DNA of 41,977 nucleotides from an uncultured Cocleimonas sp. (GTDB lineage Bacteria > Pseudomonadota > Gammaproteobacteria > Thiotrichales > Thiotrichaceae). The notes beneath the pieces are model-generated. The model was not told the origin of the DNA. It worked only from the letters and a program-made list of their open reading frames with translations, and did not search any database. The stretch covers positions 1-41,977 of the forward strand of contig NZ_CANLZW010000042.1 of assembly GCF_947495625.1 (NCBI RefSeq). The letters run 5' to 3'. This document shows, in pieces, positions 1-41,977 of this stretch; positions within the stretch are counted from its first letter, which is position 1, and each line of letters opens with the position of its first letter. Made by a program: the position numbers and the translations under genes.

Positions 1-123
1 ATTGAATGATTTACATCTCCAATTATGGCACTTTGATGCCGCATTAAAGAGGAGGAGACCATCTCATCACCTTTTAGCCTGTTTTTTATAGTTGCATGAT
101 TGTGGCCGTTTTAAGTTAGTCGC

Positions 124-152
124 AAAAAAGCCAGATAAAAATCTGGCTTTTA
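124..152 (-). terminator. Intrinsic terminator of the OmpA-family gene
   Basis: A perfect 11-bp stem (AAAAGCCAGAT / ATCTGGCTTTT) with a 4-nt loop lies just past the stop codon of the OmpA-family gene. Read on the - strand it ends in a run of six T. The A/T symmetry means it may also stop + strand transcripts entering from the left. Confidence 0.8.
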
Positions 153-174
153 AATTATCAGTTAAAGTTTAATT

Positions 175-870
175 TTATTGTCTGATAATTACTTTTTTCT
201 GGCCTGTGACGCTTATATCAACTCTACGATTTTGAGAGCGACCATCTTTAGAGCTATTGTCAGCAACCGGTTGCGACTCACCTTTACCAGATACGCTCAT
301 GATATTTCTGTTCATACCTTTACTGGTTAAGAAGTTTGCAACTGAAGTTGCACGTCTTTCCGATAGTCCTTGATTATAGTTATCTGAGCCAATGCTATCT
401 GTATGACCAACTACCGATATACGATCGGGCGAAACTTTTGCAGTTTGTACGCTGCCGACAAAGTTGTTGAGCTCTCTCATCGCTTTACCGCTTAATTTAT
501 CACTATCAAAAGCAAAGTTTGAGCCACCTGTTTCGTTTAGGGTTAACACCTTAACTATAGGCTTTTGCGGCATGCGTTTTACTACAGGTTTAGGTGCAAC
601 ATAAACTGCCACTGGTGGAGCTTTAACAGGCGGTTTTGCTTTCACTACTGGTGGTGGTTCAATAATAGGTGCGGCTGTTGGAATACAGCTGTTTACTGTG
701 CTACCTAAAGAAGATGTTACACAATCTCCCGAAGCATCAGTCACTGCCATTCCGTTTGCAGATTGTACATAACCTCTTTCCATAGCATTTACTGATGTTG
801 CCATTAAAGCAGTCGTTAAAATTACTACACTGCTTTTCGTCATATTCATTGTGATATTTTTGATAGTCAT
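175..870 (-). CDS. OmpA-family outer membrane / peptidoglycan-binding protein
   Basis: A 231-aa exported envelope protein. The N-terminus is a signal peptide (hydrophobic stretch SSVVILTTALMATSVNA). A proline/valine/lysine-rich linker follows at about residues 68-108 (PPPVVKAKPPVKAPP), of the sort that spans periplasm or peptidoglycan. The C-terminal half (about 113-225) is an OmpA-like peptidoglycan-binding domain, with FAFDSDKL, GHTDSIGSDNYNQGLSERRA and the closing NRRVDI. There is no N-terminal beta-barrel, so the protein probably tethers a small N-terminal module to the cell wall rather than forming a pore. The chosen ATG has GGAG seven bases upstream. It is a single gene with its own terminator. 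The domain call is firm; the cellular role is inferred. Confidence 0.88.
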   Translation of the reverse strand: MTIKNITMNMTKSSVVILTTALMATSVNAMERGYVQSANGMAVTDASGDCVTSSLGSTVNSCIPTAAPIIEPPPVVKAKPPVKAPPVAVYVAPKPVVKRMPQKPIVKVLTLNETGGSNFAFDSDKLSGKAMRELNNFVGSVQTAKVSPDRISVVGHTDSIGSDNYNQGLSERRATSVANFLTSKGMNRNIMSVSGKGESQPVADNSSKDGRSQNRRVDISVTGQKKVIIRQ

Positions 871-1118
871 AATTTCTCCATATAGAACTTTTAATTTTAA
901 AATTATCCAGTGTTTAAATTTACTGCGCCTGGATTTCGAATCGCTTCTGAACTAGAAAGTAGTTGTAAGCAACGATGGAGTAACTATATGGCTTTGCTCA
1001 AAGACTTTATCTCAGTAGAGTCTGTTAACAAGGTAATCTTTCAACTGTTTACAAAGTAGGAATTAACCTACGTTAATAGTTATATGTATATTTGTGAGTA
1101 GAACGCAGGTTTAGAATG

Positions 1119-1988
1119 TTATTTAGAGATGAGATTGAAAGCACCTTTTACATAACGATATTGTAAAGGAGGTTTAATTTTTAGGAGTTCTCCATCGAGT
1201 GCTATTTTAGTTTCTGATTTGCTACGCAGTGTAATTTCCATCTCGGTAAGGAAATGGTTCTCTATTTCATTATTTTTCTCTAAAGGATCTACACCTAAAA
1301 AAATTGCTCGTATCGCAACGAGTAGGGTAGAAAAAGAATTACGACTTTTGATAGCGATGACGTGAAGTTTTCGGTGACCATCTTGATCTATTTCACCCAG
1401 GCTCGGTAAGCTGACTTCTCGTTCACCAACGCCTATAAATATCAATGGTGTTTTTAATACAGTATTGTTCAGCTGTATATTTAAGCGGCGAAAATTAAGT
1501 AATCTGTTAGTCATCGCATAGACACTGGCGAATAAATAACCAAGATCTGCTTTATGGGTATTTCGTTTTTTCACGAAATGAACGTAAGCCCCGAGAGAGC
1601 TGGTATTCAGGAATAGGTTGTCATTTACATAAGCAACATCAATCGCTTTTTTTTGACCGTTCAAAGCCAAATCTAATGCGGCTTTAGGTTCGATAGGTAT
1701 ATCATGGCGTTTGGCAAAATGATTTAAAGTCCCGCCCGGAATCACTGCCATTGAGATATCTTTACCGGCTATTTTATTAGCAATCAAAGCGAGTGTTCCA
1801 TCACCACCCGAAACGAGCAGTATGGATGGATTCCGCTTAATTTCTTCGTCAATCGCAGTATTGAGTTCTTCAGGTGCTAACGAAACTATTTTGATTCGTT
1901 CATCATCTTGCAAAGCCGCAGTTATTGCATCTGAGCTGCCTGCTAATTTATTTATCCAGAGTGGAATTCGCTTGGATGATGTATTCAT
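1119..1988 (-). CDS. Diacylglycerol/lipid kinase-family protein (YegS/BmrU-like)
   Basis: A 289-aa protein with the DAGK catalytic-domain signature: LLVSGGDGT at residues 57-65 binds the nucleotide phosphate, and VIPGGTLNHFAKRHDIP follows, as in YegS/BmrU/DgkB-type kinases. These enzymes phosphorylate diacylglycerol or related lipids at the inner membrane, but the substrate cannot be read from sequence. The length is typical and no membrane segment is seen. It lies 48 bp downstream of the metallophosphoesterase gene on the same strand, so the two are probably co-transcribed; a kinase/phosphoesterase pair suggests phospholipid turnover. Its Shine-Dalgarno is weak, consistent with translational dependence on the upstream gene. 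Confidence 0.85.
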   Translation of the reverse strand: MNTSSKRIPLWINKLAGSSDAITAALQDDERIKIVSLAPEELNTAIDEEIKRNPSILLVSGGDGTLALIANKIAGKDISMAVIPGGTLNHFAKRHDIPIEPKAALDLALNGQKKAIDVAYVNDNLFLNTSSLGAYVHFVKKRNTHKADLGYLFASVYAMTNRLLNFRRLNIQLNNTVLKTPLIFIGVGEREVSLPSLGEIDQDGHRKLHVIAIKSRNSFSTLLVAIRAIFLGVDPLEKNNEIENHFLTEMEITLRSKSETKIALDGELLKIKPPLQYRYVKGAFNLISK

Positions 1989-2036
1989 TTAAGTGATTTA
2001 TTCGTAAAGTTGATGCAAATAGATGGCGCAGAATGA

Positions 2037-2831
2037 TTACGTTTCATACCACTCACCTTTTTCTCTATGAAAGCTCTGCTTTTTAACTGGAGCAAAACTG
2101 TCTTCTCTATATTCCCAGTTTTCAATAGATAGATTCTTCCGGTCACCGTTCATGACATTAAAGCTATTGGGTTGATTTTTCAAAAGTCGATTAGAGAGTG
2201 TCGTTCCCGCATGTGAAATTATGATGCCTGAATATAATTTGTGGTACGCCAAATGGATATGACCACTTAAGATAATATCTACGCCGACTTTATCTAGTGC
2301 CGCGATTGCCTCGTCACGTCTGCCGATGAGGTTGCGGCTCTCATAAGCTTTTGGTAGCCAAAAAGGATGATGGGCAACCAATAAGCGTAAATTGGTATCA
2401 GGGTTGTTTTTAAATATCTCTTCTGTGCGCTTTATTTGTTGGTGTGAAATACGCCCCCTTGACAAATCAAAATACCAGCCGAGGCGTCTTGCTGTATTTA
2501 TTCCTACAGCAGTATATCCATCTCCTTCTATTAGGGGTTCAAGTTCCGTAGATATATACTTGCACCAGTTTTTCCACGGATTAAAGAACCGTTCAAGCAC
2601 TCGAAAAACGGGTAGGTCATGATTGCCCGGGATTAAAATATAAGGAAATTTAAGTCTATTTAGAAATGCTTTGGCTTTTATGAACTCTTGTTTTGTAGCT
2701 CGCTGGGTAATATCACCACTGATAATGATTAAGTCCGGCTTGAGATTATCTAGTTGCTTGACAAGTTTATCCTCTAGATTTGCGATCTCGCGACCATAAT
2801 GCAAATCTGAGATATGGATGAAAGTATTCAC
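2037..2831 (-). CDS. Calcineurin-like metallophosphoesterase
   Basis: A 264-aa protein with the full dinuclear-metal motif set: SDLH (D9, H11), SGD (D40), GNHD (70-72), AHHPF and SGHIHLAYHK. This is the class III phosphodiesterase/CpdA-like branch of calcineurin-type phosphoesterases. Relatives hydrolyse cyclic nucleotides, UDP-diacylglucosamine or other phosphodiesters; the actual substrate is unknown. No signal peptide is visible, so it is expected to be cytoplasmic. It is the first gene of a two-gene unit with the lipid kinase, so a phospholipid-related substrate is the most economical guess. Confidence 0.85.
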   Translation of the reverse strand: MNTFIHISDLHYGREIANLEDKLVKQLDNLKPDLIIISGDITQRATKQEFIKAKAFLNRLKFPYILIPGNHDLPVFRVLERFFNPWKNWCKYISTELEPLIEGDGYTAVGINTARRLGWYFDLSRGRISHQQIKRTEEIFKNNPDTNLRLLVAHHPFWLPKAYESRNLIGRRDEAIAALDKVGVDIILSGHIHLAYHKLYSGIIISHAGTTLSNRLLKNQPNSFNVMNGDRKNLSIENWEYREDSFAPVKKQSFHREKGEWYET

Positions 2832-3087
2832 TCTAAATTTTGATAGTTGCTCTAATAGTGTGTATAAAAAGGTTACTCAAAATTAATTGCTACCTACGCA
2901 TCAATGTTTCAATTATCAAAGCTTTGTATATCAAGGCTTCGCAATAATTTTTTTGGTATTATGTTTTTTATATTTGGACAGATAGCGGAAAAACTCTACT
3001 ATACTACTTGAAGAGAAATATAATAATATCTTTAACAGTATTAAGGTTTAGCTGGGTCTCAATCTATTAATGAGAAATTCATTTTGG

Positions 3088-3748
3088 GGCTGTTCTAGAT
3101 AACTAAAATTATCTAGTTTGGTTTAATCATAGAAAGCAGATTAAGCAAGTACGGCTTATAGAATTTTTTGTTGCAGGGACGACAGCACGAACAGCGGCTT
3201 CATTAATCGGAGTTAATTAAACGCTCCCAGCTGCTATTTTCAAAGGTTGCGCCAACTCATTTACGAACATACTGAATACCTTGAAGGATGGTTTGAAGCA
3301 GATGGAAATTATTTTGGTGGTAAACGAAAAGGAAAGCATAGGCGAGGAGCGCCAGCTAAAGTATCTGTATCTGATCTTCTAAAGCGCGTGGCAAGGTTTT
3401 TACGGTGGTCGGTAAACACCGGGCGGGGCGTCATTACCAATAATCAGACAGCATTGTTTATACTGACACATGGTGAAGACATAATGCGCTAGATGTTTCG
3501 GAGTTTAAGCACTATCGAATTAATTATATTGAATTGTTTGCTTATAAGCATCATCACCTAAATGGAAGAGATAATTTTTGGAAGCAGGCTAAGCGTCACC
3601 TGGGAAATTTAACGAGGTCCCAGAAGATCACTTTTATCTCTTTTTAAAGGAATGTGAATGGCGTTTTAACAACAGTGACTCAAAGACTCAATTAAAATAA
3701 TTGAATCAATGAGTTAAAGATAAAAGGGGTTGATTAACTAGGGTAGCC
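3088..3748 (+). mobile_element. Degenerate IS1595-family (IS1016-like) insertion sequence
   Basis: A 661-bp element. The left end reads GGCTGTTCTAGATAACTA; the right end, read inward on the other strand, is GGCTACCCTAGTTAATC, giving imperfect terminal inverted repeats. Inside is a broken transposase that resembles the ISXO2/IS1016 type, and the short length suits the IS1016 subgroup of IS1595. No clear target-site duplication is seen, in line with age. A second remnant with a matching end lies at 11138-11345 in opposite orientation, so the two could have bounded a composite element carrying the glycan genes between them. Confidence 0.75.
3131..3723 (+). pseudogene. IS1595-family (ISXO2-like) transposase, multiply broken
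   Basis: Conceptual translation across three frames recovers the transposase in order: RKQIKQVRLIEFF..., a frameshift near 3217, NAPSCYFQRLRQL, EADGNYFGGKRKGKHRRGAP (around the first catalytic Asp), TDTW followed by a stop, ALDVSEFKHYRINYIELFAY, HHHLNGRDNFWKQAKRH, another frameshift near 3605, then the typical C-terminus ECEWRFNNSDSKTQLK with two further stops. The longest intact piece is only 81 codons. It cannot make an active enzyme. The family assignment rests on the YFGG-RRKGK and HHHxNGxxNFWxQAKRH patterns. Confidence 0.8.
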
Positions 3749-3804
3749 TCTAGGATTAACTATATAGACTAGCATACAGATTCAATATTAAATCTATCAT
3801 AATA

Positions 3805-4713
3805 TTAATCGTCATAACCGTAAAAAGTCAATGCTGCTTGGGCTGTAGCTGAAATATCTTTAACTTTGACGACTGGATGATTATTAGGGTATTTTACTCT
3901 TGAAACTGCTTTATTAACTTCTTCTTGATTAGCATCTATTTCAAGGAAGTTTAGAATCTGTCGAATTGTTGTCTCTGGTGATTCTAGTAAAGTTTCGTAT
4001 TTTAATTCAAAATATTGCTCATCGGATAATGCAGAACAGTTTTTATGCGCTTCCATAACATATTCAGCCCAAAGGTCTAAGCTAAGTGATGTGCTTAAAG
4101 AGACTAATGACAATGACTTCCCTTCCTTCAAATTGTTATTCCCCCGATTCAAAAGACTAGAAGCTACTGACTCACCATTTCTTAATATGTTAATAACTTT
4201 AGCATTTGGGAAAATATTTAGCCAAATTGGTAAAGTGTAGGTATTTCTAGGGTCTTTGAATCCCCATAGTTTTCTTTTGTTTTGCCTGCAAGGATTTGTT
4301 GAAAAGCGAATAGATTTGGACTTGCTCAATTCATGACTAATGACTTTGGTTAGCGCTAAATTCCAGTCTTGATTTTTTAGAATGCTTGAAAAAGATTTTG
4401 GATTATCCCATGTCGCATTAGAAAGCGCTAATAATAACTCGTTAAGGCGTTGAAAGAAAAGGTCTTCACTGGTGCTGATTTGTTGTTCGCAACCCATAGA
4501 CACGCCTAAATCTTCTAGTAAAAGAGTAGTCAATGTAGTTCCTGATCGGTGCATGCCAATAATTATAATAGGACTTTCTGGTCTGGATTTAAGAGGAGTT
4601 TTGTTAGCTAGTTGCTGTGAGAATAATTTCACTGTGTTGTAGTACAGTAACTTTTGCTTGAAGAGTCGAAAGGCGTAAGCAAAAAGTAATTTACTTTTAA
4701 TGAATATGTTCAA
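3805..4713 (-). CDS. PAPS-dependent sulfotransferase family protein (copy 1)
   Basis: A 302-aa sulfotransferase-fold protein. Near residue 50 it has the 5'-phosphosulfate-binding loop IIIIGMHRSGTT and, further on, a 3'-phosphate-binding segment VINILRNGESVASSLLNRG. WGFKDPRNTYTLPIW between them is also typical. These enzymes move a sulfuryl group from PAPS to a carbohydrate or other acceptor. The start codon overlaps the stop of the upstream glycosyltransferase-like gene (ATGA), so the two are translationally coupled. It is clearly a paralogue of the broken gene at 5872-6779: both have the N-terminal pattern before GMHRSGTT, ATWDNP, SLDLWAEYVM and the ending FYGYDD/YYGYND. Acceptor unknown; a surface glycan is inferred from the neighbours. 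Confidence 0.8.
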   Translation of the reverse strand: MNIFIKSKLLFAYAFRLFKQKLLYYNTVKLFSQQLANKTPLKSRPESPIIIIGMHRSGTTLTTLLLEDLGVSMGCEQQISTSEDLFFQRLNELLLALSNATWDNPKSFSSILKNQDWNLALTKVISHELSKSKSIRFSTNPCRQNKRKLWGFKDPRNTYTLPIWLNIFPNAKVINILRNGESVASSLLNRGNNNLKEGKSLSLVSLSTSLSLDLWAEYVMEAHKNCSALSDEQYFELKYETLLESPETTIRQILNFLEIDANQEEVNKAVSRVKYPNNHPVVKVKDISATAQAALTFYGYDD

Positions 4714-5738
4714 ATTAGCTGTTCTGATGTTGCTGGGGTCTGATCTATATGGTTGGAATAAGTACTATATAAATTAACTAATTTTTTCAAGTCAGGATTT
4801 TTTTTAAGTACCCTAGCAGATGCATCAGATAATAGGGTATTGTTTTCTATTTCTTTAATTAAAGTGCAAATTTCAACTCGGCGATTTTTTATTTCAATAA
4901 TATTATCAGCCTCTTCCTTACTACAATTGAACCGTCTACTGTTAATAAATGCTATTAGATTTCTTGGTAAATAATTTCTTAGAATGTCTTTTATGAGAGA
5001 GGCAAAGTTATAAATTGATGGTTTAATTTCACCACTGAAACCACCAATATGAATAAGGTTGTTAATATTTCTATAAGATAATTTATGCCCACGGTCTTGA
5101 AGGAGGATGTTTATAACTTTTGCAGTGTCATAAATACTTTTATCAAAACCAAGTTTTTTTAAAGTAATAAAGACTTTGGGTGGTAATTCCTTTTTATGAT
5201 AACTTTTAAATGATAGTCCCATTGATTTAATTAAATCTCTTAGTTCACGACAACGGTATGATGCAAGATATGTGCAACCTAAAAAATCATCTTCTGTATC
5301 TTTTATAAACTGTCCTGCCATAATCTTCGATGTTTTAGGCATAGTTAAATCAATATTTGAATGCCATACTGGTAGGCAAGAGCTTATAGCTACTTCATTA
5401 TCGGCTGGTAGAATATCTCTGTAAGAGATTGGGCCAATTGCAAAGATGTCTGAGTCCATAAAGCTGAAAAAATCTGTAGGCTCAAGTTCCAGTAAATAGT
5501 CTAAAACTTTACCATGTTCAATTACCTTCGATGAGTTCATTGATAAGAATATTAATTTTTCAGACTTATTACATAAGTTGATTAGAATTTGTTCTTCGTC
5601 ACGATTACAGCCATTAGAAATAATTCGAAAAGATAAATTAGTTAAATCAAGAAGGGAATACAGAAATGGTTTGAGGCTCTCAACGCTTTCTTTAACAAAA
5701 ATGATGTTAATATAATGTGGATTTAAATCTTTATCCAT
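4710..5738 (-). CDS. Putative GT-A-fold glycosyltransferase-like protein (copy 1)
   Basis: A cytosolic-looking protein of 342 aa from this start. Motif FFSFMDSDIFAIGP, with an acidic DxD-type metal/nucleotide-sugar site, suggests a GT-A glycosyltransferase fold. A later segment YDTAKVINILLQDRG...LIHIGG corresponds to LDTGIGISYILQQNG...IFHLGAG in the gene at 6881-7819, so the two are paralogues. The frame is open up to a TTG at 5810, but I chose the internal ATG at 5738 because it matches the paralogue's N-terminus; no Shine-Dalgarno is convincing for either. It overlaps the downstream sulfotransferase by four bases. Enzyme family not identified with certainty. Confidence 0.6.
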   Translation of the reverse strand: MDKDLNPHYINIIFVKESVESLKPFLYSLLDLTNLSFRIISNGCNRDEEQILINLCNKSEKLIFLSMNSSKVIEHGKVLDYLLELEPTDFFSFMDSDIFAIGPISYRDILPADNEVAISSCLPVWHSNIDLTMPKTSKIMAGQFIKDTEDDFLGCTYLASYRCRELRDLIKSMGLSFKSYHKKELPPKVFITLKKLGFDKSIYDTAKVINILLQDRGHKLSYRNINNLIHIGGFSGEIKPSIYNFASLIKDILRNYLPRNLIAFINSRRFNCSKEEADNIIEIKNRRVEICTLIKEIENNTLLSDASARVLKKNPDLKKLVNLYSTYSNHIDQTPATSEQLI

Positions 5739-5871
5739 AATTGACTTTAGTTTAGACCTTTTTCCTATTATGAATGATTGATCATCTATTTTAAACACTG
5801 TCAAAGCCAATTGATATTAGCTTTGCTTAATTATTAAGATGATAATCCGCCAAGATATTAGGTAATAAATA

Positions 5872-6779
5872 TTAATCATTATAACCATAGTAATCTAATG
5901 CAGTTCTCGCTGTAACTGAAATATCTTCAACTTTAACGACTGGATTATTAGGGCGTTTTACTCTTGAAACTGCGTTATTAACTATTTCTTGATTAACATC
6001 TATTTTAAGGAAGTTTATAATTTGTCGAATCGTAGCTTCAGGTGATTCTAATAGTATCTCATATTTTAATTCTAAATATTTCTCACCGGATAATATAGAA
6101 CAGTTTTGATTTGCGGTCATTACATATTCTGCCCAAAGATCTAGGCTTAGAGCTGGTTCCAGTGATACTAGAGATGGTATTTTGTTCCTCTCTTGTGAGT
6201 TTTTGCCCCGTTGTAGCAAGCTCGAAGCTACCGCATTACCTTCCCTTATAATATTAATGACTTTTGCGTTAGGAAAGATATCCAGCCAGATTGGAAGTGT
6301 AATCGAACTTCTTGGGTCTTTGAATCCCCAAACCTGTTCTTGCTTTTGCGTCAAATTTACTGATCTAAAAGACATGAAGTTAAATGTTTCTAAATCATGC
6401 GCAATAACTTTGGTAAAAGTCTTTCTCCAATGAGGTAATCTTAGTGCGCGTGAAAAGGCCTCAGGGTTGTCCCAGGTTGCATGAGTCATTTTAAGTAAAA
6501 CTTCATTTCGACGCTGAAAAAAAAATCTTCACTTGTATTTATCCCTTGACTATTACCCATTGAGACACAAAGGTCTTCAAGCAAGCGTGTTACAAGAGTT
6601 GTACCCGAGCGGTGCATACCAATAACAATGACTGGACTCTCTGAACGTGGTTGAGCGGGTTTATCGCATTCAAGATACTTAGAGAATAGTTTTTCTGAAC
6701 GGAAATGAAAAAGAGTGTCCGTAATTTTTCGAACTTGTAAATGTAAATACGGTAGTAAATAACGATAGATTTTTAACAT
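5872..6779 (-). pseudogene. Sulfotransferase (copy 2), split by a one-base homopolymer frameshift
   Basis: Two overlapping frames together encode a full paralogue of the sulfotransferase at 3805-4713. Frame 1 (6779 to 6486) carries IVIGMHRSGTT and LLEDL and reads SEDFFF before running out of frame. Frame 2 (6489 to 5872) resumes with THATWDNPEAFS and continues to DYYGYND. The break is a run of nine T on the coding strand (A on +, 6517-6525). Ten T would give SEDFFFQRRNEV, aligning with SEDLFFQRLNEL in the intact paralogue, and a product of exactly 302 aa, the paralogue's length. It could be a fresh inactivation, a phase-variable or slippage-corrected gene, or a sequencing error. All other motifs are preserved, which argues against long-term decay. 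Confidence 0.8.
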
Positions 6780-6880
6780 ATTAAGTTTTGCTTGATACTT
6801 TGTTATAGATGTTTATACAGGTAGGCTGATGCTCCAGAAACATTAGATGATCAGGATTTTTGCTGGTGGGTTTGGAGTTT

Positions 6881-7819
6881 CTATTCATCGATAGCACCTG
6901 ATAAATAAGATATATAATTATTCGGATTAGTCAATAATGCTGAACGAATTTTGTTATAGGATAATTGGTTAGCTTCAATGACTGGAACGAGTAACTTATC
7001 CCGCTTTTCGAGAGTACGTGCAGATACAAAAGATTGTAAAGGTTTATATGGAATAAATCGACTGATCTTTAACTTTAGCTTGTCAATCGTAGATAAATGG
7101 ACGTTTTGTACATCTTTTCTACAAAGTTTGATGCTACGAGAACCGGCACCAAGATGGAAAATAATGTCACTATATACACCACCCATAACAGTGTGTTCAT
7201 TAATCATGTTGGATCTTGTTAAATTTCTCCAAGACAAGCCATTTTGCTGCAATATATAGCTGATGCCAATGCCCGTATCTAGTTCAGATATGTTTCGGAT
7301 GTAAAAAAATAGACAAGCGAAACATTTGCACTCTTTCCAACTAGGGTAAATTTGAGGTTTATAGGTTACCCAAAAACTGCGTTCAAAGAAAGTGCATGAT
7401 GGGTGTGTTAAAACAGAATCTCCGTTTTCCTCACGTAAAATAGCTGCTACCGGTGATTCATTAGTCAAGCTTGAGGCAAGGTCTTCTGCCCAACCAGGTT
7501 TGATAGGAAACGAATCGACATCTAAAGTACATAAATGACTGACATTATCAGAGACTGCTATATCGGCCAGAGTTTCCAGATAATAAGCATGCTCCTTAGA
7601 CAAACGTATATCTGTGGTCGGAATAGAGCAAATAATTAAGTCGGATCTTTGTTCAAGTTTTAAACGTAATCTGGGTGAAAGTCTGTTTACTGCTGCATAA
7701 ATAGTGTAATTGACATGAGTGTTTTGCTTTATCATATCCAGATGTAAGTCGAGGATAAGTTCTTCGTTCTCATCTATAAAATATACAACTAGGATTCCGA
7801 GTTTTTGAATTGAGGCCAT
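6881..7819 (-). CDS. Putative GT-A-fold glycosyltransferase-like protein (copy 2)
   Basis: A 312-aa protein with a GT-A-like layout. An N-terminal beta/alpha region (LGILVVYFIDENEEL) leads to a DxD-type motif, LCTLDVDSFPIKPGW, at about residues 97-111. Near residue 190 is LDTGIGISYILQQNG and then a His/Gly segment IIFHLGAGSRS. The shared layout makes it a paralogue of the 4710-5738 gene. It lies upstream of the frameshifted sulfotransferase, repeating the order transferase-like/sulfotransferase. Eight bases separate it from the small gene at 7828-8106, so they are likely co-transcribed. Donor and acceptor sugars are unknown. Confidence 0.6.
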   Translation of the reverse strand: MASIQKLGILVVYFIDENEELILDLHLDMIKQNTHVNYTIYAAVNRLSPRLRLKLEQRSDLIICSIPTTDIRLSKEHAYYLETLADIAVSDNVSHLCTLDVDSFPIKPGWAEDLASSLTNESPVAAILREENGDSVLTHPSCTFFERSFWVTYKPQIYPSWKECKCFACLFFYIRNISELDTGIGISYILQQNGLSWRNLTRSNMINEHTVMGGVYSDIIFHLGAGSRSIKLCRKDVQNVHLSTIDKLKLKISRFIPYKPLQSFVSARTLEKRDKLLVPVIEANQLSYNKIRSALLTNPNNYISYLSGAIDE

Positions 7820-7827
7820 ACTTTCTG

Positions 7828-8106
7828 TTAAACCATTGAGGTTAATTTGTTTACTACAACTGATAATTGGGAGATGTAATACGGATGTGCTATTAATCGA
7901 GCTCGAAATTCCTCATGGTTTTGGTAAATACAACAAAGAAATTGAGAGTTAACCATCTCGTTGAAACTAATTACTATAGCTTTGTGCATAGTATTTATAT
8001 CAGGATAATTTTTTTTGACGGTAACACAAGCCACTTCATCTGGACCTTTCAAACGACAATAATCCACAATAATGAGAAAACGTAACATGTACAAAATATC
8101 TTGCAT
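7828..8106 (-). CDS. Small hypothetical protein at the head of the glycan operon
   Basis: 92 aa, family not recognised. An AGGA lies about eight bases before the ATG, and the stop is eight bases before the next gene on the same strand, so it looks like a genuine first cistron. The N-terminus is hydrophobic (ILYMLRFLIIVDY). The last quarter, RARLIAHPYYISQL, resembles the C-terminal IRSALLTNPNNYISYL of the adjacent glycosyltransferase-like protein. It may therefore be a relic or relative of that C-terminal region rather than an independent family. No catalytic motif is visible. Confidence 0.45.
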   Translation of the reverse strand: MQDILYMLRFLIIVDYCRLKGPDEVACVTVKKNYPDINTMHKAIVISFNEMVNSQFLCCIYQNHEEFRARLIAHPYYISQLSVVVNKLTSMV

Positions 8107-8386
8107 TAGTCATTCCTGGCCATAACGATAATCAATCTCCGCATGTAAGCCTAATAGATAAAATTAGTTCGGTTTATAGGCGAGATTTAAGTATCAATCA
8201 GTGTCTTATAATTGCTTATGTAAGAGTAAATCACTTTGTTGTTTGAACTTTAAACAGTTAATTACAAGGATGTTTTTGAAGGAAAATCATCCTATATAAT
8301 TTACCCGTGTATAATACCACAACAGCTAAATCAGATTGTATCGAACTGTAAAAGCTTTCCCTTGTATAATCATAAGTATTTCATGA

Positions 8387-9295
8387 ATGACGTTACCTAA
8401 CTTTCTAATTATCGGAGCTGGCCGTGCAGGTACAACCTCCATGTATAATTATTTGAATCAGCATCCTCAAATATTTATGTCTCCAGTAAAAGAACCTCGA
8501 TTTTTTGCTTACGTCAATAATAAGCCTGAATATAAAGGTCCTCCGCTCGGCATTAATAACCTGGAAAGATATAGTACTGATTTATCATCATATAAAAAAC
8601 TATTTTCCCAAGTATCAAATGAAACAGCTATTGGAGAAGCGTCAGTTGATTATTTATACTTACATTCATCCGCAGAACGGATGAAGGTTTATATTCCTGA
8701 TGTAAAAATAATTATCATTTTAAGACAGCCTGTCGATCGAGCCTATTCACAATTTTGGGCAAGAGTTTCATCAGGCATGGAGCCATTAACTGATTTTTTT
8801 CAAGCTATGGAAGCAGAGGACGAAAGAATGCGGAACAACTGGCCACCACAATTCCATTATAAACAAAAAAGCTTTTATGCTTCTTCTTTAAAGCATTACT
8901 TTCAATTATTTGATAAAAGTCAAATTAAGATAATTTTATATGATGACTATAGTAAAGACCCAAAACAAACACTGAATGAAATAACTAATTTTTTGGGTGT
9001 AAATAATGTTTTCGAATTTGATTTAAATCGTAGATATAATTCTCCTCGAGGCTTAGCAAAATTTCAGTTCATAAACAAAATTCGCAGTTCACGTAGTTGG
9101 GTAAAAACAACACTTAAAGATTTAATCCCTAGTTCCTTTCTTACGTATTTAAGGAATGCCTATAATTCTCTTCAATTTTCTCGTAGACCCTCATTGGATA
9201 AAAAATTAAGAAAGGAACTAACAAGCATATATATAGAGGACATTTTAGAGGTAGAAAAACTTATTAAAAGGGATTTGTCAGAATGGATGAAATAG
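8387..9295 (+). CDS. Sulfotransferase domain protein (third, divergent type)
   Basis: A 302-aa Sulfotransfer_1-type protein. PNFLIIGAGRAGTTSMYNYL at residues 4-23 is the PAPS 5'-phosphosulfate loop, followed by HPQIFMSPVKEPRFF, typical of carbohydrate (heparan-sulfate-like) sulfotransferases. IIIILRQPVDRAYSQFW is the 3'-phosphate-binding segment. It differs from the two minus-strand sulfotransferases (GAGRAGTT against GMHRSGTT) and so is not part of that duplication. It is transcribed divergently from the minus-strand operon. ATG at 8387 begins right after an out-of-frame ATG; the Shine-Dalgarno is weak. A sulfated surface polysaccharide is the likely target by context only. Confidence 0.8.
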   Translation: MTLPNFLIIGAGRAGTTSMYNYLNQHPQIFMSPVKEPRFFAYVNNKPEYKGPPLGINNLERYSTDLSSYKKLFSQVSNETAIGEASVDYLYLHSSAERMKVYIPDVKIIIILRQPVDRAYSQFWARVSSGMEPLTDFFQAMEAEDERMRNNWPPQFHYKQKSFYASSLKHYFQLFDKSQIKIILYDDYSKDPKQTLNEITNFLGVNNVFEFDLNRRYNSPRGLAKFQFINKIRSSRSWVKTTLKDLIPSSFLTYLRNAYNSLQFSRRPSLDKKLRKELTSIYIEDILEVEKLIKRDLSEWMK

Positions 9296-9724
9296 CCAGT
9301 ATTGTTTGATTCTATATTTTCTAAGTATCGCTGAAAAACTGGTATAGCGATTTTACTATGAGCAAAAAGTACTTTTTTTAGTAATGTAGTAGATTAAATC
9401 GAGTTAAATAATATAGGCTGTTTAACCTTTTTTAGAGTAATCTTAATATTCGAAAACTACTCTTTGGAGATTTAAGATTTTTTCCGGAGTATGAAAAGTA
9501 AGAACGGCCTTGATGTTGCAGGTAATTAGAAAGGGTGATCTAGAACATTTAAGTAATTATCTAAGGCAGTATCCTGATATTTTACCGTCATGGAAAAGCT
9601 CATAGCCTCATTTTTTTAAAATGGAAATAAATTTTTTGATCCTAATAATCAGGTAAGTTCAATTTAGAATAAATTAAATTTATCGATATATGTATCATTA
9701 TTAAAGGCATTTGTAGAAGAAGGT
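9296..9724. other. Intergenic stretch without a convincing gene
   Basis: 429 bp of very AT-rich DNA between the divergent sulfotransferase and the flippase. The only open frames are tiny, for example one of 30 codons at 9513-9605 (+) beginning MLQVIRKGDLEHLSNYL, with no clear ribosome binding site. It may be the relic of a lost gene. No transposon end, hairpin or repeat was seen. Confidence 0.4.
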
Positions 9725-11020
9725 ATGGCAAATCTTAAAGAGCGAATAACTCACATACCTACTGAAGTAATAGGTGTTCTAATACATATTACCTATGTGG
9801 TTCTAACTTTCCTTGCTTGGGCTATTCTTGCCCGAACTTTAGATCCTGAAGTATTCGGTAGATACGCTTATCTAATTTCTTGGGTAGCATTAACAGTTAG
9901 TTTTATAACAGCTGGTTTGCCAATATTTCTTGTTCGTGAAATCTCAACGTATAAGCAGAATAATGAGCAACCATTGATAAGGGGTATTATTTATTCCTCT
10001 TTTTTATTTGTAGTTTTCTTTTTTTTACTAGTGGTTATTGGGGTATTTATCATTAATAGTTTCGATGAATTTGATCCTGGGATTATATTTCCATTATTAA
10101 CCGCAGTTTTTTTTCTTCCTTTTATGGCGATCTATCAAGCCGCTACAAAAGGCCTTGGTCATGTAATTTTAGGGCAAATTTCAACTAAATTGATAAGCCC
10201 TGTTCTATGCTTGATATTTATATCCTTGCTGGCTCATTACTCATATTATGAAGCAATTACTGTTAGTAATGTTTTAACTGTTTTTTCATTGGTCGCTTTT
10301 ATTGGGACAATAGTGGCATTTCTTATTTTTCAGCGTAATAATAAAAATTATTACGGCTTAGAAAAAGAATATCAGCTGGCTAAATGGCGCACAAGTTTAT
10401 GGAAAATAAGTTTAATTGGGTGGTTAGTTGCACTTAACATACAGCTCAGTTTTATCCTGCTAGGGTATTTTGCTAATAATGATGAAGTAGCACAATTTAA
10501 AGTTGCAGCGCAAATTACAAGTTTAATACCGTTTGGATTAATCGCTATAAATTCTATCCAGATGCCAGCACTAAACAAAGCATATAATAATAATCAGCAT
10601 GAAGAATTACAGCGTTTAGCCAATCGTAGTTGCATTTTTAGCACTTTTTTTGGCATGCCAATAATACTGATTGTTTTATTCTTTGGGGAAAGCCTTTTAA
10701 CAATATTGTTTGGTTCTGAATATCACAAAGCAAGTAACATATTGTTAATTTTAGCTGTTGGGCAGATTATAAATGTCAGTGCAGGGTCTACAGGGTTACT
10801 CATGCTAGTGTCCAGAAAAGAACATATGATCGTAATAAATCTAGGGTTTACATTACTATTGAATGTTGGTTTTTGTATTATTTTGATACCGAGTCTAGGG
10901 GCTATAGGTGCTGCTATTGCTTCTACTATCTCGCTTGCGCTTAAAAACGTTTTTCTCATATATTATCTTTATCGAAACATTGGTATCGTGTCTCTTCCTA
11001 TAATTTGGCGAAAAAACTAA
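9725..11020 (+). CDS. Wzx-like polysaccharide/oligosaccharide flippase
   Basis: A 431-aa integral membrane protein with about 12 hydrophobic helices and few charges in between, as in the MATE/MVF superfamily polysaccharide-synthesis transporters (Wzx/RfbX type). The N-terminal VVLTFLAWAILARTLDPEVF followed by GRYAYLISW is the usual first-helix pattern (an LGxxxFG-like turn). Such proteins flip undecaprenyl-linked or related sugar repeat units across the inner membrane. No Wzy polymerase or chain-length regulator is present nearby, so export of a short glycan or supply to a system elsewhere is possible. It is the last gene of the AT-rich glycan island; an insertion-sequence remnant follows 118 bp later. 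Confidence 0.8.
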   Translation: MANLKERITHIPTEVIGVLIHITYVVLTFLAWAILARTLDPEVFGRYAYLISWVALTVSFITAGLPIFLVREISTYKQNNEQPLIRGIIYSSFLFVVFFFLLVVIGVFIINSFDEFDPGIIFPLLTAVFFLPFMAIYQAATKGLGHVILGQISTKLISPVLCLIFISLLAHYSYYEAITVSNVLTVFSLVAFIGTIVAFLIFQRNNKNYYGLEKEYQLAKWRTSLWKISLIGWLVALNIQLSFILLGYFANNDEVAQFKVAAQITSLIPFGLIAINSIQMPALNKAYNNNQHEELQRLANRSCIFSTFFGMPIILIVLFFGESLLTILFGSEYHKASNILLILAVGQIINVSAGSTGLLMLVSRKEHMIVINLGFTLLLNVGFCIILIPSLGAIGAAIASTISLALKNVFLIYYLYRNIGIVSLPIIWRKN

Positions 11021-11137
11021 TAAGAAATATTAGATAACTGTTTGATTATTTTGTAAAAAATAGTTGCTAACGGATGTTAATTAATGTGCTACTTATGAAA
11101 GTCCCAAAGGAAAGTCCAATTAAAAAATATTTTAAGT

Positions 11138-11345
11138 GGCTGACCCAGATAACTAGATTAAGTCCTCTTTAACTCATTGATTCAATCGCTTTAATTGAAG
11201 CTTTGGGTAACTCTTTTGTTAAATCGCCATTCACACTCCTTTAAAAAGAGGTAAAAAGGCCTTATTGGACTCCGCCATGGAAATTTAAACCAGCACTTAA
11301 ATTTAGTCGGGCTTCCTTTAGGGAGCCTGTCCGAGTATAAGAGGT
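11138..11345 (-). mobile_element. 3' remnant of a second IS1595-family element
   Basis: Read on the - strand this encodes the end of the same transposase type seen at 3131-3723 (ECEWRFNK, then a decayed tail before the element end). It closes with a terminal repeat, GGCTGACCCAGATAACTAGA on the + strand, matching the left end of the 3088-3748 element (GGCTG..C.AGATAACTA). The 5' part is missing or scrambled before about 11345; an internal deletion fits the loss of the HHHxNG region. Its C-terminal end faces the C-terminal end of the left element, so the two flank the glycan genes in inverted orientation. Confidence 0.65.
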
Positions 11346-11452
11346 GTAATTTTCGGAAAATATTACAATTCGACTACATTTCCTTTTCACAACATCTATC
11401 CTCGGACAATTTCCTGATTACTTGCAAAATTAAATTGATTATTGAATCTTAC

Positions 11453-12658
11453 CTATTCTTCAATAATTTTATCGAACCTAAGCACTAATGGTTTCATTAA
11501 CGAGTCACTAGTCTCAAGTGTGGCCATGCGTGTTTGCAACCGATCTATAGTCTCTTGCTGCTCTAATGTATAGAGTACTAGCTCTTCTATCTTCTCAAGT
11601 AAACGCCCAGACATTTGCGCCACACCTATTCCATTCTTTTTCATATCATTGGCACTCGGTACCTTTGGAAGATGCTTTTTAGTGGATATAAAATCTTTTA
11701 ACTCTGCCAAGGATAACTTTTTATAATCTGCTTCGAATACATGGTCAGCACAGGCTCCCCCTCCAGCAGAACAGCTACCAGAAATGACCAGGTTACCGGT
11801 GATGTCGACTTGGTCACTAGCATTAGTACCCACTTTTAATAAATTATTGTTGGCCTCATTGCCAATCTTGACAGGAGTATTGCCGTCAGCGATTCCAATG
11901 TTGAACCGGTTCGAGTCGTCTTTTACAAACATTCTCCATGCAATAGGGCCTAATGGGCCGGAACCCTGCGTTAAACGAACAGCTGGGCCGGTACCTTCTA
12001 TATCAAGCTCATCATCTGGCGAAAGCGTACCCATACCAATATCCCCATCAGCTGCTATAGTTAATGCATCTGTGGGTGCACCCGGTTTAATCCTAAACGG
12101 CAACTTGCTGCCATTGGTCGTGTCGCGAATAAAAAAGTTAGATTCATTTCCCGCCATATCCCACGTTTGCGGGGTAAAGCCAGAACTGCCATCCTGTTCA
12201 AGGCGTAATGTTGGTGTGTTTCCATCTACATGATGAATCCCAACTGCTGGAGTAGCAGTTCCAATACCTACATCACCTTGACTGTCTACGCGTAAGCTAT
12301 TAGCTGGAGCGCCAGCATCAACTCTGAAAAGTTGACGCCCTGCAGTTGAATCTTCAATGGCTAAATAATTACCGCCACCATTTGAAGAGTCGTTAGCAAT
12401 TATGCGCCAGTCATTACTAGGGAAAGATGCAGAGGCACTTGTGTCTTCAAAGTGAAGCCGCAAGTTGTTTTCTTTTAATCGCAATGTATCAAAGCCAAAA
12501 GATTCGCCATTTACACAATCTTGTCCAGCACAAACACTTCCATCAACTATTAAGTCATCGACTATGACTTGATCAGCTAATGCAGAACTGGATACTGAGC
12601 TTAAGCCAGCGAGAGCTACAACGGAAAATGCATAGTTTAATATTTTTAAGTGTTTCAT
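11453..12658 (-). CDS. Secreted tail-fibre-like protein with C-terminal coiled coil
   Basis: 401 aa with a signal peptide ending near SSVSSSALA. The middle is made of three or so repeats of about 90 residues in the tail-fibre-like pattern, each closing with LRVDSQGDVGIGTATP, LTIAADGDIGMGTLSP or a variant. After CSAGGGACADHVFEADY the C-terminus reads LSLAELKDFISTKKHLPKVP and GIGVAQMSGRLLEKIEEL, then a coiled coil YTLEQQETIDRLQTRM. That C-terminal module is familiar from tail-fibre-domain proteins of Bacteroidota, where it sits at the extreme C-terminus. There is no obvious self-cleaving S74 peptidase module. It starts one base after the stop of the small upstream secreted protein, so they are an operon. 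Likely a trimeric surface fibre; role unknown. Confidence 0.65.
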   Translation of the reverse strand: MKHLKILNYAFSVVALAGLSSVSSSALADQVIVDDLIVDGSVCAGQDCVNGESFGFDTLRLKENNLRLHFEDTSASASFPSNDWRIIANDSSNGGGNYLAIEDSTAGRQLFRVDAGAPANSLRVDSQGDVGIGTATPAVGIHHVDGNTPTLRLEQDGSSGFTPQTWDMAGNESNFFIRDTTNGSKLPFRIKPGAPTDALTIAADGDIGMGTLSPDDELDIEGTGPAVRLTQGSGPLGPIAWRMFVKDDSNRFNIGIADGNTPVKIGNEANNNLLKVGTNASDQVDITGNLVISGSCSAGGGACADHVFEADYKKLSLAELKDFISTKKHLPKVPSANDMKKNGIGVAQMSGRLLEKIEELVLYTLEQQETIDRLQTRMATLETSDSLMKPLVLRFDKIIEE

Positions 12659-12659
12659 A

Positions 12660-13130
12660 TTATTCGCTCTCCTGAATATCAGTATAGGTGACTATAGAAC
12701 CGTCTTTAACGCGAAAAGAACCAGATTGGGTTTCACTGGCATTCATTGTGGTTTTAGCGTTTTTACCTCGACCATTATCGAGCGTATCTGTAACGTTGAT
12801 AATTTTATCGGTCGCGACCGTAATCTGATATTGATATTCACCATCGGCGAGTGAAACTGTGCTGGGCAAACTAGCTTTGGATGCTTTTCCTGCTAATGCA
12901 GGTCCTGATAAATTAACTGTAGGCGTCCCCCTTTCTTGAAAAACTTGGGTATTAAAACCATTAGGACCACTCACACTAATCGTGGTGTTGTTAAAATTTC
13001 CTTTATAATCGAAGGCAAGAGTAGAGCCATCAAAATATTCAGTTGCAACGGCTTTTTCATTGGCGAAACCTGAACTTGCTATACACAAGGCACACCCTGC
13101 TAAAAGTAGTTGGGTTTTAAATCTAGTCAT
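12660..13130 (-). CDS. Small secreted protein, operon partner of the fibre-like protein
   Basis: 156 aa, family not recognised. The signal peptide is clear (LLLAGCALCIASSGFA, cleavage before NEK). The mature part is rich in Ser/Thr/Asn/Gly and looks all-beta, with a segment LADGEYQYQITVAT typical of an immunoglobulin- or FlgD-like beta strand pair, and an NGRGKNAKTTMNASETQSGS stretch. It precedes the fibre-like gene with a single base between stop and start, so equal expression and a joint extracellular or periplasmic function are likely. Promoter expected in the AT-rich region 13140-13300. Confidence 0.6.
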   Translation of the reverse strand: MTRFKTQLLLAGCALCIASSGFANEKAVATEYFDGSTLAFDYKGNFNNTTISVSGPNGFNTQVFQERGTPTVNLSGPALAGKASKASLPSTVSLADGEYQYQITVATDKIINVTDTLDNGRGKNAKTTMNASETQSGSFRVKDGSIVTYTDIQESE

Positions 13131-13400
13131 ATTGACTTCCTCTCATTTGTTGGTGATACACATTTAAACTGGGTTTGATTTTTATTATTTTGATAGCTTT
13201 ATTCAGATTATTGTTTTAAAGATACTAAAGTATCAATACTACGATAGCCTTTGATTTCGAATTTTATCTAAACTAATTCTACTCTCAGTATAGGTAAAAT
13301 TTTGTGAAAAATGTCACAATTTAATTATTAAATGTATTAAGGTCTGTTGTCGTTATAGCCTGTTATTATTTTTTCTTGTTTTTACTAGCTATGATGTAAT

Positions 13401-13440
13401 CAATAAAAACCCCTTAAAAGTAGGGGGGTGACATCATATT
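13401..13440 (+). repeat. G-tract intergenic element, copy 1 (also a - strand terminator)
   Basis: Core AAAGTAGGGGGGTGAC (13417-13432) preceded by CAATAAAAACCCC. On the - strand, CCCC-loop-GGGG followed by TTTTTATTG forms an intrinsic-terminator structure about 90 bp past the stop of the 1047-aa protein gene. Arms ATGATGT (13391-13397) and ACATCAT flank the whole element. It lies in a 396-bp gap (13131-13526) that otherwise holds only AT-rich sequence, including the presumed promoter of the 13130 gene. The 16-base core is identical in copies 2 and 4. Confidence 0.8.
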
Positions 13441-13526
13441 TTTCTCTAAAGTAATTTCAGGATCATAATATTTTTTTATGTTCATTTTTTGATCAAAAGA
13501 TAGCAAAAACGGTGTGTGAGTTCTGT

Positions 13527-16500
13527 TTATTGCTCGTATTTAATCAAGTGGCTCTGATTTGCTTTTAAGTCGCTAATTTTTTGCGTGTGCCCATTTGGCC
13601 AAACGACCAGTAAATCAGCTTTACTACTTTTGCCAATACCAATATGTTGTAGTTTAGGGTGCGCCGACATATAACCTATTGAGCCGTGTATTTCTCTCCA
13701 GATTCTTCTGCCTGATTCGGTTGTAATGATAATTTTTGCACCGATGGCATCTTTATTAATTTTCTTTTCCGGGGCACCTTCTAGTTTGATTTTAAGCCAG
13801 TTATTCTTGAGTTGTTCTGCATTGTTTTTATACACAACCGCTTTGTCATGATAGTTGTTGATTACAATATCCAAATCACCATCCTGATCGATATCCAAAT
13901 AAGCCGCGCTTCTTGAATTACCTAAAAAATCAATGCCACTTTGTTTAGACACATTTTGAAAACGGCCGTTATCATTAATAAAGAAAACATTAGATTCTTT
14001 GGTGTCGGTAGGGATAAATACATCTAATTTCTTATTTTCTACAGGATCGGTGTAGTAGGGGTTTTCGCTGCTATACAGGTTAAATTCATTCATGCCATTG
14101 AGTACGTATAGGTCCTCATCGCCATCGTTATCAGCATCAAAAAAATCGGCGTCCCACGACCAGCCTGTTGAAGAATACCCTCTATCAACTGCCTGACTGA
14201 GCTTATAAGTAAGTTGTTTATCACTTTTTGGTTGCGATAAAAATAAGTCATTCGCTTCGACTACACGCATATTAGCGAGTTTTTCAGGGTTGAATTTCAT
14301 CTCGGTCGATTCGGTCGGAAGAACATACTTTTCATCCTTGTTCATCGTCACTATATTTGAAATATAAATATCGGGGAAAAGGTCGTCGTTCAAATCGGCT
14401 AACCCGATATTCATGGTATAGGATGGTTTGTCGGTGCCAATTTTGGCTGTAATATTTTCAAACTTGCCGTTGCCCAGATTTTTGAAATAAGCATTGATAC
14501 CAAAGTCATTGCCTACTATCACATCTTGCAACCCATCATTGTCCAGATCAGTATGAGTAACAGCCTGCGCCCAACCAGAATGATCAAGATTACTGCCTGC
14601 TGTGACATCTTTAAACTTAAATCCTCCCATATTCTTAAACAGGCGGTTAGGTAAGCCATTTGAATTACGACGTTTCAAAGTGGGAAGAACGCCTTTTAAG
14701 TAATTACCAAAATACGTAATGTAGATATCCAGCAATCCATCATTATCAAAATCAAATACTGTCGCTGGGCCACCCACCAGATCTTGCCCACCTAAATTAG
14801 CGGTAGCTGTAACATCTTCAAACTTTTCATTACCGAGATTCATATAGACCCTATGGATGTCATTCACATAGGTAATTAAAATATCCTGTTTTCCATCATT
14901 ATTAAAATCCGCGATAACGGGTTGGCGAGGTTCCCCTGGTAAGTTGTCTTTTGACCTAACCCAGTTTAGTCCCGCAGTTTTAGTGATATCTTCGAATTTT
15001 TCATTGCCGCGATTTACATAGAGCTTATTGCCAAGGCCACTTAATATCAGTATGTCATCTAGACCATCATTATTGATATCTTCAGCCGCCACACCAGAGC
15101 CTCCAAATGCAGGAGGGATTGTTATAATTCCTGTGGTGCTGTCTTTTTTCAGGTAACTCCTCAGTAGTCTATTAAGCCAATCGGAAGAACGATGCATAAA
15201 GTCAATGCCAAGGTCTTCTGTAACGTCCGAAAAGTAAGTCTGTTGCTTTGTTTCGCGTTGCCCACTTTCAACTGAAGATATTGTCGACTGCTGTATTTGC
15301 TTAGTTTGATTAGCCACTTTTTGATGGAGGTTTATACGACTCTGAATTTCCTTAATTGCAGTACTGAAATGATCCAGCTCAATACGTTTTTTGCCCTGCT
15401 TTTTCCCCACTACGCCAGTCATACGCAGTGCCAAAACCCCAAATTGTGCGATATTTTCCACGATTAATTCAGAGGCAAATGGATCAGGTTCTAAAAAAGC
15501 TTTGAATTCAGGATCATCAATGGCGTATTGTAAATAGCGCCAATGGATGCCGGTATCTCGAAAAGCATCCATATCGTAAGACTCTATTTCAATGCGGTCT
15601 TTGGGTTCCAGGGCGGGGAAAAAGATAGCATCCTCATAATCATTAATATGGTGTGGTATGAATCGTTGCACAAAATCACTGACATCCGATTCTTCGATAA
15701 ATGCATGCCCTTTTTTTAGCGCATTGGCTTCAGCACCTTTGTATAAGTCTGCAGCAAAAGCAATCATGCTTTCGGTAAATAATCCTTTGAATTGTTTTCC
15801 TACTTCAGGGTCTTTAGGCCAGCTACTCCGGGCAAAATAGACTTGCAAATTTCTCACAAAAAGCTGATTGCTTATTTTGTTATAAGCTTCATAGGATGAG
15901 ATTTTTTGTTTGATAATGGAATTCAATAATTCTAACTTTATTGGTTTGCTTACCTTGCTAATGTTGTTTTCACTGGTTTGTTGTTTAAGGCCAGATAGTC
16001 GCTCCCATGTTGATACCAACACATCTTTTTCTAAGGTGTAACTATTACTAAGCCGAGCCTGTTGGTCTGTTTGTTTGAGCACCGCTAAGGTGAAAATATC
16101 CAAAGACAGTTTTAATTCATCAATCGCTGCTTTGGATAATGGCAATATAGATTTGGAAGGGTCTTTCTCACTTTTTTGTTGGGCAGCTAATATTGCACGA
16201 AGCGAGTAAGCAATACTGCCATACTGGCGTTCATCGACTTTGTTAATTACTACTGGATCACTATTTTGAAACTTAACTTCCCAATCACCAAAAGTATTTT
16301 TGGAAAAGTCTAAAATAGATTTTGATGCTGTTTTTATATGCTCAGCGTTAATGTCTGTTTGTTTGTTTTGTTTTGCTAAATTAGACGCCCTTTCCCACAC
16401 ATCATTCACCCACTGCGCCTGTAAGTTATTCTTAGCAAATCGTGCGGCATCAGTCAGGGGAGTGCCATACATGAAATTTTCAAGTCTAGATGCAGTCGCA

Positions 16501-16670
16501 TAACACTTGGGGTCCTTGCGACCTTCCAGGTCCTTAATGCTACTAAGAATATCGCTGATACCTTTGGCGTGTAACTTGGGAGGTAGCAATAAAATGGTGA
16601 TGAGCAAAATTGCTAACGTTGAAATAAATCTTGGGGTGCTTGAATACTTTTTTTTCATTTGGATTGTCAT
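13527..16670 (-). CDS. Secreted CRTAC1-family FG-GAP/ASPIC-UnbV protein
   Basis: 1047 aa with an N-terminal signal or anchor helix (residues 14-35). Residues about 478-940 form a seven-bladed FG-GAP/VCBS-type propeller with seven calcium-loop motifs: DINNDGLDD, DFNNDGKQD, DFDNDGLLD, DLDNDGLQD, DLNDDLFPD, DADNDGDED and DIDQDGDLD. The C-terminus (IHGSIGYMSAHPKLQHIGIG ... VVWPNGHTQKI) is an ASPIC/UnbV domain. The first 450 residues are an extra, mostly helical region with one Cys (C56) that I cannot assign; three segments (67-122, 296-338, 398-446) have a histone-fold-like helix pattern. A large extracellular, calcium-binding protein, probably adhesive or surface-structural. It is divergent from the 1655-aa surface protein gene. 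Confidence 0.8.
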   Translation of the reverse strand: MTIQMKKKYSSTPRFISTLAILLITILLLPPKLHAKGISDILSSIKDLEGRKDPKCYATASRLENFMYGTPLTDAARFAKNNLQAQWVNDVWERASNLAKQNKQTDINAEHIKTASKSILDFSKNTFGDWEVKFQNSDPVVINKVDERQYGSIAYSLRAILAAQQKSEKDPSKSILPLSKAAIDELKLSLDIFTLAVLKQTDQQARLSNSYTLEKDVLVSTWERLSGLKQQTSENNISKVSKPIKLELLNSIIKQKISSYEAYNKISNQLFVRNLQVYFARSSWPKDPEVGKQFKGLFTESMIAFAADLYKGAEANALKKGHAFIEESDVSDFVQRFIPHHINDYEDAIFFPALEPKDRIEIESYDMDAFRDTGIHWRYLQYAIDDPEFKAFLEPDPFASELIVENIAQFGVLALRMTGVVGKKQGKKRIELDHFSTAIKEIQSRINLHQKVANQTKQIQQSTISSVESGQRETKQQTYFSDVTEDLGIDFMHRSSDWLNRLLRSYLKKDSTTGIITIPPAFGGSGVAAEDINNDGLDDILILSGLGNKLYVNRGNEKFEDITKTAGLNWVRSKDNLPGEPRQPVIADFNNDGKQDILITYVNDIHRVYMNLGNEKFEDVTATANLGGQDLVGGPATVFDFDNDGLLDIYITYFGNYLKGVLPTLKRRNSNGLPNRLFKNMGGFKFKDVTAGSNLDHSGWAQAVTHTDLDNDGLQDVIVGNDFGINAYFKNLGNGKFENITAKIGTDKPSYTMNIGLADLNDDLFPDIYISNIVTMNKDEKYVLPTESTEMKFNPEKLANMRVVEANDLFLSQPKSDKQLTYKLSQAVDRGYSSTGWSWDADFFDADNDGDEDLYVLNGMNEFNLYSSENPYYTDPVENKKLDVFIPTDTKESNVFFINDNGRFQNVSKQSGIDFLGNSRSAAYLDIDQDGDLDIVINNYHDKAVVYKNNAEQLKNNWLKIKLEGAPEKKINKDAIGAKIIITTESGRRIWREIHGSIGYMSAHPKLQHIGIGKSSKADLLVVWPNGHTQKISDLKANQSHLIKYEQ

Positions 16671-17013
16671 TAGGCGCCAATTTCTGTCTATTGATAGTGA
16701 GTGATTAAGATTTCCAGTTTATACGATTGTGACGCTGATAAGATAAAGCATCAATCATCATGTTTCTTAATAATTTAGCTTATAGAGTAAGCTTTTTTTC
16801 ATCAATACTGCAATTAAAAAACTCACATAGGCCGTGAATGTCATAGCTGAATTATGGCTAAAACGTCATTATTACTAATAAATCCAAAGTCTTCTTCTAA
16901 ACTAATCTATACTGAACAATATATAAAAAATATTATAAATTTGCGCAGTTGCTGAATAAATTGCTGAAGAATTGTTAAAAAGTGACTGAAGAGAGTATCA
17001 AAGGAGATAAGGA
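16671..17013. promoter_or_regulatory. Divergent intergenic region of two surface-protein genes
   Basis: 343 bp between two divergent secreted-protein genes, so it must hold both promoters. A possible -10 (TATACT, near 16910) lies about 100 bp upstream of the 1655-aa gene. AAAGGAGATAAGGA is a strong Shine-Dalgarno just before 17014. No operator repeat was found. A terminator-like hairpin within it is listed separately. Confidence 0.45.
16777..16799 (+). terminator. Terminator-like hairpin inside a divergent promoter region
   Basis: AGCTTA, a five-base loop TAGAG, TAAGCT, then TTTTTT. It is oriented to stop + strand transcription 215 bp before the 1655-aa surface-protein gene. No + strand gene ends upstream of it, so it either attenuates a long leader of that gene, ends a small RNA, or stops antisense transcription of the 1047-aa gene region. 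Confidence 0.45.
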
Positions 17014-20000
17014 ATGTTGCAGGTTTCTAAGGAAGCATTTGGAAAAAATTTACTGGTTTTACTTTTATTAATTGCTAGTTTTTCAGTTGCACATTCAGCA
17101 TATGCTGGTGTTTCTGTTCCTATTTTAACTAAACAATTCAGTCCAGCTACCATAGGGCCTGGTAGTGTATCTACGCTGACATTAACTATAGATAACTCAA
17201 ATGCTCCTATTCCTGCATTAGATCTGGCCTTCACTGATCCATTGCCAGCTGGAGTTACCATTGCCGATCCGGCGAATGCCTCTACAAGTTGTCTCAACGG
17301 CATACTTGATGCACCCAATAGCGGTAGTGCCATTGCCTACAGTGATGGTGTCGTTGCCGCAAATGCAAGCTGTGTTGTCAGTGTTGATGTCACCAGTAGT
17401 ACACCGGGTATACACACCAATACCTCGGGCGATCTAACGTCCAGTGCGGGGAATAGCGGATCAGCTATTGCTGATCTGAATGTTGTCACCACGCTGCCGG
17501 GCTTTAGCAAGAGTTTTTCCCCCGATAGTGTTTCATTAGGTGGCCGAAGTACCTTAACCTTTACTATCGATAATACCGCTGGAGCCTCTAGGGTGGGTTT
17601 TCTGGATTTCACTGATAATTTACCAGCCGGGATGATAGTAGCTGATCCCGCGAATGTATCTACCGATTGTATAAGTGCGAGCGCCCCTAATACTACGGTC
17701 ACGGCAACTCAGGGGTCGAGTGTTGTTACTCTAGATGCAAACGGGAGTAACTTTGTCAACGGTTTAGAAGTCCTGCCAATTGGAGCCACCTGTACAGTAA
17801 CTGTTGATGTTACTGCAAGTGGTAGCGGTGTTCTTAACAACGTCAGTGGTGATTTACTCGCTGATTTCACATCGGCGGGAAATGCCAGTGCTTCCCTCAC
17901 AGTTACCACCACACCATTGTCCATACAGAAATCTTTTGTAAATGACCCAGTAGCACCTGGTGGAATAGTGAATCTGGACTTTATACTTAATAACTTTGAT
18001 CGTAATAGTACAACTACAGGTATTGCATTTACGGACGACCTTGGCGCTGCCCTTACTGGTTTGAGCTTCGAGAGTTTGCTTTCCAACGATTGTGGTGGTT
18101 CTGTTACAGGAGCTGGAACGAGTTCTATCGGTTTTAGTGGAGGCACAGTGGCAGCGGGTGGTTCTTGTACCATCAGTACCAGTCTATCTATCCCAGCAGG
18201 TGCAGCGCCAGGCGCATATACCAATATCACAAGTACTATTACGGGAACGGTTGACGGAAGCACAGTGACCGGCAATACGGCATCTGAAGTTCTATTTGTT
18301 GCACCCACCCCCCTACTTACAAAGGAATTTTTAGACGCTGATACTCTAGCGCCGGACCCTGTAGTCAATGCAGGGGATGATGTGGTACTACGTTTTAGTA
18401 TTACCAACCCCAGTACTACATCTGCTGCTACAGATATCGAATTCCTTGATGAGTTGACCGATGGCAGTGGTGGCACCCCCCCAGATCTGACGTCAGGCTT
18501 TTTGCCTTTTCCCGTGGTTAGTGTCACCACACTCCCAGCTAATGGTATATGTGGCAGTGGCTCTTCGGTTGTAATGACATCTGTAGGTGGAGATCGGCAG
18601 GGACTTCAGTTAACGGGCGGTAGTTTAGCTGTTGGTGAAACTTGTACATTTGATGTCACACTAACAATACCAGTAGATTTATCCCCCGGCATCTACACAA
18701 ATACCACTGAGGAGCCGACCGCTACTATTGACGGCGCTACGCGTACCGGCAAAGCTGCCAGTGATACCTTGACGGTTATTGGAGCGCCAAGTCTGACAAA
18801 AGTATTTGGTGATGACCCAGCTACTCCCGGTGGCACTGTTACCCTTGAATTCACCCTTAGTCATCCTGCTGATGCGAGTGGTGATGCCACAGATATCTCC
18901 TTTACGGATAATTTAATGGACGACCTTGTTCCTGCATTAAATGGACTTACAGCTACGGGATTACCGCTGACCGCAGCTTGTGTTCCCGATGGTGCTGGAG
19001 AAAACCCCGGTACTGGAACATTAAGCGCTACGGCTGGAGATACACTCTTAACCCTGATGGGAGCTTCATTATCGCCGGGTGAAAGCTGTACCATAAGTGT
19101 GACACTAAACGTACCTGTCGATGCAGCTGCTGGAACTTACACCAATACCAGCAGTGGCGTAATGGCTACGGTAGGTGGGCTGGCCGCAACTTCAGCTCCT
19201 GCCAGTGATGATCTGAAAATCTCTGGTATTAAATTCACCAAAGAATTCCTAAGCAACCCAGTGCTTCCGGGTGCTACAACCACCTTGCGTTTTAGTATAG
19301 AGAATCTGCATCCAACTGATGATGCTACAGCTTTATCTTTTTTCGACAACCTTGGTGGCGCTTTATCCGGCTTGACTGCAACGGGTGTCGCAACAGCTGA
19401 TAGCTGTGGAGGAACGTTATCTGGAACAACTTTCTTGATTTATACAGGAGGTAGCGTACTGAGCGGAGAAACTTGTACCATCGAAGTGCCTGTTTTAGTT
19501 CCTGCTGGTGCTGCGAACGGGGATTATTCCAATGTGACGGACGTTTTATCTGCGACCGTTGGAGGCACAGCTGAAACTGTGCAGCCTGCCACGGATACGC
19601 TTACTGTTAACAGTGATCTAATACAACTGGAAAAGTCTTTTGCAGATGATCTTGTTGCACCGGGTGGCAGCGTTATTCTGCAGTTTACATTGACTAATCT
19701 CGATCCGACACAAGCTGCATCAGCGATTGCTTTTACTGATAACCTTGATTCTATGCTATCTGGTTTAGTTGCGACTGGAGTCATAGCTAATGGTTGTGGC
19801 GGTACAGTCAACGTTGGTGGCACAATCGCCTTTACAGGTGGCGTGCTCGCCGTTGGTACAACAGATTGCCAGATAGATGTCACGGTTGATATACCTGCTA
19901 CGGCAACTCCCAATATTTATACCAATACCACAAGCTCAGTTACAGGAGTCATTGATAGCTTGGCCGTTACAGGGAGTGCTGCCAGCGATAATTTAGAAAT

Positions 20001-21981
20001 TATCAACCTATTGCAATTTAGTAAATCCTTCGATGGGCCTAGCACTGCTACAGGCACTGCTACTCTAACCTTTACTATCTCTAATCCGGGTACTTCTGCG
20101 GCCAGTGGTATCTCCTTTACTGATGATCTCGAATCAGTATTAAGTGGATTAGTCGCAACCAGTTTGCCAGCAATGCCCTGTGGTGCAGGTTCATCAATTA
20201 CTGGTACCTCTTTGTTAGCATTCACCGGTGGTGAATTGCCTCCAATGGATGGTATGTGCTCCTTCGATGTTGAAGTTACACTACCTGATGTTGAAGACAC
20301 CGGAAGCTTTGCCAATACCACTAGTGATTTAAGCATAAATGGATTATTTGTATCACCACCTGCAACTGCTGACTTAATTGTTGAACCAGCACCCACGTTC
20401 AATAAGGCTTTTGCGCCCGATACTGTTGCTTTAAATGGCCCGAATACAGTAAGCACACTGACTTTTACTATTGATAATTCAGCGAGTGCTTTATTGGCAG
20501 CTTCCGCGCTTGATTTCACTGATAGTTTACCCGCAGGGTTGGTAATAGTGACTCCGTCTAATGCCTCAACCACTTGTACAGGGGGAACTGTCACTGCTGC
20601 TTCGGGAGCTAGCATAATTAGCTATACTGGGGGTTCTGTTGGTGTAGCAAGCAGTTGTACTATTTCAGTTGATGTCATTAACACAACGATCGGTGATAAG
20701 GTTAATACTTCTGGCGACCTCACTTCATCTTCGGGGAATAGTGGTACTGCGACTGATACTTTGATGGTTGATGCGCCACCGGTTATTACCGCACCCGCTG
20801 ATATTCCTGCTTTTCAAGCTACAGGCGTTACTTCGGCTGTAATGTTAGGTACTCCAGTTATTAATGATGATATAGATGCTGGTTTGACTGCTACACCAAG
20901 TCCTGATGGATCATCATTACCACTGGGTACAACACCCATTACATGGACAGTTACAGATGGCATTGGAAATATATCAACCACAATACAATCTGTAACGGTT
21001 GTTGACACTCTAGCTCCCGTTATAACTCTTCTTCCTCAGCAAATTATTACCCTAGAGGCGACTGCTAATCAAACACCTGTCACTATTAGCGCTACAGTGA
21101 CTGATGCTGTTAGTAGTGGGTTAACAGCAATACCTAGCACTACGGGACCTTTCCCTGTTGGAACAACGATAGTGACCTGGAGTGTCACTGATGGAGCGAA
21201 TAATACAAGTACTGCAATGCAAACCGTTACAATTGCGGACACTACACCACCTGTGATTACTTTAAATGGGTCCAGCACTGTTTCACTAGATTTTGGGGGG
21301 GCATTTACTGATGATGGTGCTATAGCGAGTGACATTGTAGATGGGGATTTAACCAGTAGCATAATTCCTTCAGGTACGGTTGGTACAGCACCAGGATCTT
21401 ACATCTTAACTTATTCCGTTACTGACAATGCCAATAACACAAGCAGTGTAACGCGAACTGTAATAATAGGAGCAGTACGTACATTTAGTAGTTTATTACC
21501 AAGTGGTGAAACCGGTACCTTAACGTTTACCAGTACTAACGTTGAATCTGGATGTACTTTCAATACCAGTAACCAAGCATATTTTGACGTTAGCGGAGCT
21601 ACAATTACTCCACCTTCAGTGCTAAGTTTTGTAGATGGTCTAATCACATTTGAAATCATTAATTGTGCCGTGGGTGAAACAGTAGTTGTCACGATGGATT
21701 ATGGTCAACCACTTCCTGCTAATGCTGCTTATTGGAAAGAAGGAACCCCATGGTTCCAGATACCTTCAACTATCAGTGGCAATACGGTTAGTTTCTCGAT
21801 AACTGATGGCGGAATTGGGGATGCAGATGGAAATGCAAATGGCACTATCGTGGACCCAGGTGGGCTTGCAGTATTATCTGGTGCTCAGTCGATACCAACT
21901 CTTTCAAATTGGGCATTGATGATTTTAATTATGCTAATGCTGGGCTCAATGACTTACTACCAAAGACGAAGAAAATATTAA
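17014..21981 (+). CDS. Giant repeat surface protein with IPTL-CTERM sorting tail
   Basis: 1655 aa. Signal peptide (LLVLLLLIASFSVAHSAYAG). About nine DUF11-like beta-sandwich repeats follow, each opening with a version of LTKQFSPATIGPGSVSTLT and containing a FTDxLPAG/FTDNL motif, spaced about 125-160 residues. Next are two HYR-like modules (near TPITWTVTDGIGN and TTIVTWSVTDGANN), a DUF5011-like module (GSYILTYSVTDNANN) and a choice-of-anchor U-type domain (PSGETGTLTFTS to GIGDADGNANGTIVDPGG). The end is an IPTL-CTERM tail: SIPTLSNWALMILIMLMLGS, then RRRK. Such tails are putative sorting signals recognised by a dedicated membrane protease. Start chosen from AAAGGAGATAAGGA before ATG. Likely a filamentous adhesin or cell-surface protein. 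Long open antisense frames here are composition artefacts. Confidence 0.88.
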   Translation: MLQVSKEAFGKNLLVLLLLIASFSVAHSAYAGVSVPILTKQFSPATIGPGSVSTLTLTIDNSNAPIPALDLAFTDPLPAGVTIADPANASTSCLNGILDAPNSGSAIAYSDGVVAANASCVVSVDVTSSTPGIHTNTSGDLTSSAGNSGSAIADLNVVTTLPGFSKSFSPDSVSLGGRSTLTFTIDNTAGASRVGFLDFTDNLPAGMIVADPANVSTDCISASAPNTTVTATQGSSVVTLDANGSNFVNGLEVLPIGATCTVTVDVTASGSGVLNNVSGDLLADFTSAGNASASLTVTTTPLSIQKSFVNDPVAPGGIVNLDFILNNFDRNSTTTGIAFTDDLGAALTGLSFESLLSNDCGGSVTGAGTSSIGFSGGTVAAGGSCTISTSLSIPAGAAPGAYTNITSTITGTVDGSTVTGNTASEVLFVAPTPLLTKEFLDADTLAPDPVVNAGDDVVLRFSITNPSTTSAATDIEFLDELTDGSGGTPPDLTSGFLPFPVVSVTTLPANGICGSGSSVVMTSVGGDRQGLQLTGGSLAVGETCTFDVTLTIPVDLSPGIYTNTTEEPTATIDGATRTGKAASDTLTVIGAPSLTKVFGDDPATPGGTVTLEFTLSHPADASGDATDISFTDNLMDDLVPALNGLTATGLPLTAACVPDGAGENPGTGTLSATAGDTLLTLMGASLSPGESCTISVTLNVPVDAAAGTYTNTSSGVMATVGGLAATSAPASDDLKISGIKFTKEFLSNPVLPGATTTLRFSIENLHPTDDATALSFFDNLGGALSGLTATGVATADSCGGTLSGTTFLIYTGGSVLSGETCTIEVPVLVPAGAANGDYSNVTDVLSATVGGTAETVQPATDTLTVNSDLIQLEKSFADDLVAPGGSVILQFTLTNLDPTQAASAIAFTDNLDSMLSGLVATGVIANGCGGTVNVGGTIAFTGGVLAVGTTDCQIDVTVDIPATATPNIYTNTTSSVTGVIDSLAVTGSAASDNLEIINLLQFSKSFDGPSTATGTATLTFTISNPGTSAASGISFTDDLESVLSGLVATSLPAMPCGAGSSITGTSLLAFTGGELPPMDGMCSFDVEVTLPDVEDTGSFANTTSDLSINGLFVSPPATADLIVEPAPTFNKAFAPDTVALNGPNTVSTLTFTIDNSASALLAASALDFTDSLPAGLVIVTPSNASTTCTGGTVTAASGASIISYTGGSVGVASSCTISVDVINTTIGDKVNTSGDLTSSSGNSGTATDTLMVDAPPVITAPADIPAFQATGVTSAVMLGTPVINDDIDAGLTATPSPDGSSLPLGTTPITWTVTDGIGNISTTIQSVTVVDTLAPVITLLPQQIITLEATANQTPVTISATVTDAVSSGLTAIPSTTGPFPVGTTIVTWSVTDGANNTSTAMQTVTIADTTPPVITLNGSSTVSLDFGGAFTDDGAIASDIVDGDLTSSIIPSGTVGTAPGSYILTYSVTDNANNTSSVTRTVIIGAVRTFSSLLPSGETGTLTFTSTNVESGCTFNTSNQAYFDVSGATITPPSVLSFVDGLITFEIINCAVGETVVVTMDYGQPLPANAAYWKEGTPWFQIPSTISGNTVSFSITDGGIGDADGNANGTIVDPGGLAVLSGAQSIPTLSNWALMILIMLMLGSMTYYQRRRKY

Positions 21982-22009
21982 TAGTTTTAGAGTTTGTTGG
22001 TAATTTATT

Positions 22010-22043
22010 TTGCACATAGGCTGTTATGTCAGCCTATGTGCAA
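22010..22043 (+). terminator. Strong 14-bp hairpin after the giant surface-protein gene
   Basis: A perfect 14-bp inverted repeat, TTGCACATAGGCTG / CAGCCTATGTGCAA, with a 6-nt loop lies 28 bp past the stop codon. No U-run follows on either strand, so it is more likely an mRNA-end-stabilising or factor-assisted terminator than a classic intrinsic one. Confidence 0.55.
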
Positions 22044-22465
22044 TGAATCTTTCAAGGCTTTTATTAAATGCTCTTCTCCTGCTGTTTTTTCTTCTATTAG
22101 CTAAAGGGCGGTAATTTATTTCAAGGGTAGTAGTTAGCTTTGAAATTATCTTGCTAATTATTTGAGCATACTTTGGAGTGCATAGTTGAGAGATCTTTTG
22201 AATCCGTTTTGCCAGTTAGATATCTTGTCGATCAAGACATAGTGGAAAACCACCATATAAACGGCAATATCACCTAATATAAAAAATTAGTTATTTGTTT
22301 ATTGTATTTCTACCTGAAACCATCCCCTGATTTTTAAATTTACAAATACGTTTCAGCGATTATTAAAAATACAACTAATTTTTTTTGAATGAGCTATTCT
22401 TTATACCGAACATACAATTATATTAAAAAAAATTTAGAGATAATAAGTTAACTAGGAGGTCAAAC
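22044..22465. other. Intergenic region upstream of the sox cluster
   Basis: 422 bp, AT-rich. It must contain the sox promoter; the last 30 bp carry a near-ideal AGGAGG. A - strand frame of 32 codons at 22158-22256 (MVVFHYVLIDKISNWQNG...) is open, but it has no recognisable family or clear ribosome binding site and may be the tail of a lost gene. No binding-site repeat for a SoxR-type repressor was recognised. Confidence 0.4.
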
Positions 22466-22834
22466 ATGCGAAATAGTTTTCGCGTACTGTCAATCGCTAC
22501 ATCTGCATTGACACTAATAGGAGTATTAGCAATCGCACCTACTGCGATAGCAGAAGATAAGAGTGCTTTAGAGCAAGGTAAAAAACTTGCTTTTGGTATT
22601 AAAAAAGGAAATTGCTTAGCTTGCCACATGATGTCTGATGGTGATCAACCAGGGAATATCGGTCCACCATTGATTGCAATGAAAGCTCGTTTTCCTGACA
22701 AAGCTATTCTTAAAGCACAAATTACAGATGCGCGCGCTAAAAACCCAAACACCATCATGCCTCCTTTTGGCTCTCATGGAATTTTGACTGATAAAGAAAT
22801 CGATTTGATAACTGATTACGTACACAGTCTATAA
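22466..22834 (+). CDS. soxX: SoxX, c-type cytochrome subunit of the SoxXA complex
   Basis: 122 aa. Signal peptide (LTLIGVLAIAPTAIA) precedes a single-haem cytochrome c domain: haem site C50-x-x-C53-H54 (CLACH), GNIGPPL after it, and distal ligand Met98 in NTIMPPFGSHG, the usual SoxX signature. With SoxA it forms the periplasmic enzyme that oxidatively joins thiosulfate to the SoxY carrier cysteine. AGGAGG lies eight bases before the ATG. It is the first gene of soxX-Y-Z-A-K, all on one strand. The length fits short monohaem SoxX. Confidence 0.93.
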   Translation: MRNSFRVLSIATSALTLIGVLAIAPTAIAEDKSALEQGKKLAFGIKKGNCLACHMMSDGDQPGNIGPPLIAMKARFPDKAILKAQITDARAKNPNTIMPPFGSHGILTDKEIDLITDYVHSL

Positions 22835-22908
22835 CCCATGACCAGAGCCTTAGTTTGTTCGATGGAGAACAATCTTTTAAACTTTAAACCTTATATAGAG
22901 GAATTATA

Positions 22909-23376
22909 ATGAAACGTAGAAGCTTTTTAAAAAGCACATTAGTAGCTAGCGCTGCTGGCGTTGCAGTTACTTCTGGCCTTCTTAGCTCAAGCAACGTATT
23001 CGCTGCTGCGGTTATGGGTGCAGACTTAGCAAAAGCAAAATCAGTTGATGAAATAATGACTATGCTCGGCGCTACCGGTGCAGAAGAGTCGGATAAAATT
23101 AAAATCAAAGCCCCTGAAATTGCAGAAAATGGTGCGGTTGTCCCTGTTGGTATAACTTCTGAAATTGAAGGTACAACAGAAATTATCTCTTTAACTGCTG
23201 CTAACCCAACTCCATTTGCTGCACGATATATGATGGGCGAAGGAGCAGAGGCTGCTGTGAAGTCACGCTTTAAAATGGGCAAGACAACAGACGTTATTGC
23301 AATCGTTAAAGCTGGCGATAAGTTCTATACAGCAAAAACTAACGTTAAAGTAACTAAAGGCGGCTGCGGAGGCTAA
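22909..23376 (+). CDS. soxY: SoxY, sulfur-carrier subunit
   Basis: 155 aa. The N-terminus MKRRSFLKS is a twin-arginine-type signal followed by a hydrophobic stretch, so export folded with SoxZ via Tat is expected. The C-terminus is the canonical swinging arm GGCGG with the carrier Cys153, to which sulfur intermediates are covalently attached. The mature domain (EIAENGAVVPVGI, TPFAARYMMGEGAEAAVKSR) matches SoxY. Immediately upstream of soxZ, whose Shine-Dalgarno lies within the soxY end. Confidence 0.95.
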   Translation: MKRRSFLKSTLVASAAGVAVTSGLLSSSNVFAAAVMGADLAKAKSVDEIMTMLGATGAEESDKIKIKAPEIAENGAVVPVGITSEIEGTTEIISLTAANPTPFAARYMMGEGAEAAVKSRFKMGKTTDVIAIVKAGDKFYTAKTNVKVTKGGCGG

Positions 23377-23380
23377 TATC

Positions 23381-23701
23381 ATGGCAAAATCTACAATAAA
23401 ATTACGTACAAAAGAAAAAGGTGGAATGGTTCAGGTAAAAGCTCTGATCACTCACCCTATGGAAACTGGTCTTCGTAAAGATAAGAAAACTGGCGATGCT
23501 ATACCGGCTCATTACATTACCGAAGTAAAAGTCGAAGCTAACGGTAAAGTTGTAATGACAGCAGATTGGAGTGGTTCGGTATCTAAAAACCCGTTCCTTT
23601 CATTCAATTATGCTGGCTCTAAGTCTGATAAAGTTAAACTTACCTGGACAGACAATATGGGTAAAAGCGACTCTATCGAAAAAGAAGTTGGTAAGAAATA
23701 A
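23381..23701 (+). CDS. soxZ: SoxZ, partner of the SoxY carrier
   Basis: 106 aa, no signal peptide, as usual for SoxZ, which rides through Tat with SoxY. Motifs KGGMVQVKALITHPMETGLR and HYITEVKVEANGK, and an immunoglobulin-like beta sandwich to the end, are typical. Four bases separate it from soxY, and the GGAGG within the soxY C-terminal codons serves as its ribosome binding site, so the two are translated together. Confidence 0.95.
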   Translation: MAKSTIKLRTKEKGGMVQVKALITHPMETGLRKDKKTGDAIPAHYITEVKVEANGKVVMTADWSGSVSKNPFLSFNYAGSKSDKVKLTWTDNMGKSDSIEKEVGKK

Positions 23702-23714
23702 AACTATAAAAATT

Positions 23715-23750
23715 GAATGTCTCGCTTGGCTTTGTCTAAGTGGGACATTC
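23715..23750 (+). promoter_or_regulatory. Intercistronic hairpin between soxZ and soxA
   Basis: A 15-bp stem (GAATGTCTCGCTTGG with CTAAGTGGGACATTC, allowing G-U pairs) and a 6-nt loop fill most of the 73-bp soxZ-soxA gap. No U-run follows, so it is not a classic terminator. It could set mRNA processing or stability, so that soxXYZ and soxAK are produced in different amounts. Confidence 0.6.
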
Positions 23751-23774
23751 TTATATGTAAGCTAGGAGGAAAAA

Positions 23775-24608
23775 ATGAAAAAACTGATCACATCAGTGGC
23801 TTTATTAGTAATAACACTACCTTTTGTTACAGCTCAGGCCTCAACGCCAGCTGAGGATACAGAAGCTTTCAGAAGTTACTTTAAAAAGGCTGTACCTGAC
23901 GTAAAATTTGAAGATTTTCAAAACGGTGTATATGCGCTAGATGCAGATTCACGTAGTCAATGGGAAGAAATTGAAGAGTTTCCACCGTATGAACTTGCAA
24001 TTGATACTGGAACTGAGCTTTGGGAAAAACCATTCAAGAATGGCAAATCTTTTGCCAGTTGTTTTGGAGAAGACCTTAGCGGCACTCGTGCAAAGTACCC
24101 CTACCATGACGAAGAAAAAGATACTATCGTAACTTTAGAAGGCGATATCAATAAATGTCTGACAGATAATGGTGAAAAGCCATTTAAATGGAAGAAAGGC
24201 AATATCGCCGCAGTATCTGCCTACGTTGCTTATCAGGGACGTGGAGAAAAAATTGATGTTCAACCTAAAACTGAAAAAGCAAAAGCCTGGTACGATAAAG
24301 GCAAGAAATTTTTCTATGCTAAACGTGGTCAATTAAACTTGGCTTGTGCTGATTGTCATGTATACAACTTTAATCGTAAGGTTCGTAGTGAATTGTTGAG
24401 CCCTGCGTTAGGTCATCCTACTCACTTCCCAGTATTTAGAACTAAGTGGGGAGAAATGGGTACTTTGCATCGTAGATACGGTGGTTGTAATAAAAACATT
24501 AGAGCTAAGCCTTTTAAAGCACAAAGTGACGAATACAAGGCTTTGGAATACTTCCAGGCAGTAATGTCAAATGGTCTTGAGCTTAACGGCCCAGGTGCTA
24601 GAAAGTAA
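23775..24608 (+). CDS. soxA: SoxA, monohaem c-type cytochrome of SoxXA
   Basis: 277 aa with signal peptide (LLVITLPFVTAQA). The C-terminal haem site is C191-A-D-C194-H195. Active-site Cys238 in RRYGGCNKNIRAKPF is the residue that carries the sulfur modification. The first haem site of dihaem SoxA is absent: SFASCFGED has no CxxCH, and Cys96 and Cys128 remain, which in monohaem SoxA form a disulfide. This, together with a soxK gene downstream, marks a SoxAXK-type complex. It catalyses S-S bond formation between thiosulfate and SoxY in the periplasm. AGGAGG precedes the ATG. Confidence 0.95.
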   Translation: MKKLITSVALLVITLPFVTAQASTPAEDTEAFRSYFKKAVPDVKFEDFQNGVYALDADSRSQWEEIEEFPPYELAIDTGTELWEKPFKNGKSFASCFGEDLSGTRAKYPYHDEEKDTIVTLEGDINKCLTDNGEKPFKWKKGNIAAVSAYVAYQGRGEKIDVQPKTEKAKAWYDKGKKFFYAKRGQLNLACADCHVYNFNRKVRSELLSPALGHPTHFPVFRTKWGEMGTLHRRYGGCNKNIRAKPFKAQSDEYKALEYFQAVMSNGLELNGPGARK

Positions 24609-24632
24609 ACCAGACTACTATTGGAGACATTT

Positions 24633-24917
24633 ATGAAATTCAAATTTTTATTAGCTACATTAATTTTTAGTTTGAGCTCAGCAGTAATGGCTGGTGGTGC
24701 TCAAGATGCAATTGATGCTGCAAAGAAAGCACAGAAAGAAGCTAGCGCCGTAGGTATGGAGTGGCGTGATATGGGTAAAACCATAAAGAACGCTGAAGCA
24801 GCGGCAAAAGATGGCAAAGAAAAGAAAGCTATTAAGCTAGCTAACATTGTTGTAATGCAAAGCAAAGAATCGTTAAAGCAAGCGGAATTAGCAAAAACGG
24901 CTGGTCCACGTTTCTAA
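24633..24917 (+). CDS. soxK: SoxK, SoxXA-binding protein
   Basis: 94 aa from the ATG at 24633. That start is preferred over an upstream TTG because GGAGA sits at the right distance and the peptide begins with a clean signal sequence (FKFLLATLIFSLSSAVMA). The mature protein is short, alanine/lysine-rich and helical (AIDAAKKAQKEASAVGMEWR, DGKEKKAIKLAN), as in SoxK/SAXB proteins that bind SoxXA and raise its activity. It follows soxA by 24 bp and is closed by a strong terminator, ending the operon. Confidence 0.85.
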   Translation: MKFKFLLATLIFSLSSAVMAGGAQDAIDAAKKAQKEASAVGMEWRDMGKTIKNAEAAAKDGKEKKAIKLANIVVMQSKESLKQAELAKTAGPRF

Positions 24918-24935
24918 ACTTTTCGGTTTAAGAAC

Positions 24936-24964
24936 AAAAAAACCGAGTTTATCTCGGTTTTTTT
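24936..24964 (+). terminator. Intrinsic terminator of the sox operon
   Basis: A-run plus AACCGAG, loop TTTAT, CTCGGTT and a T7 tail, 19 bp after the soxK stop. The sequence is nearly symmetrical, so it would stop transcription from either side. Confidence 0.92.
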
Positions 24965-25085
24965 GTGTCTACAGATTAAGATTATTCTCAGAATTATTTT
25001 AGATAATTATCTTGGTTAATTGTTCTAACCGCAGTCATATTGCTTTTTCAACCTATAAAAAATTCTAAGTCCTAATTTAATATTA

Positions 25086-26252
25086 ATGATTATCTCGATA
25101 AAACCTATTTTTCGTAGTGCATTAGTGATGCTAGTTTTCTTGATATCACTAACTGTAAATGCTGATGTAGTTAAACCTGCATTGATAGAGCTAGTTGTTA
25201 ATGAAAAGGGGCAAGTCAATATAGAAATTCGTGCCAGTATCGAAGCGCTGCTCACGGGTATAGACGGTCGCTACAAGAATACCAAAGACGCTCCAAATGC
25301 AGACGAATATGATGTGCTGCGTAAAATGGAGGCTGATGAGTTATTAGTAGAATTTGAGAAATTTAAATCTACGTTTCTAGAGCAAATTAGTCTGGTAAAT
25401 AACAGTAAAAATAAAGTCGATTTAATTTTTAAGCAGGTAAAAATTCCTGAACCAGGCTATACCAAAGTACCTCGAATAAGTCTCATAGAGCTCGCCGGGG
25501 AAGTGAGAGATTCAACTACATCGTTGACGTGGTATTACCCTGCATCATTTGGTGATAATGCGGTGCGCTTGAAACAGGTAAACAAAGTCAAGCAAGAATA
25601 TCACTGGTCGCAATGGCAGTGGTTGAAAAATGATAAGTCCAGTGAAGCTATGTCATTAACGGAGATAGTTGCGGACAAGCCTCTCTATCAAACTGTTATA
25701 TCTTATGTAGTGATAGGATTTGAGCATATTCTTCCAAAGGGTCTGGACCATATTCTATTTATTTTAGGGTTGTTTCTTTTTGGTGTCGCATTTAAGCCTC
25801 TGCTGTTGCAGGTCACCATGTTTACCGTGGCGCATACACTGACTTTAGGCTTGGCAATGAATGGCGTGATTAATCTACCCGCAAATATCGTAGAGCCTCT
25901 CATTGCTTTATCAATTGCCTATGTTGGAATTGAAAATATTTTTGCTAAACGTCTGAATAATAGCCGCTTACTGTTGGTGTTTTTATTTGGTTTGTTACAT
26001 GGTTTAGGGTTTGCTAGTGTTTTGGCGGACTTTGGAATGCCAGAAAATGCCTTTGTTACGGCTTTGATTAGTTTTAATGTGGGTGTCGAAATAGGTCAAT
26101 TGACAGTCATTCTGGCAGCATTCCTATTAGTGGGTTATTGGTTTGGAAAAAAGCCATGGTATAAAAATGTGATAGCAAAACCTGCCTCTTTAGCTATAGC
26201 ACTTATCGCTTTTTATTGGTTTATCCAGCGATTAGACTTGAATTATTTTTAA
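25086..26252 (+). CDS. HupE/UreJ-family membrane protein
   Basis: 388 aa. Signal peptide (ALVMLVFLISLTVNA), then a periplasmic domain of about 190 residues, then a six- or seven-helix membrane domain of the HupE/UreJ_2 type: FEHILPKGLDHILFILGLFL, VTMFTVAHTLTLGLA and LLHGLGFASVLADFGMP, with the typical membrane histidines. HupE/UreJ proteins are linked to nickel or other metal supply; this long form with an extracytoplasmic domain is common in gammaproteobacteria and its substrate is not settled. It lies 168 bp after soxK, past the terminator, so it has its own promoter. No strong Shine-Dalgarno at the chosen ATG. Functional tie to sox unproven. Confidence 0.8.
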   Translation: MIISIKPIFRSALVMLVFLISLTVNADVVKPALIELVVNEKGQVNIEIRASIEALLTGIDGRYKNTKDAPNADEYDVLRKMEADELLVEFEKFKSTFLEQISLVNNSKNKVDLIFKQVKIPEPGYTKVPRISLIELAGEVRDSTTSLTWYYPASFGDNAVRLKQVNKVKQEYHWSQWQWLKNDKSSEAMSLTEIVADKPLYQTVISYVVIGFEHILPKGLDHILFILGLFLFGVAFKPLLLQVTMFTVAHTLTLGLAMNGVINLPANIVEPLIALSIAYVGIENIFAKRLNNSRLLLVFLFGLLHGLGFASVLADFGMPENAFVTALISFNVGVEIGQLTVILAAFLLVGYWFGKKPWYKNVIAKPASLAIALIAFYWFIQRLDLNYF

Positions 26253-26255
26253 TAG

Positions 26256-26273
26256 GCCTGATAATCAGGCTTT
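26256..26273 (+). terminator. Weak hairpin after the HupE/UreJ-like gene
   Basis: GCCTGA, loop TAA, TCAGGC, then TTTA, directly past the stop codon. The stem is GC-rich but short and the U-run is only three bases, so termination may be partial and let some transcription reach thioredoxin. Confidence 0.45.
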
Positions 26274-26320
26274 ACACTATTGAATTATACAATTAGTGAA
26301 TAACACTGGAGAAACAAAAA

Positions 26321-26641
26321 GTGAGCATTGTAAGCCTGAGTGATGATTCATTCGAACAAGATGTTTTAAAAAGTAGCACACCTGTTTTAGTAGATTACTG
26401 GGCAGAATGGTGTGGTCCTTGTAAATCTGTTGCCCCAATACTTGAAGAGTTAGCGGCAGAATATAAAGGCAAAGTAACTATTGCTAAATTAAATATTGAT
26501 GACAATGGTGACACTCCACCTAAATACGGTATTCGTGGCATTCCAACACTAATGCTATTTAAGGATGGTGAAGTTGCAGCAACTAAAGTTGGCGCATTAA
26601 ACAAATCACAATTGACAGCATTTTTAGATCAGAATATTTAA
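26321..26641 (+). CDS. trxA: Thioredoxin
   Basis: 106 aa, full-length classical thioredoxin: active site W-C31-G-P-C34-K after DYWAEW, the cis-proline loop [14 protein letters not shown], and the conserved Asp buried near the active site. No signal peptide, so a cytoplasmic disulfide reductase. It starts with GTG, supported by GGAG nine bases upstream and by the family N-terminus. The gene order trxA-rho is common in gammaproteobacteria, favouring the housekeeping gene rather than a Sox-specific SoxW (which would be exported). Confidence 0.93.
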
Positions 26642-26653
26642 TTAGACTTTTCA

Positions 26654-26692
26654 TAGTCCAGCTTATCTCTTAAAGCTGGACTAATATTTTTT
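26654..26692 (+). terminator. Intrinsic terminator of thioredoxin gene
   Basis: An 11-bp perfect stem (TAGTCCAGCTT / AAGCTGGACTA), 8-nt loop, then ATATTTTTT, 13 bp past the stop codon. Confidence 0.9.
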
Positions 26693-26978
26693 CACGTGAT
26701 ACCTTTGGTTTAGTTGTTCGAGACTGTACTCCTTGTTTCGCCATTTCAGGCGGAAAATTACAAGCATATTTTATAAATCAAACACTTAATAATAACTTTA
26801 TTATTTTTTTTCTAAAATCCCATATCGTAAATAAATTCTTTCATTCAAAGTTCTTGTTATGGCTAAGCCATAGAATTTAATTAATCGATAATGTGTACTG
26901 AAACGAAAAACTACTCTAAATCTAGAATAACTATTCTATTTATCTAACCTTATCTTTCAATTATCTTAAATCTCACCT
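26693..26978. promoter_or_regulatory. rho leader and promoter region
   Basis: 286 bp between the trxA terminator and rho. In other gammaproteobacteria rho has a long autoregulated leader where Rho itself terminates early; a leader of similar length is possible here. The sequence is AT-rich, with one bulged hairpin near 26731-26752 (TTTCGCC / GGCGGAAA). No uORF with a ribosome binding site was found. Confidence 0.35.
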
Positions 26979-28235
26979 ATGAATCTTACTGAATTAAAAC
27001 AAAAAACTCCTCCCGAAATTCTAGCTATTGCCAAAGAAAAAGGCGTTGATGGAATGTCCCGTGCTCGTAAACAAGATGTAATCTTTGCCATTTTAAAAGC
27101 TGTTGCCAAAGAAGGTGATGACATTTATGGAGACGGTGTATTAGAAATATTACAGGATGGGTTTGGTTTCTTAAGATCGAGTGACAGTAACTATGTTGCT
27201 GGTGCTGATGATATTTACGTATCTCCAAGTCAGATACGCCGTTTTGGTTTAAGAACAGGTGACACGGTTGCCGGAAAAATACGTACACCGAAAGATAGCG
27301 AGCGTTATTTTGCACTGCTTAAAGTAGATACAATCAACACTGAGCCGCCAGAAAACGCACGTAATAAATTATTATTTGAAAACCTGACGCCACTTCATCC
27401 TGATGAAAGAATGCGTATGGAGCGTGGTAACGGCAGTACTGAGGATATTACTGCTCGAGTTATCGATATTGTCGCTCCAATTGGTAAAGGTCAGCGTGGT
27501 TTGATCATTGCACCGCCAAAAGCGGGTAAAACAATGATGTTGCAGAACATTGCGCAAAGTATCGCAACGAATCAGCCTGATGCTCACCTTATCGTTCTTC
27601 TGATAGATGAACGTCCTGAGGAAGTGACAGAAATGTCTCGCATGGTTCAAGGTGAGGTTGTTTCTTCTACGTTTGATGAACCAGCAACACGCCACGTGCA
27701 AGTTGCAGAAATGGTAATTGAGAAAGCGAAACGCCTGGTTGAGCATAAGAAAGACGTTATCATTCTATTAGATTCTATTACGCGTTTGGCTCGTGCTTAC
27801 AACACTGTAGTACCTTCATCCGGTAAAGTATTAACAGGTGGTGTGGATGCGAATGCATTGCATCGTCCTAAGCGTTTCTTTGGTGCGGCGCGTAATCTTG
27901 AAGAAGGCGGTAGTTTAACGATTCTTGCTACTGCTCTTATAGATACTGGTTCAAAGATGGACGAAGTTATCTATGAAGAATTTAAAGGTACCGGTAACTC
28001 AGAATTACATCTAGATCGTAAGATTTCTGAGAAGCGTGTATACCCTGCAATCAACGTTAATCGTTCTGGTACTCGTCGTGAAGAGTTACTCGTCGGTGAA
28101 GACGAATTACAGAGTCTTTGGATCTTGCGTAAATTCCTACATCCGATGGAAGAAGTTGAAGCGATGGAGTTCTTGTTTGATAAGTTACAAAAGACAAAAA
28201 CCAATGAAGAATTCTTCAATAATATGAAAGGCTAA
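26979..28235 (+). CDS. rho: Transcription termination factor Rho
   Basis: 418 aa, the normal length. N-terminal helical and cold-shock-like RNA-binding domain ([39 protein letters not shown]). Walker [13 protein letters not shown], Walker [17 protein letters not shown], the Q-loop segment [20 protein letters not shown] and the R-loop [12 protein letters not shown] are all present. A hexameric RNA helicase that ends transcription at non-hairpin sites. Highly conserved, with no inserted domain. Confidence 0.98.
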
Positions 28236-28256
28236 TAGTAATACTAGCCGTTCTAT

Positions 28257-28292
28257 AAGCCTCTAGGGACATTGTCGCTAGGGGCTTTTTTA
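28257..28292 (+). terminator. Intrinsic terminator of rho
   Basis: AAGCCTCTAG pairs with CTAGGGGCTT (one G-U) across an 11-nt loop and is followed by a T-run. It lies 21 bp past the rho stop codon. Confidence 0.92.
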
Positions 28293-28390
28293 TTGCCGTT
28301 TGTATTTTGATTTATTTTCACTACAATGGCTGTAACTTGTCCTTTTTGATGTGGGCATTATTCTGATGAATTAGTGATTGGAGAAATTAC

Positions 28391-28597
28391 ATGGCAGCTG
28401 AATTAGAGCTTCGTTGGTTGAAGACAGATAAAGTTAGAGGGGCCGCAAAACGCTTCGCTAAATTCTGTAAAGAAGATGTAAAAGAGCAGTCAGAAAAAGA
28501 AGATTTCGATATCGATAAGTATGAAGATGCCGTTAAGCTTGTACTTCAAAAACTAGATGACTCTATTTCTGTAGAGGAGCTGTTCCATGCTGATTAA
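28391..28597 (+). CDS. 68-aa acidic protein paired with a Rad50-like ATPase
   Basis: 68 aa, family not recognised. Highly charged (KEDVKEQSEKEDFDIDKYED) and predicted helical, with no signal peptide or cysteine pair; one Cys near the centre. GGAG precedes the ATG. Its last codons overlap the start of the ATPase gene by 11 bp, so the two are translationally coupled and probably produced in fixed ratio. It sits where Rad50/SbcC/YhaN-type ATPases usually have a nuclease partner (an SbcD-like phosphoesterase), yet is far too small to be one. A regulatory or adaptor subunit is the most reasonable guess. Confidence 0.75.
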   Translation: MAAELELRWLKTDKVRGAAKRFAKFCKEDVKEQSEKEDFDIDKYEDAVKLVLQKLDDSISVEELFHAD

Positions 28598-30479
28598 ATC
28601 TCTAGTTGCCACCAACTTTCGCAAATACCATAAGCTTGAAGTCACCGATATTCCTGAATCAGGGGTTATTACTGTAGCTGGCTCAAATGAATCAGGAAAA
28701 ACCAGTATAGGTGAATCCATCTGTTTTGCGCTTTTCGGCAGAACATTTTTCCTCGATGAAAAAAATCTCGGTAAACTCGTTTCCTGGGGATCAGATGTTT
28801 CTGATGTCACCATAAATTTTATTTCGGGTGATGATGATATTTACGAGCTGACTCGAAGTGTCGATCGCAAAGGGGTATCAAAAGCAACACTGCAAAAAAT
28901 TACCGGTGATGATGAGGGAAATAACAAAATCGATGGTGTGGATGAAGTCGCTAAAGCGTTACCTAAAATTCTAGGTTTTGATTACGATGCCTTTGCTAAT
29001 TCGTTTTACCTCGCTCAAAGAGAGTTAACATCTCCAGATCCACAAAGTAGCACCATAAAACAAATGGCGGGTATTGGCGCTTACGCTCAAATTACCGACG
29101 ATTTCGAAAAATCTAATATTCAGAATGAAGAAGCAATCAAAGAGTTAATGCCACAGGTAGAATCGACTCAAGCCGATCTGGATGAAATTCAACTGGATGA
29201 AACCTGGCTCCCAGAATTAATTGATGCCGAAGAAACTTTGGGCACAGAGCAAAGGGACAGAGAGCGATTAGTCGGCCATTTGAATGATAATGGTGAACTG
29301 TACTCAAATAATTATGATGCTTTTCACAGTGCCAGAAAAGCTTTTGGCACTTTCTCTTTTTTGGGTAAGTTATTATTTCCAATAACTGTAATTTTATGGA
29401 TATTGTGGGTTTTAAATACTTATTTTAAAGACTCATCAATGGAATCTTTATCGACTTTATCGACTTCAATGAGTGAAGAAAAAATTTCGACTTATGCCAG
29501 CATGGCAGATAATTGGCTATTACCAGCCGCGATAATTACATTGATTGGTTACCTGATCACACTGGTTGTGCGTAAGAACTCTCAGGCAACTATGGTTAGG
29601 TTAGATGAAGAGGCGGAAGGCTTCTCTGGTTCCTTGCAGCATGGTCATCGATACGTAACAACATTGGTGGAAACCTTATTGCCAGAACGTGTTGTGCAAA
29701 TGCTTCATGAAAGAAAAGAAGCGCCTTCCACACTTCAAATTCTTCCTCCAAGAGAGCAATTCAATAATCTGTCGCAATTAGCTGAAGGTACTACTGGCTA
29801 TAAGGCTGATACCGAGGAAATTACGGCTGCAGTAACAAGGTTAACCGATTCACTAAAAAAACAAGATGGTGAAATAGAAGATTTGGGTAGAGAGTTACTT
29901 GGCGACATCAGTAAAGAGAAAGAGCGTTCTGACAAGGCTGGGAATTTACGATCTACCTTGCAAAGCCTCAATAAGGTTGTAGATAAATGTAAATACAGTA
30001 TCGAAACACAAAATATTTCAATTGGGTTAATGCAACGTGCGGCGAAAGATTCAGTCGAACTTTTCAATCAAAATATTTCCGATATATCAGCGAATACGTT
30101 GCCTAAGTTTACTGAAGGCCGTTACAGTGAAGTAAGAATCGCAGAGGATTTTAGCGTACAAATTTACTCTGGCGAAAAGACCGATTATATGGATTTCGAT
30201 GAGATATCCTCGGGAACTCAGCGTCAGGTTATGCTGGCATTGAGAATGGCGATGTCCGAAGAGTTAGCGAAGAATTCTGGCAATGAAAAGCAATTTATCT
30301 TCCTTGATGAGCCATTTGCTTTCTTTGATCAGTTAAGAACAAATGCAACAATGCGTGCACTACCAGATGTCAGTAATGTGATTAATCAGGTCTGGATTTC
30401 TGCACAGGAATTCCCGGCAGATGTACAAGTGGCTAAGGCGATTATATGTCCGCTGGATGGCACGGAGCTTATCGTTTAG
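28587..30479 (+). CDS. Rad50/SbcC-like ATPase with a central transmembrane hairpin
   Basis: 630 aa. The two halves of an SMC/Rad50-type ABC head are complete: Walker A GSNESGKTS (32-40), Q-loop YLAQRELT, signature ISSGTQRQ (540-547) and Walker B FIFLDEP (570-576). Between them are shorter helical arms, and at the apex, where Rad50 has a CxxC zinc hook, two transmembrane helices instead (about 259-280, FLGKLLFPITVILWILWVLN; and 311-328, LLPAAIITLIGYLITLVV) around a loop of about 30 residues. That topology puts the ATP head in the cytoplasm and the loop outside. Relatives act on DNA ends; a membrane-anchored function here is inference. No nuclease gene is adjacent. Confidence 0.8.
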   Translation: MLIKSLVATNFRKYHKLEVTDIPESGVITVAGSNESGKTSIGESICFALFGRTFFLDEKNLGKLVSWGSDVSDVTINFISGDDDIYELTRSVDRKGVSKATLQKITGDDEGNNKIDGVDEVAKALPKILGFDYDAFANSFYLAQRELTSPDPQSSTIKQMAGIGAYAQITDDFEKSNIQNEEAIKELMPQVESTQADLDEIQLDETWLPELIDAEETLGTEQRDRERLVGHLNDNGELYSNNYDAFHSARKAFGTFSFLGKLLFPITVILWILWVLNTYFKDSSMESLSTLSTSMSEEKISTYASMADNWLLPAAIITLIGYLITLVVRKNSQATMVRLDEEAEGFSGSLQHGHRYVTTLVETLLPERVVQMLHERKEAPSTLQILPPREQFNNLSQLAEGTTGYKADTEEITAAVTRLTDSLKKQDGEIEDLGRELLGDISKEKERSDKAGNLRSTLQSLNKVVDKCKYSIETQNISIGLMQRAAKDSVELFNQNISDISANTLPKFTEGRYSEVRIAEDFSVQIYSGEKTDYMDFDEISSGTQRQVMLALRMAMSEELAKNSGNEKQFIFLDEPFAFFDQLRTNATMRALPDVSNVINQVWISAQEFPADVQVAKAIICPLDGTELIV

Positions 30480-30500
30480 TTTTGAGCAGTTAATAGTATG

Positions 30501-30540
30501 CAATAAAAACCCCCTTAAAGTAGGGGGGTGACTTAAATCT
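30501..30540 (+). repeat. G-tract intergenic element, copy 2 (also a - strand terminator)
   Basis: Core AAAGTAGGGGGGTGAC (30517-30532) preceded by CAATAAAAACCCCC, nearly identical to copy 1 over 32 bases. CCCCCT/AGGGGG form a 6-bp stem; read on the - strand the hairpin is followed by TTTTTATTG, a good intrinsic terminator for the DUF4124 gene. It lies between convergent genes. Confidence 0.85.
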
Positions 30541-30572
30541 ATTTTAGATATAAATATTCGATAAGAATCATC

Positions 30573-31067
30573 TTATTCTCTGAATGTTTTTGTATCACAG
30601 TTCTTAAAAAGTAAATTTTTATACTTCTTGCGGTTTTTCTCCAGCTTTTTATATTCAGAGTTTTTATAGCCGCTTCTCATTTTATCCGAATAGTGATCGA
30701 GCTTTTCTTTATAACGCTGACAGCGTTGTATGCTGTGCTTACCCGTTTTGAATTTTTTGTTATGTTGCTTCTTTTTACTTGAATTTTGCGTTGTGTAAAT
30801 AGTCGTTTGAGTATTGTTTATCTGAGTCGAATAGTTGTAAGTAGTAATGGTATGACTATTATTACTTTCCTTACTGTTTGGCTCTGTCACTTCTATGGTT
30901 TGCGTTTTGTATTGCTTACTTTTAGTCGGACGCTTATCCGTAAAGACTGGTGTGCCACCCGTAGATTGATACGAATACACTTCTTTTTTATTGAATCCAT
31001 CCGCATGGCCTGAGCTAGATAGCAGAACTACGACAAGACCTAATAGGTAATTATTTTTTATTATCAT
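30573..31067 (-). CDS. DUF4124-domain secreted protein
   Basis: 164 aa. Signal peptide (LLGLVVVLLSSSGHA), then a short DUF4124 module: EVYSYQSTGGTPVFTDKRP, the usual Tyr-x-Trp/Tyr-x-Asp-xx-Gly pattern ending in F-T/S-D-x-P. A Ser/Thr/Asn-rich low-complexity linker and a very basic C-terminus (KKKQHNKKFKTGKH, KKLEKNRKKYKN) follow, with two cysteines that could pair. DUF4124 proteins are small periplasmic proteins of unknown function in gammaproteobacteria. The gene stands alone between two G-tract elements. Confidence 0.75.
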   Translation of the reverse strand: MIIKNNYLLGLVVVLLSSSGHADGFNKKEVYSYQSTGGTPVFTDKRPTKSKQYKTQTIEVTEPNSKESNNSHTITTYNYSTQINNTQTTIYTTQNSSKKKQHNKKFKTGKHSIQRCQRYKEKLDHYSDKMRSGYKNSEYKKLEKNRKKYKNLLFKNCDTKTFRE

Positions 31068-31150
31068 TGTTTATTAATTTTTATTTGATGTGCAAAGTTT
31101 AGCTAAGTATCAAAAGTACATCAAACCGATCAGATAAATGGAAAAGATAA

Positions 31151-31184
31151 AAAAGGGCTTTAAAGTAGGGGGGGGACTTTCGTT
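31151..31184 (+). repeat. G-tract intergenic element, copy 3 (G8)
   Basis: AAAGTA, then eight G, then ACTTT (31162-31180), after AAAAAAGGGCTT. The flanks AAAGT/ACTTT pair around the G-run. It begins about 30 bp past the stop of the minus-strand MocR-type gene, in the terminator position, but read on - it has no GC stem, so it is weaker as a terminator than copies 1 and 2. Confidence 0.75.
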
Positions 31185-31213
31185 TATAAGATTAACTTCG
31201 ATAAACGCAGAAA

Positions 31214-32629
31214 TTAACTGTTACTTATAATTCGTCCCAATTTTATCATCGCTTCTTCTAATTGATCTTTAGTGGCTCTGCCATAATTAATTCGTATGAA
31301 GTTTTTATACTCTCCGCTCACTGAGAATAGTGGACCGGGAGCAATGCTGATATTTTCGTATTTGGCATCTTCATAGAGTTTCATGCTGTTGATATGTTCC
31401 TCTAGTTCTAGCCAAATCACATAGCCGCCTTCAGGGTGAGTCAGCCTAATATTTTTTGGTAGATGTAGCGTGGCGAGGTGAAGAAAGTAATCACGTTGAT
31501 CTTTATAATGGCGACGCATTTGTCTCAGGTGGCGATCGAAAATACCTAATTCCAGATAACGTGCGGCAGTTTTTGCAGGTACAGTGGCGCCTGCCATACT
31601 ATTACATACTTTTAACTGGGTGACTTCGTTTAACCATCTACCAGGAATAGCCCAACCAATCCTTAAACCCGGCGAAAGTGATTTAGATAATGAGGAGCAG
31701 AGTAAAACATTGCTATTTGCGCATGTTTCATCAAAGGCTTTAATTGCCTTGGGGCGTTGCGCGTTGTAACTGAGTTCTGCGTAAATATCATCTTCTATTA
31801 TCGGAACATCGGCGGCTTTAAGTAGTTTTCTGAGTTTTGATTTTTTTTCATCACTCATAACATAACCCAGTGGATTACTGAAATTAGGTGTGAGCACACA
31901 GGCACTAATATCCCATTGCGCAATGGCATCTTGTATCGCACTCAGGCTCACACCTTTTTCGGCATGAGTAGGAATTTCCAGTACTTTTAGCCCTAAGGAT
32001 TCAATCGCTTTTAAGGTGCCAAAGTAGCTGGGAGATTCCACGATGACTGTATCGCCGGCTTTGGTGACCGCTCTCAGGCATAACGTTATTGCTTCCTGAC
32101 AACCTGTGGTGATCACAATTTCATCGGGGTGAATGTTTACGCCTGCGTTTATCATGCGCCGGGCAATTTGACGTCTTAAATCTTCGTTGCCGGCGGGAGT
32201 ATCATAATCCGCAATATTAGGCTCTTCTCTGATGACTTTGGTCATAATGCGATTCAGCGCTTTTACTGAAGGCACGTCAGTAAAAGGTGGCGCTGTTCCT
32301 AACTGTATTACGTTTTCATCCTGTGTGGTTTGCATTAACGTTACTGCAAGTGAATCGATATTAACGTCTGATGGTTCGGCTGTCGGTTTGCTGATGGCAG
32401 GAGGGTTGTTTCTTTCAAATTGAGGGCGAACATAAAAGCCTGATTGTGGGCGTGGTTCAATAAGCATTTGATCTTGAAGTAATTCATAGCCACGAATCAC
32501 GCTAGAAATACTCAAGCCCATTTCCGCTGAACATTGACGTACCGATGGGACTTTTTCTCCAGCCCTGAGTAGACCATTTTTGATTTGATCACTGATGTGA
32601 TCGGCAACTTGTTGGTAGCGGGTTGTCAT
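31214..32629 (-). CDS. MocR-type transcriptional regulator with aminotransferase domain
   Basis: 471 aa, the standard MocR/PdxR/GabR layout. An N-terminal GntR winged helix (residues 1-70: YQQVADHISDQIKNG ... KVPSVRQCSAEMGLSISSV) is joined by a linker to a fold-type I aminotransferase domain. ITTGCQEAITLCLRA, NFSNPLGYV and the PLP-lysine segment SSLSKSLSPGLRIGW are visible. These regulators sense PLP or amino-acid adducts rather than transaminate. It is divergent from phzF and the aminotransferase, 180 bp away, and probably controls them through the inverted repeat at 32652-32682. The ATG has only a GAGA as a weak Shine-Dalgarno. Confidence 0.88.
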   Translation of the reverse strand: MTTRYQQVADHISDQIKNGLLRAGEKVPSVRQCSAEMGLSISSVIRGYELLQDQMLIEPRPQSGFYVRPQFERNNPPAISKPTAEPSDVNIDSLAVTLMQTTQDENVIQLGTAPPFTDVPSVKALNRIMTKVIREEPNIADYDTPAGNEDLRRQIARRMINAGVNIHPDEIVITTGCQEAITLCLRAVTKAGDTVIVESPSYFGTLKAIESLGLKVLEIPTHAEKGVSLSAIQDAIAQWDISACVLTPNFSNPLGYVMSDEKKSKLRKLLKAADVPIIEDDIYAELSYNAQRPKAIKAFDETCANSNVLLCSSLSKSLSPGLRIGWAIPGRWLNEVTQLKVCNSMAGATVPAKTAARYLELGIFDRHLRQMRRHYKDQRDYFLHLATLHLPKNIRLTHPEGGYVIWLELEEHINSMKLYEDAKYENISIAPGPLFSVSGEYKNFIRINYGRATKDQLEEAMIKLGRIISNS

Positions 32630-32651
32630 GTCATTTCTCTTTATAAAAACA

Positions 32652-32682
32652 GGTACAGATCTAAATTAACTAAAACTGTACC
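32652..32682. promoter_or_regulatory. Inverted repeat, candidate MocR operator
   Basis: GGTACAG, 17 bases, CTGTACC: perfect 7-bp arms whose centres are 24 bp apart, about 2.3 helical turns, in the divergent region between the MocR gene and phzF. Placed 23 bp from the MocR start codon, it fits autoregulation plus control of the divergent operon. Confidence 0.6.
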
Positions 32683-32762
32683 GTATCAAATATAAAATAT
32701 TGAATCTGTATTCTAATATGACACAATAGTATATTGATGTGCAAATAAAGCGGAGCTTGGCG

Positions 32763-32813
32763 ATGGCTTATTTAGTTAACGGCTTAGTCGGGTATAACAA
32801 GGTTAAACAATGA
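32763..32813 (+). CDS. 16-aa upstream ORF coupled to phzF
   Basis: ATG with CGGAG eight bases upstream, then 16 codons (MAYLVNGLVGYNKVKQ) and TGA. The stop overlaps the phzF ATG as ATGA, so the leader would feed ribosomes straight into phzF. The phzF start itself has only AAGG at a longer distance. No run of one amino acid suggests classic attenuation. Confidence 0.4.
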   Translation: MAYLVNGLVGYNKVKQ

Positions 32814-33601
32814 TTAATTTATTTCAGGTTGATGCATTCACAGATAAACAATTCAGCGGTAATCCAGCTGGCGTTTGTATTCTTCCTAAAGGACATCAAC
32901 AGACAGATGTGTGGATGCAAAGTCTGGCAGAAGAAATGAATCTGCCAGAGACCGCTTTTGCTGAAGAAGTTGAAGGGGCACACTATGCTTTAAGGTGGTT
33001 TACTCCGACTACAGAAGTCAAATTATGTGGTCATGCGACTTTAGCTACGGCACATGTCTTATGGTCTGAAGGACTTATCGCAAATAGCGAAACTATCTGT
33101 TTTGATACATTAAGTGGCAAACTAAAGGTGGCTTACCAGGATTCTCTGATCAGTCTTGATTTCCCTCAGCAGCTTTCTTACGAGTGTAAAGAACCAATAG
33201 GTTTAGAGATGGCTTTGGGCTGTGACATTCTAAATACCTATCAAGCAGGTGAAAACTTATTGATAGAGGTGAAGAATGAAGAAACAGTCAGAAACATAAC
33301 ACCGTATATACAGCAGTTAGAGCTTCTGGATGCTGAATGTGTGATCGTTACTGCTAAAGGTAATAGTGTTGATTTTGTCTCCCGGGTGTTCGGACCTAAC
33401 GTCGGAATCAATGAAGATCCAGTTACGGGATCGACACATTGTTCACTCGCGCCTTTTTGGGCAGAAAAATTGAATAAAACGCAAATGAATGCTTTACAGT
33501 TATCCAAACGTGGAGGAGCATTGCAGGTCGAATTAGTGGGCGACAGAGTCAGTATTGCAGGACAGGCCACGACAGTATTTAAAGGTGAACTCTATGAGTG
33601 A
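32810..33601 (+). CDS. PhzF-family epimerase/isomerase-like protein
   Basis: 263 aa, the usual PhzF length. N-terminus INLFQVDAFTDKQFSGNPAG, then NLPETAFA (with the candidate catalytic Glu), LRWFTPTTEVKLCGHATLAT and, in the second half, DPVTGSTHCSLAPFWAEKL: all family signatures of the two-lobed diaminopimelate-epimerase-like fold. Members catalyse proton shifts on small acids; most, like this one, have unknown substrates and are not phenazine genes. It overlaps the downstream aminotransferase by eight bases, so both probably act in one amino-acid-related pathway under the divergent MocR regulator. Confidence 0.9.
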   Translation: MINLFQVDAFTDKQFSGNPAGVCILPKGHQQTDVWMQSLAEEMNLPETAFAEEVEGAHYALRWFTPTTEVKLCGHATLATAHVLWSEGLIANSETICFDTLSGKLKVAYQDSLISLDFPQQLSYECKEPIGLEMALGCDILNTYQAGENLLIEVKNEETVRNITPYIQQLELLDAECVIVTAKGNSVDFVSRVFGPNVGINEDPVTGSTHCSLAPFWAEKLNKTQMNALQLSKRGGALQVELVGDRVSIAGQATTVFKGELYE

Positions 33602-34787
33602 TAAAAACAGACATTTACTATCAACTAGAATTAAAAGTGTTCCAAAATCTTTTATTCGAGAAATACTCAAGGTATCAAACCACTCAGATATTATTTCTTT
33701 TGCTGGTGGGTTGCCGAATGCGAATCTATTTCCTGTTGATGAAATCGCTCAGGCGAGTGCCAAAGTTTTAGAGGAAAATGGCCCCAAAGCGCTGCAGTAT
33801 AGTAATACTGAAGGTGATGTTTCATTGCGCAACTGGATTGCACAGCGTTATAAAGATAAACAGGGTATCGATGTATCGCCAGATAGTATTTTAATCACGA
33901 ATGGCTCACAGCAGGCTTTTGATTTAATCGCGAAAGCACTGATTGATGAGGGTGATGAAATCGTTATTGAAAATCCGGGTTATCTGGGTGCAATACAGTC
34001 ATTTTCTTTGTATCAGCCGAAAATGCTCACCGTTGAAGTCGATGACAATGGCATGAATATAGAGCAACTAGAGAATGTTTTAGATAATTCTAAACCAAAG
34101 TTCGTTTATACCGTTCCTAATTTTCAAAATCCGACGGGTATCTCTTATTCACAACAGAATAGAGAAGCGGTAGCTGCGCAAATTGAAAAGCATGACTGTT
34201 TGTTAATTCAAGATGATCCCTATGGGGAATTACGCTTCTCTGGCGAAGAAAAAGAAAGCTTTTATTCTTTGATACCTGAGAGAACCATCATGTTAGGTAC
34301 ATTTTCAAAAGTAGTTGTTCCGTCGTTTAGGATTGGCTGGATTGTGGCTCCTGAATGGTTAATGGATTCGCTCATTATTGCCAAGCAAGCCTCAGACTTA
34401 CACACCAATTACTTTTCGCAGTTGGTGATGCATCAGTATTTGCAAGATAATCCAGTAGATCAGCATCTGGAAAAAATCATCGGACTTTATTCAAAACAAC
34501 GTGAAGCGATGATTTCTGCGATCGAAGAATACTTTCCAGAGGGTGTGACTGTTGCAACATCCGATGGTGGCATGTTTTTATGGGTAACGTTGCCCGAAGG
34601 GATGTCATCAATGGATTTATTTGACGATGCGCTGGAATCGAAAGTCGCATTTGTTCCTGGTCATCCATTTTATGTTGGAGAGCCCCAAGAGAATACGTTG
34701 CGCCTCAGTTATGTAACAGTTGATTCAGATACTATCCGTGAAGGTATCAAGCGTTTAGGAAAATGTATCAAAAATAGAATGAGTTAG
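33594..34787 (+). CDS. PLP-dependent aminotransferase (class I/II)
   Basis: 397 aa from the ATG at 33594, which overlaps the phzF stop; AAAGGTGA sits just upstream and the product starts MSDKNRHLL. An earlier ATG in the frame (33555) lies within phzF and is unlikely. Fold-type I markers: DIISFAGGLPNANLFP, ITNGSQQAFDLIAK, NFQNPTGISYS, DDPYGELRF and the PLP-lysine in LGTFSKVVVPSFRIGW. It looks like the LysN/2-aminoadipate or MalY-like branch of class I aminotransferases with broad specificity. The substrate is unknown; pairing with phzF and a MocR regulator suggests amino-acid catabolism or scavenging. Confidence 0.87.
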   Translation: MSDKNRHLLSTRIKSVPKSFIREILKVSNHSDIISFAGGLPNANLFPVDEIAQASAKVLEENGPKALQYSNTEGDVSLRNWIAQRYKDKQGIDVSPDSILITNGSQQAFDLIAKALIDEGDEIVIENPGYLGAIQSFSLYQPKMLTVEVDDNGMNIEQLENVLDNSKPKFVYTVPNFQNPTGISYSQQNREAVAAQIEKHDCLLIQDDPYGELRFSGEEKESFYSLIPERTIMLGTFSKVVVPSFRIGWIVAPEWLMDSLIIAKQASDLHTNYFSQLVMHQYLQDNPVDQHLEKIIGLYSKQREAMISAIEEYFPEGVTVATSDGGMFLWVTLPEGMSSMDLFDDALESKVAFVPGHPFYVGEPQENTLRLSYVTVDSDTIREGIKRLGKCIKNRMS

Positions 34788-34806
34788 TAGTTACTACTAA
34801 CTCATT
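34778..34806 (+). terminator. Hairpin spanning the aminotransferase stop codon
   Basis: A 13-bp perfect stem (AATGAGTTAGTAG / CTACTAACTCATT) with a 3-nt loop includes the stop codon of the aminotransferase. Only TAATTA follows, so it is a weak or factor-assisted terminator, or a 3'-end stabiliser. Confidence 0.5.
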
Positions 34807-34863
34807 TAATTAGGTGGAAACTGACTTTCAAAGCATTAAGTTCCTTTTGTTTTTTCAAAAATC

Positions 34864-34899
34864 AAAAAAAGCTGCCTAAAGTAGGGGGGTGACTTTTAC
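34864..34899 (+). repeat. G-tract intergenic element, copy 4
   Basis: Core AAAGTAGGGGGGTGAC (34878-34893), identical to copies 1 and 2, after AAAAAAAGCTGCCT; followed by TTTTACTTT. AAAGT/ACTTT arms flank the G-run. It lies between two + strand genes, about 86 bp past the aminotransferase stop and 160 bp before pcnB. Confidence 0.85.
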
Positions 34900-35058
34900 T
34901 TTAAGTACTTATCGAATAAACGCCACGAATCGTTAAATGCTTAATTTTTCACCTAAGGCAGACATTTGTGCAGTTTAAGCAATGTATTTCACTAATAATT
35001 CTACTTAATATGCTAAGCTTATGGCGTTTTTCATAGTCAAAATAATATTAAATAAAGA

Positions 35059-36348
35059 ATGAGTTCAGTCACTAAAATACCCGCAAGCGAGCACGGTATT
35101 AATCCTCGGGAAATAGACAAAAAAGCCCGTACTATATTAAAGTCTTTGACTGATGCTGGTTATGAAGCCTACTTGGTGGGTGGCGGAGTGCGTGACTTGC
35201 TTCTCGGCTTTCATCCCAAAGATTTTGATATTGCTACCAGCGCAACCCCAGAACAAGTAAAAGAAGTTCTTCCCTCTACCCGAATTATCGGACGACGCTT
35301 TAGATTAGCGCATGTCCACTTTGGTCGTGAATACTTTGAAGTGGCGACCTTTCGTGCGCCTCATGATGATAGCGATAAAGGTCAGGTTGGTCAGCATGGC
35401 CGAATCATTCATGACAATGTCTATGGCACTGTTGTAGAAGATGCTTATCGCCGAGATTTCAGTATCAATGCACTTTTCTATGATTTGAAAAATGGCGAAG
35501 TGCTCGATTTCGTTGGTGCAATGGATGATCTGGAAAAGCGTCAGCTGCGCATGATAGGTGATCCTGTGGTTCGTTATCGTGAAGATCCGGTGAGAATGAT
35601 TCGCGCTATTCGCTTTGCGGCAAAGTTAGACCTTAGTATCGAGCCTGCATCAGAAGCGCCAATAAGAGAGCTTTCTTCTTTGCTGGGCAATATTGCTCCT
35701 GCTCGATTGTTTGATGAGGCTTTAAAGCTTTTCCATAGTGGCCAGGCAATTAAAACGTTGGAGTTATTACGTGAATATCACTTGCTGGAATATTTATTTC
35801 CTCAGGCTGAAAAGAGTCTTAATGAAGACATCGATAAAGATGGTAAAGAAGGTACATACACCAAGCTTGTCTATGCCGCTTTAACCAATACCGATAAAAG
35901 AATCAGGGCTGATATGCCTGTTACTCCTGCATTTTTGTTTGCAGTCATGTTATGGAAGCGGGTACGTGAAGGTTCAATTATGTACAGTGAGCTTGGTAAC
36001 CCTGCTTTGCAATCAATGCATTTAGCAGCGTCAGATGCCTTTGGTGAACAAGTGAAATGTATTTCGGTGCCTCGCAGATTTAGCAATATGACGCGTGAGA
36101 TCTGGACGCTCCAAGGTTTATTTGCATTCAAGAATGAAAGAAGAGTGCTGAGGTTTTTAGAGCATAAACGCTTTCGTGCTGCCTATGATTTTATGTGTCT
36201 TAGAGTCCGTGCTGGAGAATTGCCGGAAGAAGAGTGCGAATGGTGGACATTAATTCAGGAAGTTGATGCCGCAGAAAAAAAGGCAATGTGTCTCGCCGCT
36301 TCCCCTGGTAAATCTAAAAGCAGGAATAAGCGACGTAAGAATGGTTAG
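35059..36348 (+). CDS. pcnB: Poly(A) polymerase I
   Basis: 429 aa. Class II nucleotidyltransferase head: YLVGGGVRDLLLGFHPKDFD, with the DxD metal site at the end, then RIIGRRFRLAHVHFG, EVATFRAP, the RRDFSINALFYD motif and REDPVRMIRAIRFAAKL. The length and the basic tail (GKSKSRNKRRKNG) point to PcnB rather than a tRNA CCA-adding enzyme. It adds 3' poly(A) to RNA, promoting decay. First gene of pcnB-folK-panB-panC, a well-known gammaproteobacterial order; folK starts 17 bp after its stop. Confidence 0.93.
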   Translation: MSSVTKIPASEHGINPREIDKKARTILKSLTDAGYEAYLVGGGVRDLLLGFHPKDFDIATSATPEQVKEVLPSTRIIGRRFRLAHVHFGREYFEVATFRAPHDDSDKGQVGQHGRIIHDNVYGTVVEDAYRRDFSINALFYDLKNGEVLDFVGAMDDLEKRQLRMIGDPVVRYREDPVRMIRAIRFAAKLDLSIEPASEAPIRELSSLLGNIAPARLFDEALKLFHSGQAIKTLELLREYHLLEYLFPQAEKSLNEDIDKDGKEGTYTKLVYAALTNTDKRIRADMPVTPAFLFAVMLWKRVREGSIMYSELGNPALQSMHLAASDAFGEQVKCISVPRRFSNMTREIWTLQGLFAFKNERRVLRFLEHKRFRAAYDFMCLRVRAGELPEEECEWWTLIQEVDAAEKKAMCLAASPGKSKSRNKRRKNG

Positions 36349-36365
36349 AGTGCCTGCGTTAGTCA

Positions 36366-36899
36366 ATGGTTAATCACTCCATCAAAAATGTACGTTGTTA
36401 CATCGCCCTAGGAAGTAATATGGGTGATTCTTTTTCTTATTTGCAAAAAGCCATTTCAGACTTGACTTCACATCCAGATATTTCCGGATTAATATCCTCC
36501 CGCTTTTATAAAAGTAAGCCTCACGGTCCCCAGGACCAACCCGATTATCTCAATGCTGCTGTATTTATAGAAACGACTTTGGGTTCTGAATCTCTGCTTG
36601 ATGCTATGCAGAATATCGAAAATGATAATGACAGAGTGCGAGAAGGCGTCAAGCGCTGGGGCGCAAGAACACTTGATCTAGATTTGCTTTTTTACGGTGA
36701 TCAGGAAATTAATACGAAACGTCTTAGCGTTCCACACCCTAGAATTTGCGAGCGTTCTTTTGTTTTGTACCCACTTCAAGATTTGATTAAAAAAACTAAA
36801 GACGATTTAGTGATTAATAAATCTACTACAATACTAGATTGTATAAACAACCTATCTAACACAGAAAAAAATAACATCATGGAGTTCGATCATGCCTAA
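36366..36899 (+). CDS. folK: 2-amino-4-hydroxy-6-hydroxymethyldihydropteridine pyrophosphokinase
   Basis: 177 aa. CYIALGSNMGDSFSYLQKAI, RFYKSKPHGPQDQPDYLNAA, RWGARTLDLDLLFYG and LSVPHPRICERSFVLYPL are the complete HPPK signature, with the two Mg-binding aspartates in the DLDLLFYG segment. It transfers pyrophosphate from ATP to the pterin in folate synthesis. It overlaps panB by eight bases, so the two are coupled. The ATG has only a poor Shine-Dalgarno. Confidence 0.95.
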   Translation: MVNHSIKNVRCYIALGSNMGDSFSYLQKAISDLTSHPDISGLISSRFYKSKPHGPQDQPDYLNAAVFIETTLGSESLLDAMQNIENDNDRVREGVKRWGARTLDLDLLFYGDQEINTKRLSVPHPRICERSFVLYPLQDLIKKTKDDLVINKSTTILDCINNLSNTEKNNIMEFDHA

Positions 36900-37689
36900 C
36901 CGAGTTACTGTAAAAACTATTCGTGAAATGAAGTCAAAGGGTGAGAAAATCGTTTCTCTAACCGCCTATGATTCGAGCTTTGCACGAATTGTCGATGAGC
37001 AAGGAGTCGATGTAATTCTTGTAGGTGATTCGCTGGGTATGGTGATGCAAGGTCATGATTCCACGGTTCCGGTGAGTGTTGATGATATTATTTATCATTC
37101 GAAAGCCGTTGAGCCACAAACAAAGCGTGCGCTGGTAATGGCTGATTTACCTTTTATGAGTTACACCAATCCTGATCAGGCGATTGGCAATGCAGCGCGC
37201 TTAATGCAAGAAGGATTCGCGCATATTGTTAAGCTAGAAGGTGGTGAAGCGCAGCTTGATACAGTGCGCCACATGACGCGACACGGCGTTCCAGTTTGTG
37301 CACACATTGGTTTAACACCACAGACGGTTCACAAATTAGGCGGTTATCGAGTTCAAGGTAGGGAAGGTGATGTCGCTAAACAAATGCTTTCTGATGCGCT
37401 CGCACTTCAGGATGCAGGTGCTGATGCGGTTGTGCTCGAGTGTGTGCCTGTCGATTTGGCGCAACAACTCACTGAAGAGCTAGAAATTCCAACTATCGGT
37501 ATTGGTGCAGGTCGAACTTGCGATGGTCAGGTTTTGGTGCTTCAGGACATGATCGGTATCTCAAGTCTGGCGCCAAAGTTCTCATTGAATTTCTTAAAAG
37601 ATGGTCGAAATATTCCAGAAGCAATTAAAGCGTATGTCGATGCGGTGCGCGATATATCGTTCCCTACAGATGATCAGTGTTTCTTCTAA
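36892..37689 (+). CDS. panB: 3-methyl-2-oxobutanoate hydroxymethyltransferase
   Basis: 265 aa, full length. KIVSLTAYDSSFARIVDEQG, ILVGDSLGMVMQGHDSTVPV, MADLPFMSY, VKLEGG, GVPVCAHIGLTPQ and IPTIGIGAGRTCDGQVLV are the conserved PanB blocks, including the metal-binding Asp/Glu and the Lys of VKLEGG. It makes ketopantoate, the first committed step to pantothenate and CoA. It begins inside the folK end; panC follows after 93 bp that contain G-tract element copy 5. Confidence 0.96.
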   Translation: MPNRVTVKTIREMKSKGEKIVSLTAYDSSFARIVDEQGVDVILVGDSLGMVMQGHDSTVPVSVDDIIYHSKAVEPQTKRALVMADLPFMSYTNPDQAIGNAARLMQEGFAHIVKLEGGEAQLDTVRHMTRHGVPVCAHIGLTPQTVHKLGGYRVQGREGDVAKQMLSDALALQDAGADAVVLECVPVDLAQQLTEELEIPTIGIGAGRTCDGQVLVLQDMIGISSLAPKFSLNFLKDGRNIPEAIKAYVDAVRDISFPTDDQCFF

Positions 37690-37705
37690 TTTCAGAGAAT
37701 AAACC

Positions 37706-37750
37706 ATAAAAGCTCCCCTAAAAACTACCTAAAAATAGGGGGGTGATAAT
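37706..37750 (+). repeat. G-tract intergenic element, copy 5 (variant)
   Basis: TAGGGGGGTGAT (37736-37747) after AAAAGCTCCCCTA and an insert of about 15 bases. CCCCTA pairs with TAGGGG around that insert. The AAAGT of the core has become AAAAT and the downstream arm is lost. It sits between panB and panC, the only operon-internal copy, so it may reduce or process the panBC transcript. Confidence 0.75.
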
Positions 37751-37782
37751 ACTTTGTTTAATAAATACTAAAGGCCTATTTC

Positions 37783-38628
37783 ATGTTACAAGCAAATGAT
37801 AAAGACGAACTAAGAGTGGTAATGCGCGGTTATCGGGCAAGAAATGAGAGAACAGCGTTTGTTCCTACTTTGGGTAATCTGCATGACGGTCATTTATCAT
37901 TGGTACGTAAAGCGAAACAAATAGCAGATCGTGTTGTTGTTTCAATTTTTATTAATCCTACTCAGTTTGATAAGGCTGAAGACTTAGCGGCATATCCAAG
38001 AACACTAGATAGTGATTTAGCTTTGTTAAAAAGCGAGGGTGTTGATCTGGTTTTTCTTCCAACTGCCGAAGAAATGTATCCAGTTGGTAGTGCAGCTCGT
38101 GTGGAAGTTGATGGGATTAGTGAGATTCTAGAGGGTGATTCTCGCCCCGGTCATTTCTCAGGTGTAGCAACCATCGTTGCCAAGCTTTTCAATCTGGTGC
38201 ATCCTGATGTATCGGTATTTGGTGAAAAGGATTTTCAACAGTTGATGCTAATCAGACGTATGGAAAGCGATTTAGATTTTGGTATTGAGATTATTGCAGC
38301 GCCTACAGCTAGAGAAGAATCAGGCTTGGCGATGAGTTCTCGTAATAACTATCTGGATACTGAGCAACGTAATAGAATTGGTCCTAAGTTATATCAGCAA
38401 ATGCAAGAAACTCGCGAAAAAATCATTGCTGGGGAAAGAGATTATCTAGCCTTACAGGCTGAAAACATCAAGGTTTTGAACGATCAGGGTTTTAATACCG
38501 ATTATTTTGAAGTACGCAACGCGTCTGACTTATCTGTTGCAGATGCTGATTCTAAAAAACTGGTTTTATTAGTTTCTGCGTGGCTCGGTAAAGCGCGTTT
38601 GATTGATAATATTACTATCAATATATAA
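37783..38628 (+). CDS. panC: Pantothenate synthetase
   Basis: 281 aa. The nucleotidylyltransferase HIGH-like motif is in FVPTLGNLHDGHLSLVRKA; then VVSIFINPTQFDKAEDLAAY, SRPGHFSGVATIVAKLFNLV, GEKDFQQL and the KMSKS-equivalent AMSSRNNYL. It joins pantoate and beta-alanine using ATP. One mild oddity: the common PTMGALH/PTMGNLH motif reads PTLGNLH here, probably neutral. panD is not in the window. Confidence 0.96.
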   Translation: MLQANDKDELRVVMRGYRARNERTAFVPTLGNLHDGHLSLVRKAKQIADRVVVSIFINPTQFDKAEDLAAYPRTLDSDLALLKSEGVDLVFLPTAEEMYPVGSAARVEVDGISEILEGDSRPGHFSGVATIVAKLFNLVHPDVSVFGEKDFQQLMLIRRMESDLDFGIEIIAAPTAREESGLAMSSRNNYLDTEQRNRIGPKLYQQMQETREKIIAGERDYLALQAENIKVLNDQGFNTDYFEVRNASDLSVADADSKKLVLLVSAWLGKARLIDNITINI

Positions 38629-38690
38629 AAAAGTGCCCTAGCTATGCATAAATTCTATTTACGTTTTCAAATAACAAAAACGTAATATTA

Positions 38691-38720
38691 TTCAAAAGTA
38701 GGGGGGGGGCTTTTTTTAAG
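38691..38720 (+). repeat. G-tract intergenic element, copy 6 (G9)
   Basis: CAAAAGTA, nine G, then CTTTTTTTAAG (38693-38720). AAAAG/CTTTT arms surround the G-run and a T7 run follows on the + strand, so it could terminate panC transcription. It lies between the convergent ends of panC and anmK. The G-run is the longest of the six. Confidence 0.75.
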
Positions 38721-38742
38721 TGTCTTCTCTAGGCCTTCTGTA

Positions 38743-39855
38743 TTATGCAGGATAAATAGCGCCAAGAATTCTTTTGCCTTTAGCGCCAGTGACTGAAGGC
38801 AGGTTGCCCGTTTTGTTTTCATGCGCTTGTTTCGCCAGCCAGGCAAAGGCTATTGCTTCCATCCAGTCCGGATCAATCCCAAGTTTAGCTGTGGAGCCTA
38901 TTTCTGTATCGGGCAAATGGTATTTTAATCGTTCGATTAGATAACTATTGTGTGTGCCTCCGCCGCAAACGTATAACTCGTCACAATCAATAACATTGTC
39001 GCTGATGGATTTTGCGGTTAGCTCTGTTAATGTCGCCTGGATATCTTCTGGTTTTTCTTGATGGAGTTTGTTTCCGATTAGATTTTCTAGCCACGTAAGG
39101 TTAAAAAGTTCCTTGCCGGTACTTTTGGGGGGGTGTAAGGAAAAATAAGCTTCTGATAATAATGTATTTAATATATTTTCATTGATGGTGCCTGATTTCG
39201 CCCAGTCACCGTTTTTGTCATAACTAGTAGCTTGATGCTTAGCGATCCAGGCATCTAATAAACCGTTACCAGGGCCAGTATCGAAGCCACTAGCTGATTT
39301 TGATGAGTCAGAGGCGGGTAGTATTGTGATATTTGATATACCACCAACATTAAGAATGACTCTGTTTTTATCCGGATGGCTAAGTAGCTCTTTGTGAAAA
39401 GCAGGTACAAGTGGTGCACCCTGACCACCTGCGGCAATATCACGACTCCGGAAATCTGCAATGGTCGTTATGCCAGTTTGTTCGGCTATAATGCTCGCAT
39501 CTCCCAACTGAAGGCTAAACGGGTTTTTTCCTATAGGTTGGTGCCAAAGTGTTTGTCCGTGGCTTCCTATGGCGGTTATCGCGCTTTTATCAATGTTATT
39601 GTCTTTGATCAGTGCGCAGGCTGAATCTGCAAATAATTTGCCTAGTCTTTGATTGAGAATCCCAACGTCGGCAAGACTTCCCTGCCATTCAGGGTGAATG
39701 GTTTTGAGAAGTGATTCTCTAAGGTCTGGATCTATGGAATGTATGCGAGATGTTATTAGTGTAGGTTTCAGTTGATCAAAACCCACAAGAACCGTGTCAA
39801 CACCATCTAAACTGGTGCCAGACATAAGTCCAATATAGTAATAAATCTTAGCCAT
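38743..39855 (-). CDS. anmK: Anhydro-N-acetylmuramic acid kinase
   Basis: 370 aa, standard length. N-terminal phosphate loop YIGLMSGTSLDGVDTVLVGF, then AIGSHGQTLWHQP, TIADFRSRDIAAGGQGAPLV, VILNVGGISNIT, GFDTGPGNGLLDAW and VCGGGTHNSYL: the complete AnmK set. It phosphorylates 1,6-anhydro-MurNAc from recycled cell wall. It lies downstream of the M23 peptidase gene on the same strand (35 bp), a conserved pairing in gammaproteobacteria that links wall cutting to recycling. Confidence 0.95.
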   Translation of the reverse strand: MAKIYYYIGLMSGTSLDGVDTVLVGFDQLKPTLITSRIHSIDPDLRESLLKTIHPEWQGSLADVGILNQRLGKLFADSACALIKDNNIDKSAITAIGSHGQTLWHQPIGKNPFSLQLGDASIIAEQTGITTIADFRSRDIAAGGQGAPLVPAFHKELLSHPDKNRVILNVGGISNITILPASDSSKSASGFDTGPGNGLLDAWIAKHQATSYDKNGDWAKSGTINENILNTLLSEAYFSLHPPKSTGKELFNLTWLENLIGNKLHQEKPEDIQATLTELTAKSISDNVIDCDELYVCGGGTHNSYLIERLKYHLPDTEIGSTAKLGIDPDWMEAIAFAWLAKQAHENKTGNLPSVTGAKGKRILGAIYPA

Positions 39856-39890
39856 TTATTGTGATTAAAAGTAGGCTAAGAATTTAAGAA

Positions 39891-41552
39891 TTAACCGCCA
39901 ATGGCGCTGTCTATTTCAATGTCAGCTTCAACAAAGCGGTGTAATACGTTTAATTGTAAAACCAGATTTACAGCTTTGTTACGGAAATCCTGAAGCTCAG
40001 ATCTCGAAAGTGACATGCTGTTTGGTAAAGCGACAGTCATAGCGTTAACTGCTTTTTTATCTTGATGGAGTTCATAGTGAAGATGTGGTCCAGTAGCTAA
40101 ACCTGATTGTCCAACATAACCGATCAGATCACTTTGATAAACCTTATCTCCAACTTTCAAGCCTTTTTTGTAACGAGACATATGAGCATAAGTGGTCGTG
40201 TAGCCTTCGCGATGTTTGATAATAACCGTTCTGCCGTATCCGCCTTTTCTGCCTAAAAATTGCACAACACCGTTACCCGTCGTCATGATTGGAGTTCCAG
40301 TTCTTGCGGCAAAATCAGTGCCTTTATGAGCACGGAATTTATGCAGCTTCGGGTGGAATCTTCCAGGGTTGAAGTGTGAAGAAACTCGAGCATGTTCAAT
40401 CGGCGTGCGTATAAATGCTTTCTTCATCTCTCTGCCTTGAGGAGTGAAGTAGTCAGATTTTCCGTCTGCATAGGTATATCGAATTGATCTGAACTGACGA
40501 CCTTTATTAATAAACTCAGCAGCTAGAAGATTCTGTGTACCAACTTTATCGCCATCGTGAAAAATTTCTTCAAAGACAGCGGTTACTTTATCGCCAACAC
40601 GAACATCATGAGAAAAGTCTATGTCCCAGTCAAAAACTTTCACAAGCTGTTTGATGACTTTATTGTCAACTTTAGCTTTTTTGCCATCAAAGAATAAGCC
40701 GTTTTGTATCGTAAAGCTTGCGCGTGCCTGGCGAACTTCAAAGACATTGTCTTTCCAAGTGCCTTTATAATCTTCACCTTGTTTTGAAATCACATAACTA
40801 CGTTTGCTGTCATTGGTATGGGTAAATACTAGATCAGACAAATCACCTTCAGTTGAATTGGCGCGGACGATGCTGCCTTTCTTAAGTGCTTTGATTTGGC
40901 TATATATTTCTTTGTTATTTTTGAGTGTCTTTAGAAGAGCCTGATGACCAACTTTATGGAAGATGTTGGTTGCATTGTCATATGACTTAACGTGGTAAGT
41001 AATCCATTTGCTTGTATTATCTGCGTTAACTTGTCCAGCATAGGTTTCAAGTGCTCTTGCGGGTAATTCTAGTTCTTTAGACTCAAGAATATCTTCTCCA
41101 TTTAAGATATCTTCGAGGTTATCAATCTGATCTTGTTGGAGGTCGTTTTGTGTAGAGCTTAATTGGGTTGCTTGTGCAGAGTTATCTGTGATATTGCTAG
41201 CAATGTTGATTTCGTTGGGAATAATTTCAAACGTTTTAACAGTAGAGTTAGCTTGTGCGTCTTTAATCAAATGTGATTGCACAGGGATATTGCCGATCAC
41301 AGCAACTAAAGCTATGAAAACGGCAGATCTAGATAACCATGATGCATGACTAGCAGGGACAAGGTTTTGATCAGTAACTGGTTCTGAACTTTCTTTTTTA
41401 ATGACTATTTCTAGATCATTAAGTAAGTCGTATTTGTTAGTAACATCATTCCAGTTTTTATTACTGTATATAATGTTATTTCGATCTTTTGATAACAAAT
41501 TTAAAGCCCTTATTATAAAAATGAAAAACATATGTTTAAAAATTAAACGCAT
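39891..41552 (-). CDS. M23-family peptidoglycan endopeptidase (MepM/OapA-like)
   Basis: 553 aa. One transmembrane helix near residues 71-90 (WLSRSAVFIALVAVIGNIPV) anchors it after a cytoplasmic tail. OapA/LysM-like and barrel-shaped intermediate domains follow (WDIDFSHDVRVGDKVTAVFE). The C-terminal lysostaphin-type Zn peptidase has HKGTDFAARTGTPI (His, Asp) and GPHLHYEL (HxH). This is the MepM/YebA layout: cleavage of D-Ala-mDAP crosslinks in the periplasm for wall growth. The start is uncertain: the first ATG lacks a Shine-Dalgarno, and an initiation closer to the membrane helix is possible. Operon with anmK. Confidence 0.88.
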   Translation of the reverse strand: MRLIFKHMFFIFIIRALNLLSKDRNNIIYSNKNWNDVTNKYDLLNDLEIVIKKESSEPVTDQNLVPASHASWLSRSAVFIALVAVIGNIPVQSHLIKDAQANSTVKTFEIIPNEINIASNITDNSAQATQLSSTQNDLQQDQIDNLEDILNGEDILESKELELPARALETYAGQVNADNTSKWITYHVKSYDNATNIFHKVGHQALLKTLKNNKEIYSQIKALKKGSIVRANSTEGDLSDLVFTHTNDSKRSYVISKQGEDYKGTWKDNVFEVRQARASFTIQNGLFFDGKKAKVDNKVIKQLVKVFDWDIDFSHDVRVGDKVTAVFEEIFHDGDKVGTQNLLAAEFINKGRQFRSIRYTYADGKSDYFTPQGREMKKAFIRTPIEHARVSSHFNPGRFHPKLHKFRAHKGTDFAARTGTPIMTTGNGVVQFLGRKGGYGRTVIIKHREGYTTTYAHMSRYKKGLKVGDKVYQSDLIGYVGQSGLATGPHLHYELHQDKKAVNAMTVALPNSMSLSRSELQDFRNKAVNLVLQLNVLHRFVEADIEIDSAIGG

Positions 41553-41856
41553 AAATACATTAAAATAGTACCGTTTGCAACCTTAATCCTACCTTAACTA
41601 CCATTTGATGGGGTTTATAAGAATTATAGATGGTTGCTTTTTTCTCTTTTAAGCCTACATTTATAGGCTTCTCAGTTTTAAGTATTCGTGTGAATTTAAA
41701 AAGGCCTAATATTAATGTATTAAATAGAGAATGTCTCTATTATGGTTAATTTTTTATGAACCTAATCTTTATATAGTACTACGTCAGGCAAAAGGTCATT
41801 AGATATGCGTAGAAGCAATAAGTTCTAATTAATATATGAATATTTGAATTTAGTAG
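41553..41856. promoter_or_regulatory. Promoter region of the M23 peptidase-anmK operon
   Basis: About 300 bp of AT-rich, non-coding sequence. It holds the - strand promoter of the peptidase operon and, toward its right end, an A/T-rich block that could act as an UP element for the promoter at 41857. In many gammaproteobacteria tyrS lies here between the peptidase and an rRNA operon; there is no tyrS in this window. Confidence 0.4.
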
Positions 41857-41884
41857 TTGCTACAAAATTTAAGGTGCCTATAAT
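41857..41884 (+). promoter_or_regulatory. Likely rRNA-operon promoter, firing off the right edge
   Basis: TTGCTA, 16 bases, TATAAT, followed by a GC-rich discriminator GCGCCGC, the mark of stringently controlled rRNA promoters, with an AT-rich UP-like region upstream. A short hairpin (GCCGCT / AGCGGC, 41888-41909) and leader-like sequence follow up to the edge. anmK and the M23 peptidase gene lie next to an rRNA operon in Pseudomonas, which supports the reading. The 16S gene itself is outside the window. Confidence 0.5.
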
Positions 41885-41977
41885 GCGCCGCTCCAACGGA
41901 TTAGCGGCTTGTTAAAGTGGTTGATGTTGTTGGTAGTTTTGATCTGATTTGGAGTTATTTAAATTAAATTGAAATTA

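Follow-up and report, generated by a model that had tools for sequence, protein, structure and literature searches.

A conserved gene pair of Cocleimonas and other lineages encodes a Rad50-type ATPase, predicted to have a transmembrane hairpin at its apex, and a small proposed partner protein

SMC and Rad50 ATPases are usually seen as soluble DNA machines in which the tip of the coiled coil is closed by a hinge or a hook. The nearest described protein to the ATPase considered here is SbcE/YhaN of Bacillus, which likewise combines coiled coils with an ABC ATPase head of SMC/Rad50 type and which, presumably, is annotated with two central membrane segments. The original prediction for this locus held that no described system has exactly its make-up; the open-access literature that we searched yielded no account of a Rad50-like ATPase that has both a membrane tip and a small partner, but this presumed Bacillus precedent means that the claim needs qualifying. 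Bacillus SbcE/YhaN has been linked to break repair and to competence, as cited in PMC3896406 and PMC4205851. In the Lamassu systems, LmuB is described as related to Rad50 and about 650 aa long, often with a small partner, LmuC, and in many cases with a zinc hook (PMC10586767); the likeness to the present pair lies in a similar-sized Rad50-like ATPase accompanied by a small protein. The archaeal proteins ASRP, Sph, ClsN and arcadin-4 are also SMC/Rad50-like ATPases, the vast majority of them zinc-hooked, and neither 'transmembrane' nor 'membrane' appears in the main text of the paper on these SMC-related proteins (PMC9389158). The present family matches the profiles of ASRP and arcadin-4 weakly, but has a predicted apical pair of helices where most of the archaeal proteins have the hook.

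The gene pair lies in the window, by which we mean the whole 41,977-nucleotide stretch of DNA that was analysed, from a host of the genus Cocleimonas (Thiotrichaceae); when 84,980 species genomes were scanned for close relatives, the closest one with a name was Cocleimonas flava DSM 24830 (90% identity). Both genes are on the forward strand, and the open reading frame list returned them, with their overlap, exactly where the original prediction had placed them (Table 1). Thioredoxin and rho genes lie upstream. Given that a terminator-like stem follows rho and that the gene after the ATPase is on the opposite strand, the pair probably forms a transcription unit of its own. The thiosulfate-oxidation genes soxY, soxZ and soxA are found elsewhere in the window (22909-24605, forward strand).

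Table 1. Features of the gene pair and its upstream border, in window coordinates
Feature	Coordinates	Strand	Basis
Terminator-like stem with T-run 3' of rho	28259..28297	+	By eye; absent from terminator scan list
68-aa acidic small protein, proposed ATPase partner	28391..28597	+	ORF call, profile, low-confidence model predicting mainly helix
11-bp overlap of small-protein and ATPase genes	28587..28597	+	Translational coupling inferred
630-aa Rad50-type coiled-coil ABC ATPase, predicted apical transmembrane hairpin	28587..30479	+	ORF call, domain and profile matches
Walker A G32-S-N-E-S-G-K38-T39	28680..28703	+	Sequence, 38-row alignment
Predicted transmembrane helix 1, residues 258-276	29358..29414	+	Hydropathy
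Predicted transmembrane helix 2, residues 310-328	29514..29570	+	Hydropathy
ABC signature SSGTQRQ, residues 541-547	30207..30227	+	Sequence, 38-row alignment
Walker B FIFLDEP, residues 570-576, expected catalytic Glu575	30294..30314	+	Sequence, 38-row alignment

The comparison was made over 66 loci, the window included, from Gammaproteobacteria and from genomes outside that class. They comprise the window genome and all 35 other positives of the class sample, five more loci of the host's family, five Cocleimonas/Thiotrichaceae loci from the close-relative scan and 20 of the 33 positives outside the class; these 33 are probably Magnetococcia, at least in part, and one of them is probably Magnetococcus marinus MC-1. 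Flanks of up to 10 kb were compared, with at least 5 kb present on both sides in 37 of the 65 other loci and less than 1 kb on one side in 11 of them. The genome samples were 369 gammaproteobacterial genomes (class-wide), 398 genomes phylum-wide, 63 of the host's family and 24 of a second gammaproteobacterial family, and beyond the phylum the search took in viral contigs, phage and plasmid collections and the scan of species genomes mentioned above.

The head of the ATPase shares its fold and motifs with Rad50 and SbcC. Pfam assigns AAA_23 (E=1.7e-12) and SMC_N (E=4.1e-11) to the window protein, and the best PDB match to a 38-row family profile is Rad50 of M. jannaschii (5f3w, E=4.5e-46). Residues G32, G37 and K38 of Walker A and D574 and E575 of Walker B are invariant in all 38 rows, Gln144 of the Q-loop is kept in 36 of them, and Ser541 of the signature and Asp581 of the D-loop are each kept in 37. 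The position of the usual H-loop histidine is taken by Gln607 in 37 rows, so that the head, which the original prediction had called complete, is of Rad50 type with its ATP-binding and catalytic residues kept in nearly all rows, but falls short of completeness at this one position. A stretch after Walker A, FGRT...K.I.WG, forms a signature of the family, with an invariant Trp67. Basic residues fill only eight columns in 34 or more of the 38 rows (K13, K38, R52, K63, R90, K531, R553 and R584), and no conserved DNA-binding patch could be identified among the basic columns of this alignment. An AlphaFold model of the ATPase built with seven sequences has a mean pLDDT of 64.6, with parts of the head below 50; Foldseek returned mostly Rad50 and SMC chains for it at TM-scores of about 0.2, and we give these matches no weight beyond the family of the head.

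Family ATPases are mostly 600-800 aa in length. In a long form, mostly of 720-800 aa and seen for example in L147, L144 and the members from outside the class, the first arm contains, ahead of the helices, an insertion of about 110 residues, which is absent from the Thiotrichaceae members and from several other gammaproteobacterial ones. One Thiotrichaceae member (L129:8998-10848, genome G037) is degenerate: the serine and glycine of its signature have become lysine and glutamate, respectively, and the D-loop aspartate and the glutamine at the H-loop position have been lost, but it retains Walker A, the DE pair of Walker B, the apical segments and the small partner.

The window protein has no CxxC motif, and its two hydrophobic segments occupy the position of the hook at the apex of the coiled coil. 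The replacement of the zinc hook by two helices, as originally proposed from this one protein, was borne out as a family trait at the level of hydropathy and charge prediction: a strict pair (mean hydropathy of at least 1.6) is present in 54 of the 66 loci, the second strict segment being absent in the other 12. None of 12 proteobacterial YhaN-type ATPases examined reaches this threshold, nor does the genome's own SbcC. All 66 loci have a pair at the lenient threshold of 1.2, which is not specific since two of the 12 YhaN-type proteins and the genome's own SbcC pass it as well, and it is the strict threshold on which we rely. Lysine and arginine are commoner in the flanks of the segments than in the loop between them in 65 of the 66 loci, and this loop is 20-38 residues long in 62. 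From the positive-inside rule the 33-residue loop of the window protein is predicted to be periplasmic, and, judged by hydropathy and charge, the ATPase appears to be anchored in the membrane through the apex of its coiled coil.

The absence of an SbcD/Mre11-like nuclease next door, also part of the original prediction, holds across the family within the flanks compared: a search with the genome's own SbcD revealed no SbcD-like ORF close to the ATPase in any of the 66 loci. Its sole match, weak at E=0.0017, lies in the window itself, about 26 kb from the ATPase, and is a 264-aa metallophosphoesterase (2037-2831, reverse strand). This protein resembles cyclic-nucleotide phosphodiesterases and other phosphoesterases, with weak matches to models of LpxG, CpdA and an anti-phage phosphoesterase, none of them over the cut-off. 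The search evidently works, given that the same query, as a positive control, finds an SbcD-like ORF beside 11 of the 12 YhaN-type ATPases. A YhaO-like metallophosphoesterase adjoining the ATPase was likewise not found in the 66 loci. We considered whether the ATPase might be an orphan SbcC and rejected this, since another contig of the genome encodes, side by side, canonical SbcC and SbcD proteins of 1018 and 396 aa, respectively. In comparison with Rad50 and SbcC the window ATPase has no hook, no SbcD/Mre11 nearby, short arms and the glutamine at the H-loop position, and in the curated models its best scores are 81 bits for Rad50 against a cut-off of 847 and 51 bits for sbcc against 478.5. 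With no hook, no nearby nuclease and scores below the cut-offs, the family is not SbcCD.

Similar reasoning separates the family from the proteobacterial YhaN-type proteins (PF13514). The 12 examined, which come from the same phylum, are 1095-1179 aa long, have no strict segment and in 11 cases have the SbcD-like gene near them, whereas the present family is shorter, has the apical pair and the small partner, has no nuclease nearby and stands apart in a tree of the heads. That tree contains 51 proteins, with the YhaN-type represented by the proteobacterial proteins rather than by Bacillus YhaN itself, and it places the 38 family members on one side of a branch with support of 99/96 and the 12 YhaN-type proteins together at 100/100. 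The gammaproteobacterial members group at 96/99, those from other classes are not united in a single group, and the genome's own SbcC and the degenerate L129 are long branches. PF13514 (AAA_27) has no match in the window ATPase at E<=1; 12 of the 38 family rows match it at E<=0.001, one of which (L243) is just at the 22-bit cut-off. A family ATPase and a YhaN-type protein occur together in 14 genomes, at different places. Taking the tree, the missing nuclease and the apical pair together, the family is not the proteobacterial YhaN-type.

Clustering of the neighbouring genes in 46 loci, in which only clusters present in at least four loci were considered, revealed no third gene recurring beside the pair beyond rho (eight loci) and thioredoxin (seven), all of these in loci of the host's family; other gene families of that frequency lay at scattered positions or in few loci. 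There is thus no candidate for an LmuA effector, either as a third gene in the window unit or as one that recurs in the 46 loci, and without an effector the unit is not Lamassu. It further differs from Lamassu, as described in PMC10586767, in its core-like spread and in its predicted apical transmembrane pair, many LmuB proteins being zinc-hooked.

The gene that does accompany the ATPase is that of the small protein. An iterated profile finds a small ORF directly upstream of the ATPase in 62 of the 66 loci, although this count has to be read knowing that iteration adds upstream ORFs to the profile; a non-iterated profile from Thiotrichaceae only, which still includes some of the loci counted, has the ORF directly upstream as its best match in 57 of the 66. 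The two genes overlap by 4 bp in 45 of the 62 loci. Of the four misses, one (L136) has an upstream match but a mis-set gene start, one (L157) is a contig fragment, and two (L149 and L139) are diverged members without a match. In the class sample the small protein occurs in 23 genomes, all of them among the 36 with the ATPase (hypergeometric P of about 1e-27, a figure which ignores ancestry), and it is found in 52 of the 63 genomes of the host's family. Members are 60-80 aa long and share the motif F..FC..E/D..R......FD...Y..A..LVL.+L; the window protein has a pI of 4.86, and 47 of 62 members have a pI below 6. Neither Pfam nor PADLOC contains a match to the small protein of the window, and its matches in NCBIfam and PHROGs are weak only, at E values of 0.016 or worse. 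When 59 members were searched against Pfam no family emerged, the commonest match being common to two members and the best having E=0.0008, and the best match of the family profile in the PDB has E=0.034. An AlphaFold model from seven sequences (pLDDT 62) is too weak to name a fold, and Foldseek found nothing below E=8 for it. The description of this protein as acidic and unrecognised has therefore stood up, in that none of the libraries searched assigns it to a known helper family, and we propose that it is the partner of the ATPase.

The distribution of the ATPase is that of a core gene in certain lineages. It is present in 59 of the 63 genomes of the host's family (44 of the 46 of good quality), one of these being a 35-residue piece at a contig end, and two of the four negative genomes are 99-100% complete. 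In the second gammaproteobacterial family it is found in 22 of 24 genomes, across the class sample in 36 of 369 and phylum-wide in 34 of 398, 33 of which lie outside the host's class. No match was found among 72,556 plasmid and 50,697 phage records. Viral contigs yielded 48 relatives whose best segments are 24-44% identical; 45 of these match only part of the protein, nearly always the N-terminal head, and the remaining three (L170, L174 and L177), which match residues 1-604, carry a CPTC hook but lack the segment pair and are therefore ordinary zinc-hook Rad50 relatives. The small protein was not found in the viral contigs. With viral relatives that are either partial or of the zinc-hook type, and no plasmid or phage match, we rejected the idea of a mobile or viral gene. 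Within the class sample the sulfur-oxidation gene dsrA is enriched in genomes with the ATPase (27 of 36, compared with 91 of 333; at the level of genera, 19 of 25 compared with 69 of 247), an association that may be explained by shared ancestry.

Building on what was directly observed, namely the gene pair, the head motifs, the paired apical segments, the lack of a nuclease in the flanks compared, the conservation and the separation on the tree from YhaN-type proteins and SbcC, the reading that we prefer is that of a membrane-tethered, ATP-gated Rad50-like tether or clamp with a small helical regulator and without a nuclease, its likeliest ligand being DNA at the inner membrane. We give this a probability of roughly 0.4. 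The ATPase would be a homodimer anchored in the inner membrane and part of a core two-gene module. Its cytoplasmic heads would bind ATP and engage, and the two coiled-coil arms would run up to the membrane, with the transmembrane hairpin in place of the zinc hook. The coupled 60-80-aa protein, presumably helical, may bind the head or the neck and regulate the ATPase, taking the position that in relatives is held by the Rad50-binding helices of Mre11 or by a kleisin. DNA would be the likeliest ligand, held at the membrane. Since the unit has no nuclease of its own, its product is more likely to tether or clamp its ligand than to process it. Weighing against this reading are the small number of conserved basic columns with no DNA-binding patch among them, the 12 loci in which a second strict segment is missing, the shortness of some of the flanks, the low confidence of both structural models and, outside the class, the PstS-like neighbour described below.

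Ranking after the DNA tether or clamp, and on balance unlikely, is an envelope machine in which DNA has no part. Here ATP-driven engagement of the heads would be passed along the arms to the transmembrane hairpin and so to the periplasm, with the small protein gating the heads, in the manner of mechanotransmitting ABC systems like FtsEX or MacB. The apical pair with its loop of similar length in most loci would suit such a machine, as would a unit with neither an SbcD-like gene nearby nor, across the 46 loci, a recurring third gene other than the host-family rho and thioredoxin. A further argument for it comes from outside the Gammaproteobacteria, where in 19 of 20 loci the ATPase gene is followed by one for a PstS-like exported protein, the exception (L259) ending at a contig edge; two of these proteins were scanned against Pfam, and both match PBP_like_2. 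This neighbour hints at a periplasmic link outside the class and is easier to reconcile with a role in the envelope than with one on DNA, and in those lineages the PstS-like binding protein might be the periplasmic partner or sensor of the machine. Set against this, the other 46 loci contain no PstS-like ORF, and a PstS profile finds matches in gammaproteobacterial genomes both with the ATPase (15 of 36) and without it (8 of 20), as well as in 7 of 7 genomes from outside the class, so there is no link between the two within the Gammaproteobacteria. Close members (E of 4e-99 or better) occur in only three of the 36 (G279, G410 and G351), away from the ATPase, and the Cocleimonas genome has no match at E<=1e-10. 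The PstS-like gene is thus not supported as a general partner. The shortness of the loop between the helices and the resemblance of the heads to DNA-binding Rad50 also count against an envelope machine. A more far-reaching version, in which the hook has become a transmembrane hairpin and the nuclease a tiny helical regulator, such that a DNA-clamp ATPase has turned into a transenvelope transducer with the PstS-like protein as its outside partner beyond the Gammaproteobacteria, seems to us more doubtful still.

The loci outside the class (L243-L262) have further genes upstream of the small protein, including an MFS_1_like transporter in L243 and, in L244 and L247, genes whose products of about 380 aa weakly resemble ATP-grasp proteins. 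Scans were made of L243, L244 and L247 only; genes of comparable size and the same direction are seen in further loci outside the class, which suggests a longer operon there, ending in the PstS-like gene.

A role like that of SbcE/YhaN, in membrane-linked repair of double-strand breaks or in DNA uptake with the nuclease encoded elsewhere (the genome's own SbcD, for example), is improbable. The AAA_27 matches in a minority of family rows speak for it, but the family is separate on the tree from the proteobacterial YhaN-type, whose members have no strict segment and mostly have an SbcD-like neighbour, and the 14 genomes with both kinds keep them at different places. Matches to a LexA-like pattern in the window are also at chance level (143, with 153 expected), and no box stands out. 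A Lamassu- or Wadjet-type defence against phages or plasmids, in which the small protein would be the middle component, is least likely of all, for whilst the ATPase resembles the mad3, LmuB and PbeC profiles (best E=1.3e-15) and LmuB often has a small partner as well, the near-universal presence of the ATPase in two families and its absence from the plasmid and phage records searched argue against it, as does the lack of a third gene in the window unit or recurring in the 46 loci, and the suggestion of phage defence in the original prediction is not supported.

Comparison of the sequences confirms a conserved two-gene unit whose predicted anatomy extends beyond the host genome as a trait of the family. 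Given that the unit is small, conserved and present in the cultured Cocleimonas flava DSM 24830, the ideas of a DNA tether and of an envelope machine are both directly testable. If our interpretation is true, then a conserved core family of membrane-tipped ATPases without a nuclease would represent a second use of the SMC/Rad50 fold, in which either DNA is held at the membrane or ATP-driven motion is sent across it.
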